Part shown: positions 1 to 64,000 of the stretch, piece by piece | How positions within the stretch are numbered: the stretch's first letter is position 1 | Layout of the letters: every line of letters begins with the position of its first letter | IMG/VR virus record: IMGVR_UViG_3300007535_000003 | Coordinates: 1 to 64,000 of that record | From: a virus | Reading direction: 5' to 3' (one strand) | Length of the DNA: 64,000 nucleotides | Position numbers and translations under genes: made by a program | The notes under the pieces: generated by a model | Seen by the model: the letters and a program-made list of their open reading frames with translations, nothing else | The model's database searches: none | Told to the model about the DNA's origin: nothing

Positions 1-3000
1 GAATTAACAAGAAGCTTAATAGTAGAATCATAGGTAGTACCATAAAACTTACCGTAGTAAGCACTATCAGTACTGTAAATATAAAAATTTCTACCATCTT
101 TAGTGGATAAAAGCTCCCTATTAACATTAATATAATAAGTAGCATCTATACTATATAAGGACTGGAATAAGCCTAAGCGCTCATTATAAACTAAAGTTTT
201 AGTATCTGCCCCATTTGAAAGTGTAAATAGAATCTCATTACGCTTTTCATCTTTACCAGATACACAGCTAGTAAAATCGTATTGATTCATAAAAGGCTGC
301 ATAGCTTTTTCCTTAGTCAAGCTAGTTACTTTAAGCTTACCGTATTGATCCCTATACATATGCACTATAGTATTAGTGTATGAATCAAACCAGTATAAAC
401 CTGTAGATGTATTCACTATAGAATATTTATTAGTGCAGCCATAGTCTGTAGTAATATAATCAAATCTAGATAATAAAGTACCAGTACCTAAAACAAGTTG
501 TTGGCCTGAATTATCTTGTACTAAAGAACGTTCATTAACTGAAACTACGCCTATAGCCCTCTCTTGTAGATAGTATAGCTTATCCTCAAACTTGTATAAA
601 CTCACTATATCCCCATATGAAGAGTCTACATCAATATAATCATTAGCTGGATATAATAGCCAGCTATCGTATTTTTCCCCATTAATCTTATTACTAGATG
701 CTACTATCCTATTTTTGAATATATTAGTAGAATCGCTTTGTTGCTCCTCAGTGATTACAGCTTCCTTTTTAATATCATTATCTTTAGAATAAACCGTGTT
801 GTATACATACAGCGGCTCTAAGTTCTGATCAGAATCCTCATCTTCATTGAGGTATTTAATATTTGAAGTTATATCACTGAATTTAGTAGCATAGTCTCCT
901 TGTCTTAGTTCCATGTTTATACTAGATTCTAATGGGACTATGTCTACCTCTGCAAATGATCTATCATTCCTACTTTCTACTTCAGGTATAAAGCTTTCGT
1001 ATGTTATAGGTTGTAAATCAGCAGCATTTATAAATATATCCCCGTTATAAGGAGCTGTACTACCTGTACCTGTCTGTACACCAGTTATAGCTATATATTT
1101 GTTATTATTCCTTACAGAGTTAGTATTACCCCCATACATAGTACTGTAATTATAACGCTTGTAGTTAGCGATATATGGAGATTTATAATCTACACTCCCC
1201 CCATAATTGAAAGGTGCGTAACCTGTACCTCCTTGTTTAGTAATATGCTCTGAGTACAGAGGCCTTAATAACATCGAACTCACTGTACGTGCAATTTTAT
1301 CATACTTAACATTAGGAGACATCATATAAGACCAATAATCATATTTACCTATAGTATGTTTATCAGCTGTAACATTTGTATTCCAGTCAGAACCTGAGAA
1401 ATAAGGTTCCCCTACACTACGTATAATCTTAGAATCATCTATAGAAGCTACTGATATATCTTCTGTAATACCATTGTACCACTTATACATAGAAGAAATA
1501 ACAAGACCATCATCTAATATATGTGTACCCCTATTATCAGATAGTATACTGTTTAAAAACCCTATACATTCTATATAATCACCATCTAGACTGAATCCAC
1601 CCTCTTTGTAAAAAACTGTTTCAGGAGAAATAAACTGAAGTAGGTAATAATTAATGTAGCTATCTGTATAGCTAGCATCTAGATCTCTAGAATTAGACCT
1701 AGCTGGAAATGCTTGATACCCAGTATCATCCCCCTCCCTAGCTTCGTCCCCCCTATTATTGGGGAATGTAGGTTTAACTATACCTTGACTAAGTACACTC
1801 TTATCTGAAGTAGTTCGTTCAGTCCTAAGTATTTGATAAGCCGTTGCACCGGTAGGTAACGATGTTACTTCAAACACAGGGCTTAGTATATTACCAAAAG
1901 CACTACTACCATTTGTACTGTGTATAGGTTCCTCTATTATATGAGGCATCCTTAAATCACATATCCACTGGGGAGATGTTTCATGCCCTTCATTATTCAA
2001 GAACTTTATAGAGAAACGGTATATCTCATCCCTTTGATAGGATTGGAAATTAGCTGTATAATATGGACTAGCGTAGTTTTTAAAGCCGTACTTAGCTACT
2101 CTAGTAGATACAGAGGCTTTCTTGCTATCACCTGAATCCTCTAATACTATCTCTTTAGTCTCAAACGATATATTTATATTAGGACCTGAAGCACCCAAAG
2201 TATCACCATCTTTTTGATACTTATAATGATCATAATCGTTCATGGGATTATCATAGCCAGCATCGCCAAGAGACCCATCATAAGTACCATAATATGGTAT
2301 GTAGTTAAATGAATTGATTGCATCTAAATCAGTATCTGTAGGCCATGAAGGGCTAGTACCATCTATAGTAGCTTCTACAGTGGTATTACTATTGTATATT
2401 GTAGCTGATTGATCTGAAGTAAACCTATAAGCCCTAGAGTCATAACCACTTAAATCTATACCTTCAGTACTAGTAGTCTCTACATCAGCTAAAAATAGCC
2501 TATTATCTTTACTCTCTAATAACCTAGCTTTGCTTATTATGCTGGAAGCACTAGTAGTAGTACTAGATTCTACTAGTAATTCCTCTAAAGTTATAGTACC
2601 TTCGTAGCTAGAACCTGTATCTGTAAACTTGTAACTAGTAGTCCCTGAAGACATACTTACCTGACTAATCCTGTTTATTAAGGGAGTACCAGTAATAGAA
2701 TCGTAGTGTACAGAGTAAGGTATAATTTTATCATATAATTTAACTATAGAATCAGTAACTGTAACTTCCATAATGAATGCCTTACCACAGTTTTCATCTA
2801 CGTCTGAGCCTGTATATGTCCTAGTATTAGATGCAAATTCATTCGATTTAGATATGTGATATAGTCCAGTTAAGTTAGATATAGGAGATTGACTACCGCT
2901 ATTTGATACAAATCTATAAGCGTATTGAACAGTACCCGCTAATAAAGACCCATTACCTATAGAAGACAATTCTATACTAGAGTCCGTAAAAGGAAATGAA

Positions 3001-3581
3001 GGTGAAGAAGATAGACTACTTGGTGATACATAGTATCCTGAATCATCTTTAACACCTTCAGGAGCATCTAATACATTAAAACGCCTTATACCAGAAGTAC
3101 CGTCAAGCCAATATAGGTTTTCAACATTATCAGTTTCAGCCCTCAGTATAGCAGATATATTAGTACTGGTATCCCAGCCAAAACCCTCATAACCAGAATA
3201 GCTATATATAGCGTCATAATCACTATACAGCTCTTTATGAGAACTTACAGTGCTACCATCAAATACTACTTCATATATTGAAGAGTGGTCAGAACCATCT
3301 GCAACTAGAAATAGTATTACTCTGCTACCATTAACAGTATAGCCTATAAGATCGTAGTAATAGGAGCTTTCAACACTATTAAGCCTAATATCTGTATTAG
3401 CTAAAGACAGCGTATTACCTTTTATATTCTCTAGTGCGCCAGTAGAGTTATATTCATCAGCAATGAGCCTTAGATTCTCAGCATGGAGATACATATTAGG
3501 CTTCATGACGCTATAGTCCAAATCTTTATTCATGCCGCCTGAAAAAGTACTGGCGTGCTGTTGTTGTTGTTGTTTAGGCAT
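1..3581 (-). CDS. Large virion protein (crAss-like muzzle/stabilisation type), C-terminus outside window
   Basis: The frame is open from the ATG at 3581 to the window edge, about 1,190 codons, so the gene is partial at its C-terminus. The N-terminus has a five-glutamine run, then a GGMNKDLD motif and LHAENLRLI. I associate these with the very large structural protein that follows the ring-type proteins in crAss-like phages, called stabilisation or tail-muzzle protein. The rest is rich in Tyr, Ser, Thr and Asp with short beta-type repeats, as in a beta-propeller-like virion protein. It lies just after the 311-residue connector gene (2-nt gap) and is probably co-transcribed with it. The coding frame is well supported; the structural role is inferred from context. 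Confidence 0.75.
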   Translation of the reverse strand, partial: MPKQQQQQHASTFSGGMNKDLDYSVMKPNMYLHAENLRLIADEYNSTGALENIKGNTLSLANTDIRLNSVESSYYYDLIGYTVNGSRVILFLVADGSDHSSIYEVVFDGSTVSSHKELYSDYDAIYSYSGYEGFGWDTSTNISAILRAETDNVENLYWLDGTSGIRRFNVLDAPEGVKDDSGYYVSPSSLSSSPSFPFTDSSIELSSIGNGSLLAGTVQYAYRFVSNSGSQSPISNLTGLYHISKSNEFASNTRTYTGSDVDENCGKAFIMEVTVTDSIVKLYDKIIPYSVHYDSITGTPLINRISQVSMSSGTTSYKFTDTGSSYEGTITLEELLVESSTTTSASSIISKARLLESKDNRLFLADVETTSTEGIDLSGYDSRAYRFTSDQSATIYNSNTTVEATIDGTSPSWPTDTDLDAINSFNYIPYYGTYDGSLGDAGYDNPMNDYDHYKYQKDGDTLGASGPNINISFETKEIVLEDSGDSKKASVSTRVAKYGFKNYASPYYTANFQSYQRDEIYRFSIKFLNNEGHETSPQWICDLRMPHIIEEPIHSTNGSSAFGNILSPVFEVTSLPTGATAYQILRTERTTSDKSVLSQGIVKPTFPNNRGDEAREGDDTGYQAFPARSNSRDLDASYTDSYINYYLLQFISPETVFYKEGGFSLDGDYIECIGFLNSILSDNRGTHILDDGLVISSMYKWYNGITEDISVASIDDSKIIRSVGEPYFSGSDWNTNVTADKHTIGKYDYWSYMMSPNVKYDKIARTVSSMLLRPLYSEHITKQGGTGYAPFNYGGSVDYKSPYIANYKRYNYSTMYGGNTNSVRNNNKYIAITGVQTGTGSTAPYNGDIFINAADLQPITYESFIPEVESRNDRSFAEVDIVPLESSINMELRQGDYATKFSDITSNIKYLNEDEDSDQNLEPLYVYNTVYSKDNDIKKEAVITEEQQSDSTNIFKNRIVASSNKINGEKYDSWLLYPANDYIDVDSSYGDIVSLYKFEDKLYYLQERAIGVVSVNERSLVQDNSGQQLVLGTGTLLSRFDYITTDYGCTNKYSIVNTSTGLYWFDSYTNTIVHMYRDQYGKLKVTSLTKEKAMQPFMNQYDFTSCVSGKDEKRNEILFTLSNGADTKTLVYNERLGLFQSLYSIDATYYINVNRELLSTKDGRNFYIYSTDSAYYGKFYGTTYDSTIKLLVN

Positions 3582-3583
3582 AA

Positions 3584-4519
3584 TTAGCTAAAATTCCTCA
3601 GTTGTTGTTGTTGATTAAGATTCTGCATAAACTTCTCCCCTTCATTTATCTTAGGGATAAGTCTTATCCAACTGTTCTTAAGTGACTCTAGTTCATCTAT
3701 AGATTTAGGACCTACAGATTTACCATACGCCTGTTTGACATAGAAGCGCCATTTACTGGCAGCGTGTACATATATTTCTTTATCCTTTAGCTCACCTCGT
3801 ATCCATTGCAAATAGAATATCTTAGTAGCTATATACCAAAAGATAGCATCTATAAAGCTTTGATTATCTGATACCATTGGATAACCATAGTAGTCTAAGG
3901 GGATGGCTAGGTATGAAATCATCAAGTACCCAGTCTTAACATTAGTTTTAATATACCCTGGTACTATCTTATACTCCAACAAATCTGTATTAACTGTACC
4001 CCCATCACTAGACATTTGTATTACCCCCTCATCTAGTAAAGTCCTTAATATAGATTCAGTTTCTTCGTCAGTATTAAGCTTTGTCACTGCTTCTTCATAG
4101 GTTAAATCAAATAACCTCATAGTAAGATCTATAAGGTCTGATGTGGCTACATTACTTAAGTCTACAGCCCCATCTAAATGCTCATGGTCTATATCTTTAG
4201 TTAGACCATAATTACCTGAGAAACTGCCCGAAGCATACTTCATTGGATAGAAGTTATCAGAACTCTCTTCTAGAGCATATGCAACTTGAATTACCTGTTT
4301 ACAGTCATACGGTAAAGGAGCTTGGTAATCTGTTATTTTCTTTAGTGGTACACCAGCTTTACCTGTAACCTTTTGTACATAAGAATTTGGGGCTTCTATC
4401 TTCTCTAAAGCTTCTGCAGCCCATTCAACCATATCGTTTATAGGTACATCAGATTCACCTAAGCCTAAATCTGCATATACTTTAGATATGATACTCTTCA
4501 ATGATATTAAATTATTCAT
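3584..4519 (-). CDS. Virion connector / tail ring-type protein
   Basis: A 311-residue protein with a mainly helical N-terminus (ISKVYADLGL, then a W-A-A-E-A-L-E-K helix) and a LPYDCKQVIQV segment near residue 70. I associate this with the ring or head-tail connector protein of crAss-like phages. The C-terminus ends in a glutamine-rich tail. It lies between two other structural genes with gaps of a few bases, consistent with one late operon. No enzymatic motif is visible. The structural assignment comes from position and general resemblance, not from a search. Confidence 0.65.
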   Translation of the reverse strand: MNNLISLKSIISKVYADLGLGESDVPINDMVEWAAEALEKIEAPNSYVQKVTGKAGVPLKKITDYQAPLPYDCKQVIQVAYALEESSDNFYPMKYASGSFSGNYGLTKDIDHEHLDGAVDLSNVATSDLIDLTMRLFDLTYEEAVTKLNTDEETESILRTLLDEGVIQMSSDGGTVNTDLLEYKIVPGYIKTNVKTGYLMISYLAIPLDYYGYPMVSDNQSFIDAIFWYIATKIFYLQWIRGELKDKEIYVHAASKWRFYVKQAYGKSVGPKSIDELESLKNSWIRLIPKINEGEKFMQNLNQQQQLRNFS

Positions 4520-4524
4520 ATAAA

Positions 4525-4989
4525 TTAGTTTTCAAAGTAGTCAGCCAGTTTATTTTTTATAATGTGAGCTAACCTACGCTTATTACCCCTTGAGGGTATA
4601 AATCTGTAAAAACTCTTATGTTTAACTACAGCCTTCCTTTTATCCCATTTGAACATATACTTATATCCATCACTATGTTCGTTAAAATGGTATATAGTTT
4701 TGCCATACTTCTTTGTTAAATTAAAATCTACCGATAGCCTTTTCTTCCTACCCATGCTAGACTTTAGTTTAATTATTCTAAGGCTACCTAACCTATAAGG
4801 CATCTTAAAAGTACCAGCTTCATATAGCATATAGTCTACCATACTAAGTACAAAGTCCTTGTTTATATCTGCATATTCTTCTTTAGATATAGCATAGGGG
4901 GAATTATTAAACTTATCAGCTATATAATCTTCATACATGTTAATAAAAGTGTACGAATCTTTAACTATATTTTCGCCTCTTTTACTCAT
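4525..4989 (-). CDS. Conserved small virion protein with MPYRLGSLRI motif
   Basis: I place the start at the second methionine (MSKRGENIVK), which cuts the overlap with the upstream gene to 8 nt; an earlier ATG at 5013 would give 162 residues. The protein is basic. A conserved block (MPYRLGSLRI, about residue 75) is followed by a Lys/Arg-rich C-terminus. Proteins with an 'HRLG-IRI' block and a basic tail are common between ring proteins in Bacteroidota phages, usually annotated as virion or head-tail proteins. A direct biochemical role cannot be read from the sequence. Confidence 0.65.
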   Translation of the reverse strand: MSKRGENIVKDSYTFINMYEDYIADKFNNSPYAISKEEYADINKDFVLSMVDYMLYEAGTFKMPYRLGSLRIIKLKSSMGRKKRLSVDFNLTKKYGKTIYHFNEHSDGYKYMFKWDKRKAVVKHKSFYRFIPSRGNKRRLAHIIKNKLADYFEN

Positions 4990-5668
4990 TACTAACCGGC
5001 TGTTTTTCAACATTAGGACTTAAATTAAACTGGGCATCATTAGAGGTATCACTAGGTGCTCTAGAGATAATACCCAGCTCCTTGCTTAATATCATCTGTT
5101 TTAATATAGGTACTTTATCTTGCGGTAAAGGATAGTTAGCGTACCAATTTGTATCGTTACTATCTTCAACTTCTAATGGATTCTCAAATATACCACGTAT
5201 ATTGATATACTCTAATTCTTCAGAACCTTTGATGTATATACGCTGATTGCGTAGTGCAGCTGTCTCATCCTTACCAGTGTATTTCCTATACTTCTGCCAA
5301 TGTAATCTACTGTAAGGTACTACTTGTATTTGTTTACCAAGAACAGTACCAACATACTTAATACCACTACCTAGTGGTAAATCCAATGTTTTAGGCAATT
5401 GGTTTTTAGTCCTAAGTATATAATAATCAGAGTCTATACTATTATCTTCAGCTTCATCAACAAACTCAAGCTCTTCATTATCTAATTCCTGTAAGTAATC
5501 TGGATTAAGACTATAACCCTTAGTTAAGTCCCTACGAATTAGTAAAGCCCTGTATTGATGTACCCAATCTTCTATCTGTCTGATAGAAACTGGCTCACTT
5601 TGATTAACTATAGATCCCCTGATTATAGTAAGTAAATCTTTAGTAAGTTTTTCTAGATCTATACCCAT
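4982..5668 (-). CDS. Virion connector / ring-type protein
   Basis: A 228-residue protein that opens with a helical, Ile/Leu-rich segment (LEKLTKDLLTIIRG) followed by IEDWVHQYRALLIRRD. This resembles the N-terminus of a ring or connector family that in crAss-like phages accompanies the two neighbouring genes. The middle is acidic and the C-terminus is short and polar. It overlaps the next gene by 8 nt, suggesting translational coupling. The structural role is inferred from context. Confidence 0.65.
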   Translation of the reverse strand: MGIDLEKLTKDLLTIIRGSIVNQSEPVSIRQIEDWVHQYRALLIRRDLTKGYSLNPDYLQELDNEELEFVDEAEDNSIDSDYYILRTKNQLPKTLDLPLGSGIKYVGTVLGKQIQVVPYSRLHWQKYRKYTGKDETAALRNQRIYIKGSEELEYINIRGIFENPLEVEDSNDTNWYANYPLPQDKVPILKQMILSKELGIISRAPSDTSNDAQFNLSPNVEKQPVSNE

Positions 5669-5678
5669 TTTATATTAA

Positions 5679-5954
5679 TTAATATTTTACAGAATCCAGT
5701 ACTATATATTTACTTTGGACTATTGTATAAATATCAGTACCATCAGTAATATTTATTTCGTATATATACGTTCCAGCTGATATATCATTATCATCAGGAT
5801 CTACTTTAAAAGTAACATTCAGCCCATCTACGCTACCAGTTATTTCAAATGTTGTACTGCCACCATAATCATCCTTTACAGTCAGGGATGGAGTATAGCC
5901 GCTTAGGGATGAAAGACCTGACACGGTACATACTATCTCTGCTGCTCGACCCAT
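5679..5954 (-). CDS. Small beta-sandwich virion protein
   Basis: A 91-residue acidic protein of alternating short beta strands (SLTVKDDYG, TFEITGSVDG, YIYEINITDG). The pattern resembles the N-terminal domain of BppU-type baseplate or fibre proteins, or an Ig-like decoration domain. It overlaps the next gene upstream in transcription by 22 nt. No catalytic residues are apparent. It is probably a fibre-accessory or decoration protein. Confidence 0.55.
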   Translation of the reverse strand: MGRAAEIVCTVSGLSSLSGYTPSLTVKDDYGGSTTFEITGSVDGLNVTFKVDPDDNDISAGTYIYEINITDGTDIYTIVQSKYIVLDSVKY

Positions 5955-6142
5955 TCATTATATACCGCCTCCGCTTCTTTATCATTTAAGGTCTTGGTTT
6001 CGGGCATAGCTTCAAGACTGTCAATAATCTGCTTTGCCCTGCCCCACATTTCATCTACTTTCACGGTACGCCACCGAGTATACTCGTGTTTGATGGTGTT
6101 ATCGTCTATCCGCTCAAATGTTCCTATGTTGCTTTCTGCCAT
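5933..6142 (-). CDS. Small acidic hypothetical protein
   Basis: A 69-residue protein with an aromatic N-terminal half and a helical acidic C-terminus (EAEAVYNEWVEQ). It sits between the lysis cassette and the small beta-sandwich gene and overlaps the latter by 22 nt. Base composition is slightly more GC-rich than its neighbours. I do not recognise it. Confidence 0.5.
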   Translation of the reverse strand: MAESNIGTFERIDDNTIKHEYTRWRTVKVDEMWGRAKQIIDSLEAMPETKTLNDKEAEAVYNEWVEQQR

Positions 6143-6158
6143 AATTAACTGGTTGTCT

Positions 6159-6875
6159 CTATAATAGTATAAGTATTGCTATACCTTCAGCTATAGCTAC
6201 ACCATAACCTACAAGTTTCCTATTCTTTTGTTTAGTAATTTCTTCTTCATACTCTGAGGCTAAATCTCTATACATATTTTTTACTTCACTTATTTTCTCA
6301 ACTTGTAACTCAAGATTATCATTCCTTCTAGTTAAAGTAGCTATCTCATCTTCTCTCAGCCTATTTATACTTTTTAGATGCTGTATCTGATTTTGCTGAT
6401 TGTCTATAATCTCGCCTCTTTCCCTATAATCTATATGAGTATCTACTATATCTTTAGCTGTAATATCTTGAAAAGCTATATAAATAGAGCTATCACCTCC
6501 AACAAACCCTACATCTAAAAGCTCGTAATTATCGCCAGCATAATGATCTACAATGTATTGAGCTATAGAATCTATAGGCATGCTATCTACTTCAGCTTTT
6601 AAACTATCGTATTTAGCTGCTATCTCTTCTTTAGCTTCTTTCTCTAACCACCATAATTTTTTGTACCTCTCTACTTCTTCGGATAAGCTATCGCTCCTAT
6701 CAGATTCTTTAGTATAAGCTTCCTCAAGCATATTAATACTATCCTGTTGAAATTCTATACTATCCTTCAAATTTATATTCTTTTCCTGAAGAGCTTGTTT
6801 ATCTTGCCTGTCCCCATGCCACATAATAGCGACAAATATAAGTGCAGCTGCACCTACTATATTAAGAATTTTCAT
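6159..6875 (-). CDS. Membrane-anchored coiled-coil protein, possible spanin-like
   Basis: I chose the start at MKILNIVG (6875), which gives a 14-nt overlap with the upstream gene; an ATG 11 codons earlier is possible. A transmembrane helix at residues 3-17 is followed by long coiled-coil stretches (about 25-80 and 150-215) and a second hydrophobic helix at the C-terminus (GYGVAIAEGIAILILL). It lies next to the endolysin and holin-like genes, so a role in envelope disruption, like an inner-membrane spanin, is reasonable. No lipoprotein partner is obvious. A tape-measure or anchor role cannot be excluded. Confidence 0.55.
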   Translation of the reverse strand: MKILNIVGAAALIFVAIMWHGDRQDKQALQEKNINLKDSIEFQQDSINMLEEAYTKESDRSDSLSEEVERYKKLWWLEKEAKEEIAAKYDSLKAEVDSMPIDSIAQYIVDHYAGDNYELLDVGFVGGDSSIYIAFQDITAKDIVDTHIDYRERGEIIDNQQNQIQHLKSINRLREDEIATLTRRNDNLELQVEKISEVKNMYRDLASEYEEEITKQKNRKLVGYGVAIAEGIAILILL

Positions 6876-7068
6876 GACTATTGTTTTTATTGTTATTATT
6901 CTTACCAAACTTTCTACCAGCTTCTTCTGTTATTATCGCACTCATACCAGAAGGTATGCCTACAGACCAATAAGTACTATCCTCAGTATAAAAACTTAAA
7001 ACTGCTGATAAAAGTATGACAATGTATCCAGCTATCCTAGGAGCTGTTAAAAATTGTTTACCCTTCAT
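6862..7068 (-). CDS. Small two-helix membrane protein, holin-like
   Basis: The start at MKGKQFLTAPR (7068) gives an 11-nt overlap with the peptidase gene; a longer version from 7107 would overlap it by 50 nt. About 68 residues with a clear transmembrane helix (GYIVILLSAVLSF), a short turn, a weaker second hydrophobic segment and a basic, asparagine-rich tail. Directly after a cell-wall peptidase gene this pattern is typical of a holin. The family is not recognised by sequence. Confidence 0.6.
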   Translation of the reverse strand: MKGKQFLTAPRIAGYIVILLSAVLSFYTEDSTYWSVGIPSGMSAIITEEAGRKFGKNNNNKNNSHENS

Positions 7069-7531
7069 AGTATCTGTATTTAGTCTTGTTACCTTTCTTA
7101 TATGCAACTAAAGCTTCATTCCTATTATCTTCAGTAGATACATAACTTACATGAACCCAGTCAGGTTCTTCCTCATTACCATGCTCCCAAACTAACTGGT
7201 CATAGTCTAAGTTTCTATAGATATAATTAAATATTTGACTGTTATTTATAAAGCCGTACATATCTGCATCTAGATCTACAGCTTCCCCGAATAGGTGCTG
7301 ACTATTTTTAGAGCCACCTATACGCTTATTTAGCTTCTTAGATCTGTAGAAACTAGCTATACCTATAGGCCTACCATAATAGCTCCTTAGAGGCTCAAAA
7401 ATACGCTGAGCCACTCTCTTCATGTTATCCTCTATACAATAACAATACACGTTATTATCTATCCCATATTTAACAGCTGTGTAGGATTTAGTAGCTTCTT
7501 TATAACTTATATGTTCACTGATTCTATCCAT
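7058..7531 (-). CDS. M15-family peptidase, probable endolysin
   Basis: A 157-residue protein with the zinc-binding pattern of M15 peptidases (D-Ala-D-Ala carboxypeptidase or L-alanyl-D-glutamate peptidase type). SQHLFGEAVDLD gives H79 and D86; WVHVS gives the third ligand H127; E116 in QLVWE is a candidate catalytic acid. The family cuts peptide cross-links or stem peptides of peptidoglycan. There is no signal peptide, so export would depend on the neighbouring holin-like proteins. It is the main enzyme of the lysis cassette. Confidence 0.85.
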   Translation of the reverse strand: MDRISEHISYKEATKSYTAVKYGIDNNVYCYCIEDNMKRVAQRIFEPLRSYYGRPIGIASFYRSKKLNKRIGGSKNSQHLFGEAVDLDADMYGFINNSQIFNYIYRNLDYDQLVWEHGNEEEPDWVHVSYVSTEDNRNEALVAYKKGNKTKYRYYEG

Positions 7532-7543
7532 AGTACAATTTTA

Positions 7544-7834
7544 TTAAGCTGATATCCACAGTAGTACACCTACTGCAATAGATACTACTGATGCAGCACC
7601 ATATACAGTCCATCTAAATCTTTCTAATTTCTCTACTCTTTTTTCAAGTTCTTTAGTCTTTTTCTCTTCAAGGTCCCTTACTCTTTCTATCCAACCTTTT
7701 TCATGATACTCACTGCCAAGCAAAGCTGTAGCCATATCATTAACTCTTTCCTTAAGCCAATTTACATCTTCTTTCAAAGCTTTAAACTCTCCATTTGGTA
7801 TCTTGTATTCTACTCTTTTAGTATTTTCTTGCAT
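7544..7834 (-). CDS. Coiled-coil protein with C-terminal membrane anchor (XhlA-like)
   Basis: A 96-residue protein. A coiled coil at residues 20-70 (LKEDVNWLKERV, then ELEKRVEKLERF) runs into one C-terminal transmembrane helix (VYGAASVVSIAVGVLLW). This is the layout of haemolysin XhlA-type holin accessory proteins. It is immediately upstream of the M15 peptidase in transcription order, with a 12-nt gap, so a lysis role fits. Function is inferred. Confidence 0.6.
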   Translation of the reverse strand: MQENTKRVEYKIPNGEFKALKEDVNWLKERVNDMATALLGSEYHEKGWIERVRDLEEKKTKELEKRVEKLERFRWTVYGAASVVSIAVGVLLWISA

Positions 7835-7854
7835 AGTTTATATTTATAGACTTA

Positions 7855-8157
7855 TTAAACTTCTAGCTTTAGATTAAGATTGTATTGAGTACCACATATA
7901 TCATTTATATGTGTAATTATATCTTCCATCTCATCCCTGGTAAAAAAGTTTATATTCTCATCTTCTTCATCAGCCTCATCATAGTCCTGTAGTACATATT
8001 CATTAACTATATCTATATAGGCATTAAGTAACATTAGGTTAACCATATCTTTAGTGGAATCTTTACCTAACGCTTTATCTTTGGCTAACCTTTCAGCCTG
8101 CTGGGATGAGTACCAATAGATTTGTAATTTATAGTTATTAAATTCTGATTGAGTCAT
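7855..8157 (-). CDS. Hypothetical protein, lysis/fibre region
   Basis: A 100-residue protein, helical at the N-terminus and acidic in the middle (DEADEEDEN). Its start codon overlaps the stop of the next gene (8157), so the two are probably translationally coupled. I do not recognise it. Confidence 0.55.
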   Translation of the reverse strand: MTQSEFNNYKLQIYWYSSQQAERLAKDKALGKDSTKDMVNLMLLNAYIDIVNEYVLQDYDEADEEDENINFFTRDEMEDIITHINDICGTQYNLNLKLEV

Positions 8158-8483
8158 TACTCTTTAGGTTTTAATGGGTTATTCTTTCCCTCTAAGATAG
8201 AATTAATCTGACCATAGATAAGTATACCGTATATCTTAGGTAGTTTATTTTGAAGCCTGACTAATTCCTCATTTGTAAGATCTATTTCTTTTTTAGCTTC
8301 ATTCAACTTCATGAATATATCAAAGTCTTTAGCTTTATTAGTCTCTTCCTTCTCTAGCTCTGTTAAAGCTATATTCTTTAGAAGTACGCCTAATTGAGGA
8401 GCTTCTTGTTTACCAGCATCATTACTGATAGTTAGCTTTTCACCATTGGCGTTATAGAGGTTCTGTGTTAAATCTATTTTCAT
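8157..8483 (-). CDS. Hypothetical protein
   Basis: A 108-residue protein. The N-terminus is predicted beta (IDLTQNLYNANGE) and the remainder helical and charged (LTELEKEETNKAKDF). The layout recalls small phage proteins that interact with virion components, but nothing diagnostic is present. It is coupled to the gene at 7855-8157. Confidence 0.55.
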   Translation of the reverse strand: MKIDLTQNLYNANGEKLTISNDAGKQEAPQLGVLLKNIALTELEKEETNKAKDFDIFMKLNEAKKEIDLTNEELVRLQNKLPKIYGILIYGQINSILEGKNNPLKPKE

Positions 8484-8560
8484 ATTTATTTGATTTTAGT
8501 ATATTCTTATAGTCTACGTATAACTGTAAAAATTGTTACCCTATTATTTATTTAACAAAA

Positions 8561-10081
8561 TTATGGTATCGGAGGTAAACTTATATCTTCATAGCTATCA
8601 TTAGAGGGAGTAGCATTATCCCATACAACCTTTATTATGTATATACCATACCTGTAAGTATCGTCAGCAGCAGCCATTAAATATATAATATCTTTACTAC
8701 TATCAGTATCTGTTTCACTAGAAGTTACGCTTTCTATGATAAAATTTGAATTGAGCCCAGCTTTAGTATTTACAGTATGACTACTTTTATATGTAAGACT
8801 TGTAGAGGTATAAGAGAATCTATGTATTACAAATAAATCATTATTATCTTCGTATCTAATAACATATAAATTATCTTCACTAGCACACATAGTATGCCCC
8901 ATCCAACCTTTTTCGCCTGTAATTTCATCGCTATATCTAACAGATCCAAACGTATTTATACCAGGATTGTTATAATCAAACTTATATCCTACAACTTCTT
9001 GATTTTCATTATAACCATCTGAATAATAAGCATTAATTGTATTACGTACAGCAAATATCTCGTTCCAAGAAGGATAAGGTCTTGCATAAAACGGTGTAGC
9101 CATTTCTTCCCTAAAATTATTCCCAGGATCTAAATTAGATGTCTCCCATTCCTGTCCCCAATTAGTTCCAGGAGTTGTATCAAGTTCCCTAATCCTAAGT
9201 TTTACAGGGTCTCCACTCCCGTCAAGTACTATAGCTGCAAAATAAGAAGTGTTTGTAAATCCTTCTCTATCTATCAACTTATGATGTATTTCTTCCCAAT
9301 CTTTGTTGGATGCTTCAGAATGATACTGAACTTCATCTTTTATAGATCCATCATTCTTAGAACCATCTAAATGATAGAAAAATGACCACACCTCTATATC
9401 ATCACCAGGACCTTCTTGTAAATCACTCATAAGGACAACAGTCCTGGGAGAGCCGGTAGAATCATAATCTGATACCATTATACTCTTTACTTTTGAATTC
9501 ATGGTATAATAATAATCACCTGTACCGTAGTCAAAAAAAGTAATATTAGCGTCAACACCATCTCTATCCTCTATTTTAAGCTCATGCCACCATACTTTTC
9601 CCTCAACATCATCTAATGTGTATATAAAAGGTATAAACAAATAAGCGCTAGAAGTGTTAGAGTTATAGTATAAGTCTATGTCTCTAAGATTACTATATGT
9701 TTCTGTGGTACTAGTATTGGGATTGTAGTAACTATTAAAAGAACTTATTAATGCAATATCGCCAGTATCCCATATTTTAAAAATAAAAATATAATCTGTA
9801 TCTGTCACAGCTACCAGATAAGGTCCAGCAGTATACATACATACAAAATAGCTATAAATAGCTGTTATAGATGAAGCTTGATCATCTCCATAATTTCTAA
9901 AATACAGTTGTTCATATCCGCTTTTATCATCTTTATGAGGATCAAAACCGGAAGGAATGTATGAAGTATCAAAATTATCTGCAATAGACTCCTCAAAAGA
10001 TTGATAAAGATTATCTGTACTAGGATTTACTTCATCTACTATATTTAATAATGTAAAACTATCTGTATTTGGTACTGCCAT
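8561..10081 (-). CDS. Tail adhesin / receptor-binding-type protein
   Basis: A 506-residue acidic protein rich in Asp, Ser, Thr and Tyr, made of short beta strands with repeating D-x-D or N-x-D turns. This is compatible with a beta-propeller or beta-helix. No catalytic motif is seen. It follows the S74-bearing tail fibre by 1 nt and precedes the lysis region, so it is probably a tail-tip or receptor-binding protein. Such genes are highly variable, which may explain why no family is recognised. The 77 bp downstream of it hold no gene. Confidence 0.55.
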   Translation of the reverse strand: MAVPNTDSFTLLNIVDEVNPSTDNLYQSFEESIADNFDTSYIPSGFDPHKDDKSGYEQLYFRNYGDDQASSITAIYSYFVCMYTAGPYLVAVTDTDYIFIFKIWDTGDIALISSFNSYYNPNTSTTETYSNLRDIDLYYNSNTSSAYLFIPFIYTLDDVEGKVWWHELKIEDRDGVDANITFFDYGTGDYYYTMNSKVKSIMVSDYDSTGSPRTVVLMSDLQEGPGDDIEVWSFFYHLDGSKNDGSIKDEVQYHSEASNKDWEEIHHKLIDREGFTNTSYFAAIVLDGSGDPVKLRIRELDTTPGTNWGQEWETSNLDPGNNFREEMATPFYARPYPSWNEIFAVRNTINAYYSDGYNENQEVVGYKFDYNNPGINTFGSVRYSDEITGEKGWMGHTMCASEDNLYVIRYEDNNDLFVIHRFSYTSTSLTYKSSHTVNTKAGLNSNFIIESVTSSETDTDSSKDIIYLMAAADDTYRYGIYIIKVVWDNATPSNDSYEDISLPPIP

Positions 10082-10082
10082 A

Positions 10083-13000
10083 TTAAATTTCCTTTAATTC
10101 TTTGATTTGTTGTTCTAATCTAACTACTTTAGCTAATAATAAGTCTATATAAGCAACCTGTTTATACCCTTCTTTATTCTCACTAACAAACTCAGGATTG
10201 ATCTTTTCAACCTGTTGAGCTGATACACCATATCTTAGATTATCACTGTCTTTAAAATTAAATGAAAATATATTAATGTCATCAATACTATCCTGGATAG
10301 CATAACAAACATTTTCTTTTAACCTCATATCTGAAGATAGTATAAAATTATTTGCTGTAATATTACTAGATACAGTCAAAGCACCTGTCATAGAAACATT
10401 ACCCAATGTATCTATAGATATGCCTTCAGAATCTCCATCTCCAGATAAATAATTACCATTAAGGTCTATATTCTGCGTAGCAATATGATTTCCGAGATTA
10501 TCACCATCTCCAGTAGCAGTACCACAATCTTCTGATTTAGCTCTAACTATGCCGTCTCCATCTACATATAAGCACCTATTACCTCCTGAAGGATCCGTTA
10601 AATTTCCAAGTTTAAGACCTGAAGATGTAAATTCGTTTACATAGGCTGTATTGGTAGAAGGCGAATCATCTGCATCTAAATTATAATAACTTTTAGTTAT
10701 ACTAGCAAATGCAGTAGTGACAGTTTTTACATATCCGTACCCTTTCCAACTTGAACCATCATTAGATTCATCTAAATATACTTTATAAGATACCGCACCA
10801 GTTACATCTGTCCACGATGATTCTAATTCACCAAAAGTTTCTTCTAAAGAAGGTATATCAAGAGTAGGTGAAGCGGATGAAGCTACTGTTTCACCTAATT
10901 TTGATTTGGCAACTATTTTAACACGATAATAAGAATCATACGTACTACCTGACGAAGTATTATAATTAGGAGATAAACTAACATTTGAAGGTACAGACAT
11001 TTGATTTATACCAACATTAGTACTATTTATATATATAGCATTAGTTGTAATATTGCCATTATCTGTAACATCTTGTAAATCTAAACCACTAGATGTTACA
11101 TACCTACCATCCAAATCCTGAGTAATTGTACCACTATCCTGTCTAGTCAGAGTTAATATACCTGTCGATGTATCAAAAGACATCAAATTTATCTTATCTC
11201 CATAGGCAGTATCCCAATTAGATATATTAAGATTAGATCCTATAACTGTACCTGATGCAGCTATATTTCCTGATACATCTAAGGCTTCTGAGGGGTAGAT
11301 GTTTTGATTAACTCCTGTATAAAAATTGCTTCCTGATCTAACTATTGTTAATGCTGTTTCAGCTATAGTTCCTTCTCTTTGTATATAGAAAGAATGATTG
11401 CTTTTACTTCTATCAAATTGGATGCGATTATCACCATCAAGATTAAAATATAATCTTCCTTGTAATGCAATACTCCCATCCACATCCAACGCCTCCGCCG
11501 CCGCTGTGGTTTTGCCTACTGAGAGATTGCCTGCAAAATAACTATTTTCTCCATCAACTCCTATTCGTACATCTCTAGTGCTGGTTCCATCTCCTTTATA
11601 GAATTCTACTGCTTTGGTTCCTGTAGTATTAGTTAACCTGAAGAATCTCATTGTTGCTGAAGACGCAGATAAATCAGGGAAATCAAAATCAGAGAATGTA
11701 GGATTATCAGACCCTCTTGAAAACTTCAATCCTCGTGGAGAACCTATCATCTTAATAGATCCCATGATATCTAAAAATTCGTCCGCCGCTGTAGTTTTGC
11801 CTATTGAAAGTCTGTCAGAAAAGTAGGAATACCCTGTGCCATCAACTTGTAAAACCCCGTCTGTGATGTTGACGTTGCCTTGTGAAAAATTATGCGTCAA
11901 TGCCCTGTAATTAATTGTTTTCCAGTCAGCAACCCCATCATCATAACTCCCTATGTTAAGGTTTTTGTCCTGATTTGAAAGTGGGGCAAGGTATCCTGAA
12001 CCCCTGTTGATGTAAATACCAGCCGATCTTAATTCTGTATATTCATCTGTCCCTGTAGTTCTAATGTATTTATCCGTACTATTCCCCTGATCAGTCACAT
12101 TTTGCAGGGTAGGAACAGATTCCAAAGGCTGGCCTGACATAGCTCCCAGATAGCCCCATTGTGTATTTGAAATAGTCTCTGTATTAATATTCTCTAACTG
12201 AGTAACCTCTGCATCCGTAAGATTTTGAAGGTTACTGCTCAAGCTCAAATCTGATAATACTTCTGAATAGCTCCTGCCTTCCAACCCATTTGCAGTAAAC
12301 TTAGCATAGTCGTTATCTGCTGCATCCGCGTCATCTATTTGAACTATCTTATTATCGGCTATACCCACATCTACATCGAATGTCCTGTTGGCAGATATAT
12401 CGCCTCCCCCAGTTAATCCTGTGCCTGCTGTTAGGGTTACGCTTGTATGATCTATATGTTCATTTGAAACATAATTGCTAAGAGAGTTATGGTCCACACC
12501 AGCTTCTAATACGCTTGCTGTTATACTATTACCAGCATCATCATATGTAAGATCAATTGAAGTAGTGTCAGTTAATATAGTTCCTACTGCATCTTGGGCT
12601 CTTTCGCCAGTGAAGTACTGATTACTAGCTCCCTCGCTTAAATCGTCAGTTGTTTTACCAGAAAAATCTGTATCAAAATCTGATGAATCATAGGTTGTCC
12701 AGCCTACATCATTTGTATAGTTTGAAAGATTAGGTTCAACCTCAAAATCCACCTCATTGTTTGTATCATCATAGGTAACAGTAATTAAGGTTTGTGTACC
12801 AGTTAGCACATCCCAGGCATAATCCTGTACAGTTTCTTTATAATTTGAAATAACAGTCAAATCGTTTGGAACAGACAATGTTATTTTGTTGTTGGTATTA
12901 TCAGGAGTTATAGTAACATTTCCACCATTAACTAAATCTACATTTCCACCAGCATTTGAAACCCCATCAATACTAACCAAGGCACTTACCTGGGTTGCTG

Positions 13001-14915
13001 TAACTGAGTGTGGATTATTCGTTAAAGCAGAATGGCTCTCCCCAATTGTTAAGGTGTTGCCTATGTCATCATAAGAAAGAGTAATTGCATCAGATGAGGC
13101 TAATAAGTTGTTTACCCTGTCATCCACCCTTTCGTTTGTATAATAAAGATTAGTCCCTTCTGACAAATCCCCTGTATCATAATTACTTAATAGAGTTGAA
13201 TGATAAGGAAGTGTATTGACAAAATCAATCCAACTGTTAGTTGTGTCCCATATACCTATATAGTTATCAGAAGGACTGTCTGGTCTTGTAGCTACAGCTT
13301 GTAAACTGCCAACTTCACCTAATCTCCAAAGATCGGTAGTTTCATCAAAACCCCAGCGATAGTTCGTCAATGTTCCCCTGTCAGCCTCCCAGCCTGCAAA
13401 ACCCGCTGTAATACCTGAACCTGTTTCACCTGAATTAATAATTGCCAGATTATCTTCTATCTCTACAGTCTCCGTATTGGTAATAAATTCAGTACCATTA
13501 ACTGTCAAATCCCCAGAAATAGTAATACTATCATCTATATATTGTCCAGATCTACCAGCTAAAAGAAGATACTGAGAATGATCATCATCCCCTAATCCTG
13601 CTAAATTACCGTGATCAGTGACACCTGATGAAGTAAATCTATCTACAAAGGGACTTTCTACACTATATAATGTAGTAGAGCTTTTCTGTACTATAATTTT
13701 CCCTATCAAAGTACTATAAGCAGAAAGAAGTCCTGGAATATCAGGTGGAGGTGTTGCGGTTTGAGCATCTTTCAGTTGATAATTACCCCTACCATACACA
13801 GTGTGTATAGAGGAATCATGTACTGCATAAACCCAATGCACCCCATACCTATTTGTAGTTAATGCAGCTAAAGTACCTGACCCATCATCATAATTTGTAT
13901 TATCAATTTCTGAGTTACTTAACACTCTTGTATGACCACCAGCACCATCCCTATACCAATAATTAAAAGTATCTGTACCAGAACTATCAAAAGAATCTAC
14001 ACTGAAACGATTAACAAGTTCAGCCCATAACACACCCTCTGTCGTTGATATATAAAGCCCAGAAGGATTGCCTATCATTAACCCTGTAGCACGCTCCACA
14101 GGAAATCGCTCTTCCCCAAAAAGTTGAACACGCCTGTTAAAATTCCAGTTGTTTGTACCACAAAGACGTATTGCAACCTCACCACCATATTTATATACCC
14201 TACCGACTGTAAAATCACGAGTGAAAGATATTGAATAAAAAGAAGTAGTGTGAGTTATTATACCTGCACTACCATCGTAAAAAATATAATTATACGCATT
14301 ATCAGTAGGCGTTAGTGTTGTCGATGACCATGTAACATGACTAAGCTTACTACCTTGTCCTTCATTCAAAGATGTAGGTACAGATTCTAAGGCAGTATCA
14401 TCATTTTTTACAACACCACCGCCTTCTGCTACAGTAACTGTTCCATCACCATTATTAGTGATTTCACCACCCCATAGCCTGCCTGCCATGCTAATATTAT
14501 CTAACCAATTTATACGTTGCCATATAATCAGATTATCCTGATAATTAATAGCATCCCTAGCTGATCCATGTAACCTACGAAGTTGAAATACAGAGAGACC
14601 TATACCAGCTCCAGTAAGTTGGCATACAAAGCCTATCATATCTTGATATGGCGCCTTGAATGAAGCCTGAGGATATTGTTGCCCTTCATTAATGTCGTAC
14701 ACCTCTACCCTATTAGTAGCTGAATCAATGATTGTAACAATTTCATAAAAATAACCTAAATAATCAATCAAGTACAAGTCCGTATTAAGCGTGCCTGCAC
14801 CCTTGTCATTTAGGTTTTTTACTGGGAGATTACACTCGTAGTAGTGATCACCTGTGGATGATAAATTAACTTGTCCTACCCTAGTTTCCCAACTTACGTT
14901 AGGTACGTATGACAT
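10083..14915 (-). CDS. Long tail fibre with C-terminal S74 intramolecular chaperone
   Basis: A 1,610-residue fibre protein. The middle carries repeats of the type 'DLSEG-NLYYT-ER' (for example LYYTNERVDDR and QYFTGERAQDA) that are typical of phage fibre shafts. The last 83 residues begin with SDMRLKENV (Ser1528-Asp1529) and contain YGVSAQQVEKI and a final leucine-rich coiled coil. This is the peptidase S74 chaperone, which trimerises the fibre and then cuts itself off at the Ser-Asp site. It is the largest intact gene in the window and lies 1 nt from the collagen-like fibre gene. Confidence 0.9.
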   Translation of the reverse strand: MSYVPNVSWETRVGQVNLSSTGDHYYECNLPVKNLNDKGAGTLNTDLYLIDYLGYFYEIVTIIDSATNRVEVYDINEGQQYPQASFKAPYQDMIGFVCQLTGAGIGLSVFQLRRLHGSARDAINYQDNLIIWQRINWLDNISMAGRLWGGEITNNGDGTVTVAEGGGVVKNDDTALESVPTSLNEGQGSKLSHVTWSSTTLTPTDNAYNYIFYDGSAGIITHTTSFYSISFTRDFTVGRVYKYGGEVAIRLCGTNNWNFNRRVQLFGEERFPVERATGLMIGNPSGLYISTTEGVLWAELVNRFSVDSFDSSGTDTFNYWYRDGAGGHTRVLSNSEIDNTNYDDGSGTLAALTTNRYGVHWVYAVHDSSIHTVYGRGNYQLKDAQTATPPPDIPGLLSAYSTLIGKIIVQKSSTTLYSVESPFVDRFTSSGVTDHGNLAGLGDDDHSQYLLLAGRSGQYIDDSITISGDLTVNGTEFITNTETVEIEDNLAIINSGETGSGITAGFAGWEADRGTLTNYRWGFDETTDLWRLGEVGSLQAVATRPDSPSDNYIGIWDTTNSWIDFVNTLPYHSTLLSNYDTGDLSEGTNLYYTNERVDDRVNNLLASSDAITLSYDDIGNTLTIGESHSALTNNPHSVTATQVSALVSIDGVSNAGGNVDLVNGGNVTITPDNTNNKITLSVPNDLTVISNYKETVQDYAWDVLTGTQTLITVTYDDTNNEVDFEVEPNLSNYTNDVGWTTYDSSDFDTDFSGKTTDDLSEGASNQYFTGERAQDAVGTILTDTTSIDLTYDDAGNSITASVLEAGVDHNSLSNYVSNEHIDHTSVTLTAGTGLTGGGDISANRTFDVDVGIADNKIVQIDDADAADNDYAKFTANGLEGRSYSEVLSDLSLSSNLQNLTDAEVTQLENINTETISNTQWGYLGAMSGQPLESVPTLQNVTDQGNSTDKYIRTTGTDEYTELRSAGIYINRGSGYLAPLSNQDKNLNIGSYDDGVADWKTINYRALTHNFSQGNVNITDGVLQVDGTGYSYFSDRLSIGKTTAADEFLDIMGSIKMIGSPRGLKFSRGSDNPTFSDFDFPDLSASSATMRFFRLTNTTGTKAVEFYKGDGTSTRDVRIGVDGENSYFAGNLSVGKTTAAAEALDVDGSIALQGRLYFNLDGDNRIQFDRSKSNHSFYIQREGTIAETALTIVRSGSNFYTGVNQNIYPSEALDVSGNIAASGTVIGSNLNISNWDTAYGDKINLMSFDTSTGILTLTRQDSGTITQDLDGRYVTSSGLDLQDVTDNGNITTNAIYINSTNVGINQMSVPSNVSLSPNYNTSSGSTYDSYYRVKIVAKSKLGETVASSASPTLDIPSLEETFGELESSWTDVTGAVSYKVYLDESNDGSSWKGYGYVKTVTTAFASITKSYYNLDADDSPSTNTAYVNEFTSSGLKLGNLTDPSGGNRCLYVDGDGIVRAKSEDCGTATGDGDNLGNHIATQNIDLNGNYLSGDGDSEGISIDTLGNVSMTGALTVSSNITANNFILSSDMRLKENVCYAIQDSIDDINIFSFNFKDSDNLRYGVSAQQVEKINPEFVSENKEGYKQVAYIDLLLAKVVRLEQQIKELKEI

Positions 14916-14916
14916 A

Positions 14917-16434
14917 TTAAGCGAATGTTAAATGTATCTTTATTAAGTAATTTTCTGTAGTTAATGATGCTAATTCTACTTTACCATTGGTAGTGTCATT
15001 AGCTAGTTTAGTATATGCTGCGTCACCAACAAAACTTACATATGTATCAGGACTACTACCAGCTTTATACATAATCCTAGCATCGAATACAGGCCTATAA
15101 TTCCCATTAGAGTCAGTAACATTATGGTTTATAATTAAATCATCTGGATCATTTTGTGTTACTCCCCCGCTAGAACCATCAGTTAAAGTCCAACCATCTG
15201 GTTTAACTGGAGTTAAAGAAAGCCTACCAGAGACAGTAGTAGCTGCATCTAATTCTATTTCAAATACTTGACCAGCAGCTGTCTCATCTTGTGTATATGG
15301 TACACCTGATAGATTTAAGTCCCAACTAGAATGACTTGTAGAACCTGTTATATGGGTTATAGTGAGATCTATAGTAGTATTACCAGCATAACTTGCTACT
15401 TCAGCATAAAATTTAGCTGTATTAGAATTGGCTACTGTTAGTACCTGACCTACTGTATAACTCATACCACTATCAGCAATGTTCATAGTAAACGTACTAC
15501 CAACTGATTTAGCTGATAGATCTATAGTATCTGTACTTGTTGTAGTATATAATGCCCCGGTTAGTGTACTTATTTGAGACCAAGTAGTAGTACCAGAAGC
15601 CTTATAATGTACACTATTATCATCAGTATTTATATAGTAAGTATCATATGTTTGGCTAGTAGTATTTGTAGGAGCCCCAGACCCATAAGTCCATTGATCC
15701 CCGTCTATGCCATCACTACCATCAGCTCCTGCAGCTCCATCTTCAACTACAGTCTGCCAAGCAGCCCCATCATATACATATGATTTATTATCTGTAGTGT
15801 TGTAATAAGCATCATTCTCTGAAGGACTTAAAGGATGACTAGATGCATCTGCAAGCCAATTAAGTGATATACCTTGAGGCCCTGTATCTCCAGTATCACC
15901 TGTAGCTCCTTTGATATTACCTATAGTGGACCAAGACCCGGAAGATTTTTTATATAAATCGTATGTATCAGTATCTATATATAGATCCCCATCATTACCC
16001 CCTGTAGGAGCCCCAGAACCTGTGGTTATAGTAGCACCATCAGTACCGTCAGTACCATCAGCACCATTGTATACAGGAAAGGTATCTGTAGAACTATCAG
16101 AATAAGTAATAGTATATGTATCAGTAGTACCTGCACTACCATCGCCAGATGTCTTGCTAACATCTGTTATACTTACACCCTGAGCTCCTGTGTCGCCTTT
16201 AAGACCAGTGTCGCCTTTGTCACCCCTGTCACCTTCAGGCCCTTGTGGTCCTTCAGGACCTATGGGACCAGAAGTAGTACCAGTAGGGGAATAATAAACA
16301 ATGTCCCACTCATAAGAGGAGACATAATTAGATTCATACTGTACAGCTTGATTTATATCATCTATATCTATGTTACTCGTAGGAACGCCATAATTATAAT
16401 TAGGCTCTGTAGTACTAACTACTATAACACTCAT
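14917..16434 (-). CDS. Tail fibre protein with collagen-like repeats
   Basis: A 505-residue protein with uninterrupted Gly-X-Y triplets from about residue 56 to 86 (GPIGPEGPQGPEG, GDRGDKGDTG) and shorter Gly-rich blocks later. Beta-rich modules with repeated 'GSGAPT' and 'DTYYINTD' motifs follow. Collagen-like triple helices are common in phage fibres. It overlaps the upstream gene by 20 nt. It probably forms part of the same fibre or adhesin complex as the S74 protein. Confidence 0.8.
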   Translation of the reverse strand: MSVIVVSTTEPNYNYGVPTSNIDIDDINQAVQYESNYVSSYEWDIVYYSPTGTTSGPIGPEGPQGPEGDRGDKGDTGLKGDTGAQGVSITDVSKTSGDGSAGTTDTYTITYSDSSTDTFPVYNGADGTDGTDGATITTGSGAPTGGNDGDLYIDTDTYDLYKKSSGSWSTIGNIKGATGDTGDTGPQGISLNWLADASSHPLSPSENDAYYNTTDNKSYVYDGAAWQTVVEDGAAGADGSDGIDGDQWTYGSGAPTNTTSQTYDTYYINTDDNSVHYKASGTTTWSQISTLTGALYTTTSTDTIDLSAKSVGSTFTMNIADSGMSYTVGQVLTVANSNTAKFYAEVASYAGNTTIDLTITHITGSTSHSSWDLNLSGVPYTQDETAAGQVFEIELDAATTVSGRLSLTPVKPDGWTLTDGSSGGVTQNDPDDLIINHNVTDSNGNYRPVFDARIMYKAGSSPDTYVSFVGDAAYTKLANDTTNGKVELASLTTENYLIKIHLTFA

Positions 16435-16951
16435 TTATATAAGGATTTTTGCATAAATTCTGTAATGACAGTAATATGCGTTTGATTTCAGTTATTTGTC
16501 CTGCAGCTGCTGAATACTCCATAGACTTAAGGTAAGTGAACATAAATATAGCACGTTGTACGTAGCTATTACTGCATACATTACAGTTATGAACATCAGG
16601 TACTAACCTCAGTATATTATAAGTACACAACCTCACATTATAGTCTAACAGTGTATTATATGTTACTTTATCTTCATTAGTCGCATTGTATTCTACTTTG
16701 TATACACCGTCCATAAATTTATCACCAGACTGCCCTACATCACTAGGTTTAACATCTATATAATCACCTATACTCCAATCTCCACTGCTATCTACGTCGG
16801 TACTATCTGCTGAAAGATCCAAACTGTAAGCAGTATCATCCCAAGTTACTGACAGACTAGCCCCAGTTAAATTAGTATCAGCATCAGAAGCTTCTGTAAT
16901 TCTAAAGGTCTCCCCGTTATCTATTTGTTCAAATGTTAATTTTAACGCCAT
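16415..16951 (-). CDS. Fibre-associated protein with cysteine-rich helical tail
   Basis: A 178-residue protein. The N-terminal beta domain (residues 1-95, MALKLTFEQIDNGETFRI) resembles the N-terminal modules of baseplate or fibre-attachment proteins. A helical C-terminal part holds VRLCTYNILR, NCNVCSNSYV and further cysteines. This two-part layout recurs beside fibre genes in Bacteroidota phages. It starts 1 nt from the methyltransferase gene and runs into the collagen-like fibre gene. The precise role is unknown. Confidence 0.6.
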   Translation of the reverse strand: MALKLTFEQIDNGETFRITEASDADTNLTGASLSVTWDDTAYSLDLSADSTDVDSSGDWSIGDYIDVKPSDVGQSGDKFMDGVYKVEYNATNEDKVTYNTLLDYNVRLCTYNILRLVPDVHNCNVCSNSYVQRAIFMFTYLKSMEYSAAAGQITEIKRILLSLQNLCKNPYINECYSS

Positions 16952-17586
16952 TATTTTTTAGGTTTCTTAGTTAAATCCATAATAATATCTTCTATAGAGT
17001 TTATATCGTGTTTAAATGCTTGTTGTCTAACCTCTTCAGATTTTAAAGTTAGTTCATTTGAGATAAGATAAGAAATTTTCGCATCAAAGTCACATTCAAA
17101 ACCCATGTGCTCTAAATTATTATTCTCCCTCCACTCTTTATCTACATATAAAAATGTCCAATCACATATACTCCTAGTATGAGTTGGATCACCGTATGCT
17201 CTTATAGAAGAATAATATGGAGAAACTATCTTAATTTTTCCATCCGGTTTTAATATCCTATATACTTCATTGAAAAATTTTATAAGACCATCCATTGGAT
17301 ACAAAAACTCTTCCTTATTTACCTTCTCCTTAAATTCTTCAAAACTATTAGACTCATTAACTATCTTTTGCAAATCTGTTGCTACATTAGTATGCGGTAT
17401 ATGTTCTATGTAGTGTCCACAATATATCTCTTCAGCACTATCCGATTCTATCGGCCAAGGAAACTTTTGCAAATTTACTACATAATCAGCAGAATCTGTA
17501 TTACTTATATCTATACCTACAAACCCTTCCTTTTTATTATTACCACACGCAAGATCTAATTTTGGTTCGTTTATTAATTTCTCCAT
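16951..17586 (-). CDS. Class I SAM-dependent methyltransferase
   Basis: A 211-residue protein. Motif I is LDLACGNNKKEGFVGIDIS (residues 11-29), with the acidic residue ending the second strand in GIDIS. Next come YCGHYIEHIPH, then EVYRILKPDGKIKIVSP, the motif seen in many small-molecule and sugar methyltransferases. This class transfers a methyl group from S-adenosylmethionine; the substrate cannot be read. Placement between fibre genes and a glycosyltransferase-like gene suggests modification of a virion glycan or a surface polysaccharide. Confidence 0.85.
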   Translation of the reverse strand: MEKLINEPKLDLACGNNKKEGFVGIDISNTDSADYVVNLQKFPWPIESDSAEEIYCGHYIEHIPHTNVATDLQKIVNESNSFEEFKEKVNKEEFLYPMDGLIKFFNEVYRILKPDGKIKIVSPYYSSIRAYGDPTHTRSICDWTFLYVDKEWRENNNLEHMGFECDFDAKISYLISNELTLKSEEVRQQAFKHDINSIEDIIMDLTKKPKK

Positions 17587-17608
17587 CCTATAATTTTTTA
17601 ATATACTC

Positions 17609-18106
17609 TTATTGTAAATACTCAGTTATACTTTCTATAAATGCTTCATACCAACCCAATTTAGTATTGCAAGACCCACATAAAAGTCCTCGCACTTCTC
17701 CTGTGTTATGGTCATGATCTACATGTGGTTGTTTTTTCAATTCGTTAAAATCTTTATTACAAATTAAACATTTATTATTTTGAACATTTTTCATTTCCTC
17801 AAAAGCATCTATAGACAACCCATAATTTACTTTTAATGCATAAGTTCTCTGTTTTTCTTTATATTCTTTGCTATCTTTTTTATTCTCATAAGACTTCTTA
17901 GCATTTGCCTTAACTTTTTCAGGATTATTTTTAACCCATTCCCTCATATATTCTCTACGCTTCTTTCTTTGACTTTCAGTTTTAGCCCATTCTCTTTTTC
18001 TTTTTCTATAAGCCTCCACATCTTTAAGTCTATATCTATCATATTTTGTTAAGCCATTTTCATCCCTTTTTTCCACTCTAGTAAACCTCATCGTTCCTTT
18101 GATCAT
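17609..18106 (-). CDS. Endonuclease VII-like HNH nuclease, likely free-standing homing endonuclease
   Basis: A 165-residue protein. A basic, helical N-terminal half (residues 20-90) is followed by the endonuclease VII-type domain: C-L-I-C near residue 116, HVDHDHNTGEVRGLLC, and CGSCN supplying the second zinc pair. The HVDHDH-N block is the catalytic beta-beta-alpha metal site. The gene overlaps the end of the glycosyltransferase-like gene by 29 nt and interrupts the late operon between two glycan-modifying genes, as free-standing homing endonucleases do. A start at MRFTRVEK (18091) is an alternative. Confidence 0.8.
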   Translation of the reverse strand: MIKGTMRFTRVEKRDENGLTKYDRYRLKDVEAYRKRKREWAKTESQRKKRREYMREWVKNNPEKVKANAKKSYENKKDSKEYKEKQRTYALKVNYGLSIDAFEEMKNVQNNKCLICNKDFNELKKQPHVDHDHNTGEVRGLLCGSCNTKLGWYEAFIESITEYLQ

Positions 18107-18800
18107 AATGACCTACTAATATAGAAGTGTCACAGGCAAACTTATACCCTTCTTTTGCAGCCTTCTTATAAAAGTAGAGATCTTGTGTATTAGATATATC
18201 TCTACCTTCTTCATCTTTACCCTGCAAAGTTTTAAACCAAGGTTTAGGTATATGTCTGAACATATCTAGTTTAAATAAGTTGAATCCCATACCAAGACCG
18301 TTAACTTGCTGTACTGTTCCTGGCTCTGGTTTAGCAGGCTTAAAGTCTTTTGGGTTTTTAGTATCCCCAAAGATCATAGGAAATCCCTTGTCACCTTTAG
18401 CCCAGTACAAACCACTGACAACATCATAATCATCCATAGATTCATATAACTTAATTAAACCATCAGAAGGTGGTAAATTATCCTCTTCTATAGTTAAAAC
18501 ATACTTAAACTTACTTAGATACTCATTATCTAATATATAGCCTATTAAAGTTTCATAAGCTTCATCCACTCTCATAGACTCTGCAAAAATAGGACCAGCT
18601 ACTGTTTGATTGGTAGGTTTCATTAATTTCATCCAAGATTGGACTACCCTAGTAGGAAAAGTTCCCCTAGTAGGACAGATTATAATAGTTGAATTATCTT
18701 TATACATTTTAGACTTTTCAACTCGCTTTACTGCTTTATCTAAATCTTCATTATTCTTACCTACACTGTCGCCTATTACTATACGTGGTTCGTGTTCCAT
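18078..18800 (-). CDS. Glycosyltransferase-like protein (GT-A fold)
   Basis: A 240-residue protein. The nucleotide-sugar-binding start is TIIICPTRGTFPTRVVQSW; next comes YVLTIEEDNLPPSDGL, with an E-E-D cluster in place of a DxD; then VSGLYWAKG and NGLGMGFNLF. This pattern occurs in phage glycosyltransferase-like proteins of the GT-A type. It probably adds sugar to a virion protein or host glycan. The C-terminus overlaps the HNH gene and may have been trimmed or reshaped by its insertion. Confidence 0.7.
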   Translation of the reverse strand: MEHEPRIVIGDSVGKNNEDLDKAVKRVEKSKMYKDNSTIIICPTRGTFPTRVVQSWMKLMKPTNQTVAGPIFAESMRVDEAYETLIGYILDNEYLSKFKYVLTIEEDNLPPSDGLIKLYESMDDYDVVSGLYWAKGDKGFPMIFGDTKNPKDFKPAKPEPGTVQQVNGLGMGFNLFKLDMFRHIPKPWFKTLQGKDEEGRDISNTQDLYFYKKAAKEGYKFACDTSILVGHYDQRNDEVY

Positions 18801-18826
18801 ACATTAATATTTGATTATAAAGAGTA

Positions 18827-18848
18827 GGGGCACCTTTTACAGTACCCC
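18827..18848 (-). terminator. Hairpin downstream of the 142-residue head protein gene
   Basis: On the minus strand GGGGTAC pairs with GTGCCCC (7 bp including one G-U) across an 8-nt loop, in the gap between two genes. There is no strong U-run after it, so it may be an attenuator or a processing site. Confidence 0.45.
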
Positions 18849-18870
18849 ACCCTAAAATTTTAAAAAACTA

Positions 18871-19299
18871 TTACGCAGTATCTCTTTCAGCACAGTAGAT
18901 ATAATCTACATATACATCAGAATCTGCCTCTATGCCTGTTCTAGCACTATCGCTGGAAGCAATATGAATCTCTAGATCACCGCCTGAAACAACAAATACG
19001 CCGTCTGTATCAGCCAGACCTATTTGGCCTACGGCTGTCTCTGCTACGACGTTAGACATTATAACGTTACTAGTGCCTAAAGCTTGCCCCCCAACTTTAG
19101 CATTGACAGTACCGTTCTTCATATTAGACATGTTAGTCAATGCGCCTGCTGGATAGAGTCTTATACCAGATACAATAGCTCCCTTTGGAATACTTACACC
19201 TGCACTTGCACTAAGTGTAGAAGCAGTATTATCACTAGTATTATCTGGAAAAACCCAATTTCCAAAGGCTACTCGTCTTATATTAAATGGATTAGCCAT
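18871..19299 (-). CDS. Small beta-rich head decoration-type protein
   Basis: A 142-residue Ala/Ser/Gly-rich protein made of short beta strands (GAIVSGIRLYPAGA, VFVVSGGDLEIHIA). It has the composition of a capsid decoration or head-fibre protein. It lies in the head-gene block and is bounded downstream by a hairpin, so it may be expressed at a higher level than the following glycosyltransferase. The role is inferred from context. Confidence 0.55.
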   Translation of the reverse strand: MANPFNIRRVAFGNWVFPDNTSDNTASTLSASAGVSIPKGAIVSGIRLYPAGALTNMSNMKNGTVNAKVGGQALGTSNVIMSNVVAETAVGQIGLADTDGVFVVSGGDLEIHIASSDSARTGIEADSDVYVDYIYCAERDTA

Positions 19300-19320
19300 A
19301 ATTATTATCTCTTTTTATTA

Positions 19321-20343
19321 TTAAACACTAACGTTATCAAAAGCCCTAGGTAGCGATGCCATCCAAGGATTCAACACATTCAACACTGCATCATGCCCAG
19401 ATGAAGGAGCTGTATCAGTTTGTCCTGCACCGTCAGGAATGTAAATCTCAGTAGTAAGTGACATTTCTTCTTTAAAGTCCATTGCAGTAGAAACATAAGA
19501 ATTATCATGTTCAATTACAATAGCGTCATACCACTTATCCATATTTACATTCAAATCAGGTTTATTAACAGGGAATTTCCACTGGTTAGTAATACCTTCA
19601 TAACCTTGAGCGTATTTCTCTTTATCTCGTACTAATTTAGGATTACCTACTCCTGGATGTGGATTGCTATTAACAGTAACCTCTACATCGTCAAAATTAT
19701 CTGAACTAAGGAATGCATAGAACTGCACCTGCCTATACTCATCAATAGCATCAGCACCGTCAGCAGATACATCTTTAGCTACAATAACCAGATCATCACC
19801 ACTATTACTAGCAGTAACTAACGAAGGCTTATAATTATTGATTACTTTTACAAATGCATCAGTAAGATCCCCAGTTCCAGTACCATCAGCAGTTACCCTG
19901 TAGTCCTGTACAAATTGTCCAGGATGTTCAGATACACTACTAAATACGAGACGGATTACATACTCTTCACCATCGGTAACAGTAAAACCAGATGCATCAT
20001 TAATATCTATAGTTACTTGCTTCTCTGTAGCAGAACTATCTGCATCCAATCCTTTGTAATTCTTAACGCCTTTACCTTCAATAGGATTAGACCAAATTAT
20101 CTTACGTATGCCAGTTACTGCGCTACCACTAGGATCTGTATAATCATACGTCTCGCTAGATCCCATACCGATATAAATCACACCTGAATCAGATATTGTA
20201 GAACCTGAAGCAAGTAACTGTTTATTCTTATCAGCTACAAATACTTCACCTTCCTCAAGATTCCGACTAGCAGTAGGATCTATAACGAGATCGGTTGTAC
20301 GAGCAATATCCGTACCAACTAGTACGTTGTTAACTCTTTTCAT
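19321..20343 (-). CDS. Virion protein, head or auxiliary capsid type
   Basis: A 340-residue beta-rich protein. Its N-terminus (NNVLVGTDIARTTDLV, then EGEVFVADKNKQLL) resembles virion proteins that follow the capsid gene in crAss-like and related Bacteroidota phages. It contains no enzyme motif. It lies between two structural genes with about 20-nt gaps. I take it as a capsid auxiliary or tail-tube-type protein; the exact role is open. Confidence 0.6.
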   Translation of the reverse strand: MKRVNNVLVGTDIARTTDLVIDPTASRNLEEGEVFVADKNKQLLASGSTISDSGVIYIGMGSSETYDYTDPSGSAVTGIRKIIWSNPIEGKGVKNYKGLDADSSATEKQVTIDINDASGFTVTDGEEYVIRLVFSSVSEHPGQFVQDYRVTADGTGTGDLTDAFVKVINNYKPSLVTASNSGDDLVIVAKDVSADGADAIDEYRQVQFYAFLSSDNFDDVEVTVNSNPHPGVGNPKLVRDKEKYAQGYEGITNQWKFPVNKPDLNVNMDKWYDAIVIEHDNSYVSTAMDFKEEMSLTTEIYIPDGAGQTDTAPSSGHDAVLNVLNPWMASLPRAFDNVSV

Positions 20344-20363
20344 ATTAAATTAATATTTTAATG

Positions 20364-21386
20364 TTATTCACTTTGTCTTGTTTCTATAGTATGAGTTTGA
20401 TATCTTGGGTCTTGAGCATTCTCTAACATCATATTAGCGGCTTCTTTTATTATTTCATCAAGTACTACATCAGCTAAATCAGCTGTCTTCCTTACTTCAC
20501 CACTGCCTGAAAAAGTAGTCTCAGTAGTGCCGAGAAATACATCTCCAGGATTATATGTAGTACCATCGTAAGTTATATCATTAACACTTACATCGTAGTA
20601 TATACCTTCTTCAATATCGCCGCTGTCAACTGTATCTATAGAAATATACTGGGGTATTTTTAAATACTTTATATAGTAATAGGCCACCCCATAATTGCCA
20701 TCTGTTGTAAGCATTACATCACTCTCCTCAAATAATCTCAAGGGGTGTGCACGCTTCCTGTAGAAATTATGTTCACTATAGGGATTCTCTGCCTGAAAAG
20801 CGTATGTAGCAGCAGTAGCTTCAGTTATACCTTGGCGCTTCCTAACACACTCATAAACTTCAGTATTAGCTGCAGTACTTTCACTGTAACTAGTAGAAGC
20901 AGCTTCAAAATAATCACCATTAGAATAAGCGGTACCATCATGTGTTACAGTATCTCCACTACCACTGACTTGTACTACTTTATACCAAGTACCAGTTACC
21001 AAACTAGTATTACCTACATCTGTAGGAGAATCTATTAAATAAACTATATCTACTTCTTCGCTAATACCGATCCAGTAGGAAGATGGAAGAGAAGCTTTAT
21101 ATACAGAGTTTCTATCGTAGCTATCCGAACTTCTTTCTACAGTTATTTGGGTAGCCCTTACTAGAGATCTAAGATCATCTATACGTTTTTGGCTCTGCTC
21201 AAAAGCTTCCCCCTTAACACCCGAACCACTAAACTTTCTTTTTACCTTTTCTCTTATAGCAGAGTTAATCCAATAGTCATATTCCTCAGGTTTAAACCCA
21301 ACAGAATCTAAAGAATCAGTTTTATCAATCTCAAACTTGACACCCATGTGCAAGTCCAAAACTGTATATTTCCTATTTCCTAACAT
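20364..21386 (-). CDS. Head-tail connector type virion protein
   Basis: A 340-residue protein. The N-terminal helical part (EEYDYWINSAIREKVKRKF) is like phage adaptor or ring proteins that bind under the portal. A beta-rich middle domain and a final helix follow. The start overlaps the stop of the preceding gene by 1 nt (21386), indicating coupled expression. The function is inferred from its position just after the capsid gene pair. Confidence 0.6.
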   Translation of the reverse strand: MLGNRKYTVLDLHMGVKFEIDKTDSLDSVGFKPEEYDYWINSAIREKVKRKFSGSGVKGEAFEQSQKRIDDLRSLVRATQITVERSSDSYDRNSVYKASLPSSYWIGISEEVDIVYLIDSPTDVGNTSLVTGTWYKVVQVSGSGDTVTHDGTAYSNGDYFEAASTSYSESTAANTEVYECVRKRQGITEATAATYAFQAENPYSEHNFYRKRAHPLRLFEESDVMLTTDGNYGVAYYYIKYLKIPQYISIDTVDSGDIEEGIYYDVSVNDITYDGTTYNPGDVFLGTTETTFSGSGEVRKTADLADVVLDEIIKEAANMMLENAQDPRYQTHTIETRQSE

Positions 21387-22138
21387 TATTCTTTACTGTC
21401 AATTTCGTTGACTATAATTTGTTTAATTTCTTGATTTTGCTTGTCGTCTAAGAAAGCTATTGCATCTTCTAAATCCCTACCTATAGTTTCAGTACCATAC
21501 ATGTAGTTATTTCTATTCTTCCTTATAACATTCTTAGCTATAGCTTCCTCAATTAGGAATTGAGTTTCTTTATTCTTGTTGTTGACCCAAGTATCTAAGA
21601 ACTTCTGTGGATCATTTTCAACAAATTCAAATAATTTATTTTCAGCTTGTTCGCTGCTTGTACTATCAGCTTTTATACCGTAAAGCCTTAATGCTTTCCT
21701 AATTTCAGTAGAAGACATCTTATCAAATTCTTTAAAAGCTCTACGTTTAAGTCTTGCTGTAGTATTTTCCTTTTTAGCCTCTTCATCTCTATCTATAAGT
21801 ACATAATCTGCTGTAGCTTTACTCTGAGAAAGACCATCTTTAACTCTCCTATGATTCTTAAGAAATAAATATTTCAGTTCATCCATAGGACTATTTAAGT
21901 TCAATATGATAGGATCAGCCCCTACCCTTATAAAAAATGTATCCCAAAACTCAGAGTCTGGATGTAAGTCTTTCCTTACTTCTTTACTTAGTCTTTTTTC
22001 AGCTTCTTTACTCAGACCAGTATATCTTGAACCATCCCTTTTCAAGTACGGAGCAAGATCTTCATGGCAGTTTTTGTACCTTATAATATTAGCCCAAGGC
22101 TTTGCTTGTAGCGGTTCTAGTGTAATAGTTCTTTCCAT
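21386..22138 (-). CDS. Conserved head-region protein of unknown function
   Basis: A 250-residue charged, helical protein directly after the capsid gene. It includes a segment with a SAP- or HeH-like feel (MSSTEIRKALRLYGIKADS, residues 139-157). Proteins of this size at this place are frequent in crAss-like phages, but I cannot assign a role. Possible roles are head completion or DNA packaging. Confidence 0.55.
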   Translation of the reverse strand: MERTITLEPLQAKPWANIIRYKNCHEDLAPYLKRDGSRYTGLSKEAEKRLSKEVRKDLHPDSEFWDTFFIRVGADPIILNLNSPMDELKYLFLKNHRRVKDGLSQSKATADYVLIDRDEEAKKENTTARLKRRAFKEFDKMSSTEIRKALRLYGIKADSTSSEQAENKLFEFVENDPQKFLDTWVNNKNKETQFLIEEAIAKNVIRKNRNNYMYGTETIGRDLEDAIAFLDDKQNQEIKQIIVNEIDSKE

Positions 22139-22169
22139 CTGTATTAATTTTTTTGTATTAAAAGACTTA

Positions 22170-22195
22170 AAGGGTAGAGCTAAACCCTACCCTAA
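22170..22195 (-). terminator. Hairpin terminator after the capsid gene
   Basis: AGGGTAG and CTACCCT (7 bp, 9-nt loop) lie just downstream of the capsid gene on the minus strand and are followed in that direction by T-rich sequence. This suits partial termination or mRNA stabilisation to keep capsid expression high. Confidence 0.55.
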
Positions 22196-22210
22196 GCCTA
22201 TTAGATTTTA

Positions 22211-23671
22211 TTATTCTGCATCAAGTATTAACTCACCAGAGCTTGTAGGATCTTTCAACATAAGACCTTGTTCTGCTAAAAAGTTAACCGTATAACCATC
22301 TTTGCCATTAGCTCTAAAAGTACTAATAGATTTGGCATGGCCAGAACCAGGTGCAACTGCACCAGATACGTGCCACATAACCATCTCTCTATCTTTCCTT
22401 ACTACCTTAACGAGATTAGGTTCGCCATCCCTAGAACCAATATCGAGGAATGTCATCCTATAAGACTCAAGAGGCTTACCTGAGACAGGATGAAGTTTAC
22501 GATTATAAGTTGTATTATCATATAAAGGCATATGCTTAAGTGTGAGCACAATACCATTAAGCATCTTATAAGTGGTAAATTGCCCACCAAGTGTAAGATT
22601 CTGACCCGAACCAGTTACAAATTTGGTATCTACCAGAGTATAGCTAGATGCTTTCTCTTTGAGCACCCTATCAAACTCTTTCATACCCATTTCACCAGTC
22701 AAGGCTACAAACCTACGCTCGTTTGTACCTAGTATATTATACGACAGATCAAACAAGAAATCTTCTAGTAAATCTGCTGTAAGTGTAGTATAATACCTTC
22801 TATTTGCGGGAGAAATTTGTTGCAATAGCCCTGCGCCTGTAAATACAGGACGACCACTGGTACCTTTCAACGAAGTAGTACCATTTTTATCTTGATTAGA
22901 TTCAGAATAGACCATCCAACGGTCAATAGTTTCATACCACTGACGAAGAGCTACCCACTCCTGATAATCTGACCACAGATAAGAAGTCTTATTAGACTGT
23001 GGATCTTTCATTGCAATTACCATAACAGAACTATAGGCACTTCCGGTAATATCGTAACGGAGCCTAAGAGTATTAAGGTGATTGCGCAGTTTAAAGGGAG
23101 TTTGATAATTAACGATATCAGCCTCGTCACTTCCCTCTTCATAAGCTGATCCTTCTCTACTAACTTTACGTCCAGCAGTAAGCATCGTTGGGTCAATGTA
23201 GTCATTAGACTGACCTACTACCTGTACAGTATATACCCAGTCAGTACCATCTTGGTAAGGCTCGCCCATTACACGAGCTTTAAATTGCCTATCATCAAAA
23301 GCCAAAATAGCTCCAGGTCCAAACCACTTCTCGGCTAACCAGAGTTTTACAGGAGTACCATCAATACCTGGTGTATCTGAAGAACTAATAGAACTACCTT
23401 GATACTTAGCATCTTTAATAGTAATAGCTCTATCTTGTTCAATAGCCACCGGCCATTCGTACTCTCTGTTTTGGATTGTGATAGTCTTACCCATACCACT
23501 GGTTAAAAAGTCAATGGTATTAGTTTCGTACCTTCCAAATATATAAGACAGGACGTTAGATACTTGGTGAGGTTCAGTCATCAATGCATTTGACAACATA
23601 TTTTCATCTGTCAACCCTGAGAAAAATTTAGTCTTGTAAAGTTGTAGATCATTTAAAACAGTAACGTCCAT
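22211..23671 (-). CDS. Major capsid protein
   Basis: A 486-residue protein. Its N-terminus (LQLYKTKFFSGLTDENML) and segments such as ALTGEMGMKEFDRVLKEKA and LDIGSRDGEPN match my memory of crAss-like major capsid proteins, which have the HK97 fold. It follows the acidic scaffold-like gene and the portal, the canonical order. It builds the icosahedral head. Codon use appears biased to common codons and a hairpin follows the gene, both in keeping with high expression. Confidence 0.85.
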   Translation of the reverse strand: MDVTVLNDLQLYKTKFFSGLTDENMLSNALMTEPHQVSNVLSYIFGRYETNTIDFLTSGMGKTITIQNREYEWPVAIEQDRAITIKDAKYQGSSISSSDTPGIDGTPVKLWLAEKWFGPGAILAFDDRQFKARVMGEPYQDGTDWVYTVQVVGQSNDYIDPTMLTAGRKVSREGSAYEEGSDEADIVNYQTPFKLRNHLNTLRLRYDITGSAYSSVMVIAMKDPQSNKTSYLWSDYQEWVALRQWYETIDRWMVYSESNQDKNGTTSLKGTSGRPVFTGAGLLQQISPANRRYYTTLTADLLEDFLFDLSYNILGTNERRFVALTGEMGMKEFDRVLKEKASSYTLVDTKFVTGSGQNLTLGGQFTTYKMLNGIVLTLKHMPLYDNTTYNRKLHPVSGKPLESYRMTFLDIGSRDGEPNLVKVVRKDREMVMWHVSGAVAPGSGHAKSISTFRANGKDGYTVNFLAEQGLMLKDPTSSGELILDAE

Positions 23672-23703
23672 TTCAATTTATTATTTAATTTATACTTTAT
23701 TTC

Positions 23704-24960
23704 TTAACCTTCGGACAAGATTTTAGATAACCTTCTTACCGTATCTAAGGATGAATTTTTGCCTCCAGAAACTCCTGAATTACCTGAGGATTGTCCTTTA
23801 GATCTTTTATTCTTACCTTTGCTTAACTTATTCTTAAGATTCTTAGTAGCATCGGTATTTGCTTTTCTTTGCAAATATTTAACTATATCATCCCCTTGCA
23901 TTGTAAAGAAAGCAGATTCTATCAAACTGTTATAAGACTTAGAATAATCTCTTTGATAGCCTGTCATTCCTTCCTTGTCCACCTCAAATAGGTAAGATTT
24001 CAAATCTTCCTTTTGTTTCTTTGTTAGAGGAATGCCTTTGACAGTATTCATACTATCTATAGTCCCCTTTACGTCCTCTATTACTTTTTGTTGCTGCTGT
24101 TCTTGCTCCTTACGTCGATTTTCCTGCTCTTTTAATAGCTTGTCCGTTTCCTTCTCGTCATACTTTTTCAATAACTCCTGAGACTCTGTAGCCTCCTCAG
24201 AAAGTACACCAGTATCTTCGTATCTTTCTATCTTATTATTTATACTATCTTCAGATAAACCTAACCTGCTTAATTGCTCCCGTATTACTTTCTTTTGAGT
24301 TTCAGTATCCCCTTCCAAGTCCACTTCACTAAGATTAGTATCTTTACTATATGCATCTAAATAGTCTTCTAACTTACCACCGTTAGCCACATAATCATTC
24401 ATCTTCTGTACATCTTCATTAGCAAAATTAGGCTGTGAACTCTGGTCTACTAGGTTATTCATAAAATCTACAAGACCTGATATAGACTTAGGCTTATCTT
24501 TATCTTCATAATCCCAACCAAGCTCTTGAGCAAATAGGTCAAAGAAAGAATCTACTATTTCTTCTTCATCTGACTCACTATCCTCTGGAGAGCCATCGCC
24601 CTCTTCAGATTCTTCAGATGATTCTTCCTCTGAAGTTTCTTCTGCGGACTGTTCCTCCTCAGATTCCTCAGCCTCCTCTTCTCCCTTTTGGCTTGAAGCC
24701 TCTGAGCTTTCTTCAGTTGTTTCTTCCTGTTCCTCTTCTGACGGTTCACCTGTTTCATTTTCATCCTCATTTTCTACATTATATTCCTCAGGTTGAGGCG
24801 GAGCCACCCCGCCTGTAGGTTCAGTTATAGTGGTAGTGGGGGAAGAAATTGAGCTTCCAGTATCGCCTAGTCCGAATACCTGCTTAAAGCCGTCCAGGAA
24901 GTCGCCTTTATCCCCATAATCCTTATAATTCAAATTACTTGTATCCTGTAACTCTTCCAT
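23704..24960 (-). CDS. Acidic scaffold-like protein
   Basis: A 418-residue protein. Residues about 60-135 are an extremely acidic Glu/Ser repeat region, the centre is helical, the coiled-coil stretch near residue 280 is Gln-rich, and the C-terminus is basic and Ser/Gly-rich. A highly charged protein between portal and capsid is typical of an assembly scaffold, with the basic tail contacting the capsid shell. The family cannot be named from sequence alone. Confidence 0.65.
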   Translation of the reverse strand: MEELQDTSNLNYKDYGDKGDFLDGFKQVFGLGDTGSSISSPTTTITEPTGGVAPPQPEEYNVENEDENETGEPSEEEQEETTEESSEASSQKGEEEAEESEEEQSAEETSEEESSEESEEGDGSPEDSESDEEEIVDSFFDLFAQELGWDYEDKDKPKSISGLVDFMNNLVDQSSQPNFANEDVQKMNDYVANGGKLEDYLDAYSKDTNLSEVDLEGDTETQKKVIREQLSRLGLSEDSINNKIERYEDTGVLSEEATESQELLKKYDEKETDKLLKEQENRRKEQEQQQQKVIEDVKGTIDSMNTVKGIPLTKKQKEDLKSYLFEVDKEGMTGYQRDYSKSYNSLIESAFFTMQGDDIVKYLQRKANTDATKNLKNKLSKGKNKRSKGQSSGNSGVSGGKNSSLDTVRRLSKILSEG

Positions 24961-24971
24961 CTCTAAAATAT

Positions 24972-27320
24972 TTAACTATTATTACTTTGATTATTCTTCA
25001 TTTGCTTAGCTTTCAGCTCTAGCTCCTTTCCCTTAAGTTCTTCTTGTACTCTATTCTGCCTTTTCTCCTCTTCTAGCTTCTCTTGTTTCATCCTAGCTTC
25101 TTGAGCTTTCAATTCTGACTGTTGCATATCTAATTCAGACTTATAACCAGAATCAGATTGTTTATCCTCAGATCCAATAAGAGCTACTTCAATATCGGTT
25201 CTAGCCTTCCTTATAGAATCTTCTTCTTTAATCCTATCCTCGTTATACTTTTGCTTAAGTTCCATCTGAATCTTCCTAAGTTCAGCTTGTTGCTCATTCC
25301 CCTGACTTTGTTCACTAGCCTTTTGTCTAGCAGAATCTATATCCTTCAATTTATTATTAATCTCTGGTATGCTGTTAGACTTAAGCATCTCTGCAACTTC
25401 AGATAGACTAGCTCCTTGGCTAAGTGCGGACTCCGCAAGATTGTGCATAACTTGTACTTTCCTATGCTCCTCAGTAGAATTACTTACAAATACATCAAAG
25501 TCAGCGTATTGGAAATCTTCAGTAATATTAATAAATGATCTTTTCATATCATCCATAATAAACTGCAGTTTCTTCTTATCACTATCAGCCCAAGCTACCT
25601 TAGCAGTATTAAGTACAGCAGTATATAACCTTCGTTTTATATCGTTATGTCTCCAGAACAAAGGTTCTGTAATATGTGAAGATTGAACCACAGATCTTTC
25701 AACATTGCCTACTAACTCTCGTTGAGATATAGAACCCTGTCTTTGTTTAGATATACCTGATAACTCACTTACCATCTGTTCAATCTTATCTAGTAACTGT
25801 ATATACTCGCTTATTACTTTTGACATAGTTAAATCTACGCTAGACATTTGATTAAAAGCAGCAGCTTGGCCGCCTTCTCTGCCTGGTATATCCCACCCCT
25901 CTTCATAGGGATTTATAAAGTTTACACCAAAAGAACTAAGGTAGTGAAGCCAACTTTGTATATCTAAGCCCTGACTTTTAGGTATTTGAGTTATATCCAT
26001 ATTCAGTATTCTACCCTTATTCTGAGCCATAGCTAATTCAAGTCTATACCAAATAATAATATACATGTACTGTAGGGGCTTCATAATATCAACTAATGAA
26101 GTTGACTCTGAGTTATCATCACTATATACGGAACCGATATAAGGTAGCTTGTTGGAACTAGGTTCATCTATTGAAAATTCTTGGTTAGGTATAGGTTCAA
26201 TACCAACATAGATATCATTGCCTATTTTATATCCTTCCCATACTTCAGTAACCCATTCCCACTTTATTTCAGCACCTTTCTGTTTCTCTTCTTCACTAAC
26301 CTTATAGGTTTCATCTACTGTCTCTTCAATCTCTTCACCAGTCTCATCATCTATATAAGTCAGGAACCCTATTTTCTTAAACGACTTCCATACTACATGA
26401 TAAACATCTATATTATTAATACCAGAGTCCCCTAAATCTTTAGGATTATCAGCTAAATTAGTTCTATAAACAACTTTATTATAGTTAACATCACTAGCTT
26501 TACCTGTAGCAGGTTGTCCACCAGACAGCTCTATAAGCCTGTCTAAATAATCACTTTCTTTAAGCAAATCATAAAACCTATCATATATAGCTGCTGGAGA
26601 CATTGACATATGCCTTATAGCATAATCACCATCTTCTATTCTATATATATCAGGGCTTTTATCATAATAAAACCCTACAGGATTAACACGTTCAGCTATA
26701 GGCTCCCCGTTTATTATACCGTTATAATAAATCTCTATACCAGCTATAATACCATCCTTGAGACCCTTTAAAGTTTCATCAGTTAAATTCAATTTGGACT
26801 TTAAATATTGAAGAGTACCATAAGCAGTCATTTCAGCTATATCGCTAAAATCTTGTTCTATATAATCTTGAATATTATCAGGGGTTATAGATTCTACAGA
26901 ATCTTCCCCTCCACCAGACTGTAACTTTCCAATTACTGATTGAAATAACATTTCCTTAGCAGCTTCCTCTGCTGCAGAACTACTATCTCTATTAGTCTGA
27001 ATAACTTTAAATGTATCAGGTCTCTTAGAAGCTTCACCTATAAGTAAGTCAACTTTAGGCTTAACTATATTATAATTTTGGGGAGAAGCTGGAAATCCTT
27101 CCTCAGTCTTATAAGGATCGATAACGTATTCTATATCTTTTTCGTGGAATTTACTATTATACAAATCGTACTTTATCTTCAATTCCATATCATCTGAGCC
27201 ATCTATAGCAGCTACCCCTACCCAATAATCTAAATTGGATTCTTTCCACTCTTTATCCTTTTGACTAAGTGGTAATTTTTGTATAGGTAGTACTGACCCA
27301 CTGTTGTTATGTGTAGCCAT
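24972..27320 (-). CDS. Portal protein
   Basis: A 782-residue protein between the terminase and scaffold genes. The segment VGVAAIDGSDDMELKIKYDL near residue 33, the central helices (MKPLQYMYIIIWYRLELAMAQNKG, in part) and the 'SGISKQRQGSISQRELVGN' block are the kind of conserved pieces seen in crAss-like portals. The last 140 residues form a long charged coiled-coil tail. The portal is the dodecameric ring through which DNA enters and leaves the head. Confidence 0.85.
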   Translation of the reverse strand: MATHNNSGSVLPIQKLPLSQKDKEWKESNLDYWVGVAAIDGSDDMELKIKYDLYNSKFHEKDIEYVIDPYKTEEGFPASPQNYNIVKPKVDLLIGEASKRPDTFKVIQTNRDSSSAAEEAAKEMLFQSVIGKLQSGGGEDSVESITPDNIQDYIEQDFSDIAEMTAYGTLQYLKSKLNLTDETLKGLKDGIIAGIEIYYNGIINGEPIAERVNPVGFYYDKSPDIYRIEDGDYAIRHMSMSPAAIYDRFYDLLKESDYLDRLIELSGGQPATGKASDVNYNKVVYRTNLADNPKDLGDSGINNIDVYHVVWKSFKKIGFLTYIDDETGEEIEETVDETYKVSEEEKQKGAEIKWEWVTEVWEGYKIGNDIYVGIEPIPNQEFSIDEPSSNKLPYIGSVYSDDNSESTSLVDIMKPLQYMYIIIWYRLELAMAQNKGRILNMDITQIPKSQGLDIQSWLHYLSSFGVNFINPYEEGWDIPGREGGQAAAFNQMSSVDLTMSKVISEYIQLLDKIEQMVSELSGISKQRQGSISQRELVGNVERSVVQSSHITEPLFWRHNDIKRRLYTAVLNTAKVAWADSDKKKLQFIMDDMKRSFINITEDFQYADFDVFVSNSTEEHRKVQVMHNLAESALSQGASLSEVAEMLKSNSIPEINNKLKDIDSARQKASEQSQGNEQQAELRKIQMELKQKYNEDRIKEEDSIRKARTDIEVALIGSEDKQSDSGYKSELDMQQSELKAQEARMKQEKLEEEKRQNRVQEELKGKELELKAKQMKNNQSNNS

Positions 27321-27324
27321 ATTT

Positions 27325-30300
27325 TTATCTTAACCGGTTAAAATTATATTTTCTATCTTCAGTGAAAAACCTAGTTTGAAAGAACTTATCAATAGTTTTC
27401 TCACTCCTTTTCTTATCCTTAACATGTACATTATGTAATTCTTTTTTATACAACATTACCATCATTAATGAAATTACTCGGTCAAAGTTGCCCTTATCGT
27501 TATAAGATATTAACTCATCTAACAATGGTAATGAGAATATTTTCTCCAAATTCTTATGGCCTGGTGAATATTCTTCATTAAGCCAATCTCGTATTTCTCG
27601 TTCAGCCCAATCTTTTATACCTTTAGTCATATGAATACCCTTCTTACGTTGTACCTTAGATACTTGCACAATGTCATGTATAATATCAGGCTGATTAGCT
27701 AACATATAATCAACACCCTTATTAGCAAAATAAGCGTACATACCTTTACGCTCATTCTCGTATAAAGCCCTTGCATTATAGTATTTAAGTAGCCTGTAGA
27801 CATTTTCATAATACTCATTAGCCGTATCTGGTCTACCTGTATATTCAGCTACTATTATATCATAGTACTGTTCAAATGACTGAAATCTTTTATATATAAT
27901 AGTGCTCCCTAAAGAAGAAGTACCAGAATCATCATGGTCATAAGGGTCAATACCAGCTATATATAGACCATACGGAGGATCTTCAACAGGATGCTCCCAT
28001 ATAACTATAGCCCCTTCTTTGCTATCATTTTTATCTAAAGGAAACTTCTCTATATCTTTAGCTCCAGATAGCTGGTTCCACCTTAGTCTACCAGCCCCAT
28101 CATACTCAAGACTACCCACCTGTTTATAGTTTTTCAGCTTCTTATCCCCCATTATCCTAGCTTTCTGTGCCTGTAGTTCTTTCTTAGGGAATATATTACC
28201 AGTCAACTGTAAGGTAGCTTCTCTAGGCGTATTTGGGTGTTCCGCAATATACCTATCTACAGAATTCTTATCACCAGAATGCTCTTCTACCTCCTTACGT
28301 TGCCTATTAGATTCTTCTATAGCTTCATCTATTGAGGAATTACCATCCTCATTCATAAAGCCTTGCATATTCATATAGTTAGGTACAAAAAAGCCACATG
28401 CTGTTTCATAAGCACCATCATCCCATACATTCCTTATAGGTAGAACATTATAAGCCCTAGGTTTATAAAACAACTCTTTTAAGCTAGAATAGTCTGCCTC
28501 TTCTGTATTATGCGTAATTACACCATTACCTAAATAAGTATTAGTATTTGAAGCTGTTAAATTATAAACAGGATTAATACCAGTATGTTTAATAGATATA
28601 ACTTTCTCATGCCTTAGTCCATTATATTTTCTTTGGGGTTTTTTGTCTTTATTATAATCCCAAATATTATTTAATTTTTCTTGCTTATTTTTTATAAGTA
28701 AATTAAAATTTTCAACAAACAAAGTTAAACTTCTACAATCACTGATATTAAATTCATGCCAAGCATTGACATCTTTTGGATTATTATCTCTAGGTTGCCT
28801 GGTTCTTAATTTACCATGTATGCCAAATTTTTGTAATATTAGTTGTAACTCTTTTAATATCTCTAAATTATTTTGGCTCAAACTTATTTCAGATAAATAT
28901 TTACCTTTTCTTTTATTATTTACTCTAAAACTTATATACCCATCAGCATCATACAATCCAGCAACAAACTCTGAAATAGATTTTTTATTCCATTTATGTA
29001 CATCTTTTGGCAATCTTTTATCAGATTTAGTTTGTCCAAATATACCATGATATCTAAGAGTATCATTAAAGTTTAATATACCAGCTTCTTTATATATTCT
29101 CTTATCTTTATTTTCCCTCTCTAAATATACAGCATTGGAATAATTATCATCTATATAATCCCAAAGCTCTTTGTCACAATTAGCAAATTTAGGAGTACTA
29201 TTACCATAAGTACCATCCCCTACTAGCATGCCTAATAGTCTAGCGTCTTCTACCTCTTTATCGCCAAATATTGGTAATTTGTCTATAACTGATATTAAAT
29301 CACCTTCAGCTATATTACCAGCTTCTTTCCAGTCATGTCCTATTATTCTTCTATTCTGCCTTTTGTGATATTTATTCCATCCTTTATCTTTAAATATTGG
29401 AGAATAAATAGGATGATCCGTACTGCACTCTATTGTTCTACCAGAATCAGTAGTTAATTTAATAGTTTCTTTTTCAGTATATGGTTGTTGATAAGCTATA
29501 TCTTCTTTACTATAATTACCAGACATTTCATCAAAACCAATTATACCTTCATTTTTAACTAAATCTTCTATATTTATTAATTCACCTTTATTATTAAATA
29601 CTTTGTTCCCAGCTGTTAAACAACCTCCCGTACCAAAAGAAATCATTGTACCAAAAGCCACACCATCCTGTTCTACCGAAGGTTGAGCTATCTGCCACGA
29701 TTGAAGCAAATTTGGAAATTTACCTGATTCTTCCCAGACAATTAGTTTAGCTGCTTTACCTCTAGCTTTTTGAGGATCATTCTTTAGAGTAACACCTATA
29801 ATTTCAGATTTATATCCCTTCTCTATTTTACTGCCTCCCTTAGTAGTATAGAAAGAAGCCCTTCTATGCATATTGGTGTCTATTGCTTGTCTCTTCTTAG
29901 TCCAAGCTGTATTATCATCTATCCAACTCATCATATCCCAAGCCTTGGACAGTACACCATCTTTCGTTAAAAATTCCTTTTCTGAGGCTATAGCATAAGA
30001 TATCGATTCGGGTATAAGGAAGAAATTTCTATTCAACATTGCAGCAACTTTATACGAATAACCTGACCTACGCTTTTTAAGCACAGCCATATGACTACCC
30101 CTATTTTCTGCTTCTTCTACTGCGTCAAAATACTCCTTATCATAGTCCCAGAAATTTGGAAATCCCCTGTCCCTAGTAGGTATAACCTTAGTACCACCAC
30201 TACCATCAGGAACTTCTTTCTCAACTACTTTCATTATGGGGCAATAATTTAAATAAAAATAGTGATAGCCTGTAATACTATCACCATCTTCAGCAGTAAA

Positions 30301-30465
30301 GCCATCGGTACTACGTTTCATTTCTCTGTCCCAATAACGCTTATATTCTGTAGTACCTGGGGGAGCTGCAGTATACATGCTGTTTTCTTCAAAATACTTA
30401 GCAGCTGGCCTAAATTTATCAGTATTTTTAAATTTTCTAACCCTTACTTCGTATGTATCTTCCAT
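27325..30465 (-). CDS. terL: Terminase large subunit interrupted by an intein
   Basis: A 1,046-residue precursor; removing the intein (residues 282-653) leaves a 674-residue TerL. The ATPase part has a deviant Walker A (KKRRSGYSYK, about 130-139), Walker B LIVWEE (241-246) and coupling motif SFGTGG (276-281). The nuclease part has GIDPYDHDD (838-846) and a later acidic ALYENER (900-906). TerL packages DNA into the procapsid and cuts the concatemer. The intein lies exactly after the coupling-motif glycines, so an unspliced protein should be inactive. TerS is adjacent (1-nt overlap). Confidence 0.92.
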   Translation of the reverse strand: MEDTYEVRVRKFKNTDKFRPAAKYFEENSMYTAAPPGTTEYKRYWDREMKRSTDGFTAEDGDSITGYHYFYLNYCPIMKVVEKEVPDGSGGTKVIPTRDRGFPNFWDYDKEYFDAVEEAENRGSHMAVLKKRRSGYSYKVAAMLNRNFFLIPESISYAIASEKEFLTKDGVLSKAWDMMSWIDDNTAWTKKRQAIDTNMHRRASFYTTKGGSKIEKGYKSEIIGVTLKNDPQKARGKAAKLIVWEESGKFPNLLQSWQIAQPSVEQDGVAFGTMISFGTGGCLTAGNKVFNNKGELINIEDLVKNEGIIGFDEMSGNYSKEDIAYQQPYTEKETIKLTTDSGRTIECSTDHPIYSPIFKDKGWNKYHKRQNRRIIGHDWKEAGNIAEGDLISVIDKLPIFGDKEVEDARLLGMLVGDGTYGNSTPKFANCDKELWDYIDDNYSNAVYLERENKDKRIYKEAGILNFNDTLRYHGIFGQTKSDKRLPKDVHKWNKKSISEFVAGLYDADGYISFRVNNKRKGKYLSEISLSQNNLEILKELQLILQKFGIHGKLRTRQPRDNNPKDVNAWHEFNISDCRSLTLFVENFNLLIKNKQEKLNNIWDYNKDKKPQRKYNGLRHEKVISIKHTGINPVYNLTASNTNTYLGNGVITHNTEEADYSSLKELFYKPRAYNVLPIRNVWDDGAYETACGFFVPNYMNMQGFMNEDGNSSIDEAIEESNRQRKEVEEHSGDKNSVDRYIAEHPNTPREATLQLTGNIFPKKELQAQKARIMGDKKLKNYKQVGSLEYDGAGRLRWNQLSGAKDIEKFPLDKNDSKEGAIVIWEHPVEDPPYGLYIAGIDPYDHDDSGTSSLGSTIIYKRFQSFEQYYDIIVAEYTGRPDTANEYYENVYRLLKYYNARALYENERKGMYAYFANKGVDYMLANQPDIIHDIVQVSKVQRKKGIHMTKGIKDWAEREIRDWLNEEYSPGHKNLEKIFSLPLLDELISYNDKGNFDRVISLMMVMLYKKELHNVHVKDKKRSEKTIDKFFQTRFFTEDRKYNFNRLR
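28507..29622 (-). mobile_element. LAGLIDADG intein inside TerL
   Basis: This protein-level element spans 372 residues. The N-terminal splice junction is G-G followed by Cys1 (CLTAGNKVF). A 'TDHPIYSP' block is the B-block histidine region. Two dodecapeptide motifs, LLGMLVGDGTYG and FVAGLYDADGYI, mark a LAGLIDADG homing endonuclease. The C-terminus is VITHN followed by Thr as the first extein residue. All expected splicing residues are present, so it is probably active. The insertion point is the ATPase coupling motif, a highly conserved site of the kind inteins favour. Confidence 0.92.
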
Positions 30466-31031
30466 TATTCTGATGATTGTTTATCAGGTATCTCGTATAT
30501 ACCAATTTCACTTCCACCCCTAGCTTCACTTAATTCCATCTGTTCTTTCTCTACTTGCTTCTCTAACTGTGTCAAAGACTTAACTATATTGCCTACTTCT
30601 TTAAGATTAAATGCATAGTCCCTAGCTGAATACTTAGGTTTACCATAATTGTCTATAGCTTCAAAATCTACCCTATCAAAATAATTAGCTAGCTTCTGCG
30701 CACCGTTTTTAGCAGATTGCAGCAGTCTAGAGTTAGTAGTTTTCTGCATCTCATTATACTTCTCTATAGCCTCTTGCACTAAGTTATTAGGCTCCCAATC
30801 GGGACTACCAAATAGATCTTCCCTTATCTTTTTATCTTTATCAAAATCAGAGTAAGCATTGTATGGATTCTTCCTAGACATATTACAAAGAAATGTAACA
30901 TAAGCAATCTCATTGTATGCTTTACTCTTACCTTTAGATTTGTCCCTATCCCATATCTTTTTAAAAGGTGGTATATAAAGATTTGTGGGATTGAGTACTA
31001 ACCTATCATTCTCTATATCAAATAATTCCAT
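30465..31031 (-). CDS. Terminase small subunit-like protein
   Basis: A 188-residue mainly helical protein directly upstream of terL in transcription order, overlapping it by 1 nt. It has a central segment rich in Asn, Lys and aromatic residues, and a long C-terminal coiled coil (LTQLEKQVEKEQMEL). Size and position match crAss-like TerS, which recognises phage DNA for packaging. Motif-level proof is lacking. Confidence 0.65.
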   Translation of the reverse strand: MELFDIENDRLVLNPTNLYIPPFKKIWDRDKSKGKSKAYNEIAYVTFLCNMSRKNPYNAYSDFDKDKKIREDLFGSPDWEPNNLVQEAIEKYNEMQKTTNSRLLQSAKNGAQKLANYFDRVDFEAIDNYGKPKYSARDYAFNLKEVGNIVKSLTQLEKQVEKEQMELSEARGGSEIGIYEIPDKQSSE

Positions 31032-31106
31032 AGGACGTTATATTATCTGTAAAACGTATTAATAAGCATTCAAGTTACGTACACAGTTATGTTTGTTACA
31101 TAACCC

Positions 31107-31337
31107 TTATCTTCTTAATACTTTTTTAGCTAATGTTTTAGAATAATACTTATTTTTATTCATCTTCTCCTTCTGTATAAAAGCCCCTAAGTATGTGATC
31201 CTAACAGGATAATTGTCAGTCTGATGTTCCATTACATCACGCAAAAACTTAAAGGGATGCTTGGTAACAGCCTCTATTACTCTAACATCCCTATTGTATT
31301 TTTTAGCTAATTCCTTCCTAACTCTCTTCTCCTTCAT
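31107..31337 (-). CDS. Small basic protein
   Basis: A 76-residue basic protein (KEKRVRKELAKKYNRDVRVIE). It overlaps the zinc-ribbon gene by 20 nt and heads into TerS. A similar short protein ('...EAVTKHPFKFLRD...MEHQTDNYPVRITYLGAF') is common in Bacteroidota phages as a small structural or regulatory protein. The role is unknown. Confidence 0.6.
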   Translation of the reverse strand: MKEKRVRKELAKKYNRDVRVIEAVTKHPFKFLRDVMEHQTDNYPVRITYLGAFIQKEKMNKNKYYSKTLAKKVLRR

Positions 31338-31605
31338 CTAATAACATTTCTTTTCCGTATTTACCATTAAGATCTTTATTCATCTTATATCCATCTGAAA
31401 GAAATATACCATCTGGCTGTCCACCCATACTATCTCCATGAGAGTACTCTATTACACTGTTACAATCTTTACATTTAAAATAATAATTCCACCAACCTTT
31501 ATTAGTAAGTAGCACTACCCTACGGGATTCACATACAGGACACTTTTTACCGTTATAATCGTTATCCCATGCCTTGCTAAAACTATTCATTAACTCTTTT
31601 TTCAT
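31318..31605 (-). CDS. Zinc-ribbon protein
   Basis: A 95-residue protein with two CxxC knuckles (CPVC at about 22-25 and CKDC at about 46-49) separated by a WWNYYFKC strand, a classical zinc ribbon. It could bind nucleic acid or a transcription factor. It overlaps its upstream neighbour by 4 nt and its downstream one by 20 nt, in a tightly packed run of small genes. Confidence 0.65.
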   Translation of the reverse strand: MKKELMNSFSKAWDNDYNGKKCPVCESRRVVLLTNKGWWNYYFKCKDCNSVIEYSHGDSMGGQPDGIFLSDGYKMNKDLNGKYGKEMLLDEGEES

Positions 31606-31880
31606 ACCAAAGACTCTTTTTGTTCCAAACTGTCAAATATATGTAAATGACTTGGTAAATTTTCAGCAGTATGAGTAGATTCATTTTCTGTTACAAGCCT
31701 ATAAGCATGTTCAAATACTTCTTTAGGAGACCAACTCCTATATCCATCCCCATAAACCACCATATAACCTTCCATATCCGTATCAGCCCTTGTCTCAAAA
31801 CCTTCTGCTTCTTGGAATTGGTTGAAACTCAATGGCTCTGCTAATACTATTTTTGTACCTATATATGCTTTCATAATCAA
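31602..31880 (-). CDS. Small acidic hypothetical protein
   Basis: A 92-residue protein with the segment 'EGYMVVYGDGYRSWSPKEVFEHAYR'. This resembles the small 'Y-x-G-Y-x-S-W-S-P' proteins found in many phages and prophages (DUF4349-unrelated, unnamed). It overlaps the zinc-ribbon gene by 4 nt. Function unknown. Confidence 0.55.
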   Translation of the reverse strand: MIMKAYIGTKIVLAEPLSFNQFQEAEGFETRADTDMEGYMVVYGDGYRSWSPKEVFEHAYRLVTENESTHTAENLPSHLHIFDSLEQKESLV

Positions 31881-31899
31881 AAGTTTAGTAGTTCTACCC

Positions 31900-32169
31900 C
31901 TAAGTAAATATCTTACCTAGCGCCCAATCTAATTCTCTGGGGGTCTCTATAACGCTAAAATGCCTTAATGCTTTACCTTTCCTAATTGTAATAGTATCAT
32001 TAAATGTATTCCACTTTAAGCTGTGTTCGTCCCTTAAGAACCTCCTAGCGGAACCTTGCTTTGTTACAAATACAAATCCCCTATCTTCTATATCTTTTAA
32101 TTCTAATTTGTCCATACCGAATACATCTCTTACCCATGATATGAACCTTGCTTTAATTTTTTTAAACAT
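31900..32169 (-). CDS. Small hypothetical protein
   Basis: An 89-residue basic protein with a mixed helix and strand pattern (FISWVRDVFGMDKLELKDIEDR). No recognisable motif. It belongs to the same packed run of small genes. Confidence 0.5.
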   Translation of the reverse strand: MFKKIKARFISWVRDVFGMDKLELKDIEDRGFVFVTKQGSARRFLRDEHSLKWNTFNDTITIRKGKALRHFSVIETPRELDWALGKIFT

Positions 32170-32198
32170 TCCCTTAAATTTTAATTAATTTTATTCCC

Positions 32199-32549
32199 TT
32201 ATTGCATATCTAAAATAAATACTGTCTCGCTTATATTACCAGATACATCTGGTATAAATAGGCTGTTAATATAATAACCATTATTATCTTCCCTTAATAC
32301 ACCTTTAAACTTAAGCTTGGAGAGGTATTTGCTTAAGTTAGATTTCTTAAGGTTCATTTCACTCATTATATAGCGCCTATTCTCAGTACTGAGTATATCC
32401 TCTTCATCATTGCTACGATTGTTCTCCAGTGCTAGTAATAAAGAAAGTACCTCAGCTTCTTTACCTGTTAACTGTAACAAGCCGTTAAGTATCTTAACGT
32501 ATTCACTATACAACTTGTCTTTTGATATAACCTTTTTAAATGCTTTCAT
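32199..32549 (-). CDS. Winged-helix protein, possible regulator
   Basis: A 116-residue protein with the layout of a winged helix-turn-helix. Helices at about 18-42 (KEAEVLSLLLALE) are followed by a recognition-type helix KKSNLSKYLSKLKFKGVL and a wing NNGYYINSLF. This arrangement is common in phage DNA-binding regulators and replication initiators. It overlaps the gene upstream by 14 nt. I infer a late-gene regulator or DNA-binding accessory protein. Confidence 0.65.
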   Translation of the reverse strand: MKAFKKVISKDKLYSEYVKILNGLLQLTGKEAEVLSLLLALENNRSNDEEDILSTENRRYIMSEMNLKKSNLSKYLSKLKFKGVLREDNNGYYINSLFIPDVSGNISETVFILDMQ

Positions 32550-32769
32550 TGACTAACATTTCACGTATTGTTTTTACTCGCTCATTAAGGTTTGTAAGAA
32601 AGGCCACATATTCTTTATATAATTCATCCATAAAAATAGTCTCTGGGTAACCCATTATATTCTTAGAGTATTCATCTATTTGATCATCTAAAGACTCCAT
32701 TACCCTAACTAGTTCTTCATGCATCTTAAGCCTATCTGTTGCCTTAGGCTCTTTACCTCTCCTTTTCAT
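32536..32769 (-). CDS. Small coiled-coil protein
   Basis: A 77-residue charged helical protein (KATDRLKMHEELVRVMESLDDQ). It is coupled to the winged-helix gene by a 14-nt overlap. No function assigned. Confidence 0.5.
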   Translation of the reverse strand: MKRRGKEPKATDRLKMHEELVRVMESLDDQIDEYSKNIMGYPETIFMDELYKEYVAFLTNLNERVKTIREMLVNESI

Positions 32770-32772
32770 AGC

Positions 32773-32940
32773 CTATTTATTAGTAATTAATCTCCTTATC
32801 TCTTCAATCTTTTTACGCCTTATATTCTTGAATTCATCTGCTATATGATGTGCATCTTCCTTTTCAGCTTTCCTTATATTCTTCCTTAGATCGCTGAGTT
32901 CCCTGAGTCTCTCCTTGACCCTCTCTTCATTTGAACCCAT
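32773..32940 (-). CDS. Short helical charged protein (55 residues)
   Basis: An ATG at 32940 reads MGSNEERVKERLREL and ends in a TAG 3 nt before the next gene. It is a single charged amphipathic helix followed by a basic tail (RRKKIEEIRR). The tight fit between two genes with a 15-nt gap upstream supports it as a real gene. Function unknown. Confidence 0.55.
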   Translation of the reverse strand: MGSNEERVKERLRELSDLRKNIRKAEKEDAHHIADEFKNIRRKKIEEIRRLITNK

Positions 32941-32955
32941 TTAAATATTTATTAA

Positions 32956-33315
32956 CTATTCAACTAAGTATTTGTCATTCTTATCTTCAGATTCTACAGC
33001 ATCATAGTCCCAAGTACCATCATTGTATACTTTAAGATCTGAAGACTTCCTATGTCTGTATATAAGCTCCTTTTGCTCAAAAGGTTTAATAACTGAGAAG
33101 CTAATATTAAACCTACGCTTACGTTTATCCCCTACTGATTTAGTGGGTTTATTAGCTTTAAAGTCTTCAGCTATAAGAGCTCTAACATAGTCCCTCTCCT
33201 CTTTAGACTCTGGAGTACGTGTATAGTAGTCTTTAGAATCTACATTATCAACATTCACACCTGCAGTACCCCATGTACCATCTGTCCTTAATACGTTTAT
33301 TTGCCTATTTAACAT
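32956..33315 (-). CDS. Hypothetical protein
   Basis: A 119-residue acidic protein with a basic centre (KSVGDKRKRRFNISF) and a mixed secondary structure pattern. It is in the small-gene run. I see no family motif. Confidence 0.5.
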   Translation of the reverse strand: MLNRQINVLRTDGTWGTAGVNVDNVDSKDYYTRTPESKEERDYVRALIAEDFKANKPTKSVGDKRKRRFNISFSVIKPFEQKELIYRHRKSSDLKVYNDGTWDYDAVESEDKNDKYLVE

Positions 33316-33329
33316 AATTACCTTTTTAT

Positions 33330-33473
33330 TTATTCTGTTACAAATTTAGCAAATTTCTTTGCTGTCCTGACTATCTCTGTGTCAGTTACTTCTTTATCGC
33401 CTTTAAGAAAGAATAAAGCCTCCCTAAGGCATTCTAGCCTAAACTGTTCAACTGCTTTCTGTTGTTCATCCAT
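33330..33473 (-). CDS. Short helical protein (47 residues)
   Basis: An ATG at 33473 gives MDEQQKAVEQFRLECLREAL and a TAA stop 14 nt before the next start. It is helical throughout, with one cysteine. Spacing and composition match its neighbours, so I accept it. Function unknown. Confidence 0.5.
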   Translation of the reverse strand: MDEQQKAVEQFRLECLREALFFLKGDKEVTDTEIVRTAKKFAKFVTE

Positions 33474-33531
33474 AATTAATAATTTAGTACTGATACGTAT
33501 ATTTAGTTAAAAGGTTATATAATACTGATAA

Positions 33532-33558
33532 TAAAAAAACCCCAGCCTTACTGGGGTT
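33532..33558 (-). terminator. Intrinsic terminator after the Hsp20 locus
   Basis: On the minus strand AACCCCAG and CTGGGGTT form an 8-bp stem with a 5-nt loop, directly followed by a run of seven T. It ends transcripts coming from the chaperone genes and so separates them from the TerS/TerL operon. Confidence 0.8.
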
Positions 33559-33612
33559 AGACTGGAGTTAATAACCATAGTCCATACATAAGCAAACTGA
33601 TTAAGTTAGTAA

Positions 33613-33912
33613 CTACTCAACTTTAACTTGCTTACCTAGGTCTTCCAATTCAATCTTTGATATACTTATACTTAGGATACCATTTTCATATTTAGCTCTT
33701 ACATTGTCAAGGTCTAGATTCCTAGGTAAAGCATACCATTCATTAAATAATACCTTACGTGCCATAGCTTCACTTTCATGACTAGCCTTAACATGCAACT
33801 AACCTAACTCGGTAATAACTTTAATATCTGATTTGTCAACGCCAGGGAGTACAACATCAACTACAAAATTACCTTTATCATCTTCACGCTTATAAATCTT
33901 TTCTATCAACAT
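33613..33912 (-). pseudogene. Hsp20 / IbpA-type small heat-shock protein with an in-frame TAG
   Basis: Starting at the ATG at 33912, the reading MLIEKIYKRED, VVDVVLPGVDKSDIKV, [TAG at 33799-33801], LHVKASHESE, then YENGILSISISK covers a small alpha-crystallin domain of about 99 codons. The DVVLPGV and NGILSISI blocks are the two conserved edges of the Hsp20 fold. The amber codon splits the protein at residue 38 without changing frame. It could be read through, restarted from the TTG just after it, suppressed, or a disabled gene. There is no wider TAG recoding in the window. Confidence 0.75.
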
Positions 33913-33981
33913 ATTTACTATCTCCCCTTTTTAGTTTTACTCTTTGATTTACGCCCAGTTTTATATGATTGCCCATAGGCA

Positions 33982-34224
33982 TTACTCTGGGGGCCTTTTA
34001 TTATCTAACCTATAAATTAATTCTTCAGGGCTTGATATACTGCCTTTAAACTTATAAAATACTTCATCATCTTCAGTACCAGTCTCTTCATCAACTATTT
34101 CAGCTGCTTTTATGTTACGCCTAAACATAACATCAACTCCTGACTTATTTTCTGTACCTAAGTTAAACCTAGCTACATCAGTCCTATTATGGAGAATATC
34201 CCTAAATTCATCTTTTAAACTCAT
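33982..34224 (-). CDS. Small protein, possible +1 frameshift product
   Basis: An 80-residue acidic protein ending NKRPPE and TAA. A +1 frame overlapping the stop continues for more than 20 codons (SNAYGQSYKTGRKSKSKT and onward) to a TAG just before the Hsp20 start. That continuation is basic and Ser/Gly-rich and looks protein-like. The C-run at the end of the zero frame could be a slip site. The base gene is plausible; the frameshift is a hypothesis. Confidence 0.5.
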   Translation of the reverse strand: MSLKDEFRDILHNRTDVARFNLGTENKSGVDVMFRRNIKAAEIVDEETGTEDDEVFYKFKGSISSPEELIYRLDNKRPPE

Positions 34225-34509
34225 AAGCTAAATAAGCTATTTTATTAATTTTTAGATATACCTATCCCCTATAATCGTAAAATTTGCCCTAAGTTTTCGC
34301 TAAACCAGTTCGTCACCTCTTGTTGGCTACACCCACCCCTATTTTTTCCATTCTATATAGACCTGTTGGGTCATAGGGTGCTTAGCTTATACTTAGGGTG
34401 TTTTTGGCACTATCGGGGACAATATACTTACTAACCCAACTTCTGACCCCCTAACTACCTCTCGGCCCTCGGGGGCGATCTACCTCTCGGTAGGTGCCTA
34501 TTAGTTAGA
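34225..34509 (-). ncRNA. Gene-free 285-bp gap with a structured minus-strand element
   Basis: No convincing gene is present. On the minus strand 34,448-34,505 folds into a three-way junction. The outer stem is CTAACTA with TAGTTAG. One arm is CTACC-GAGA-GGTAG, capped by a GNRA tetraloop. A second arm is GCCC-CCGA-GGGC. The rest of the gap is T-rich on the minus strand and holds only chance open frames. It may be a 5' leader of the gene at 33,982-34,224 or a small RNA. Confidence 0.4.
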
Positions 34510-34761
34510 CTACCTGCCTAACCAATTACGGTACTTATACTTATATTGGGTTGAAAAGGTTTCATTTTCACCCTCAAAATTTAACCTGGTTTGCCCAGAT
34601 TGTTCTTGGTTAAGGTTATGTACACTTTCATCATATTTATACAAAGACCTCACATGTTCGCCTAATTCCTGATCATTAGGCATATTCCTAACAGCACTAC
34701 TTACTTGCTTGTTCCTTGCTATCGCTCTCCTTATATATTCTCCCGTAGATGTCATTATCAT
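34510..34761 (-). CDS. Small hypothetical protein
   Basis: An 83-residue protein (TSTGEYIRRAIARNKQVSSAVRN) with a helical N-terminus and a polar aromatic C-terminus. It overlaps the co-chaperonin gene by about 65 nt from its first ATG; a start at the second ATG (34755) cuts this only slightly. Unknown role. Confidence 0.5.
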   Translation of the reverse strand: MIMTSTGEYIRRAIARNKQVSSAVRNMPNDQELGEHVRSLYKYDESVHNLNQEQSGQTRLNFEGENETFSTQYKYKYRNWLGR

Positions 34762-35188
34762 TCTCTTTAGTTATATTCCACATACCTAATATATCATATA
34801 TATTTAACAAAACTGAGTCCCTATATAAGTCAAATTGAAATACACTAGGCCTCTCATGATAAACTATTACATCCCCTTCTTCAAGGTCAAATTTATCCTT
34901 ATTACTATTAGATATGGATAGAACTACACCACGCCTAACATTAGCTTTAACTTCTTTCGTAATAGTTTCAGTTTCAGTCTTAGGGCCCTTCTCAATTTCC
35001 TTTAGAGACTTCTTCTTACTAACCCTATCATCCTCCTTAAATACTATCTCTTCTCGTTTCAAATGTATAGGTTCCATCGGCTTTACTAACACCTTGTCGT
35101 CTAAAGGGGTAAATGGTATCTCTAGACGTTGTATCGCTTGTTTGTCTTGTTCTTTCAATTCTGTTGATGTTTTCACTGCTTCCGCCAT
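34697..35188 (-). CDS. GroES-like co-chaperonin
   Basis: A 163-residue protein with Cpn10 features. PFTPLDDKVLVKPMEP (about 25-40) matches the N-terminal strand of GroES. A long insert in place of the mobile loop follows (residues 45-80). RRGVVLSISN, then DLEEGDVIVY and a final hydrophobic strand complete the domain. Some T4-like and crAss-like phages encode such proteins to steer the host GroEL to their capsid protein. With the Hsp20 gene downstream it forms a chaperone cluster. Confidence 0.8.
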   Translation of the reverse strand: MAEAVKTSTELKEQDKQAIQRLEIPFTPLDDKVLVKPMEPIHLKREEIVFKEDDRVSKKKSLKEIEKGPKTETETITKEVKANVRRGVVLSISNSNKDKFDLEEGDVIVYHERPSVFQFDLYRDSVLLNIYDILGMWNITKENDNDIYGRIYKESDSKEQASK

Positions 35189-35288
35189 AATAATTATTTA
35201 TAAGTTTAGTGATTACTACCACTGTTATTAATATCATTGTGAACTTTAATAAAGCTTCAAATATTGTATCTTCTGCCTTATTTTTCAT
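35037..35288 (-). CDS. Small single-pass membrane protein
   Basis: An 83-residue protein with a transmembrane helix at about 14-29 (FTMILITVVVITKLI) and a basic Arg/Thr-rich C-terminus. It overlaps the co-chaperonin gene by about 150 nt in another frame, an unusually long overlap, so only the first part may be real. It is the first gene of the left arm. Confidence 0.4.
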   Translation of the reverse strand: MKNKAEDTIFEALLKFTMILITVVVITKLINNYYGGSSENINRIERTRQTSDTTSRDTIYPFRRQGVSKADGTYTFETRRDSI

Positions 35289-35481
35289 ACCCTATTATAC
35301 TCAAATTATAACAAATAGTTTCAAAAAATTTTTTATATTATATATAGTCAAGTGAAGGTATCACTACTCTGTGTATACACCCCTCCCGCATAATATATAG
35401 CTGAGTACGGGTTCCACCTTGTATCAACCTCCCCTATGCAGTTTTGAGGGGAAAAGGGGGGCACCTTTAACTTTTATTCCC

Positions 35482-35530
35482 CAAAGCCAAGGTAAGTTAA
35501 TAAGTCTAAATATTACCTTAGGAGGCTTTG
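35482..35530. repeat. 49-nt interrupted hairpin
   Basis: CAAAGCC-AAGGTAA pairs with TTACCTT-GGCTTTG (14 bp broken by a 4-nt bulge on one side) around a 17-nt AT-rich loop. It is directly seen in sequence. The role could be termination of either arm or a replication signal. Confidence 0.7.
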
Positions 35531-35613
35531 TAAAACGGCAACAAAGAATAACTCCTTAACCCGCCGTGTTTATTTTATGATTCTCAAATCACTATCAGGC
35601 TTTAAAAAAGTCT

Positions 35614-35701
35614 GGGAGTGGTTCTTTTGCTGAAGTATCTCATAGCACTGATAGTGTTACTATGAGAAATGGTACTTATCTTCAGCTTTTCTTACACTCC
35701 C
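35614..35701. repeat. 88-nt multi-stem hairpin in the divergent region
   Basis: Four nested inverted repeats share one axis. GGGAGTG/CACTCCC, GCTGAAG/CTTCAGC and CTCATAG/CTATGAG are perfect 7-bp stems separated by internal loops, capped by the palindrome-like CACTGATAGTG. It ends 88 bp before the first plus-strand gene. Confidence 0.75.
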
Positions 35702-35789
35702 TTCATGACAGTAAGTAAAATAAGGTACCCTTGCCAATATTCTCATAGGACTGATAGTAAGTTATAAACCTTTAAAATAATCAACAGTT

Positions 35790-36404
35790 ATGGAAAAAAA
35801 AGTCTATGAAATTGCTGGTGTCAACCGGCACAGCAAGACCACAGTACGTGGTGAAGAGATAGAATATGTCTCACTTGCCCTGCAAGAAAAAGGTCGTAAC
35901 ATATTCAAAAGCTCTAACACTGACCCATTTGTCAACATCTTTGGTAGCAATGCCAACGACAAACGCAAGATCGAACTTGTCAAAGCTTGCAAAGATGACA
36001 ACGATAAGTACGATCCAGCTAAGCTTAAAGCGCTAGGTGATGTCGAAGGTTATTTTGCTACCCTCAGTGTGTCACCGTACTACGTCAAAGATCGGGAAGG
36101 TAACTATATGAAGTACCCCGATGGGCACCCTGACAAAGGGAAGCCTATGATCTCTACTCGTATCAGCGTGTTTGTTTGGGCTGGTGACGAGTCATCTCTG
36201 GAGGAGATCAAGACCATGAACATGGGTAATCGTGAGTTAGTGCCAACAACTGAACTTGACCCTAACCGATACGCATCTGCTAGTGCCAAACTGGTACTGC
36301 GTAAGGCTCAGGCTGAAGAAACAGCAAGAGGTAAGCCAGTTGATGACGAGTCCATTGGTGAGTCAGAGACTGAAGATCAGCAACAGCAAGGTCAAAAGAT
36401 CTAA
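35790..36404 (+). CDS. First early protein, unknown, GC-richer codon use
   Basis: A 204-residue acidic protein with a mixed fold (YEIAGVNRHSKTTVRGEE, STRISVFVWAGDES) and a Gln/Glu-rich C-terminus. Codons use more C and G than neighbours (for example CACCGGCACAGCAAG), a bias it shares with the gene at 57,535. It has its own strong terminator and follows the long intergenic hairpins, so it is probably a strongly expressed early protein. I do not recognise the family; a nucleic-acid-binding role is only a guess. Confidence 0.7.
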   Translation: MEKKVYEIAGVNRHSKTTVRGEEIEYVSLALQEKGRNIFKSSNTDPFVNIFGSNANDKRKIELVKACKDDNDKYDPAKLKALGDVEGYFATLSVSPYYVKDREGNYMKYPDGHPDKGKPMISTRISVFVWAGDESSLEEIKTMNMGNRELVPTTELDPNRYASASAKLVLRKAQAEETARGKPVDDESIGESETEDQQQQGQKI

Positions 36405-36411
36405 AGTACTA

Positions 36412-36438
36412 GGGGTTACAGTGTGTAGCCCCTTTTTT
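36412..36438 (+). terminator. Intrinsic terminator of the first early gene
   Basis: GGGGTTACA and TGTAGCCCC form a 9-bp stem with a 3-nt loop, followed by six T. Confidence 0.9.
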
Positions 36439-36497
36439 CACTAAGCTAAATCATGGTATTCCTACAAAATAAGTACCAATAACTAAATTAATTAATC

Positions 36498-36581
36498 ATG
36501 GAATTAGAAACAGCTGTTATAATTATGACATTATTTGCCATGCTTATAATAGTAATTATAAAAGGCAATAAGGATAAATAG
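36498..36581 (+). CDS. 27-residue single-helix membrane peptide
   Basis: An ATG at 36498 reads MELETAVIIMTLFAMLIIVIIKG and ends NKDK. It is one transmembrane helix with a basic end. It lies alone between the first gene's terminator and a 300-bp gap. Small membrane proteins of this kind are common in phage early regions, but the length makes the call uncertain. Confidence 0.45.
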   Translation: MELETAVIIMTLFAMLIIVIIKGNKDK

Positions 36582-36882
36582 TAAGTACTGATAACTAAAT
36601 TGAGTACTATCAGATCTGAAAGTTTAGTCCAAATTTGGACTGTCTGAAGTATGTTGGCATATCCCCAAATAAAGCCATATAAGCTGTTTATAGTCTAAAT
36701 AGACCTGTAGTACCTAAACTACCCTATGAAGGCTTTAAATCGCTTAAAAAGGGCATTTATGGGCAAATGAGGGAGAGTGTTATAGGTCGTCTAAACTCAC
36801 GCCTCAATCAGCCCTAATTTCACATAATCAATAACCCAACCTATATAATACTAATAGCTATAAACCACAAAAATATACAACT
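36582..36882 (+). other. 300-bp gap without a gene
   Basis: I see no gene. It holds the palindrome GTCCAAATTTGGAC (36,632-36,645) and an ACTATCAG element (36,604-36,611) related to those in the divergent region. The first AAACCACAAAA leader motif is at its end. It probably contains the promoter of the following run of small genes. Confidence 0.4.
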
Positions 36883-37266
36883 ATGAATAAAATTGAATTA
36901 ATTGGAAGAGGTACAATAATTAACATTGATGATATTAATTATTGTATTGAATCTCACAGCCATAATGACCCTGAATTAACAAGCTCAGTCTATCCCAGTA
37001 GGTACCTTTGCGTATTTGTCATTAAAGATGGGATAAAGTTTAGGATAGGATATATTAACTACAACGAACTAACCTGGTTTGATACACAAGCAAGGGAACA
37101 ACTTATAGAGCATCCTAGTGATATAAAACAAGTTACTGTTATTAATGTCTTAAATTCGGTAGAGTTTAGTGTAAAAAGACTCCACACACCTTTACATGAA
37201 TTTGATAGGCTGGATGAAGAGAACAGGGAAATGGTATTTGAAAGATTAGTTGACACTGAACTTTAA
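36883..37266 (+). CDS. Hypothetical early protein
   Basis: A 127-residue acidic protein with a beta-rich N-terminus (IELIGRGTIINIDDINYCI) and a helical acidic C-terminus. It is preceded by the AAACCACAAAA motif 10 nt before the ATG. No family recognised. Confidence 0.6.
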   Translation: MNKIELIGRGTIINIDDINYCIESHSHNDPELTSSVYPSRYLCVFVIKDGIKFRIGYINYNELTWFDTQAREQLIEHPSDIKQVTVINVLNSVEFSVKRLHTPLHEFDRLDEENREMVFERLVDTEL

Positions 37267-37277
37267 ACCACAAAACT

Positions 37278-37538
37278 ATGAAAATAATAAAAATAGTATT
37301 TAGGGTATTGTTAGTACCTATAATAATAGCAGCTGAATTAGCAATCACAGCTGTATGTGGGTGGGGTATAGGGAAACTAATCCTATACTTTACACATGTA
37401 GATGAAATAGATTTGTTAGCATGCGACAGTTCAGTCCTTGAAACTATGTACTTAGGGGTAATCATTATAGTAGCATTTGTAACAGTATGTTTACTATTAT
37501 ATATAATATACTTATTAATTAAAGAATTTATTATATAA
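37278..37538 (+). CDS. Small two-helix membrane protein
   Basis: An 86-residue protein with two transmembrane helices (about 5-28, VFRVLLVPIIIAAELAI, and 54-80, LGVIIIVAFVTVCLL). It follows a leader motif only 2 nt before the ATG. Perhaps a host-envelope modifier such as a superinfection-exclusion protein; this is a guess. Confidence 0.55.
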   Translation: MKIIKIVFRVLLVPIIIAAELAITAVCGWGIGKLILYFTHVDEIDLLACDSSVLETMYLGVIIIVAFVTVCLLLYIIYLLIKEFII

Positions 37539-37551
37539 TCAAATCAATAGT

Positions 37552-37758
37552 ATGACTAGAGAGCAAATAACATTAGTAATAAAGAAACGTGAGGATTTAT
37601 TAGAACAAAATCCTAATTTAAGGAAGGGTCAAGCATTCTACCTAATGTTAAGTACATACTTCTATCACAAAGCAATGGAAATTACAGCTACAAAATTTGA
37701 CCCATTCTATGAAGATAAGAAGATTCCCAAGTGTATTAACTATCTTTTAAATCATTAA
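37552..37758 (+). CDS. Small early protein with R/KGQ and DPFY motifs
   Basis: A 68-residue protein. 'NPNLRKGQAFYLML' and 'KFDPFYEDKKIPKCI' match a widespread small phage protein pattern (K/R-G-Q ... D-P-F-Y-x-D-x-x-I). I know the pattern, not the function. It is translated from within the early cluster without its own leader motif. Confidence 0.6.
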   Translation: MTREQITLVIKKREDLLEQNPNLRKGQAFYLMLSTYFYHKAMEITATKFDPFYEDKKIPKCINYLLNH

Positions 37759-37786
37759 ATACTATTAACTACAAAACTATAAGATT

Positions 37787-38308
37787 ATGAAGATTTACAG
37801 ATTTAAAACTAAGGAAGAACTCATGAAAGAGTTTGGTTCTAATTTTAGAACTAAAGCACGTTTTAACAGTGAAGGTGAGATGGATTACCTATTCGGTACA
37901 CCAGTGACAAAAGACTTCTATGAAGAAGTTGCAAACCAAGGTATTGCTATGATAGACAATGTAAATCCACATGCTTATCCCACCTTGTGGTCTGTCAACA
38001 ATAAAATGTTAACCTGGAACTATAAACCTAAAAGGGGGGAAATAGTTGTAATTACACATTACCACAGTGGTAATATTGAAGGTACAGTTACTAAAATATT
38101 GGAAGCAAAATGGTACAGTGATTTAATATTATGTGAAGCCTTTACTGGTGATCCAATTAGAAATTTAAGACACCTAAACAAGCCTGCTTGGTTTGAAGCA
38201 GAGTATAGACCTGCTACTGAAGAAGAGAAAGAATTCTACAGACTTGCTAAGAAAAAGGGGCGAGTTGCCATAGTAGGGCAAAGTAGTGGAAAACCACACA
38301 TCTGTTAA
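37787..38308 (+). CDS. Hypothetical early protein
   Basis: A 173-residue protein with mixed structure. KRGEIVVITHYHSGNIEGTV in the middle suggests a small beta barrel (SH3- or KOW-like); the C-terminus is basic. It is preceded by the AACTACAAAAC variant of the leader motif. No clear family. Confidence 0.55.
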   Translation: MKIYRFKTKEELMKEFGSNFRTKARFNSEGEMDYLFGTPVTKDFYEEVANQGIAMIDNVNPHAYPTLWSVNNKMLTWNYKPKRGEIVVITHYHSGNIEGTVTKILEAKWYSDLILCEAFTGDPIRNLRHLNKPAWFEAEYRPATEEEKEFYRLAKKKGRVAIVGQSSGKPHIC

Positions 38309-38363
38309 ACTAAACCACAAAGCTACAAAGTTATAAATAAGTTAAATTAAACCACAAAATAAA

Positions 38364-38606
38364 GTGATTGAAAAAGGATTAGAAAGACTTAATAATCGTA
38401 AAGCCAAGCTTCTCAGGGATAGGGAAGCAATCAGTACAGGTAGAATAGTATTTAGGAATAATAGGTTGTTAAACAACAAAAACTACAACCCATTGTTTGC
38501 AGAAGAATACAGATTCTCCCTCATCAGCTACATTGACAAGAAAGTAGTGGAAATTGATGAAGAGATTGCAAAAAGTGAAGCTCCCCAGTTAGGTATGGGG
38601 AGCTGA
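38364..38606 (+). CDS. Small helical protein
   Basis: An 80-residue charged helical protein starting at a GTG (38364) right after a leader motif. The choice of GTG is supported by the motif spacing; there is no upstream ATG in frame. Function unknown. Confidence 0.5.
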   Translation: MIEKGLERLNNRKAKLLRDREAISTGRIVFRNNRLLNNKNYNPLFAEEYRFSLISYIDKKVVEIDEEIAKSEAPQLGMGS

Positions 38607-38630
38607 TTATTAACCACAAAATATAGATGT

Positions 38631-39035
38631 ATGACATCAAAAGCATTAGTATGGTTAAATTCCAACAAAGTACAGATTGGGGATCGAGTATTATTACTAC
38701 CTGACGTACTCAAGGACAACCCTACAGAAGAATTAGCAGGACATGCTGTAGTAATTACTGGGTTAATACCTACAAAGGATTATAAGACAGCCTATGTAGA
38801 AGTAGGTAAACGTCTTCCTATTGGTGTAATAGGCTATTGCCAACCTAATTATTATAGGCTGCTTAAAGCTACTCATTACAAGGTTAAGCAAACAGGTACA
38901 AAATGGCCTAAGTCAACTAATTGGCACAAGATCACAGATTTCTTTGTGATGCTAAAAGGTTGGGAATACCAATTTGCTATCAAGGAAGATGGTTATATGA
39001 TCCCATTGCAAACCAGGAAGTGGTGGAGATTATGA
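38631..39035 (+). CDS. Hypothetical early protein
   Basis: A 134-residue basic protein with a beta-rich first half (KVQIGDRVLLLPDVL, HAVVITGLIPTKDYK). Its TGA stop overlaps the next ATG (ATGA), indicating translational coupling. Preceded by a leader motif. Function unknown. Confidence 0.55.
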   Translation: MTSKALVWLNSNKVQIGDRVLLLPDVLKDNPTEELAGHAVVITGLIPTKDYKTAYVEVGKRLPIGVIGYCQPNYYRLLKATHYKVKQTGTKWPKSTNWHKITDFFVMLKGWEYQFAIKEDGYMIPLQTRKWWRL

Positions 39036-39361
39036 TAAGTAGGTGGCAAATATCCGGCAAGACCTTGGATAATAAGCTACTAGTCTCGTTTTTAAAGAAA
39101 GAGAGTTTATTAAATAGGTTTATTGATCTAACATACTTCTTTGCTTCTAAAACATCTAAGTTAAAAGCATCAAAGAGTGACCCATTTACGAGTACTAACA
39201 GCCCATTAAATATAAACGGGGATCTAAATGCTATATCACAAGCATTTCCATGGGCAGCATCAATCGAAAGGGAACTATTCTGGTGTTCTATTGACAAAAA
39301 GTACAGAAAGTATGTAAAAACTAAAAAAAGGGAGGCTAAATATGAAAACCAGGTTAGATAG
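39032..39361 (+). CDS. Small early protein with F-x-W motif
   Basis: I take the ATG at 39032, which overlaps the preceding stop by 4 nt (ATGA), rather than a longer frame that starts inside the upstream gene. The 109-residue protein has ISQAFPWAASIERELFWCSID, which resembles the common phage pattern 'I-x-x-A-F-x-W ... G-x-x-F-W-x-x-I'. Proteins with this pattern are widespread but uncharacterised. Confidence 0.6.
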   Translation: MISRWQISGKTLDNKLLVSFLKKESLLNRFIDLTYFFASKTSKLKASKSDPFTSTNSPLNINGDLNAISQAFPWAASIERELFWCSIDKKYRKYVKTKKREAKYENQVR

Positions 39362-39524
39362 AGCTAAAACTAGGCTTTCAGGTCAGCTGAATAGGCCTAA
39401 GTCCAAAAATATGCGAACTCGTGGAAAGAAAGTAATTGATAAGCGAGTACCAAGGGATGAAGAGCGTATAGTTGAACTGCAACAACGGATTAGCAGGCTA
39501 AAACGAGAGCAACATACGCAGTAG
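39342..39524 (+). CDS. Small basic protein
   Basis: A 60-residue, strongly basic protein (RLDRAKTRLSGQLNRPK, then QQRISRLKREQ) overlapping the previous gene by 20 nt. It may bind RNA or DNA, judging only from charge. No family. Confidence 0.45.
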   Translation: MKTRLDRAKTRLSGQLNRPKSKNMRTRGKKVIDKRVPRDEERIVELQQRISRLKREQHTQ

Positions 39525-39957
39525 AACCACAAACAACAGAACTGTAGTAACCCATGTAGGATTAAGCCAGATGGTTGCTGCACAAACAGTAGGTCTTTAA
39601 ATAAAACTATACAGACAACACCATAAATAGTTGTCACCCCAAAGAAAGGGTATGAATGCTGAAGTACAGCTGATACAGCTCTTTCCCTACTGTTTTCCAA
39701 TAACAGGTATTTTTTTGAGGACTTTTGTCCACCAGATTATAACAAATAGTTTAAATACCGTAATTATGAGAGTACTTAAGCCACCTTAATTAACAACAAC
39801 TAAAATTTATTTATTATTATTTTAGAGATTAAATTATTAAAACTAAACAGTTAAATTATTAAAACTAAACAGGTAGATCTATTCTGACAGATACGCGCTC
39901 ATTGAGGGTGGGATCTACCTGTTTATCTTATACAATAAACCACAAAAATTAAGTAAG
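39525..39957 (+). other. 433-bp gap with direct repeats and a long hairpin
   Basis: I see no gene. It contains a 22-bp direct repeat of TTAAATTATTAAAACTAAAC (39,832-39,853 and 39,851-39,873 region) feeding directly into a hairpin with 13-bp arms, AAACAGGTAGATC (39,867-39,879) and GATCTACCTGTTT (39,912-39,924). A short AGCTG-ATA-CAGCT stem lies near 39,677. This may be a terminator or a replication or recombination signal. Confidence 0.5.
39867..39924 (+). terminator. 13-bp perfect inverted repeat with 32-nt loop
   Basis: The arms AAACAGGTAGATC and GATCTACCTGTTT pair perfectly. No long T-run follows (TATCTTATAC), so it may be a structured leader of the methyltransferase-like gene rather than a terminator. 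Confidence 0.55.
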
Positions 39958-40578
39958 ATGAAAAAAAACTTTAACAAAGAAATAGACATACTTAGACAGC
40001 TTCTCATATATAAGGAAAACTGTCAGTACGAAATGAGCTTAAGACAGCCGATAGGTGACGGACCTATGGCGCTTGTAAGTAGAGCCAGGTATGTTACAGG
40101 GTATATGTCTACAAGGTGGTTTGATCTATTTGACATATACAAAGAGTTACAACTAACAGTTGGTTGGAATTTAAGTGATTTATTAAGTAAAAGCATAATT
40201 GACTTAGGATGTGGAACAGGATTACTTGTAGACTTATTCAGCATAATATTTAAGAAAACTTATGGAATAGAAGCTGATTGGAATCTTTGTAAGATAGCTA
40301 CAATAATGAGGCCTCATCTAGAAATATACAATGGATATGTACAGGAAAGAGTAGACTTAATACTCAGGTTAGATCCTGACATTATTTATGCTTTTAATAT
40401 CACAGGTGAACCAAGAGAAACATTTGATGAGTTATTCAGGAAGATGCGCAAGGGACAAGTATTTGTACATCTAGGGGGCTCAACAGAGATAGAAGAGTTA
40501 ATAGATGAACACAAGTTTAATACATCTAACAAAGAGGAAGATAGGCAATCAGCCAGAGTACTGATAGCTATTAAATAA
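39958..40578 (+). CDS. SAM-dependent methyltransferase-like protein
   Basis: A 206-residue protein with motif I IIDLGCGTGLLVDLF (about 80-94), GIEADW at the second strand, DPDIIYAFNITGEP and KMRKGQVFVHLGG near the fourth and fifth strands. This is the layout of class I methyltransferases. The substrate is unknown. It follows the leader motif 10 nt before the ATG and stands before the RNA gene cluster, so RNA is one possible substrate. Confidence 0.75.
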   Translation: MKKNFNKEIDILRQLLIYKENCQYEMSLRQPIGDGPMALVSRARYVTGYMSTRWFDLFDIYKELQLTVGWNLSDLLSKSIIDLGCGTGLLVDLFSIIFKKTYGIEADWNLCKIATIMRPHLEIYNGYVQERVDLILRLDPDIIYAFNITGEPRETFDELFRKMRKGQVFVHLGGSTEIEELIDEHKFNTSNKEEDRQSARVLIAIK

Positions 40579-40596
40579 AACCACAAAATTAAAAAT

Positions 40597-40725
40597 ATGG
40601 ATTGGGAACAATCAAGAGACGAAGATAGAGAATTTGATCCTAATGATGGACAAGATATCTACGGATGCATACTAGGAGCAATTATGTGGATAGCACTAAT
40701 AGCACTAGCGATTTTCTGTAGATAA
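40597..40725 (+). CDS. 42-residue membrane peptide
   Basis: The ATG at 40597 reads MDWEQSRDEDREFDPNDGQD and a single transmembrane helix follows. It is preceded by the leader motif and its stop abuts the next copy. The acidic head and single helix are typical of small phage membrane proteins. Confidence 0.55.
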   Translation: MDWEQSRDEDREFDPNDGQDIYGCILGAIMWIALIALAIFCR

Positions 40726-40756
40726 ACCACAAAAATGAAATTGTTAAAAATATAGA

Positions 40757-40835
40757 GAGATCTTGGAGCCCAATCAGGGCTATCGGCGACGACACGGTGG
40801 TAACCAGCCCATACAGCAGTCGTACTTCAGGTCTC
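40757..40835 (+). ncRNA. Folded 79-nt RNA element, unassigned
   Basis: GAGATCT (40,757-40,763) pairs with AGGTCTC (40,829-40,835). Inside lie AGCCC-AATCA-GGGCT and ACGAC-GTCGT enclosing GGT-GGTA-ACC. This gives a closed multi-branched fold of tRNA size, but no T-loop sequence (TTCRA) and no 7-nt anticodon loop are present. It stands between a six-codon frame with its own leader motif (MKLLKI, 40,735-40,755) and a tRNA-like gene. It could be a small RNA or a degenerate tRNA. Confidence 0.5.
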
Positions 40836-40845
40836 CCTAACTTAT

Positions 40846-40965
40846 GGTCCGTTCGTCTAGTGGTAGGACGCCGAGCTGTTAATACTTTATACATGCACTA
40901 GCTATGTTAGAGTATCAACCATGGTTTGCCCCACGGAAACGGAGGTTCGACTCCTCCACGGACTG
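40846..40965 (+). tRNA. tRNA-like gene with interrupted anticodon arm (Asn GUU if read directly)
   Basis: The acceptor GGTCCGT pairs perfectly with ACGGACT (40,958-40,964) with discriminator G. The D-arm is GTC-TAGTGGTAG-GAC and the T-arm GGAGG-TTCGACT-CCTCC. After CCGAG-CTGTTAA, where the Asn anticodon GTT would lie, an extra segment of about 50 nt forms a hairpin (GTTAATACTTTA with TTAGAGTATCAAC). CACGG then closes the anticodon stem with one A-A mismatch. Without removal of the insert a normal anticodon arm cannot form. Confidence 0.65.
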
Positions 40966-40970
40966 CTGTT

Positions 40971-41163
40971 AGCCATATAGCTCAAAAGTGTTACACTCAA
41001 GTTCCTAGGAATCGGCTGTAACCCCCAAGGATATGCAGAGGAGAATGGAACTTATTTGGACTTAAAATCCAATCCATTCTAGGCCACCTCACGCAGAGTC
41101 CGAGTAGCGGAAGAGCCCCTAATAAATTATAGGGAGATCTGGGTTCGAGTCCCAGTATGGCTA
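40971..41163 (+). tRNA. tRNA-like gene with a ~125-nt insertion in the D-arm
   Basis: The acceptor AGCCATA pairs perfectly with TATGGCT (41,156-41,162), discriminator A; T-arm CTGGG-TTCGAGT-CCCAG. The D-stem strands GCTC (40,980-40,983) and GAGC (41,113-41,116) are split by a structured insert with GTTACA/TGTAAC and GAATGGA/TCCATTC stems. The insert includes TTGGA-CTTAAAA-TCCAA, which looks like a Leu(UAA) anticodon arm. The outer tRNA's anticodon arm CCCTA-ATAAATTA-TAGGG has an eight-nucleotide loop, so its identity is unclear. Confidence 0.55.
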
Positions 41164-41198
41164 CTATTTTTATTTACAAACCACAAAAATTAAATATT

Positions 41199-41366
41199 AT
41201 GTCAGCATTAATTGCATTCCTTGTAACAATGGCATTCCTAAGTTTAATGGGCTATGCCTTATTACCTTACGGGACTAAGGAGGAAGCCTCAACGAGAAAA
41301 GTAGTAGGTATTGTAGCAATTTTAGCTACAGTAGTAATACTAATATTAACTTTAATAATATCCTAA
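41199..41366 (+). CDS. 55-residue membrane protein with two helices
   Basis: The start at 41199 (MSALIAFLVTMAFLSL) follows the leader motif; an in-frame start upstream would lie inside the tRNA-like gene. Two transmembrane helices surround a short polar turn (GTKEEASTRK). The last gene with the AAACCACAAAA leader. Confidence 0.55.
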   Translation: MSALIAFLVTMAFLSLMGYALLPYGTKEEASTRKVVGIVAILATVVILILTLIIS

Positions 41367-41369
41367 AGT

Positions 41370-41627
41370 ATGGAAAAACGTTATGCCCTTAACAGGGGAG
41401 ACATCTTAGTCTTACTGTTAAATGGGAAGAAAAAGACATTTAGGGTCTTATCCTCAAAAGATAGCATGGGAAAAGACGCCGACAGTAGTAATAAGAAAGA
41501 GCCTTTGGATCTCAATATAAGTAGCGAGCTATTCAAAGAGATCGAAAAGAAACTGCCTGAAGTATTTTTTAAGAAAATCCGATGGAAATCTAACTCAGTA
41601 AGATTATTAAGCGTTAAAAGGAGCTAA
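41370..41627 (+). CDS. Small basic hypothetical protein
   Basis: An 85-residue basic protein (YALNRGDILVLLLNGKKKTFRV) with a beta-type first half and a helical end. A 3-nt gap separates it from each neighbour. Function unknown. Confidence 0.5.
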   Translation: MEKRYALNRGDILVLLLNGKKKTFRVLSSKDSMGKDADSSNKKEPLDLNISSELFKEIEKKLPEVFFKKIRWKSNSVRLLSVKRS

Positions 41628-41630
41628 GAC

Positions 41631-42074
41631 ATGTGGAAATCTAACTCAAAGCAAAGCAAAGACAAAATAAGTAAGGGCAGTTTAGTAATTATTGACATGC
41701 CCGACTTTATTGGAGAATATGTACCTTCAATAAGTAAGGTAGCGTGTAGCTACAAAGAAAAGATGCTACATTTCTCTAATGTTAGCAATGCTTTTGGTAG
41801 CTTATTTGGTGAAGAACACCATTTAATAGAAGTACCAAGAGCAGTCATACTCTATAACAAGACACATTTTCTTAAGAGTGTATTAGAGCTATCTGAAGCA
41901 TATAAAGAAGATAGCTTAGATTCTTTATTCTTTTACGGTCGTAAAATAGTACTACCAGTCCATGAGGGATACTTAATGCCGGTAAGTAAAATAAAGGATC
42001 CACACAAAAGAGGACTATGTTATAGAGAATGGGAAATGTTAAAGACTAAGGGATATAGTAACCTTATAACCTAA
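41631..42074 (+). CDS. Hypothetical protein upstream of the tmRNA gene
   Basis: A 147-residue protein (ISKGSLVIIDMPDFIGEYV) with mixed structure and a basic C-terminus. The stop lies just before the proposed acceptor piece of the tmRNA, which may therefore be cut out of the same transcript. No family. Confidence 0.5.
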   Translation: MWKSNSKQSKDKISKGSLVIIDMPDFIGEYVPSISKVACSYKEKMLHFSNVSNAFGSLFGEEHHLIEVPRAVILYNKTHFLKSVLELSEAYKEDSLDSLFFYGRKIVLPVHEGYLMPVSKIKDPHKRGLCYREWEMLKTKGYSNLIT

Positions 42075-42135
42075 CTTAACTAACAAACGATTTACTTACG
42101 CTGCTAGCTAGGGCTTTAGCGGACTCGGGTTCGAT

Positions 42136-42756
42136 CAAAAGGTCGAAGTTAAACTGGGTGAATTCAGGGAAACCTAAGTCACAATGATAAGGCAACCCTG
42201 AGCCAAGCCCTTAAGAGGGAAGGTGCAGAGACTACCTGAATACAGGCTAGAGCGCCCAGCACTTAAAAGTGAAGAGATAGTCCGATACTCCTGAGAAATT
42301 AGGAGAAGAAGCGAGATGTAAATTCTTGACGTTTTGATAAGGTTTCTTTTGTATATTTACCATTACGAGGTGTTATACTCTTCAATTCGTTAAGTATCAT
42401 ATCTATACGTCTACGCTTCTTGGGATGTCTGGAATTTATGTAAGATAGTACGTTTATACATTTAGGTAAATAAGTATACCTCAGCTCATAATTAGTAAAA
42501 TCACCTGATTTTTTAGTACAAATGAATCCATTATGACCTGTTTCAAGTTTAATAAATTTTTCTATTTCCACAAGTAGGTCATATTCGTTATTACTAAAAG
42601 AAATAACAGGTGATCTTTCGCAATTCTTATGTAAACGTAAAAATGTTATCGTGCCGTCAGCATCAAAGAAACCTGTAATATATTCCCAACCCATATTTTT
42701 ATTGAATATACGGACGCAGGTTTGAAATGTTACTGTTCCAGATGTTTTAACTATTG
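42136..42756 (+). mobile_element. Group I intron in the tmRNA T-loop
   Basis: The core has recognisable pairing elements: AATTCAGGGAAACC, CAACCCTGAGCC, GTGCAGAGACTA and AAGAGATAGTCC. P1 is TTCGAT (exon, 42,130-42,135) with GTCGAA (42,142-42,147), ending in the conserved U-G pair at the 5' splice site. The intron ends in G (42,756). Ligation restores a 7-nt T-loop, TTCGATT. Group I introns in tmRNA T-loops are known in some bacterial genomes; here the host gene is also permuted and viral. Confidence 0.88.
42299..42694 (-). CDS. LAGLIDADG homing endonuclease, antisense within the intron
   Basis: A 131-residue protein with one dodecapeptide motif (YITGFFDADGTI, residues 5-16), so it probably acts as a homodimer. 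A positively charged C-terminus (RHPKKRRRIDM) follows. It lies fully inside the group I intron, but on the opposite strand to the tmRNA. Its product would cut intronless tmRNA genes and drive spread of the intron. It needs its own minus-strand promoter, since all neighbouring transcription is plus. Confidence 0.85.
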   Translation of the reverse strand: MGWEYITGFFDADGTITFLRLHKNCERSPVISFSNNEYDLLVEIEKFIKLETGHNGFICTKKSGDFTNYELRYTYLPKCINVLSYINSRHPKKRRRIDMILNELKSITPRNGKYTKETLSKRQEFTSRFFS

Positions 42757-42789
42757 TCCCGAAGGCTCCACTTATCTAAACACTGTATT

Positions 42790-42930
42790 ATGAAAGCATT
42801 AAAACTACCACGGAAGGAGAAAAAGAGACGTAAGAAGGAGATACAAAAGTATCTAAGAAATGTTCTTAAGGTAGAAGCTAATACTAAAAACATCCGATTA
42901 TCGGAAATAGGATACAGGCTAGTAAAATAG
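42790..42930 (+). CDS. 46-residue basic protein between the tmRNA pieces
   Basis: The ATG at 42790 gives MKALKLPRKEKKRRKKEIQK and ends at a TAG at 42930. Over a third of the residues are Lys or Arg in the N-terminal half. It sits between the acceptor and coding parts of the tmRNA gene. It could be a small RNA-binding protein or a chance frame; the position is notable. Confidence 0.4.
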   Translation: MKALKLPRKEKKRRKKEIQKYLRNVLKVEANTKNIRLSEIGYRLVK

Positions 42931-42933
42931 CCC

Positions 42934-43026
42934 GTTGCCAATGATAGCAGTAGGGCAGGTGAGGAGAAAATATTATAATTTCACGGAGGTTGGTAACTCA
43001 GGTAGCCCCTGGGGTGTAACCTGCCC
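42934..43026 (+). ncRNA. Predicted pseudoknot between the tmRNA pieces
   Basis: GTTGCCAAT (42,934-42,942) pairs with GTTGGTAAC (42,989-42,997), and GGGCAGGT (42,953-42,960) pairs with ACCTGCCC (43,019-43,026); the two helices interleave. GTGA/TCAC and CAGG/CCTG form smaller stems. It ends 24 nt before the coding piece. It may guide processing of the permuted precursor. Confidence 0.55.
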
Positions 43027-43168
43027 TTTGTTTTCAACGTTAAAAATATGGGGCCTAATTGGTTTTGACGTTATGGTACCCAGTTAGCACGAAAGGTGTA
43101 AGTAATTTTTAAATGGCGAATCTGAAATGATGCAATTGCTTAGAGCAGCTGCTTAATCGGTGAGTCTT

Positions 43169-43195
43169 GGGGGACATTAATAGTCCCCCTTTTTC
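43169..43195 (+). terminator. Intrinsic terminator of the tmRNA coding piece
   Basis: GGGGGAC and GTCCCCC form a 7-bp stem with a 7-nt loop, followed by TTTTTCTTT. It closes the tmRNA transcript 13 nt after the tag stop codon, so the usual downstream pseudoknots PK2-PK4 are missing. Confidence 0.88.
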
Positions 43196-43219
43196 TTTAA
43201 CCATTAAAACTAACCAAAC

Positions 43220-43768
43220 ATGGATAACTTATTTAGGAAGACACTACTCCAAGATCTTAAAGATCAATATTTGGAGTTACGGAAAGACTTCTTTAGGGCT
43301 AAAAAAAGAGGCAACAAAAGGGAAGCAAATTCCCTGCGAGAACAGCTTTCAACACTTTCCGCCTTAATCGGAGAAATTGAGAATATGGAAAAGAAGAAAG
43401 CATCATCCAGCTTTGAAGGAGACAAAAAGTACTTAAGGAAATACTTATTTGATACACTAACTGCTTCTTTGACTGAATCCAAAGATAGTCGTAAAGGTAG
43501 ACTTTTCAGAGATAAGTGTATCAACGAAGTTGCAACTATAACGAAAGCTTCTCATAAGCACTTGTTTGAAGAAGATGATAAGTTAAGTCCAGAAGAGGCG
43601 TATAATATCATTAATACGCTTAGTAAGTTTGGTATGAAGGAATTCAGGGAAAGAATCAGTGAAGCAAGAAAAGACGACAGGGGTAGAGACAGAATTGTCA
43701 AGTTTGTCTTTTCAAATTCACCTGAAGATCGAAATAAAATCGATATGGTGATTAAGAAAGTTCTATAA
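43220..43768 (+). CDS. Charged helical protein
   Basis: A 182-residue Lys/Glu-rich helical protein (LFRKTLLQDLKDQYLELRK), then KRGNKREANSLREQLSTL. The start follows the tmRNA terminator by about 25 nt. Coiled coils dominate; no enzyme motif. Function unknown. Confidence 0.6.
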   Translation: MDNLFRKTLLQDLKDQYLELRKDFFRAKKRGNKREANSLREQLSTLSALIGEIENMEKKKASSSFEGDKKYLRKYLFDTLTASLTESKDSRKGRLFRDKCINEVATITKASHKHLFEEDDKLSPEEAYNIINTLSKFGMKEFRERISEARKDDRGRDRIVKFVFSNSPEDRNKIDMVIKKVL

Positions 43769-43789
43769 ACCCTGAAAAAACCGATTAAA

Positions 43790-44848
43790 ATGAACAAATA
43801 CAATGCTTCTGCATCGGAATTATTTGATGCAGCCGAATACTTTTACAAAATGGCTGTCCGTTTTGAAGACAGGTATTGGAATCATGGCAACAACCAAAGT
43901 GATATGAGTGCCATGCATATGTACAAACTGAAAGCTGCTGAAGCTGAAAGCTACGCTGAATTGCTTATTCAAGAGGGGTTAAGCAATACCCTAGGATTTG
44001 GTCCTGAATGGATTAAAAAGAATTTTGTAGCTCTTAATCCAGCTAATATTAAAAGTGAGGTAAGTAAAGCTAAAGAAGCTGGTAAAAGTGAAATCCCTAA
44101 TGCTGAAATAGTTAATGATGAAGCTGAATTCATTAGCAAAAAAGTAGGTATGAAATTACGGGAAGAAGAAGCAGCTGTACTTAGCAAAAAAAGGCAAATA
44201 CGTGAAAGTGAACCTCCATTTGTAACTAGCTTACGTTCTGAAATTATAGAACTACTTGAAAAAGGTCTAAGGGGCGAATTGGTTACATTATTAACTAAGT
44301 TCCATTTTAGGGATGTTGAATATCCTGCAGAAAGAGCTTACAGGTTTATCAACTTAGTTAAAGAGCAATTCAATATATTAGAACCCTCAAGTTCTTTAAA
44401 AGAAGCTAAAACAGCCAGAAGGGTAGCTGAACTAAAAACTCAGCTGCTTAATAAAAAGAGAAGAGAATTCAGGAAAAAGTACACTAAAAAGCATGGTAAA
44501 TTGCCTAAGCCCGAATTACTCAATGCTATACAACTAAGCGATCAGGAAATAGCTCCTTTAGTTGAAAAAGCTAATAAATGGGGCACAGAAAAGATACCTG
44601 TAAATACCTATGTTTATGCTAGATACACGGTACATAATTGTAATGGTGTAGATGTAGAAGAGGGCTATGCCAAAAGACATAAGAATAAGCCTAATGAGCT
44701 ATGGCATAGCAATAGGTTTGTATGCTTCTTAAGTGATGTAGAGAAGTGGAGACCTATCTACGATATCATTCACAACAAAGAAAGGGAGATGAAGTGGTAT
44801 TTCAATAACAACCCTGTATCAGGCAAATATCAAAGAAATAAAGTTTAA
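43790..44848 (+). CDS. Helical protein of unknown function
   Basis: A 352-residue protein. Residues 1-60 contain Asn/His/Met-rich helices (AAEYFYKMAVRFEDRYWNHG), the middle is Glu/Lys-rich coiled coil, and the C-terminus is more ordered with aromatic residues (YVYARYTVHNCNGVDVEEG). It is co-directional with its neighbours. I do not recognise it. Confidence 0.6.
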   Translation: MNKYNASASELFDAAEYFYKMAVRFEDRYWNHGNNQSDMSAMHMYKLKAAEAESYAELLIQEGLSNTLGFGPEWIKKNFVALNPANIKSEVSKAKEAGKSEIPNAEIVNDEAEFISKKVGMKLREEEAAVLSKKRQIRESEPPFVTSLRSEIIELLEKGLRGELVTLLTKFHFRDVEYPAERAYRFINLVKEQFNILEPSSSLKEAKTARRVAELKTQLLNKKRREFRKKYTKKHGKLPKPELLNAIQLSDQEIAPLVEKANKWGTEKIPVNTYVYARYTVHNCNGVDVEEGYAKRHKNKPNELWHSNRFVCFLSDVEKWRPIYDIIHNKEREMKWYFNNNPVSGKYQRNKV

Positions 44849-44863
44849 CCTAAGTAACATATT

Positions 44864-45388
44864 ATGTCAAAAAGTAAAAAAGAAAGAAACACTTCACACG
44901 ACGCAATAGAGTTAATACTCGTAAGCGTGCGTATCAACGAGCTCAGGAGCTTAAGGTTACGGTTATTTAACGACATTTATTTAATACGTTCAACCTGTCA
45001 AAACTCCAAGTTTACAAGAGCTTCTAGTACTATCAACAATATGAGTTTACTCATAAGCGAGATAGATGCTAGAAGAAAAAGCTTAACAAGGAGAAGTAGA
45101 TCCTTGATGGTAAGAATGATTAAGCTAACCAATAAAACATTTCAAGAAAAACCATCAGAGCTAGTGCCCTTACACAATAAAGATATTGAAACTGGGTATG
45201 TAGAACTGACGGAAGTAACTGAACAAGGTGAACTTATACCCCATTTACTACTACTTGATAGTGGTAAAATAGAACCAGCTAACAATGTAAGAGCTAAACA
45301 GATCATGGCAAGAGGTCCCAGCTATACCGGGTTCACCTTCGATAAAATAAAAGCCTTGGCTATAATGTCTGAAACCTGGCCAAGGTAG
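44864..45388 (+). CDS. Basic helical protein
   Basis: A 174-residue basic protein (ELRSLRLRLFNDIYLIRST) with a beta-type C-terminal part (TGYVELTEVTEQGEL). It is the last gene before the 1.3-kb non-coding locus, so it may share its transcript. Unknown function. Confidence 0.55.
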   Translation: MSKSKKERNTSHDAIELILVSVRINELRSLRLRLFNDIYLIRSTCQNSKFTRASSTINNMSLLISEIDARRKSLTRRSRSLMVRMIKLTNKTFQEKPSELVPLHNKDIETGYVELTEVTEQGELIPHLLLLDSGKIEPANNVRAKQIMARGPSYTGFTFDKIKALAIMSETWPR

Positions 45389-45390
45389 CA

Positions 45391-46690
45391 CATAATATTT
45401 TTTGTGGTTTGAGTCGATTTAGGTGCGAGCCTATTTCGGCTTCAATTTTTGTAGCAGTTCTTGAGAGAACCTTCACCCTACCGCCTTTGGATTCGGCAAT
45501 GTTGGGAATACCAAGGACAATGCCTACTACCTATTAGCTACTCAATATCTACAAAACTACTCTCCTTATGAAGTATCCTAGGAAGATGGGTTCCAATTAT
45601 TGATTTAAGCGCACTCTGAGGAACTGGCAGACCCGATGGATACATTAAGGTAAATAGGTCTAACGCAACCCATGGTCAAATCCGTACTCTTAAGTGTGTG
45701 GGTATTACCCTTAAGAGCTTATGCATGCTCGCACTTCCCTTTACGAAAAGGTTGAACTAAGAAGTAACTGAATACGGGGCTGTATATACTGTATACAGTG
45801 GGGCTGGAAACACCAGAAGACTACGATGATGCTACCTAGTAAATAGGCCAAGTGAACACTTAACTTTGAATTAAGTTAGTAACGGGGGGTCCAAATTCCT
45901 TAGAGTCGTTGTATAGACCTTGAGTACCGAGTACAGAGTAGATAATTTATCCCCCAGTAAAGTGGTGTAGTTCAAGCCGCAGTAGCGAAATATGAACTGT
46001 CGTCTGTGATTTCGGCTGGGGTAAGAGGAGGAGGGATGGATACGTGTGCTTCACCGTTTGTATGGTAAGAAGCTACATGTTATACGCCCTAGCCAAGATC
46101 TGAAGCATGAATCGTCAAGTTGGGGCTTAGGAATAAGTTTGATAAATAGCCTGCGATAGGTCGCAATCCCTATCAGTTTCAACCATCGAGTAATGTGGAG
46201 GATACATACATCAATGAGGCGGTAATGCCGCCCAGTATCATGGTAGTGCGCTTTATAACTGATGCAGCCATTTCCAGTTATATTTGCTTGGAGCTACTTA
46301 TGATGCGATACTCTGTAGGACAGAGGGTCTTTAAACTTAGCAGGTAACCGTAAGTGTGGAGAACAAAGTTAAGTCCCTAGAGTAGAACAGACCTCTAACA
46401 GTTCTACAAAATTCAAATAGTAAACAAGGGTTTACAACGGAGCCGTTAGGCTGTTGTATAATATATACCCAAATAAATGTCAGTGTATTTCTTGCCTAAC
46501 CACAGCAAGAGACTGACTAATAGTGACTATAAGAGTATTAAGCTAAGGAGGTTGTGAGTGGATGTGGTTCATGAGGTACCAAGTGCATTTTAAAAGCTTG
46601 GGTGGATGACTTCATTGAATCATAGCTTAATATTAAGTAAGGAAATAGGACTGGGGCTTAAGAAAGTCCCAGCTCCCCAGTCCTTTTAAA
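45391..46690 (+). ncRNA. Large structured non-coding RNA locus (about 1.3 kb)
   Basis: No open frame of note occurs for 1.3 kb, yet perfect hairpins are dense. Examples: CTCTTAAG/CTTAAGAG (45,687/45,710), CTGTATA/TATACAG (45,780/45,792), GGCTGGGG/CCCTAGCC (46,014/46,087), GTAGAAC/GTTCTAC (46,382/46,401), GTAAAC/GTTTAC (46,420/46,430), TATTAAGCTA/TAGCTTAATA (46,536/46,623). A Gln(UUG)-like hairpin, ACTTAA-CTTTGAA-TTAAGT, is at 45,858. It ends in a strong terminator. Size and setting recall giant phage RNAs of the GOLLD or ROOL kind, but identity is unproven. Confidence 0.65.
46647..46687 (+). terminator. Strong intrinsic terminator of the RNA locus
   Basis: AGGACTGGGG and CCCCAGTCCT form a perfect 10-bp stem, followed by TTTT. 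It marks the 3' end of the non-coding transcript. Confidence 0.9.
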
Positions 46691-46700
46691 CTATTAAAAA

Positions 46701-47015
46701 ATGAAGGTAAAAAAGTATAAATATCTAATACCTATAATAAGCATAAAAGCTGAAGGTACCTTAGTACATTTGATACAGCGCAATATTCTGTACAAAGCTA
46801 AAAAAGTACTAGGGATCAAAATACCAATAGAAAAGATCTTTCAAAAAGACAGGGGGATCTCAGCTTGGAAAGAGACAGCGGGTCATAAGCAGACTAAATG
46901 GAGAATAGTCTACATAAAAGATGAAGATAATAACATCAGATTAGGGCCCGTTATTCAAGACAAGAAACTTTTAAAGTTTTTAAACAAGATTACTAACCAA
47001 AATTATGCAAAATGA
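46701..47015 (+). CDS. Small basic hypothetical protein
   Basis: A 104-residue basic protein (YKYLIPIISIKAEGTLVHLI). The ATG lies 14 nt after the RNA terminator and its stop overlaps the next start (ATGA). No family. Confidence 0.5.
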   Translation: MKVKKYKYLIPIISIKAEGTLVHLIQRNILYKAKKVLGIKIPIEKIFQKDRGISAWKETAGHKQTKWRIVYIKDEDNNIRLGPVIQDKKLLKFLNKITNQNYAK

Positions 47016-47512
47016 AAAGAGGAGCTAGCAAACCCAGTAGTGTTTTATCGCTTGGAGAAATAGTATATTTTCTACAAGAAGAGGTTGTAGACAATGACAA
47101 CAAGTTGATAAGGACTACCTGGTATGATCCAAAGGGTATAAGAGTAGTATCTGTTGTCTTAGACGGCAACAAAGTTGTAGTAAATCGAAAAGATATCGTC
47201 GAGTCTATTATGTCTAAAGGAGAGATAGAAGGAGACCATAAGATATTTGAAATGTCTTTCGATATCAACAAAGAATCGATTTACACAGACAAAGATTCCG
47301 CAATAGAAGATGCGTGGGATCTCAATGAGAAGTCCCTGGAACAAAACAGGTATGCAGTATCTGAAAAGAAAAAGGAGTTATCTGACCTTGAAGAAAAAGT
47401 TAAAATGGTCAAAGTTCAGATAGATGCTGGAAATAAAGTATCTCAATTTCTCGAAGATTGGCTTGAAAAATTAGGTGATGGGGAAACCTACACTGATGAT
47501 CAAGCTGTTTAA
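47012..47512 (+). CDS. Beta-domain plus coiled-coil protein
   Basis: A 166-residue protein. The N-terminal beta part (SLGEIVYFLQEEVVDNDNKL, then GIRVVSVVLDGNKVVV) is followed by a C-terminal coiled coil (KKKELSDLEEKVKMVKV). It is coupled by a 4-nt overlap to its upstream neighbour. Unknown function. Confidence 0.55.
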   Translation: MKRGASKPSSVLSLGEIVYFLQEEVVDNDNKLIRTTWYDPKGIRVVSVVLDGNKVVVNRKDIVESIMSKGEIEGDHKIFEMSFDINKESIYTDKDSAIEDAWDLNEKSLEQNRYAVSEKKKELSDLEEKVKMVKVQIDAGNKVSQFLEDWLEKLGDGETYTDDQAV

Positions 47513-47549
47513 CCTTAAGAATTATTAACCAACTAAACAATTTAAAAAA

Positions 47550-47972
47550 ATGGCTAAAAGCAAAAAGAAAGTACAAGATGAAGTACAGGAACAAGAAACT
47601 GCAACTACAGTGGAAAATGAAGCTACAGAAGCTTCTGGTTCAGACAACACCCAAACTGCTAACGCTGAGGATGATACGGTCTTTGGTACGGTAGTATGGA
47701 ACGACAAAAAGAAGAAAGGATTTGGTTTTATCCAGATGGATGGTGAAAAGCAAGAAGAAGGTAATGATATCTTTATGCACCATTCCCAAATTATGGCTTA
47801 CAAAGATGGTAAGGTACCAAATCTTGAAGCTGGTGATAGGGTATCCTTTATACTTGTAGATCCCCCGGAGAGCAATAGCAAACAAAAACCTATTGCTTCT
47901 GAAGTAGTTCTCGAGGAAAAAGCTCCCAAAGAGGATAAACCCAAAGAGGAAAGCAAATCTGAAAATAAGTAG
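47550..47972 (+). CDS. Cold-shock-domain RNA/ssDNA-binding protein
   Basis: A 140-residue protein with disordered acidic N- and C-termini around a cold-shock domain. GTVVWNDKKKKGFGFI contains RNP1 (KGFGFI, about 54-59) and NDIFMHHSQI contains RNP2 (DIFMHH). These motifs bind single-stranded nucleic acid. A phage copy could act as RNA chaperone for the many structured RNAs in this arm, or protect ssDNA. Confidence 0.85.
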   Translation: MAKSKKKVQDEVQEQETATTVENEATEASGSDNTQTANAEDDTVFGTVVWNDKKKKGFGFIQMDGEKQEEGNDIFMHHSQIMAYKDGKVPNLEAGDRVSFILVDPPESNSKQKPIASEVVLEEKAPKEDKPKEESKSENK

Positions 47973-48003
47973 TGTTAAACTCTAAAAACTAAAAAGCTAA
48001 CCA

Positions 48004-48459
48004 ATGGGTAAAAATAATCAGGAAAAACAGCAACAGAATAAAGGTAATTCTCTTACTGATCCTATCAAAACTAAGAGCGGTAAGGAAATCAAGGGTTTAG
48101 AAACTGATGTTAACAAAGAAGTAAGCAGTATCATCAGTAATAGAAAGACTGAACCTTATGAAACAGTCAAAGGTAAATTGGCTGAAAAAGAGTTACAAAG
48201 AAGGGCAGATGTTTTAATGAATGCCCTTTATACGGAGTACCCAAAGGTGGTTAATATGGTCAAAGAAATAGGGCCGGATCTTGATCCAGAATACAACGAG
48301 GATGACAAGGAAGTAAAACCTAAACGTTATTCTGCTGAAGCCTGGAAAAAGAAGACCAAGACTCTAGAGAGATTTGAATCTCTTAAAAAGGCTATTGAGA
48401 CTGTCAGAAAAGATGGCAACTATGAATTGCTGGACAAGTATTTTAATCAGTACAAATAA
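48004..48459 (+). CDS. Hypothetical protein
   Basis: A 151-residue charged protein with a disordered, Gln/Asn-rich start (NNQEKQQQNKGNSLTDP) and a helical C-terminus. No recognisable domain. It lies between the cold-shock gene and a zinc-motif gene. Confidence 0.5.
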   Translation: MGKNNQEKQQQNKGNSLTDPIKTKSGKEIKGLETDVNKEVSSIISNRKTEPYETVKGKLAEKELQRRADVLMNALYTEYPKVVNMVKEIGPDLDPEYNEDDKEVKPKRYSAEAWKKKTKTLERFESLKKAIETVRKDGNYELLDKYFNQYK

Positions 48460-48467
48460 TAAGGCGT

Positions 48468-48854
48468 ATGGAAGACAAATTAAAGCTTCCAACCAGCATA
48501 CAAAGAGAAATAGATGAGATAGCTTCATCAAGAAATGATGAGGTAATGTCTCTAGTACACATCTGGCGCAACAGGCAAATAAAGTATAAGTTTGATCCTG
48601 TAGTTCATGATGGTAAGAGCAACAATCAATTAATAAGAGGAGGGTGCCAATGTTCATACTGTAAACACCTTAAACTCTATGTCCAAAAGAAGTTGGAACA
48701 TCACAGATTGAAGAAGTTTATAGATAAGTGTGATATGTACGGCATAGAAGTAAGTGAACTGGATGATTTATTAAAAACCCTTGATGAGATTAAAATTAAA
48801 GTTCAGTATGAGAAATCTATTAAAGATAAAGTTAAACAAGAACTAAAACTCTAG
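48468..48854 (+). CDS. Small zinc-motif helical protein
   Basis: A 128-residue protein with CQCSYCKHLKLYVQKKL near residue 60, a CxCxxC cluster likely to bind metal together with nearby His residues. Helical on both sides. Small CxCxxC proteins of this type are frequent in Bacteroidota phages; function unknown. Confidence 0.55.
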   Translation: MEDKLKLPTSIQREIDEIASSRNDEVMSLVHIWRNRQIKYKFDPVVHDGKSNNQLIRGGCQCSYCKHLKLYVQKKLEHHRLKKFIDKCDMYGIEVSELDDLLKTLDEIKIKVQYEKSIKDKVKQELKL

Positions 48855-48862
48855 CAACCACT

Positions 48863-49891
48863 ATGAAGATTTCAAAGGTAATTAAGACTATCCTATTTGT
48901 AATGATTGTTATGTCTTGTGCCTCTTTTTACACTCTATACAGCTTTTATAAAAATAATAATGATAAACTTGAATCCGCTGAAAATATTCAGGGACAAGAG
49001 TCATTAGATGCTAAAATTCTAAAAATAATCTATTTCAATAGAGCTTTAGAATTAGCTAAAAGTACAGAGTGTATAGAAGAAGTAGAGGTAGATAATACTA
49101 ACTACAGACGGGAATCAGTCGAGAGCTTTATAGGAAAATCTATTCCTTCTAATAATAGTATAACCGTTTCTAACCTGCTCATTTACAGGAAGGAAACCCT
49201 GGTTATATATGCAGGGAATAGCAAGACTCAATTTTTCTATAAGACTCTTACAGAAAGTTACAAAGGCGCTATAAACGTCTACAAACCACTAATCCAAGTA
49301 CCGGAATATTTAGGTTACTCTATAAGAGGACCTACCAGAGCAGCTATAAATAAAACTGCTAATAAACCTGACAATCAACTAAATACTATGAAGAAATGTG
49401 AATTTTCAAAGGAACAGAAAAAGAAAGTTGAAAGGGTAGCAAAGGTATTATTCGACTATAAGTACATATACATTGAGGGTAATAATCTTGTTTTCTCTCA
49501 ATTTAGAAAGAGCTCGTTAGTTAGCTTATTAGCTCCCAACGAAGCTACCAAAGTACCTATATTTGAGTTGATAGTAAACGAAATCCCTAAAAAGCTAAGT
49601 ACTTTTGCTTATGGGAACCAATCCTTTGCTCCTCTTTATATGGCTGGTATTGTGTACCTCTTAAATATGCACCCGCCAGCTATAGCTGATTATGTATATC
49701 ATAAGTTTATAAGGATTAGTAATAATTACAATCCCCAAGCTACGGCAAGATCAGCTATAAAAAATATCATTGATGAAGAAGAAAAAGTGAACAATAGTTC
49801 GATACTTATGAGTAAAAGGGCTAGAGATGCTGTTAACATGGGTGAAAGCAGTAAACTTGAAGTTGAAAGTATACTTAACATGATGCCATAG
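48863..49891 (+). CDS. Membrane-anchored protein of unknown function
   Basis: A 342-residue protein with an N-terminal hydrophobic helix (TILFVMIVMSCASFYTLY, about 8-26) that serves as signal anchor; the rest would lie outside the cytoplasm. It precedes the transglycosylase-like gene by about 115 nt. The two could act together on the cell envelope, but no catalytic motif is visible here. Confidence 0.55.
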   Translation: MKISKVIKTILFVMIVMSCASFYTLYSFYKNNNDKLESAENIQGQESLDAKILKIIYFNRALELAKSTECIEEVEVDNTNYRRESVESFIGKSIPSNNSITVSNLLIYRKETLVIYAGNSKTQFFYKTLTESYKGAINVYKPLIQVPEYLGYSIRGPTRAAINKTANKPDNQLNTMKKCEFSKEQKKKVERVAKVLFDYKYIYIEGNNLVFSQFRKSSLVSLLAPNEATKVPIFELIVNEIPKKLSTFAYGNQSFAPLYMAGIVYLLNMHPPAIADYVYHKFIRISNNYNPQATARSAIKNIIDEEEKVNNSSILMSKRARDAVNMGESSKLEVESILNMMP

Positions 49892-49958
49892 TATACTAAA
49901 GCCCTTACCTAAACCTTTTATAGTTTATAACGTAAAAGGCCTCATAAGTTATAAGTAA

Positions 49959-49982
49959 AGGGCGAGTTAAGTTAACTTGCCC
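49959..49982 (+). repeat. Long hairpin in the gap before the transglycosylase gene
   Basis: AGGGCGAGTTAA and TTAACTTGCCCT pair over about 11 bp. No T-run follows, so it is more likely a leader structure or attenuator than a full terminator. Confidence 0.55.
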
Positions 49983-50005
49983 TATGTTTAACTAAACTAC
50001 TATTT

Positions 50006-50668
50006 ATGAATAAGTTTTTTATAATCATAGCTTCTGTGATTACTATGTTTTTGCTATGTAGTCCAAAGCTAAACAAGGGCTCTTCTATACCGATAGACAA
50101 AGAAAAATCTATGGCTACTTATGAAAGATTAGTAGCTAAAGAGCAACTAAACCTAAGTAACAAGGATACAGAAATGGTCAAAGCGCTTAAAATAGCGTTA
50201 AAAGGCAAAACTCATTTATTCAATGATTCTGTTACAAACAGGTTAAATAGGATAGCATCCACACATGGTATTAAACCTTCTTGGATTGTTTATGTCATGG
50301 TTAAAGAAAGTGGTGCCGATCCTACTAAGCAGAATGAAATATCAAATGCTACTGGCATTATTCAATTTATGCCTAGTACAGCTAGGGCACTAGGCACATC
50401 TACTAAAGAACTACTCTCTATGAATATTTATGAGCAGCTTCATTACGTAGATAAATACCTCAGTGCTATAGGAAAGTCTCATCTTATAAGATCCTATGAA
50501 GACTTATACTTAGCTATATTCTGGCCCAGAGCTTTGGGCAAGAGCCCTGATTATGTGATAAGTTCTAAGAAAAGTCTTGTAAGTAAACAAAATCCAACTA
50601 TCTCTGGCGAAAGAAGGGATGGTTCTATTACAGTAAAGAGTTTTAAGAAGTATGCACTAAAATTGTAA
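50006..50668 (+). CDS. Lytic transglycosylase (SLT type)
   Basis: A 220-residue protein with an N-terminal hydrophobic signal (FFIIIASVITMFLLC). The SLT domain has IVYVMVKESGADP with the catalytic Glu101, then ATGIIQFMPSTA (about 115-126), the typical G-(L/I)-(M/I)-Q-x-x-P block. It cleaves the glycan backbone of peptidoglycan. Its place in the early arm, away from the lysis genes, suggests a role at DNA entry or in envelope remodelling. Confidence 0.85.
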   Translation: MNKFFIIIASVITMFLLCSPKLNKGSSIPIDKEKSMATYERLVAKEQLNLSNKDTEMVKALKIALKGKTHLFNDSVTNRLNRIASTHGIKPSWIVYVMVKESGADPTKQNEISNATGIIQFMPSTARALGTSTKELLSMNIYEQLHYVDKYLSAIGKSHLIRSYEDLYLAIFWPRALGKSPDYVISSKKSLVSKQNPTISGERRDGSITVKSFKKYALKL

Positions 50669-50690
50669 CAAATATTGTTTATTAATAAGA

Positions 50691-50730
50691 AAATACCCGC
50701 TCAATTTAAAAGTTGGACGGGTATTTTACT
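50691..50730 (+). terminator. Intrinsic terminator after the transglycosylase gene
   Basis: AAATACCCG and CGGGTATTT form a 9-bp stem with an 18-nt loop. The stem's own end gives a short T-run. Confidence 0.75.
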
Positions 50731-50745
50731 TAAAAACTTTTTATT

Positions 50746-51147
50746 ATGGAGATTACCCTAGATCTAAATGAAGCTATCAACTTTCAAAAAAAATTAAACA
50801 GCGAACTAGGTAAATTAAGGAAAAAATTACTTTGTTCCAAGGATGAAGAGGAAAGAGATAAACTGTTAGATGAATATGAATATATTTCTAACTCTCTTGT
50901 AAAGATAAAAGTTAAAATAAGGGAGAAGAATATTCAAGAAAATATATCAGAGAATATCTATAAGTTATCTGAACTGAAATCCCTAAAAGAGATTTTAGTA
51001 AAAACGAGAAAAGTAAATAGAATTAGAGAAATTGAAAAAGAAATTATAAGGTTGGAAAGATTATTAAGGGTATCTAACTCATTTACTACCATTGCTATTG
51101 ATAAAGAAATGAAAAAACTTGTAAATATTTTAAATAATACAAAATGA
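50746..51147 (+). CDS. Coiled-coil protein
   Basis: A 133-residue Lys/Glu/Leu-rich coiled coil (LRKKLLCSKDEEERDKLL). Its stop overlaps the next ATG (ATGA). No domain identified. Confidence 0.55.
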   Translation: MEITLDLNEAINFQKKLNSELGKLRKKLLCSKDEEERDKLLDEYEYISNSLVKIKVKIREKNIQENISENIYKLSELKSLKEILVKTRKVNRIREIEKEIIRLERLLRVSNSFTTIAIDKEMKKLVNILNNTK

Positions 51148-52349
51148 ACATACAAAATAGTAAGTTGGTAATACTACACGATAGAACTGGGAAAGAAATA
51201 CAGTTTAATGATAGGAGAATGATAGAATATACTATAATCTCCATGATTAACAGTGTTGTAAATAGACCTCTAAGTGTCATAGATGCAGGCAAAGAATACT
51301 ATGGATTATTGAATTTAGCTGCAGGAAAACCTCTATTAGAAGGAGTAGATATAGGCTCTACTTTAAGTAGAAATCCTATCAAACTAGTTAAGATGCTTGA
51401 AGGTACAGATGGTACAGTAATTAAGGAAGCTGAGAATAAAGCTTCTCAAATAGCTAATATAATTATGGACAAAGGTGATAAAGACACTAGTTTAACTTCT
51501 TCCTTTTTTAGCTATTTTTTAGGAGAATTAACACCCTATATGCTAAACAACAATATCCTTATTCCTTGTTATGATTATAGAAGCCCTGCAGTTGTTATCC
51601 ATAACTTAGTAGGTAAAGAAGATTCACTAGATACATCCAGTATTGATAAGATTATAAATACTTTTAAGAAAATAGAAGTATATTTAGCTTGTCTACATAA
51701 TACTAATAAAATTGAAGAAAAAAGAACAGTTGGGAAAGTTGGAGAAAAGTACAGATCTAAGTTCAAGGATATATTAAAGAACATTGCACGTGATAAAGTA
51801 CCTAAGAGAGCTGATATGTACGACCCTAAAAATATTAAACATATATTAGATTTGTACTCATTATCTGAGGAATTCCTTAGGGAACAATGTATAGAAGCAA
51901 ACAAAGTAAATATAGAAGAAATTGATAAATCTATAAATAAGATTGATAAACAAGAGAACATATCAAAGGTACTATTAACATCTGAAGAAGGGTCAGAGGA
52001 TAATAAAGATGACTACAACCTTACAATTAATTTAACAGATACTTTTAAAGAAGACTTAAGGACAATATATGAAAGTATTGAAGATAAAGAACAGGCATTT
52101 GATTTAAGTCTTTTTATTATTAATTATTTGAGAATTAATTCCTTGATGGGAGATTATACTGATACAACAACGTTATTTTCTAAGTTAGATACAGGTAAGA
52201 GTATTACTACATATTCAGACTTATATGAAATGTTAACTTCTGTAACTAGGGATTATTTAGATACAAAGTCCTATTTAAATGAAGTATCTAACAAAATCCC
52301 AAAAAGTATTTTACAATTCTCTAAAAACTTATTGAAACAAAATACGTAA
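51144..52349 (+). CDS. Hypothetical protein in the replication region
   Basis: A 401-residue acidic, mainly helical protein (KLVILHDRTGKEIQFNDRRM at the N-terminus). It begins a tightly spaced set (4-nt or shorter spacings) leading to the DNA polymerase, so a replication-accessory role is plausible. No motif recognised. Confidence 0.55.
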   Translation: MNIQNSKLVILHDRTGKEIQFNDRRMIEYTIISMINSVVNRPLSVIDAGKEYYGLLNLAAGKPLLEGVDIGSTLSRNPIKLVKMLEGTDGTVIKEAENKASQIANIIMDKGDKDTSLTSSFFSYFLGELTPYMLNNNILIPCYDYRSPAVVIHNLVGKEDSLDTSSIDKIINTFKKIEVYLACLHNTNKIEEKRTVGKVGEKYRSKFKDILKNIARDKVPKRADMYDPKNIKHILDLYSLSEEFLREQCIEANKVNIEEIDKSINKIDKQENISKVLLTSEEGSEDNKDDYNLTINLTDTFKEDLRTIYESIEDKEQAFDLSLFIINYLRINSLMGDYTDTTTLFSKLDTGKSITTYSDLYEMLTSVTRDYLDTKSYLNEVSNKIPKSILQFSKNLLKQNT

Positions 52350-52531
52350 TGTATATAAAAGCATATAGGAAAGTTTCAAACAAATGTAAGACATGTGGGG
52401 GTGAAGGAAAAATTACCAACAAAAGGTATAGTTGGCATAAAAATACTTGTCCTACATGTAGAGGTGAAGGAATAACGACTAGAGAAGAGGAAGTAAAGAT
52501 TCCTCTTAGTCATCTTAATGATTATACCTAA
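52349..52531 (+). CDS. DnaJ-type zinc-finger peptide
   Basis: A 60-residue protein with two CxxCxGxG modules (CKTCGGEG and CPTCRGEG), as in one zinc centre of the DnaJ central domain. There is no J domain. It starts at the stop of the previous gene (1-nt overlap). Stand-alone forms of this finger occur in phages and may bind proteins or nucleic acid. Confidence 0.75.
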   Translation: MYIKAYRKVSNKCKTCGGEGKITNKRYSWHKNTCPTCRGEGITTREEEVKIPLSHLNDYT

Positions 52532-52984
52532 ATGGTAATTTGTGTAATTGATAAAACTCACAGTAGAAGTAAAGATTTATATGAAAGATTGAAAGAGGAG
52601 TATACTGAAGGTAGGGTACTCTATTTAGCTTCTATCGATAAGGTAGAAGAAGTCGCTACGATGCTAAAGATGTCAAAGAACTTTGGCTTAGCTAAAGAAG
52701 TAGAAAAAATTTGGCAAAGTTATAACGAAGCTATAGCAGATAATATCATAGACTATATTAAACATTTTAAGAACGAAGAAGATATAGTACTAGTCAATGT
52801 AACAAGTGAAAAGGATAGAGCTCTGTTTGTTGAAAGATGCTCATTTGATGTGCATTCTATATTCTTGGAAGGAGCTCCTAAGAGCTACATACATGACACT
52901 GTACTAAACATAAGGATGAATATGACTTTACAAACTAGTAAGTACGATGATATATCTGCTAACAAAGAAGAAAGTACTGTTTAA
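52532..52984 (+). CDS. Hypothetical protein upstream of DNA polymerase
   Basis: A 150-residue protein of alternating strands and helices (MVICVIDKTHSRSKDLYERL, EDIVLVNVTSEKDRALF). This resembles a small Rossmann- or P-loop-type fold without a recognisable Walker A. It follows the zinc-finger gene directly and overlaps the polymerase by 38 nt. Unknown function. Confidence 0.55.
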   Translation: MVICVIDKTHSRSKDLYERLKEEYTEGRVLYLASIDKVEEVATMLKMSKNFGLAKEVEKIWQSYNEAIADNIIDYIKHFKNEEDIVLVNVTSEKDRALFVERCSFDVHSIFLEGAPKSYIHDTVLNIRMNMTLQTSKYDDISANKEESTV

Positions 52985-54920
52985 AGATGGTGATATTAAC
53001 TACAGTACTAAAATATCAGAGGTTATATCTGATTTAAAGGAACAGAAAGTAATTGCCCTAGATATAGAAACTAATGGATTTGATACCTTGACTAACAAAG
53101 TATTAATGCTCCAGTTAGGTACTAGAGAAGGTAACCAATATGTTATAGATTCTAGGGATTATGATATAAGTAAATTCAAGGAAATATTAGAGGATAGTAG
53201 TAAAGTATTTGTAGGCCATAATATAAAGTTTGATTATAATTCCTTAAAGAAGCACAATATAGTATTAAGTAGGGTATATGATACTATGCTGTCAGATATT
53301 GTAATATATAACGGCTATTACTCTAAAGATTATATTAAGAAAAACAAGAGATTCTCATTAGCAGGTGTGTACAAACATCACTTTAATAAAGCCATTGAGA
53401 AAGAAACTAGGGATACTTTTAAAACAATAGGCAGCACACCATTTAGCTACTCTCAAGTACTCTACGGAGCTAATGATGTTAAGTACCCATTAGAGATAAT
53501 GAAGGTTCAAAGAAATTTACTAAATGAATTTGATTTGGTAGAATGTGCTAAGTTAGAGAATAAAGTTACTTTGGCTTTAGCTGATATAGAGTATAATGGT
53601 TTTTATCTCAATAGGGACAAGTGGGGAAAAGTAGCTAAGGAGTATAGTAGAAAAGTTAAGGAAACTACTGACAAATTAGATAGAATACTGATAAGTAAGG
53701 ATAAATCATATAAGAAAAAGTATTACCAAAAAGATTTATTCGATGAACAGTATGAAGATAAGAGGTTCACAGTAGTTAATTGGGATAGTCCCCAACAGGT
53801 ATATGAAATATTAACAAATGTATTTGACATATATCTTGTAGATAAGCATGGTAAACCTTCTACTAGTACTAAAGCTATAGAATATTTAACAAGTACCCAT
53901 GAAATTACTGATAAACTATTACAATATAGGCAAGAAAGTAAGGCTTTAAATGCTTTTGGGGAAAACTTTGCTAGAGATTCTACAGATAAGGAAGGTAGGA
54001 TACACACTAAATTTACTCAAATTGTGGAGACTGGTAGAGTTAGTTCTAGCAAACCTAATTTACAACAGATTCCTAGCTCTAAATTATTTAGGGAATGCTT
54101 TGAAGCCCCTAAAGGTAGGAAGATAATTACTGCAGACTATAGTACTCAAGAGGGCCGTATTATGGCTGATCAGTCCAAAGATGAAGCTTATGTAGATTTC
54201 TTTAAGAATGGGGGCGGTGACGCCCACAGTTTTGTAGCAACTAAGATGTTTTCAGCTAAATTTGGTAAAGAATTCATAGTAACTAAGTACAATGAGAATA
54301 AGGAGTATAGACAACAAGGTAAGAAATTAAACTTCTCTATATCTTATGGTGGTACTGCCTTTTCTTTATCAAAGAGTTTGAAGATATCGGTGGAGGAAGC
54401 TCAGGAGCTCATAAACGCCTTTTTTAGAGGATTTAAGCAACTCAAAGAGTATTTTGATACTAACTCCCGTTTCGGCCTAAACAACGGCTATATTCGCACT
54501 AATACGATCACTAAGCGTAGGAGGTGGTTTCAAGAATATGAAGATTATTTAGTGTATAAGGAAAGAGCTAATCAGTCTGATAGATCTTTAGATTATTATA
54601 AGAGGTATAAGACTCTAGAGGGATCTATTGGTAGGAAGTCACAAAATACACCTGTTCAGGGTACTGCAGGGGATATGACTAAACAAGCTTTAGTGTATAT
54701 TAGGGATAAACTATTAGAGAACGGTGTAAAACCACTGTCTAGTGCTGAAGCTAAGTTGGTTAGTGTGGTACACGATGAATGTAGCTTAGAGGTAGTAGAA
54801 GGTAAAGCTGAATTCTACGCTAAGATACAAAGGGAAGCTATGGAGAAAGCTGCTAATCTACTCACTGAAGATCTAGATATTCCTGTAGATCAAGAGATAG
54901 GAGATCATTGGTCTCATTAA
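52947..54920 (+). CDS. Family A DNA polymerase with 3'-5' exonuclease
   Basis: A 657-residue protein. The exonuclease part has ALDIETNG (D39, E41) and GHNIKFDYNSL (D96), with a later YGANDVKYP. The polymerase part has TGRVSSSKPNLQQIP (362-376), motif A ADYSTQEGR (396-404), motif B R-x-x-GKKLNFSISYG (455-468) and motif C VVHDECS (607-613). It lacks the 5'-3' exonuclease. This is the replicative polymerase of a crAss-like phage. It overlaps the upstream gene by 38 nt. Confidence 0.93.
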   Translation: MIYLLTKKKVLFKDGDINYSTKISEVISDLKEQKVIALDIETNGFDTLTNKVLMLQLGTREGNQYVIDSRDYDISKFKEILEDSSKVFVGHNIKFDYNSLKKHNIVLSRVYDTMLSDIVIYNGYYSKDYIKKNKRFSLAGVYKHHFNKAIEKETRDTFKTIGSTPFSYSQVLYGANDVKYPLEIMKVQRNLLNEFDLVECAKLENKVTLALADIEYNGFYLNRDKWGKVAKEYSRKVKETTDKLDRILISKDKSYKKKYYQKDLFDEQYEDKRFTVVNWDSPQQVYEILTNVFDIYLVDKHGKPSTSTKAIEYLTSTHEITDKLLQYRQESKALNAFGENFARDSTDKEGRIHTKFTQIVETGRVSSSKPNLQQIPSSKLFRECFEAPKGRKIITADYSTQEGRIMADQSKDEAYVDFFKNGGGDAHSFVATKMFSAKFGKEFIVTKYNENKEYRQQGKKLNFSISYGGTAFSLSKSLKISVEEAQELINAFFRGFKQLKEYFDTNSRFGLNNGYIRTNTITKRRRWFQEYEDYLVYKERANQSDRSLDYYKRYKTLEGSIGRKSQNTPVQGTAGDMTKQALVYIRDKLLENGVKPLSSAEAKLVSVVHDECSLEVVEGKAEFYAKIQREAMEKAANLLTEDLDIPVDQEIGDHWSH

Positions 54921-54932
54921 TTTAAACTTATT

Positions 54933-55358
54933 ATGAATAAAATTAAAATTAGATATAAAAATACATTTACAAAGCCTATCAGTTATCATAGTTTATCAAA
55001 AGAATGGTATATATTCTTACCTAATAATTTAATTAAGCTATTTAAATATGGAATAAAATATCCCATTTTATATTGGTTTAATAAAAAGCATTATACAGGT
55101 ATATGTGAATGTGGCCATAATTTCAGTGAACATCACCATGGTGTTATTATGAATGTAGATTCGTTATACTACCCATTACAAGTAAATGGGGTTATAGGTC
55201 AAGAATGTGAGCATAACGGCTTTAATGGTGAAAAATGGGCTGATGAAGATGGTAGTATCTGTAGGTGTAATAGCTACGTAGACAAAGGCTGGATATTCAG
55301 GAAGAATAAAGATTATAAATTCAGATTGCATGGAAAAATTGGACGATCTAAAACCTAA
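54933..55358 (+). CDS. Small zinc-binding-type protein
   Basis: A 141-residue protein with CECGHNFSEHHHG, GQECEHNGFNG and CRCNSY, which together give six cysteines and several histidines suited to bind one or two metal ions. Aromatic, basic C-terminus. It is in the replication operon after the polymerase; function unknown. Confidence 0.6.
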   Translation: MNKIKIRYKNTFTKPISYHSLSKEWYIFLPNNLIKLFKYGIKYPILYWFNKKHYTGICECGHNFSEHHHGVIMNVDSLYYPLQVNGVIGQECEHNGFNGEKWADEDGSICRCNSYVDKGWIFRKNKDYKFRLHGKIGRSKT

Positions 55359-55644
55359 GCAGATAAAGGAAGAGGACTTTGATGCTTATGTAGATATATA
55401 TGATAAAAAGTATACATGGTTCTACAAAAATAAGGTATTGCTTATAGAGAAAAAAGGAGGTGAATTTGAATTTCTTGAGTGGCATGCCCACAATGGACCT
55501 GTATATGATTTAAGCTTGTCTACAGTAAGGTGGCTTGTAGATAAAAAGAAGATAAATTCAAAACGTATCAAATTAGTATTAAAATTAGCAGGAAATGAAC
55601 AATCAGACTCTAACAGAACCAGTATCAGAAATAGGGGCAACTAG
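55330..55644 (+). CDS. Hypothetical protein
   Basis: A 104-residue mixed protein (EDFDAYVDIYDKKYTWFYK). It overlaps both neighbours (29 and 50 nt), which supports coupled translation. No family. Confidence 0.5.
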   Translation: MEKLDDLKPKQIKEEDFDAYVDIYDKKYTWFYKNKVLLIEKKGGEFEFLEWHAHNGPVYDLSLSTVRWLVDKKKINSKRIKLVLKLAGNEQSDSNRTSIRNRGN

Positions 55645-55981
55645 ATTGTTATTGGATATAGTAAGGGATAATCTACCTAAGGAATATAATAAAGACTATG
55701 AGTCATTGAACAATGCTGTAGATAAGATAACACCTGAAAGACTATCTTCTACAAGACATTTAAAGACTTGTGATGAACTGTTTAGACGAAGAATCTTACT
55801 TACTATTCATACACCTTATAACAGCTCCTATGACAATCTCTTGCTTAAACAAGAGAAAGTTAAAAGAAATGCACTTCCTCGATTTATAGAGGAATATGTG
55901 AGAAAGAGAGGTACTAAGCATAAAAGGCTTTCACATTTTGAAAGAGAAGGTAAGGTCTTTTGTGTTAAACACTACAAGTAG
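55595..55981 (+). CDS. Basic hypothetical protein
   Basis: A 128-residue protein, acidic at the start and strongly basic at the end (EYVRKRGTKHKRLSHF). It overlaps the gene before it by 50 nt, so a later start (for example in LLLDIVRDN) is possible. Unknown function. Confidence 0.5.
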   Translation: MNNQTLTEPVSEIGATRLLLDIVRDNLPKEYNKDYESLNNAVDKITPERLSSTRHLKTCDELFRRRILLTIHTPYNSSYDNLLLKQEKVKRNALPRFIEEYVRKRGTKHKRLSHFEREGKVFCVKHYK

Positions 55982-55983
55982 AT

Positions 55984-56547
55984 ATGAATATTGATATTGA
56001 AGTACTTAAAGATTACAAACTTACCCCTAATGAATACGTAGTAGCACACACAGTGCAGAATAAAAACTACAAGGACTTTAGGGCATTAAGTAAATTAATA
56101 CAAATGGATGATATTCTTCGTAGCTTAGAGAAAAAGGGATTTATTAAAGTTCCTGAAGAAGAAGGCATAAGCTTAGATGATATCACAGTGAGAAATAAGT
56201 TACTATTTGTATTTGACGAAAGAGACTATTTTGATGATATATATGAAGAATACCCTGTCAAGGTTATAAGACCTGATGGTGTAAAAGATTATCTTAGAGC
56301 AGATGTAAAAAGGAGTAGAAAGATATACTATAATAAGGTAAATAGCTCTAGAAAAAGACATGAGAAAATATTGAAAGCCCTAAGATTTGAAAAAGAAATT
56401 AGGGAAAAAGAAAACTCGTGGAAATACATGAAAAAATTGCCTAAATGGCTCTCATCTGAAGAATGGAAAGTATTTGAAGAGAGGATGAGAGATGAACAGC
56501 AGGAAAAAAGTAATAAAAAACCTGAGTATGGCCAACAACTCAAATAG
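55984..56547 (+). CDS. Helical charged protein, helicase-associated position
   Basis: A 187-residue charged protein with a basic, Lys/Arg-rich second half (KRSRKIYYNKVNSSRKRHEK). It overlaps the helicase start by 20 nt. Position suggests a helicase loader or accessory factor, but the sequence does not show it. Confidence 0.5.
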   Translation: MNIDIEVLKDYKLTPNEYVVAHTVQNKNYKDFRALSKLIQMDDILRSLEKKGFIKVPEEEGISLDDITVRNKLLFVFDERDYFDDIYEEYPVKVIRPDGVKDYLRADVKRSRKIYYNKVNSSRKRHEKILKALRFEKEIREKENSWKYMKKLPKWLSSEEWKVFEERMRDEQQEKSNKKPEYGQQLK

Positions 56548-57478
56548 AGTGTTGCATTATAAACAAATTGCCCTACCCGCCAGGGAAATTATTCAGTATA
56601 TGGATAAAAGACGGAAAGGGGATATTACTTCGTTAAAGACTAAGTGGAAAAAGTTTAATGATCAGTGTATGGGAGGTATTGAGCCAAATAGTATCTACAC
56701 TATAGCAGGCATATCAGGAAGTGGTAAATCAGCATTTGCCAACAGTCTAGAAACTGACCTATTCGACCAGAATCCCAATGAAAACTTTGTTGTACTTTCC
56801 TTCAATTTCGAGATGTTAGCTTCAAAGCAAGTGGGGAGGAAGCTGTCATACAAATTAGATAAAACAACACAAGAGCTTTATAGCGGCTTGTCCAACCACA
56901 AACTATCAGAATTTGACTACCACAAAGCTATTGAAGAAGCTAAAAAAATTAAAGATCTACCTATATATTATGTAGATACCCCTGGAACGGTCTCTCAGAT
57001 TAGAGAGACTATCACTGATTTTTCCAATAGAGTCGCTAAAGATAGGTGGCTCATAATATTACTCGATCACACCTTGTTAACAAGAGGTAAACAAGGTGAA
57101 AAAGAAAGGGAGACATTAGCTGAATTACAGTATATGTTCATGGAAATTAAGAAGTATGACCAAAATACTATAATTCAGTTGTCTCAAATGAACAGAGAGA
57201 TAGAAGCTAAAGAAAGGATTATGGTTAATACTATGCATTTTCCGGTGCGTAGGGATATATTTGGTGGTGATTCTGTATTTCAAGCATCAGATTATCTTTT
57301 AGTGCTGCATAGGCCAGAAATGCTTAATATCTCCTCGTATGGGCCTGAAGGTTGGCCTACCAAAGATCTCATTTACATGCACTTTTTAAAAGTGCGAGAA
57401 GGAAACCCAAGTATTTTAGTTTTTAAGAATAACTTAAAGTACAATAAGATTGAAGATTATAACCTTAAAGATTCGTAA
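56528..57478 (+). CDS. DnaB-like replicative helicase
   Basis: I use the ATG at 56528 (MANNSNRVLHYKQ); an upstream start would extend overlap with the preceding gene. The 316-residue protein is a RecA-type helicase domain: Walker A GISGSGKS (61-68), Walker B LIILLDHTLL, TIIQLSQMNRE as the sensor block (Q-x-x-Q-x-x-R type) and a final R-finger region. There is no N-terminal DnaG-binding domain. It unwinds the fork ahead of the polymerase. Confidence 0.88.
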   Translation: MANNSNRVLHYKQIALPAREIIQYMDKRRKGDITSLKTKWKKFNDQCMGGIEPNSIYTIAGISGSGKSAFANSLETDLFDQNPNENFVVLSFNFEMLASKQVGRKLSYKLDKTTQELYSGLSNHKLSEFDYHKAIEEAKKIKDLPIYYVDTPGTVSQIRETITDFSNRVAKDRWLIILLDHTLLTRGKQGEKERETLAELQYMFMEIKKYDQNTIIQLSQMNREIEAKERIMVNTMHFPVRRDIFGGDSVFQASDYLLVLHRPEMLNISSYGPEGWPTKDLIYMHFLKVREGNPSILVFKNNLKYNKIEDYNLKDS

Positions 57479-57534
57479 TACTGACTGTATCAAAAAACAG
57501 AAGTATTACTAGTCGAATTTCTAAATTTGAGACA

Positions 57535-58020
57535 ATGAACAAAAAATTGTCATTTGTAGTCGATATGACTAAGCCCGTTAGTAACAACTTTGCTGAAAAC
57601 GAAGGCACTTTCGACTATTATAAGCGAGCTTTAGTACGTAACGTAAAGAAACTCGGACTTACTATTTCTGGTGAAGATCGCCCAGAAATACGTCGGGGTG
57701 TTGACCAGGCAGGATTCGGTAATGTACTTACCGTTGGTACCTCCCGCACCCACGATATGGAATGGATCGAACGCATGGATTACGTGTGCGAAAAAGGATA
57801 TACTCCCGTATTGAATCTGATTAAGGACTGGGACTTAATCAGCAGGAAGCTGGTAGAGTATTACAAAGACAAATACCAGATGGATCTCAAATATGGTTCT
57901 ACCGTCTCATTCCACGACGGTTTTGTCAAGATTGGGACTGAACTGGTAACCAATCGTGAGCTTGATAAGATCATTGACAAGCTTGATGATATGGTACGTA
58001 GGGGATATCTCTACAGATAG
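57535..58020 (+). CDS. Conserved-looking protein with GC-richer codon use
   Basis: A 161-residue protein (LSFVVDMTKPVSNNFAENEG, YKRALVRNVKKLGLTISG). Codons are visibly richer in C and G than those of its neighbours, as in the gene at 35,790, and it has its own strong terminator. Both suggest high expression. Fold and function are not recognised; location suggests a replication or recombination factor. Confidence 0.6.
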   Translation: MNKKLSFVVDMTKPVSNNFAENEGTFDYYKRALVRNVKKLGLTISGEDRPEIRRGVDQAGFGNVLTVGTSRTHDMEWIERMDYVCEKGYTPVLNLIKDWDLISRKLVEYYKDKYQMDLKYGSTVSFHDGFVKIGTELVTNRELDKIIDKLDDMVRRGYLYR

Positions 58021-58042
58021 TAAGTGATTAAAGATATAATAT

Positions 58043-58078
58043 GCTTAGGGGTTGTATATCTTCCCCTAAGCTTATTTA
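58043..58078 (+). terminator. Intrinsic terminator
   Basis: GCTTAGGGG and CCCCTAAGC form a perfect 9-bp stem with an 11-nt loop, followed by TTATTT. Confidence 0.8.
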
Positions 58079-58096
58079 ACTATAAAACATATTAAT

Positions 58097-58531
58097 ATGA
58101 TTGAACAAGGAACTACTAAAGAAGATCTTATAGGTAAAAAGCTCAGAGTAGAGAAAAACACTGGTATGCATAACTATGGCCCAAAAGGAGCTATCTTATA
58201 TGTAAACAAGAGTACCGCTGTTAATAACAACACTATAACAGGAGCTATAAAAGAAGACGGAACGAAGGGAAACTCTATTCTTTTCAGTGAAGTATCAATA
58301 GTAGACGAATCTATAAGTGGCCTAAAAAAAGATAAAGATAAACTTATTGAAGATAAAATAGATATTGAAGATAAAATATGTAACATAGACGAAAAAATTG
58401 AGTTTATGAAAGTACAAGGATTATCTAAATTCAATGAAGAAGAGTATAAAGTATTTAAAGTTCTACAAGAGTTAAAGACCTATAAAACAGATATGGAATT
58501 AGCTAAATCCGTAGCTAAAATAATAAAATAA
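58097..58531 (+). CDS. Hypothetical protein with coiled coil
   Basis: A 144-residue protein. A small beta domain (KLRVEKNTGMHNYGPKGAIL) is followed by a charged coiled coil (LKKDKDKLIEDKIDIED). It ends 1 nt before the ATPase gene. Function unknown. Confidence 0.55.
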   Translation: MIEQGTTKEDLIGKKLRVEKNTGMHNYGPKGAILYVNKSTAVNNNTITGAIKEDGTKGNSILFSEVSIVDESISGLKKDKDKLIEDKIDIEDKICNIDEKIEFMKVQGLSKFNEEEYKVFKVLQELKTYKTDMELAKSVAKIIK

Positions 58532-58532
58532 T

Positions 58533-59180
58533 ATGGCTAGAGAAGCTTATAATATTGCAGTTACAGGTAATAGTGGGAGAGGTAAAAGTTATTCTCTGCG
58601 AAATTTAGATCCTGAAACAACTGGTTTTATAAATATGGAAGCAAAGCCTCTACCATTTAAGAACAACTTCAAATTTTATTACGTCCCAAAAGATTGGAAC
58701 GACGCTTATAATAAATTAATAGAATATGCCAAAAATGACAGTGTAAAAACAGTTGTACTTGAAAGTTTCACTCAGTATATGGACAGTGTACTAAAAGCAT
58801 CTAGGGAGATTAAGAAAGGTTTCGATATATGGAACTTCTACAATCAAAAAATAGGTGAATTAAACTATATAATAAAAAGGTATCCTAAAGATATTATAGT
58901 TACTGCACATACTGAGAAAGTTGAAACTGACAATGGAGTGGTAGAAGAACGCATATTCGTAAAAGGAAAGGAATGGAAAAGCGATATAGAAAAAGACTAT
59001 ACAATTGTACTATACGCCGATGCCAAAATATCAGATTCTTCCAAACGTGACTACTTCTTCAGATTAAATACGGATGGTATAATTAATGCAAAGACTCCGC
59101 CTATGTTGTTTGAGGATCAGGAAACAATCCCCAATGACGTCAAAGAAGTATTAGACGAATTAGACAGAGTATTTAATTAA
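58533..59180 (+). CDS. Sak4-like RecA-fold ATPase
   Basis: A 215-residue protein. Walker A GNSGRGKS (12-19), Walker B VKTVVLESFTQYMD (near 70), a long helix and DIIVTAHTEKV as a sensor-like strand. This layout belongs to phage nucleotide-binding proteins of the Sak4 type, which anneal or load single strands in recombination. The neighbouring SSB-like gene is the usual partner. Confidence 0.8.
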   Translation: MAREAYNIAVTGNSGRGKSYSLRNLDPETTGFINMEAKPLPFKNNFKFYYVPKDWNDAYNKLIEYAKNDSVKTVVLESFTQYMDSVLKASREIKKGFDIWNFYNQKIGELNYIIKRYPKDIIVTAHTEKVETDNGVVEERIFVKGKEWKSDIEKDYTIVLYADAKISDSSKRDYFFRLNTDGIINAKTPPMLFEDQETIPNDVKEVLDELDRVFN

Positions 59181-59199
59181 TTAAACACAGATATATATT

Positions 59200-59808
59200 A
59201 TGCCATTATACGACATGACCAAAGATGTTCAAAAAGAGGGTAACGGTAGTGCTTATTTGGAAGCTGGTATTCATGAAAACATCGTGCTAAGTGATGTATC
59301 ATATAACGAATCTAGGAATGGTAACAAATTTCTAGCTTTCTATTTCTCCGATGAGAATGGGAATCAAGTACCTAAAACAGAATGGGAACCCAATGGAGAG
59401 AATCAAGAAAGCAAAGTTAATAAACAACTAGCTAGAATAAAGCATATTGCCGTAAACTCAGGTATTTTGAGCGAAGATGAGTTCGTCTTCAAAGCAGAAG
59501 ATTTTGAGAGTTTCGCTAAACAAGTAGTTGAGAAACTAAAATCTAAACAAGATCAATGGAAAGATCATAAGCTTAGGGTAAAAGTAGTATATGATTTTAA
59601 CAACTATACAACTTTGCCTAGCTACGCTAAATTTGATTGGCTAGAAAATATGAATATACCTGCGGATCAATCAAAGATTAAGATCTTGCCTATAGATAAA
59701 ATGGAGAGAGATAAACCTGATTCTACTCAGACTTCATCTAACCCATTTGATAGTAATACCCAGGAACAGGGTAAGAGTTCAAAGACTGATGAAAATGTTC
59801 CATTCTAA
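59200..59808 (+). CDS. SSB-like single-strand DNA-binding protein
   Basis: A 202-residue protein. The N-terminal part (YLEAGIHENIVLSDVSY) begins an OB-fold-like barrel as in phage ssDNA-binding proteins. The C-terminus is a disordered Ser/Gln/Asn linker ending DENVPF, a match to the acidic SSB tip (DDDIPF) that recruits partners. It follows the Sak4-like gene by 20 nt and is followed by a strong terminator. Confidence 0.78.
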   Translation: MPLYDMTKDVQKEGNGSAYLEAGIHENIVLSDVSYNESRNGNKFLAFYFSDENGNQVPKTEWEPNGENQESKVNKQLARIKHIAVNSGILSEDEFVFKAEDFESFAKQVVEKLKSKQDQWKDHKLRVKVVYDFNNYTTLPSYAKFDWLENMNIPADQSKIKILPIDKMERDKPDSTQTSSNPFDSNTQEQGKSSKTDENVPF

Positions 59809-59823
59809 ATTAGCATATAATAT

Positions 59824-59837
59824 CCCTCTTCGGAGGG
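59824..59837 (+). terminator. UUCG-capped hairpin
   Basis: CCCTC-TTCG-GAGGG, a very stable tetraloop hairpin 15 nt after the SSB-like stop codon; probably protects the 3' end of the mRNA or blocks ribosomes. Confidence 0.75.
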
Positions 59838-59852
59838 TACATATATATACCC

Positions 59853-59885
59853 AGGGCTTTGTTTTACAACAAGGCCCTATTTTTT
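59853..59885 (+). terminator. Intrinsic terminator after the SSB-like gene
   Basis: AGGGCTTTGTT and AACAAGGCCCT form an 11-bp stem (one G-U) with a 4-nt loop, then TATTTTTTG. Confidence 0.9.
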
Positions 59886-59906
59886 GCTAGCTCAAGTATA
59901 ATAACA

Positions 59907-60298
59907 AGCTCGATAGCGGAACCAGAAGACGCACTGATTAGCCTTGACCCCTAAGGCTTGAAATTGGGGGGAGGCCTTGCTATCCTAAGAAACTGAATCT
60001 TTTTATATCAATGACAAGATATAAAGATAGCAACGCTCGTGGGCGTAGAATAACGAGCAAAGGTACAACTGTGCACTAAGTATTATATACCTGCAAAGAA
60101 TATTAAATACGTATAGTTGATTACCGGTCAGGACGCACTAAATGGTAGTAATAGAATCCATTCAAAGAATCTATTGACCCGATAAATACTAAGTTATAGT
60201 GCAATATCCAGTAATAGACACGTTGAATTGAAGTTCGACTTAATACTACTAACAAGTAAAGTAAGTAAGTGTTGCAGGTTCAAGCCCTGCTCGAGCTT
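59907..60298 (+). tRNA. tRNA gene interrupted by a group I intron (Leu/Cys-like D-arm)
   Basis: The acceptor AGCTCGA (59,907-59,913) pairs perfectly with TCGAGCT (60,291-60,297), within a 9-bp complement; discriminator T. The D-arm GCGGAACCAGAAGACGC has the shape seen in Leu and Cys tRNAs; T-arm GCAGG-TTCAAGC-CCTGC. The anticodon stem begins ACTGATT. The simplest splice, ACTGATT joined to TAAAGTAAGT, gives a loop TTTAAAG with anticodon UAA (Leu) but leaves one mismatch in the stem. The anticodon is therefore tentative. Confidence 0.7.
59939..60256 (+). mobile_element. Group I intron in the tRNA gene (limits approximate)
   Basis: The core P7 is clear: GGACGCACTAAATGG (60,130-60,144) with AAGTTATAGTGC (60,191-60,202), where GCACTA pairs with TAGTGC, a compensated version of the usual GACTA/TAGTC. 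AATAGA/TCTATT gives P8, and GCTCGT/ACGAGC lies in the P5-P6 area. There is no open frame inside, so this intron lacks an endonuclease gene. Exact splice sites are not settled. Confidence 0.75.
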
Positions 60299-60305
60299 GT
60301 TACTA

Positions 60306-60375
60306 GCCGGGTAGCTCAACGGTAGAGCCTAGGATTTTACCCTAGAGAAGCGAGGTTCGAGTCCTTGCCCCGGCA
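60306..60375 (+). tRNA. tRNA-Lys (UUU), unusual 6/6 stem arrangement
   Basis: The acceptor GCCGGG pairs with CCCGGC (6 bp). D-arm GCTC-AACGGTA-GAGC, anticodon arm CTAGG-ATTTTAC-CCTAG with anticodon TTT. The T-arm GCGAGG-TTCGAGT-CCTTGC has 6 bp. The normal acceptor/T stacking of 7+5 is here 6+6, still 12 bp, and position 26 is missing. CCA is not encoded. It follows the intron-containing tRNA by 7 nt. Confidence 0.75.
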
Positions 60376-60389
60376 CTAAATTAATAAGC

Positions 60390-60641
60390 ATGAAAAAATA
60401 TAATACATTTGTAACATACGCAACTAACGACAAGGGCGAAGATATCACAGAAGATAACAAATTAATATGGCATAAGTATAAAAAGGGTAGTAGAAAAGAA
60501 TATGTAAGCGTATCTAAAAGAGCTCAAGATGGGGATATACCTCAATTGAATGAACCTAATAGTAGAACTGTTTCATACTACACGAGAAATATACCTAAAT
60601 TCGGCGAAGAGAGAACTGAGTTCATTATTTTTGAAAGCTAG
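60390..60641 (+). CDS. Small hypothetical protein
   Basis: An 83-residue basic protein (YNTFVTYATNDKGEDITEDN), mostly beta-type. It starts 14 nt after the tRNA and ends 4 nt before the primase. Unknown function. Confidence 0.5.
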   Translation: MKKYNTFVTYATNDKGEDITEDNKLIWHKYKKGSRKEYVSVSKRAQDGDIPQLNEPNSRTVSYYTRNIPKFGEERTEFIIFES

Positions 60642-60645
60642 TACT

Positions 60646-61623
60646 ATGCTATACGACACTGATAAACTTACACCTGTTACAGAGGAAAATATTTTAAAGA
60701 GAACTACTGAGTATGATATTTACTCTTACTATATAGGAAGAAAAGTACCAATAAATACTAAATTTAATAGTCCCCTAAGAAAAGATGATGATCCTTCATT
60801 TGGTTTATTTATGGCCAAAAAGACCAGGAGTCTATTATTTAAAGATCAGGGTACTGGTATAGTAGGTAACTGTTTTAAGTTTGTACAATTATATAAACAA
60901 TTAGCTACTTATAGAGATGCCTTAAATAAAATAAATAAGGATTTAAGTTTAGGCTTGTTAGAAAGGTCACAAAAAGGCTTACTAGTAAGGGACAAGTACA
61001 AGCCTAGTAGGACTAAGATAGCTGTAAAGAAAAGGAATTTTACAAAATTTGATTTGGATTATTGGTCTCAGTTCTGTATTACAAGAGAGACGCTAAGGAA
61101 GTTTAATATATTCCCTATAAGTAAATTATGGATAAATGATGCGGTATCCAAGTATTTTTATAGTAAAAGAGAGCCTATGTATGCTTATAGGATATATAAT
61201 AAGTTTAAAATATATAGGCCACATAGTTCTAAAGATAACAAGTTCCTAAATAACTGTAACAAGCACGATATACAAGGGTTCCAGCAGTTGAAAAAATCTG
61301 GGGAACTAGTTATTGTAACCAAATCCTTAAAGGATGTTATGGTTCTATACGAACTGGATTTTAGTTCTATAGCTGCTAACAGTGAATCTACTCCAATACC
61401 TAAAGATGTAATGTTAGATCTAAAGAAGAGGTTTAATAGGGTGGTAGTGTTATATGATAATGATAGCACTGGTGTAAAGGGTATGATTGATATGAAGAAG
61501 GCATACAACTTAAAATGTATCTTTATACCCTTAGGGTATAGAGCTAAAGATATAAGTGATCTTATAAAAAAAGTAGGTTTTAACAAAACTTATACAATAT
61601 TAAACAAGCTACTTTATGGATAA
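60646..61623 (+). CDS. DnaG-like Toprim primase
   Basis: The start at 60646 (MLYDTDKLTPV) follows the previous stop; a longer frame runs through that gene and is not used. The 325-residue protein has a remnant of the primase zinc region (FNSPLRKDDDPSFGLF) without cysteines, a middle domain, and a Toprim fold: LVIVTKSLKDVMVL in the first acidic motif position and VVLYDNDSTGVKG as the DxD motif. The first Toprim acid (Glu) is replaced around 'TKSLKD'. It should make RNA primers for the polymerase. Confidence 0.8.
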   Translation: MLYDTDKLTPVTEENILKRTTEYDIYSYYIGRKVPINTKFNSPLRKDDDPSFGLFMAKKTRSLLFKDQGTGIVGNCFKFVQLYKQLATYRDALNKINKDLSLGLLERSQKGLLVRDKYKPSRTKIAVKKRNFTKFDLDYWSQFCITRETLRKFNIFPISKLWINDAVSKYFYSKREPMYAYRIYNKFKIYRPHSSKDNKFLNNCNKHDIQGFQQLKKSGELVIVTKSLKDVMVLYELDFSSIAANSESTPIPKDVMLDLKKRFNRVVVLYDNDSTGVKGMIDMKKAYNLKCIFIPLGYRAKDISDLIKKVGFNKTYTILNKLLYG

Positions 61624-63664
61624 ATGTATCAAAAAAGAGGAAATAGCAATTAGTCTAGAGCACTTAAATGCTATAACAGCAACCAGAACAGCTGTACTAG
61701 ATCAAGGCCACACATATACATATATTTCTAATTCAGCTGTAGATCTTTTTAACAGGGTGATATCTTCATTAGCTAATAAGCTTACAAAAGATAAACAGGA
61801 CTTATCAGAATTTAAAGCTAAAGAAGTTAAATCTGATTTAGATTTAGATAGTATTAATAGGTTAGAAAGAAGAATAAAGATTACTTCAGAGGCTATAGAT
61901 GTAAGTAAATACCTTAAAGGCAGGCCGTTCTCCAACGGCTATAAAATAACAACTGACCATACAGTAAATGAAACTAAACTTAGTGAAATACCTTTAAGTT
62001 TGCATATAGACAATAAAGGGAAAGCTCTTATATTTACTAGAGCTTTATTGGGGAAATCAATAATACAGATATTAGAAGAGAGTGGGCATATTGGTCCAGT
62101 TAATATGAGATGTGCAGTGGAGGTTCTGCTAAATAATTCTGATCTGATTACAATACCAAAGAACTATAAGGATCTATTGCCCCCAATATCCACACACTAT
62201 GGGATAATTTCAATATCCACATACTATGGGATAATTTGTCGTTCAGAACAACAATCTATATGGACCTACATAGCAAAAGTTATAAAAATGTCTTCTGAGG
62301 ACCTTGATTATCAACCCTATTTTAAAGAGATTAAGCTTGGTAGAGCTATAACAGCTATAATGGGCAGTGCTGTACCTAGTGCAGTAGTAGAAAAAATAGT
62401 GCAAGAAGTTAAGGACTTGGCAGATTCTGCTAATACTAACCTAGAAAAAGCTGTTAGTATAGTAGAAGGTCATGATATATTATTTTATTACAATAGGCAT
62501 AATAATCTATTCTTAGAAAAATTGCCAGAAGGAGTTGTAGAAAGTGCCAATATTAATGCTCAAGAAAAAGGCGGATCATTAGCAGGTAGTTGTATGAACG
62601 GCTATTCTAATTATAGTAAGTTGAATTTTTATGCCTATAATCCTGATAGAATTAAGTTGCTAGTTTTAAAGAGTAAAGTACCTAATAAAATCTTAGCTAG
62701 GAGTATTCTATGGTTACCAGATGATGGTAAGGTATATATGGATAGAATATATTCTATTTCAGAGACATGTGCTAGAATACTTAGGAAATATGCTAAGGAT
62801 AAAGGGTTCATAGGTATACATCACAGCTCTGTGATATCTGATACTGGGTATGATGCCAAATTTGTATTAGAAGACTTGTACGCACCTAATATTAAGCACT
62901 ATAGACTCCCTTATTTAGACTCTCTAAACAGGAGAGGTTTTGTACTCACCAAGGATAACAAAGTCAAAGTTACATTATCTTATGGTCCATTTAATACCCC
63001 TGAGAAAGATAAATGGGTAAAAAGAAAAGTAGAAGATGATGAAGTTAAGTATATTGATGAGTCGGATATTTCAAATAAGAATAGTCTTAATGTAGATAAA
63101 GATAAAATAGCAACTCTTACAAAAATAATAAATACTTCTAAAACAGAAGATCTGGATAATGAGGTAAGTTTTAACACTGATGCTAATATTAAAGCAAAAA
63201 AGGTAAGCTCTGATCCTAATTTAGAAGGCGTTATCAGTGATATTAATAAAATACTGTCAACAAGGTATGGGGTAAAGAGTCCACTACGGTCTAAAAACAT
63301 GGGTATCAAAAGAATATTTAGTCAATACATGACTTTAAACAGTGTAACAAACAGAAACTTTTTTAACCGTATTAATGTAGACGAAGCAGTAAATACAAAA
63401 ACATTCAATAACACAATTTGCTCTGTAGAAATTGGCAGCAAGGATGTTATATATAAGGATAAGCACTTAGTAAAGAATTTACTATTAAATCCTGATATAG
63501 ATTTTTATGTAACAAAAAAGAATATTGTGACAGATCCTAATTATCTAAATGTGACTCAGTCAGGTCCCTATTGTATCATATTACATAAAAATAATATCTT
63601 TAAAGTTTTTGGTAAGAACAATATAAAAGAAGTAAGTACCAATTATTACAAACATACGGCCTAA
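61616..63664 (+). CDS. Large protein with 'G-S-L-x-x-S-C-M' domain, unknown
   Basis: A 682-residue protein that overlaps the primase by 8 nt. The N-terminal third is helical. The central block GGSLAGSCMNGYSNYSKL, then DRIKLLVLKSKV and ILARSILWLPDDGK (about 322-375), is a recurrent pattern in phage proteins of unknown role found near replication genes. Residues about 190-207 are encoded by a 27-bp perfect-type tandem duplication. A C-terminal charged region follows. Confidence 0.65.
   Translation: MDKCIKKEEIAISLEHLNAITATRTAVLDQGHTYTYISNSAVDLFNRVISSLANKLTKDKQDLSEFKAKEVKSDLDLDSINRLERRIKITSEAIDVSKYLKGRPFSNGYKITTDHTVNETKLSEIPLSLHIDNKGKALIFTRALLGKSIIQILEESGHIGPVNMRCAVEVLLNNSDLITIPKNYKDLLPPISTHYGIISISTYYGIICRSEQQSIWTYIAKVIKMSSEDLDYQPYFKEIKLGRAITAIMGSAVPSAVVEKIVQEVKDLADSANTNLEKAVSIVEGHDILFYYNRHNNLFLEKLPEGVVESANINAQEKGGSLAGSCMNGYSNYSKLNFYAYNPDRIKLLVLKSKVPNKILARSILWLPDDGKVYMDRIYSISETCARILRKYAKDKGFIGIHHSSVISDTGYDAKFVLEDLYAPNIKHYRLPYLDSLNRRGFVLTKDNKVKVTLSYGPFNTPEKDKWVKRKVEDDEVKYIDESDISNKNSLNVDKDKIATLTKIINTSKTEDLDNEVSFNTDANIKAKKVSSDPNLEGVISDINKILSTRYGVKSPLRSKNMGIKRIFSQYMTLNSVTNRNFFNRINVDEAVNTKTFNNTICSVEIGSKDVIYKDKHLVKNLLLNPDIDFYVTKKNIVTDPNYLNVTQSGPYCIILHKNNIFKVFGKNNIKEVSTNYYKHTA
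62184..62237 (+). repeat. In-frame 27-bp tandem duplication
   Basis: Two adjacent copies of CAATATCCACACACTATGGG and onward differ at one base (62,194 versus 62,221). The copies encode the repeat ISTHYGII-S / ISTYYGII-C and do not break the frame. Confidence 0.85.
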
Positions 63665-63675
63665 ATTTTCAAAAT

Positions 63676-64000
63676 ATGCCAGATATAAGCTTGAGAATGT
63701 TAAAGAATGTGCTGTCTATACAATCTAAATCTACTTACAGCAAAGATAGTAAAGACAATGATTTGCAGATAAGGAGGTACATAAAGTCTGTGCTGTCTTC
63801 TAATAATATTAAACATTTTGAAGATGGGTACGGCAACATATATGCTGTAAAAGGCAAAACAGAACTGTACGATTGTATAGTAGCTCATGTTGATACAGTA
63901 CACAACATTAACAACAACGTAGAAGTGAATAGAAATGGGGATTACCTATATGCCTTTGACCCTATAAATGTTAAACAAGCAGGTATAGGGGGTGATGATC
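63676..64000 (+). CDS. M20-type metallopeptidase, partial at window end
   Basis: The ATG at 63676 opens a frame running off the window (108 codons seen). The piece IVAHVDTVHN carries the first zinc ligands of M20 peptidases (H-x-D) and GIGGDD the next conserved acidic block. The family includes PepT and dipeptidases that trim short peptides. A phage copy might act on a host peptide signal or cell-wall peptide; this is inference. Confidence 0.75.
   Translation, partial: MPDISLRMLKNVLSIQSKSTYSKDSKDNDLQIRRYIKSVLSSNNIKHFEDGYGNIYAVKGKTELYDCIVAHVDTVHNINNNVEVNRNGDYLYAFDPINVKQAGIGGDD

Follow-up and report, generated by a model that had tools for sequence, protein, structure and literature searches.

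A circularly permuted, two-piece tmRNA gene, with its acceptor half split in the T-loop by a group I intron, lies at positions 42094 to 43156 of the window, the 64-kb stretch that we analyzed of a 97,237-bp virus record. This identification, confirmed by the analyses below, is one made on sequence. The phage is a crassvirus, as its capsid, portal, and terminase are of crAss-like types (Pfam Crass_capsid, E value of 9e-190; PHROG and Pfam profiles). The acceptor half comes first, followed by a spacer and then the coding half (Table 1), and a single transcript is assumed. The mature 5' end of the acceptor half is inferred from the end of helix P2, and CCA is not encoded after A73.

Table 1. Features of the intron-containing permuted tmRNA locus
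Feature	Position	Strand	Remarks and basis
Acceptor half, 5' exon	42094..42135	+	Pairs with coding half; ARAGORN after splicing; like layout in 18 other tmRNA genes
P2, 3' strand	42094-42120	+	Part of 5' exon
GGAC linker	42121-42124	+	Part of 5' exon
T-stem, 5' strand TCGGG	42125-42129	+	Part of 5' exon
T-loop bases 1-6, TTCGAT	42130-42135	+	Part of 5' exon
Group I intron	42136..42756	+	621 nt; after T-loop base 6 (internucleotide position 7); RF00028 and junction check
Homing endonuclease ORF	42299..42694	-	131 aa, single LAGLIDADG motif; antisense to intron; PHROG and Pfam matches
Acceptor half, 3' exon	42757..42770	+	Begins with last T-loop base
T-stem, 3' strand CCCGA	42758-42762	+	Within 3' exon
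Acceptor 3' strand AGGCTCC	42763-42769	+	Within 3' exon
Discriminator A73	42770	+	Within 3' exon
Spacer between tmRNA halves	42771..43049	+	279 nt; predicted to be removed
Lysine-rich ORF in spacer	42790..42930	+	46 aa; open frame only
Strong hairpin element in spacer	42951..43028	+	GGGCAGGT...ACCTGCCC; about -33 kcal/mol with flanks
Coding half	43050..43156	+	Pairing, fold, ARAGORN after splicing and spacer trimming
Acceptor 5' strand GGGGCCT	43050-43056	+	In coding half
D-loop-like GGTTTTGACG	43061-43070	+	In coding half
P2, 5' strand	43070-43103	+	In coding half
Tag reading frame, GGC...TAA	43115..43156	+	Peptide GESEMMQLLRAAA, then stop; ARAGORN
Intrinsic-terminator-like hairpin and T run	43169..43194	+	Likely transcript end; sequence and fold

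The hairpin in the spacer matched no Rfam family when matches were sought up to an E value of 5. About 1 kb upstream of the gene, two adjacent tRNA-like genes were observed at 40846-40965 and 40971-41163 (RF00005, 44.6 and 30.4 bits). They carry insertions of about 50 and 125 nt, respectively, too short for group I introns, and the larger one holds a perfect Leu(UAA)-like anticodon arm. A strong fold (about -28 kcal/mol) immediately upstream of this pair, at 40755-40840, likewise corresponds to no Rfam family.

The tRNA-like domain is complete. All 7 of the acceptor stem pairs proposed in the first-pass annotation are present, including G3-U70, with A73 in place, and the 5-bp T-stem and 7-base T-loop are restored across the junction of 42135 and 42757. 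Helix P2 is also present, but it had been drawn too short. Its pairings comprise ACTTACGC/GTGTAAGT, TGCTAGCT/AGTTAGCA, GGG/CCC, and CTTTAGC/GTTATGG, and because of this greater length the acceptor half starts at about 42094 and not at 42099 as originally placed. By prediction the acceptor piece measures about 56 nt, or 59 nt with CCA, shorter than the 70 nt or so first suggested. Duplex energy alone, ranked genome-wide, was uninformative for P2 since gapped duplexes are common, and a cognate/noncognate test was used instead. The P2 duplex, at -31.4 kcal/mol, was the best cognate match in both directions among 19 tmRNAs, and it was equaled in none of 2,000 shuffles.

The intron matched the group I model RF00028 with 97.3 bits (E value of 6.9e-24), and the conserved catalytic core, P3 to P9, is present at about 42150-42305. 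The start of the match at 42011 merely reflects the model's forced placement of P1/P2 upstream. A check of the junctions upheld the P1 described earlier, with a U-G pair marking the 5' splice site; P1 pairs UUCGAU with GGUCGAA, and G is the last base of the intron. Splicing at 42135/42757 would rebuild the T-loop UUCGAUU. The insertion point is T-loop subsite 7, one of the four (2, 3, 7, and 8) at which tmRNA introns are recorded in the 2025 tmRNA database (PMC11915505). The antisense ORF within the intron matched a PHROG endonuclease (E value of 1.5e-5) and, just under the gathering cutoff, Pfam LAGLIDADG_1 (E value of 4e-4; 21.6 bits versus a cutoff of 23.1). BLAST matches to Vibrio phages also proved to be group I introns, and the one examined sits in a ribonucleotide reductase gene; these were set aside.

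The gene escapes standard tools. ARAGORN made no call on the raw DNA, none when the intron was removed but the spacer left whole, and none when the spacer was shortened but the intron left in. Once the intron was removed and at least 20 nt were cut from the 279-nt spacer, it called a permuted tmRNA with the tag GESEMMQLLRAAA. The program accepted a spacer of 259 nt but not one of 279 nt, so the window spacer is just over its limit. The Rfam tmRNA models RF00023 and RF04321 found nothing in the 97-kb record, and a permuted-tmRNA covariance search, which had been proposed as a check, thus gave no support. RF04321 similarly missed the permuted gene of crAss-like phage cr272_1, which ARAGORN does call, and for this reason we take its failure on the window as a limit of the model. 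A one-piece tmRNA gene elsewhere in the genome, which would have counted against the annotation, was not found in the 97-kb record. Nor is there a rival coding half nearby, since the sole further D-loop-like motif within 39.0 to 46.0 kb is the T-arm at the intron site itself.

We also searched with an architecture descriptor made up of the acceptor pairing, the T-stem, the D-loop motif, and the resume context. Its only matches in the scanned phage DNA were the window and loci that other evidence shows to be permuted tmRNA genes. A chance origin of the window architecture is excluded: the descriptor had no match in 9.9 Mb of shuffled sequence, ARAGORN made no call in 300 shuffles of the spliced, spacer-shortened form, and the P2 shuffles were equally empty.

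Predicted permuted tmRNAs are common in Crassvirales and in other phages. ARAGORN identified them in crAss-like phages cr50_1, cr10_1, cr52_1, cr114_1, cr125_1, cr272_1, cr7_1, cr124_1, cr130_1, and cr131_1, in a Chryseobacterium phage, and in many other virus contigs; several of the crAss-like genes are labeled merely tmRNA in GenBank. The gene is not universal in crassviruses, as neither ARAGORN nor the descriptor found a tmRNA in 11 large and 4 smaller capsid-related IMG/VR crassvirus records. The spacer of the cr114_1 gene (L348) reads by eye, without the use of a tRNA finder, like a whole His-like tRNA with a GTG anticodon. A tRNA within a tmRNA spacer has been reported once, in a nominally archaeal gene (PMC11915505).

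Compensatory changes, the absence of which was to have spoken against the annotation, are present in the relatives. The acceptor and T stems were aligned for 14 sequences, with MAFFT rows made from exons assembled by hand; the alignment consequently assumes the splice junctions. Double-sided changes occur at 7 of the 12 pairs, 99.4% of cells are paired, and the covariation score is 0.553; shuffles gave 0.116, and slid controls did not exceed 0.108. Two features, G3-U70 and A73, are invariant. Among gut crassviruses (L345-L349, L391-L397, and L400-L402), the predicted tags share a VTDYT/VDYT-like core that is unlike the host-type tag GENNYALAA, which suggests selection on a phage-specific tag. 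The window tag is unlike these VTDYT-type tags. Neighbor proteins used as bait retrieved no relatives, and the same gene was not found in any closer phage; the window gene therefore remains a single metagenome sequence. Of the 119 stretches of virus contigs that matched the pattern GGGTTCGAT-gap-GGTCGAA, not one was identified as a tmRNA intron, and stricter versions of the splice pattern, run on virus and genome collections, gave only matches without a convincing tmRNA.

The combination of permutation and intron recurs in at least five database phages, cr55_1, cr1_1, cr4_1, cr118_1, and cr6_1, at T-loop subsites 7, 8, and 3. In cr55_1 and cr1_1, the intron is at subsite 7 with an antisense HNH ORF, and the permuted tmRNA has the tag GNTMFVTDYSCVA; in cr4_1 and cr118_1, which likewise have antisense HNH ORFs, the intron is at subsite 8. 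ARAGORN found the permuted tmRNA in these four only when the intron was removed. The subsite 3 intron of cr6_1 is supported by the descriptor and by a near-identical intron-free contig, L416. ARAGORN called neither cr6_1, even after splicing, nor L416, and the position of the 3' splice site in cr6_1 is not certain to the base, as the exon is preceded by A and not G. None of the intron-bearing loci in the crAss-like records examined is annotated as a tmRNA. The core of the window intron is 72 to 73% identical to those of cr55_1 and cr1_1, which share its subsite, and 56 to 64% identical to the others; endonuclease type differs. In both cr55_1 and cr1_1, a match to the RAGATH-22 RNA family precedes the acceptor half by about 0.6 kb (L391, 813-1013; L392, 815-1015).

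Empty sites provide further evidence. Contig L467, which lacks the intron, is nearly identical to cr55_1 in both halves of the tmRNA gene, so that the exon junction of the cr55_1 gene is known without assumption. The T-loop reads TTCGACT in L467 and TTCGAT|T in the intron allele of cr55_1, a difference that fits a need for U before the splice site. These intron-free sisters (L467 for cr55_1 and L416 for cr6_1) match the spliced exons and support exact joining of exons in the relatives. Taken with the covariation, the ARAGORN call, and the recurrence, they sustain the anatomy first proposed, a permuted two-piece tmRNA with a T-loop intron in a Bacteroidota phage.

Two other accounts of this anatomy must be considered. 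If only the T-arm and the intron were real, the intron residing in a tRNA-like relic, the coding half would be a chance match; the failure of the standard tmRNA covariance models and the unusual length of the spacer would be explained. We find this barely tenable, given the three empty shuffle controls and the same downstream coding half in all 18 of the other genes compared. Alternatively, the permuted order may have arisen in metagenome assembly from a one-piece, standard gene with an intron. Such genes do seem to exist: virus contig L412 has an apparent standard-order tmRNA with a T-loop intron at subsite 3, and cr128_1, of another crassvirus family, was dropped from the permuted set when its coding half was seen to lie upstream of its acceptor half. 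It appears to be a standard-order tmRNA with a subsite 3 intron, a tentative reading because ARAGORN makes no call even after splicing. Independent crassvirus genomes nonetheless share the permuted order, with and without introns, and we give an assembly error very little credence.

It is harder to dismiss a real permuted gene with a real intron that no longer performs trans-translation and serves as a niche for intron homing or persists as a decayed relic. At least six crassviruses have introns with endonuclease ORFs in the tmRNA gene, with three subsites and more than one endonuclease type represented, and relatives of the window gene give no sign of selection on the window tag. Against this, the acceptor stem, T-stem, P2, G3-U70, linker, resume context, and stop are all intact in the window gene, the stems covary across relatives, and the conserved tag core in gut crassviruses speaks for selection acting on the function of the tag within this group. 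We regard loss of function as improbable, and we hold with considerable confidence that this is a working phage permuted tmRNA gene invaded by a mobile group I intron. Its anatomy, covariation, recurrence, and empty sites are established as far as sequence can do so; splicing, processing, charging, tagging, and homing are inferred.

The predicted working of such a gene draws on established tmRNA and group I intron biology, with no RNA data. A single transcript would start upstream of 42094 and end at the terminator near 43190. The intron would splice itself out to restore the T-loop, RNase P would cleave before G43050, and the spacer would be discarded. The acceptor 3' end would be trimmed to A42770, with CCA added by a host enzyme. 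The acceptor stem, of 7 bp, and P2, of more than 20 bp, would hold together the resulting two RNAs, of about 59 nt with CCA and about 107 to 140 nt. The assembled RNA could then be charged via G3-U70 by the alanyl-tRNA synthetase of the host, and host SmpB would carry it to stalled ribosomes. No SmpB was found in the record, and the gene would therefore depend on the host. Proteins stalled during infection would be released with the phage-specific tag GESEMMQLLRAAA. The endonuclease may spread the intron into empty T-loop sites, and homing would be indifferent to gene order because the target is the T-arm alone.

Each part of this gene has precedents. Bacterial permuted tmRNAs of Alphaproteobacteria, Cyanobacteria, and Betaproteobacteria (RF01849, RF01850, and RF01851, merged as RF04321) have the same order of acceptor half, spacer, and coding half, and share the tRNA-like domain and a P2 that holds the two pieces. 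The window gene differs in its T-loop intron, its longer spacer, its Bacteroidota-like resume context, and its lack of an RF04321 match. Two-piece tmRNAs are also published for phages, with 53 of 133 unique phage tmRNAs suggested to be of this type (PMC9004378). Phage Melnitz and other aquatic phages likewise bear a permuted tmRNA; theirs is of alphaproteobacterial ancestry, with no intron reported and a glutamine riboswitch instead (PMC9004378). Intron-form tmRNAs with the intron at T-loop position 7 resemble the window gene in insertion after base 6, U at -1, and a terminal G, and occasionally they have an endonuclease ORF (PMC11915505), but that class requires standard order, so the permuted window gene is a combined form.

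Closer to the window phage, cr50_1, cr10_1, cr52_1, cr114_1, cr272_1, and cr7_1, among others, belong to the same phage order and have the permuted layout, T-arm, linker, and a similar resume context; they lack the intron and have other tags. Both features occur together in cr55_1 and cr1_1 (Culoivirus), in which the locus lies left of a tRNA-Lys gene and is annotated only as an HNH endonuclease. They share the intron subsite and the antisense endonuclease ORF with the window gene, and differ in having HNH and not LAGLIDADG, a spacer of 88 to 89 nt, and a different tag.

The first-pass annotation had considered a viral gene with both features in a Bacteroidota phage to be new. A viral permuted tmRNA is not, given the published phage examples (PMC9004378) and the crAss-like records. 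The addition of an intron appears to be undescribed, each part being known separately, and it is not unique to the window phage. No description of a permuted tmRNA with an intron was found in the open-access literature, and the 2025 tmRNA database keeps standard, permuted, and intron genes as three separately counted forms (PMC11915505). Frequent group I introns have been reported in the protein genes of some crAss-like phages, without mention of tmRNA (PMC7886860 and PMC10136315).

The origin of the phage gene can be addressed only in part. One of 396 Bacteroidota genomes (G279; L330/L528) had a match to the permuted model above the cutoff, a count limited by the fact that this model misses crassvirus genes. 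The permuted tmRNA of that genome sits among phage-like replication genes, and a standard tmRNA is present on the same chromosome. The resume context TTTAAATGGC is common to the window, phage cr10_1, and a standard Bacteroidota host-type tmRNA (L327). These findings suggest that the phage gene descends from a Bacteroidota-type ancestor through a permutation of its own, a lead that no tree yet backs. A broader proposal, for which we would claim somewhat less than an even chance, is that the permuted tmRNAs of crassviruses and related Bacteroidota phages form an additional, Bacteroidota-type-derived lineage independent of the three bacterial ones. In that proposal, the T-arm would be a recurrent homing site for group I introns with different antisense endonucleases at three subsites, and splicing would gate ribosome rescue during infection.

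The permuted gene with an intron represents a fourth form of tmRNA gene beside the standard, permuted, and intron forms. Such genes go unseen because neither ARAGORN nor the Rfam models recognized one in unaltered DNA in any of the cases tested. The permuted tmRNA seems to be common in a phage order that ranks among the most abundant in the human gut, and since the gut crassvirus tag is conserved and distinct from that of the host, the idea that phages control ribosome rescue can be tested. The union of two-piece assembly and T-loop splicing in one gene would offer a natural test of the order in which splicing, RNase P cleavage, and assembly occur.
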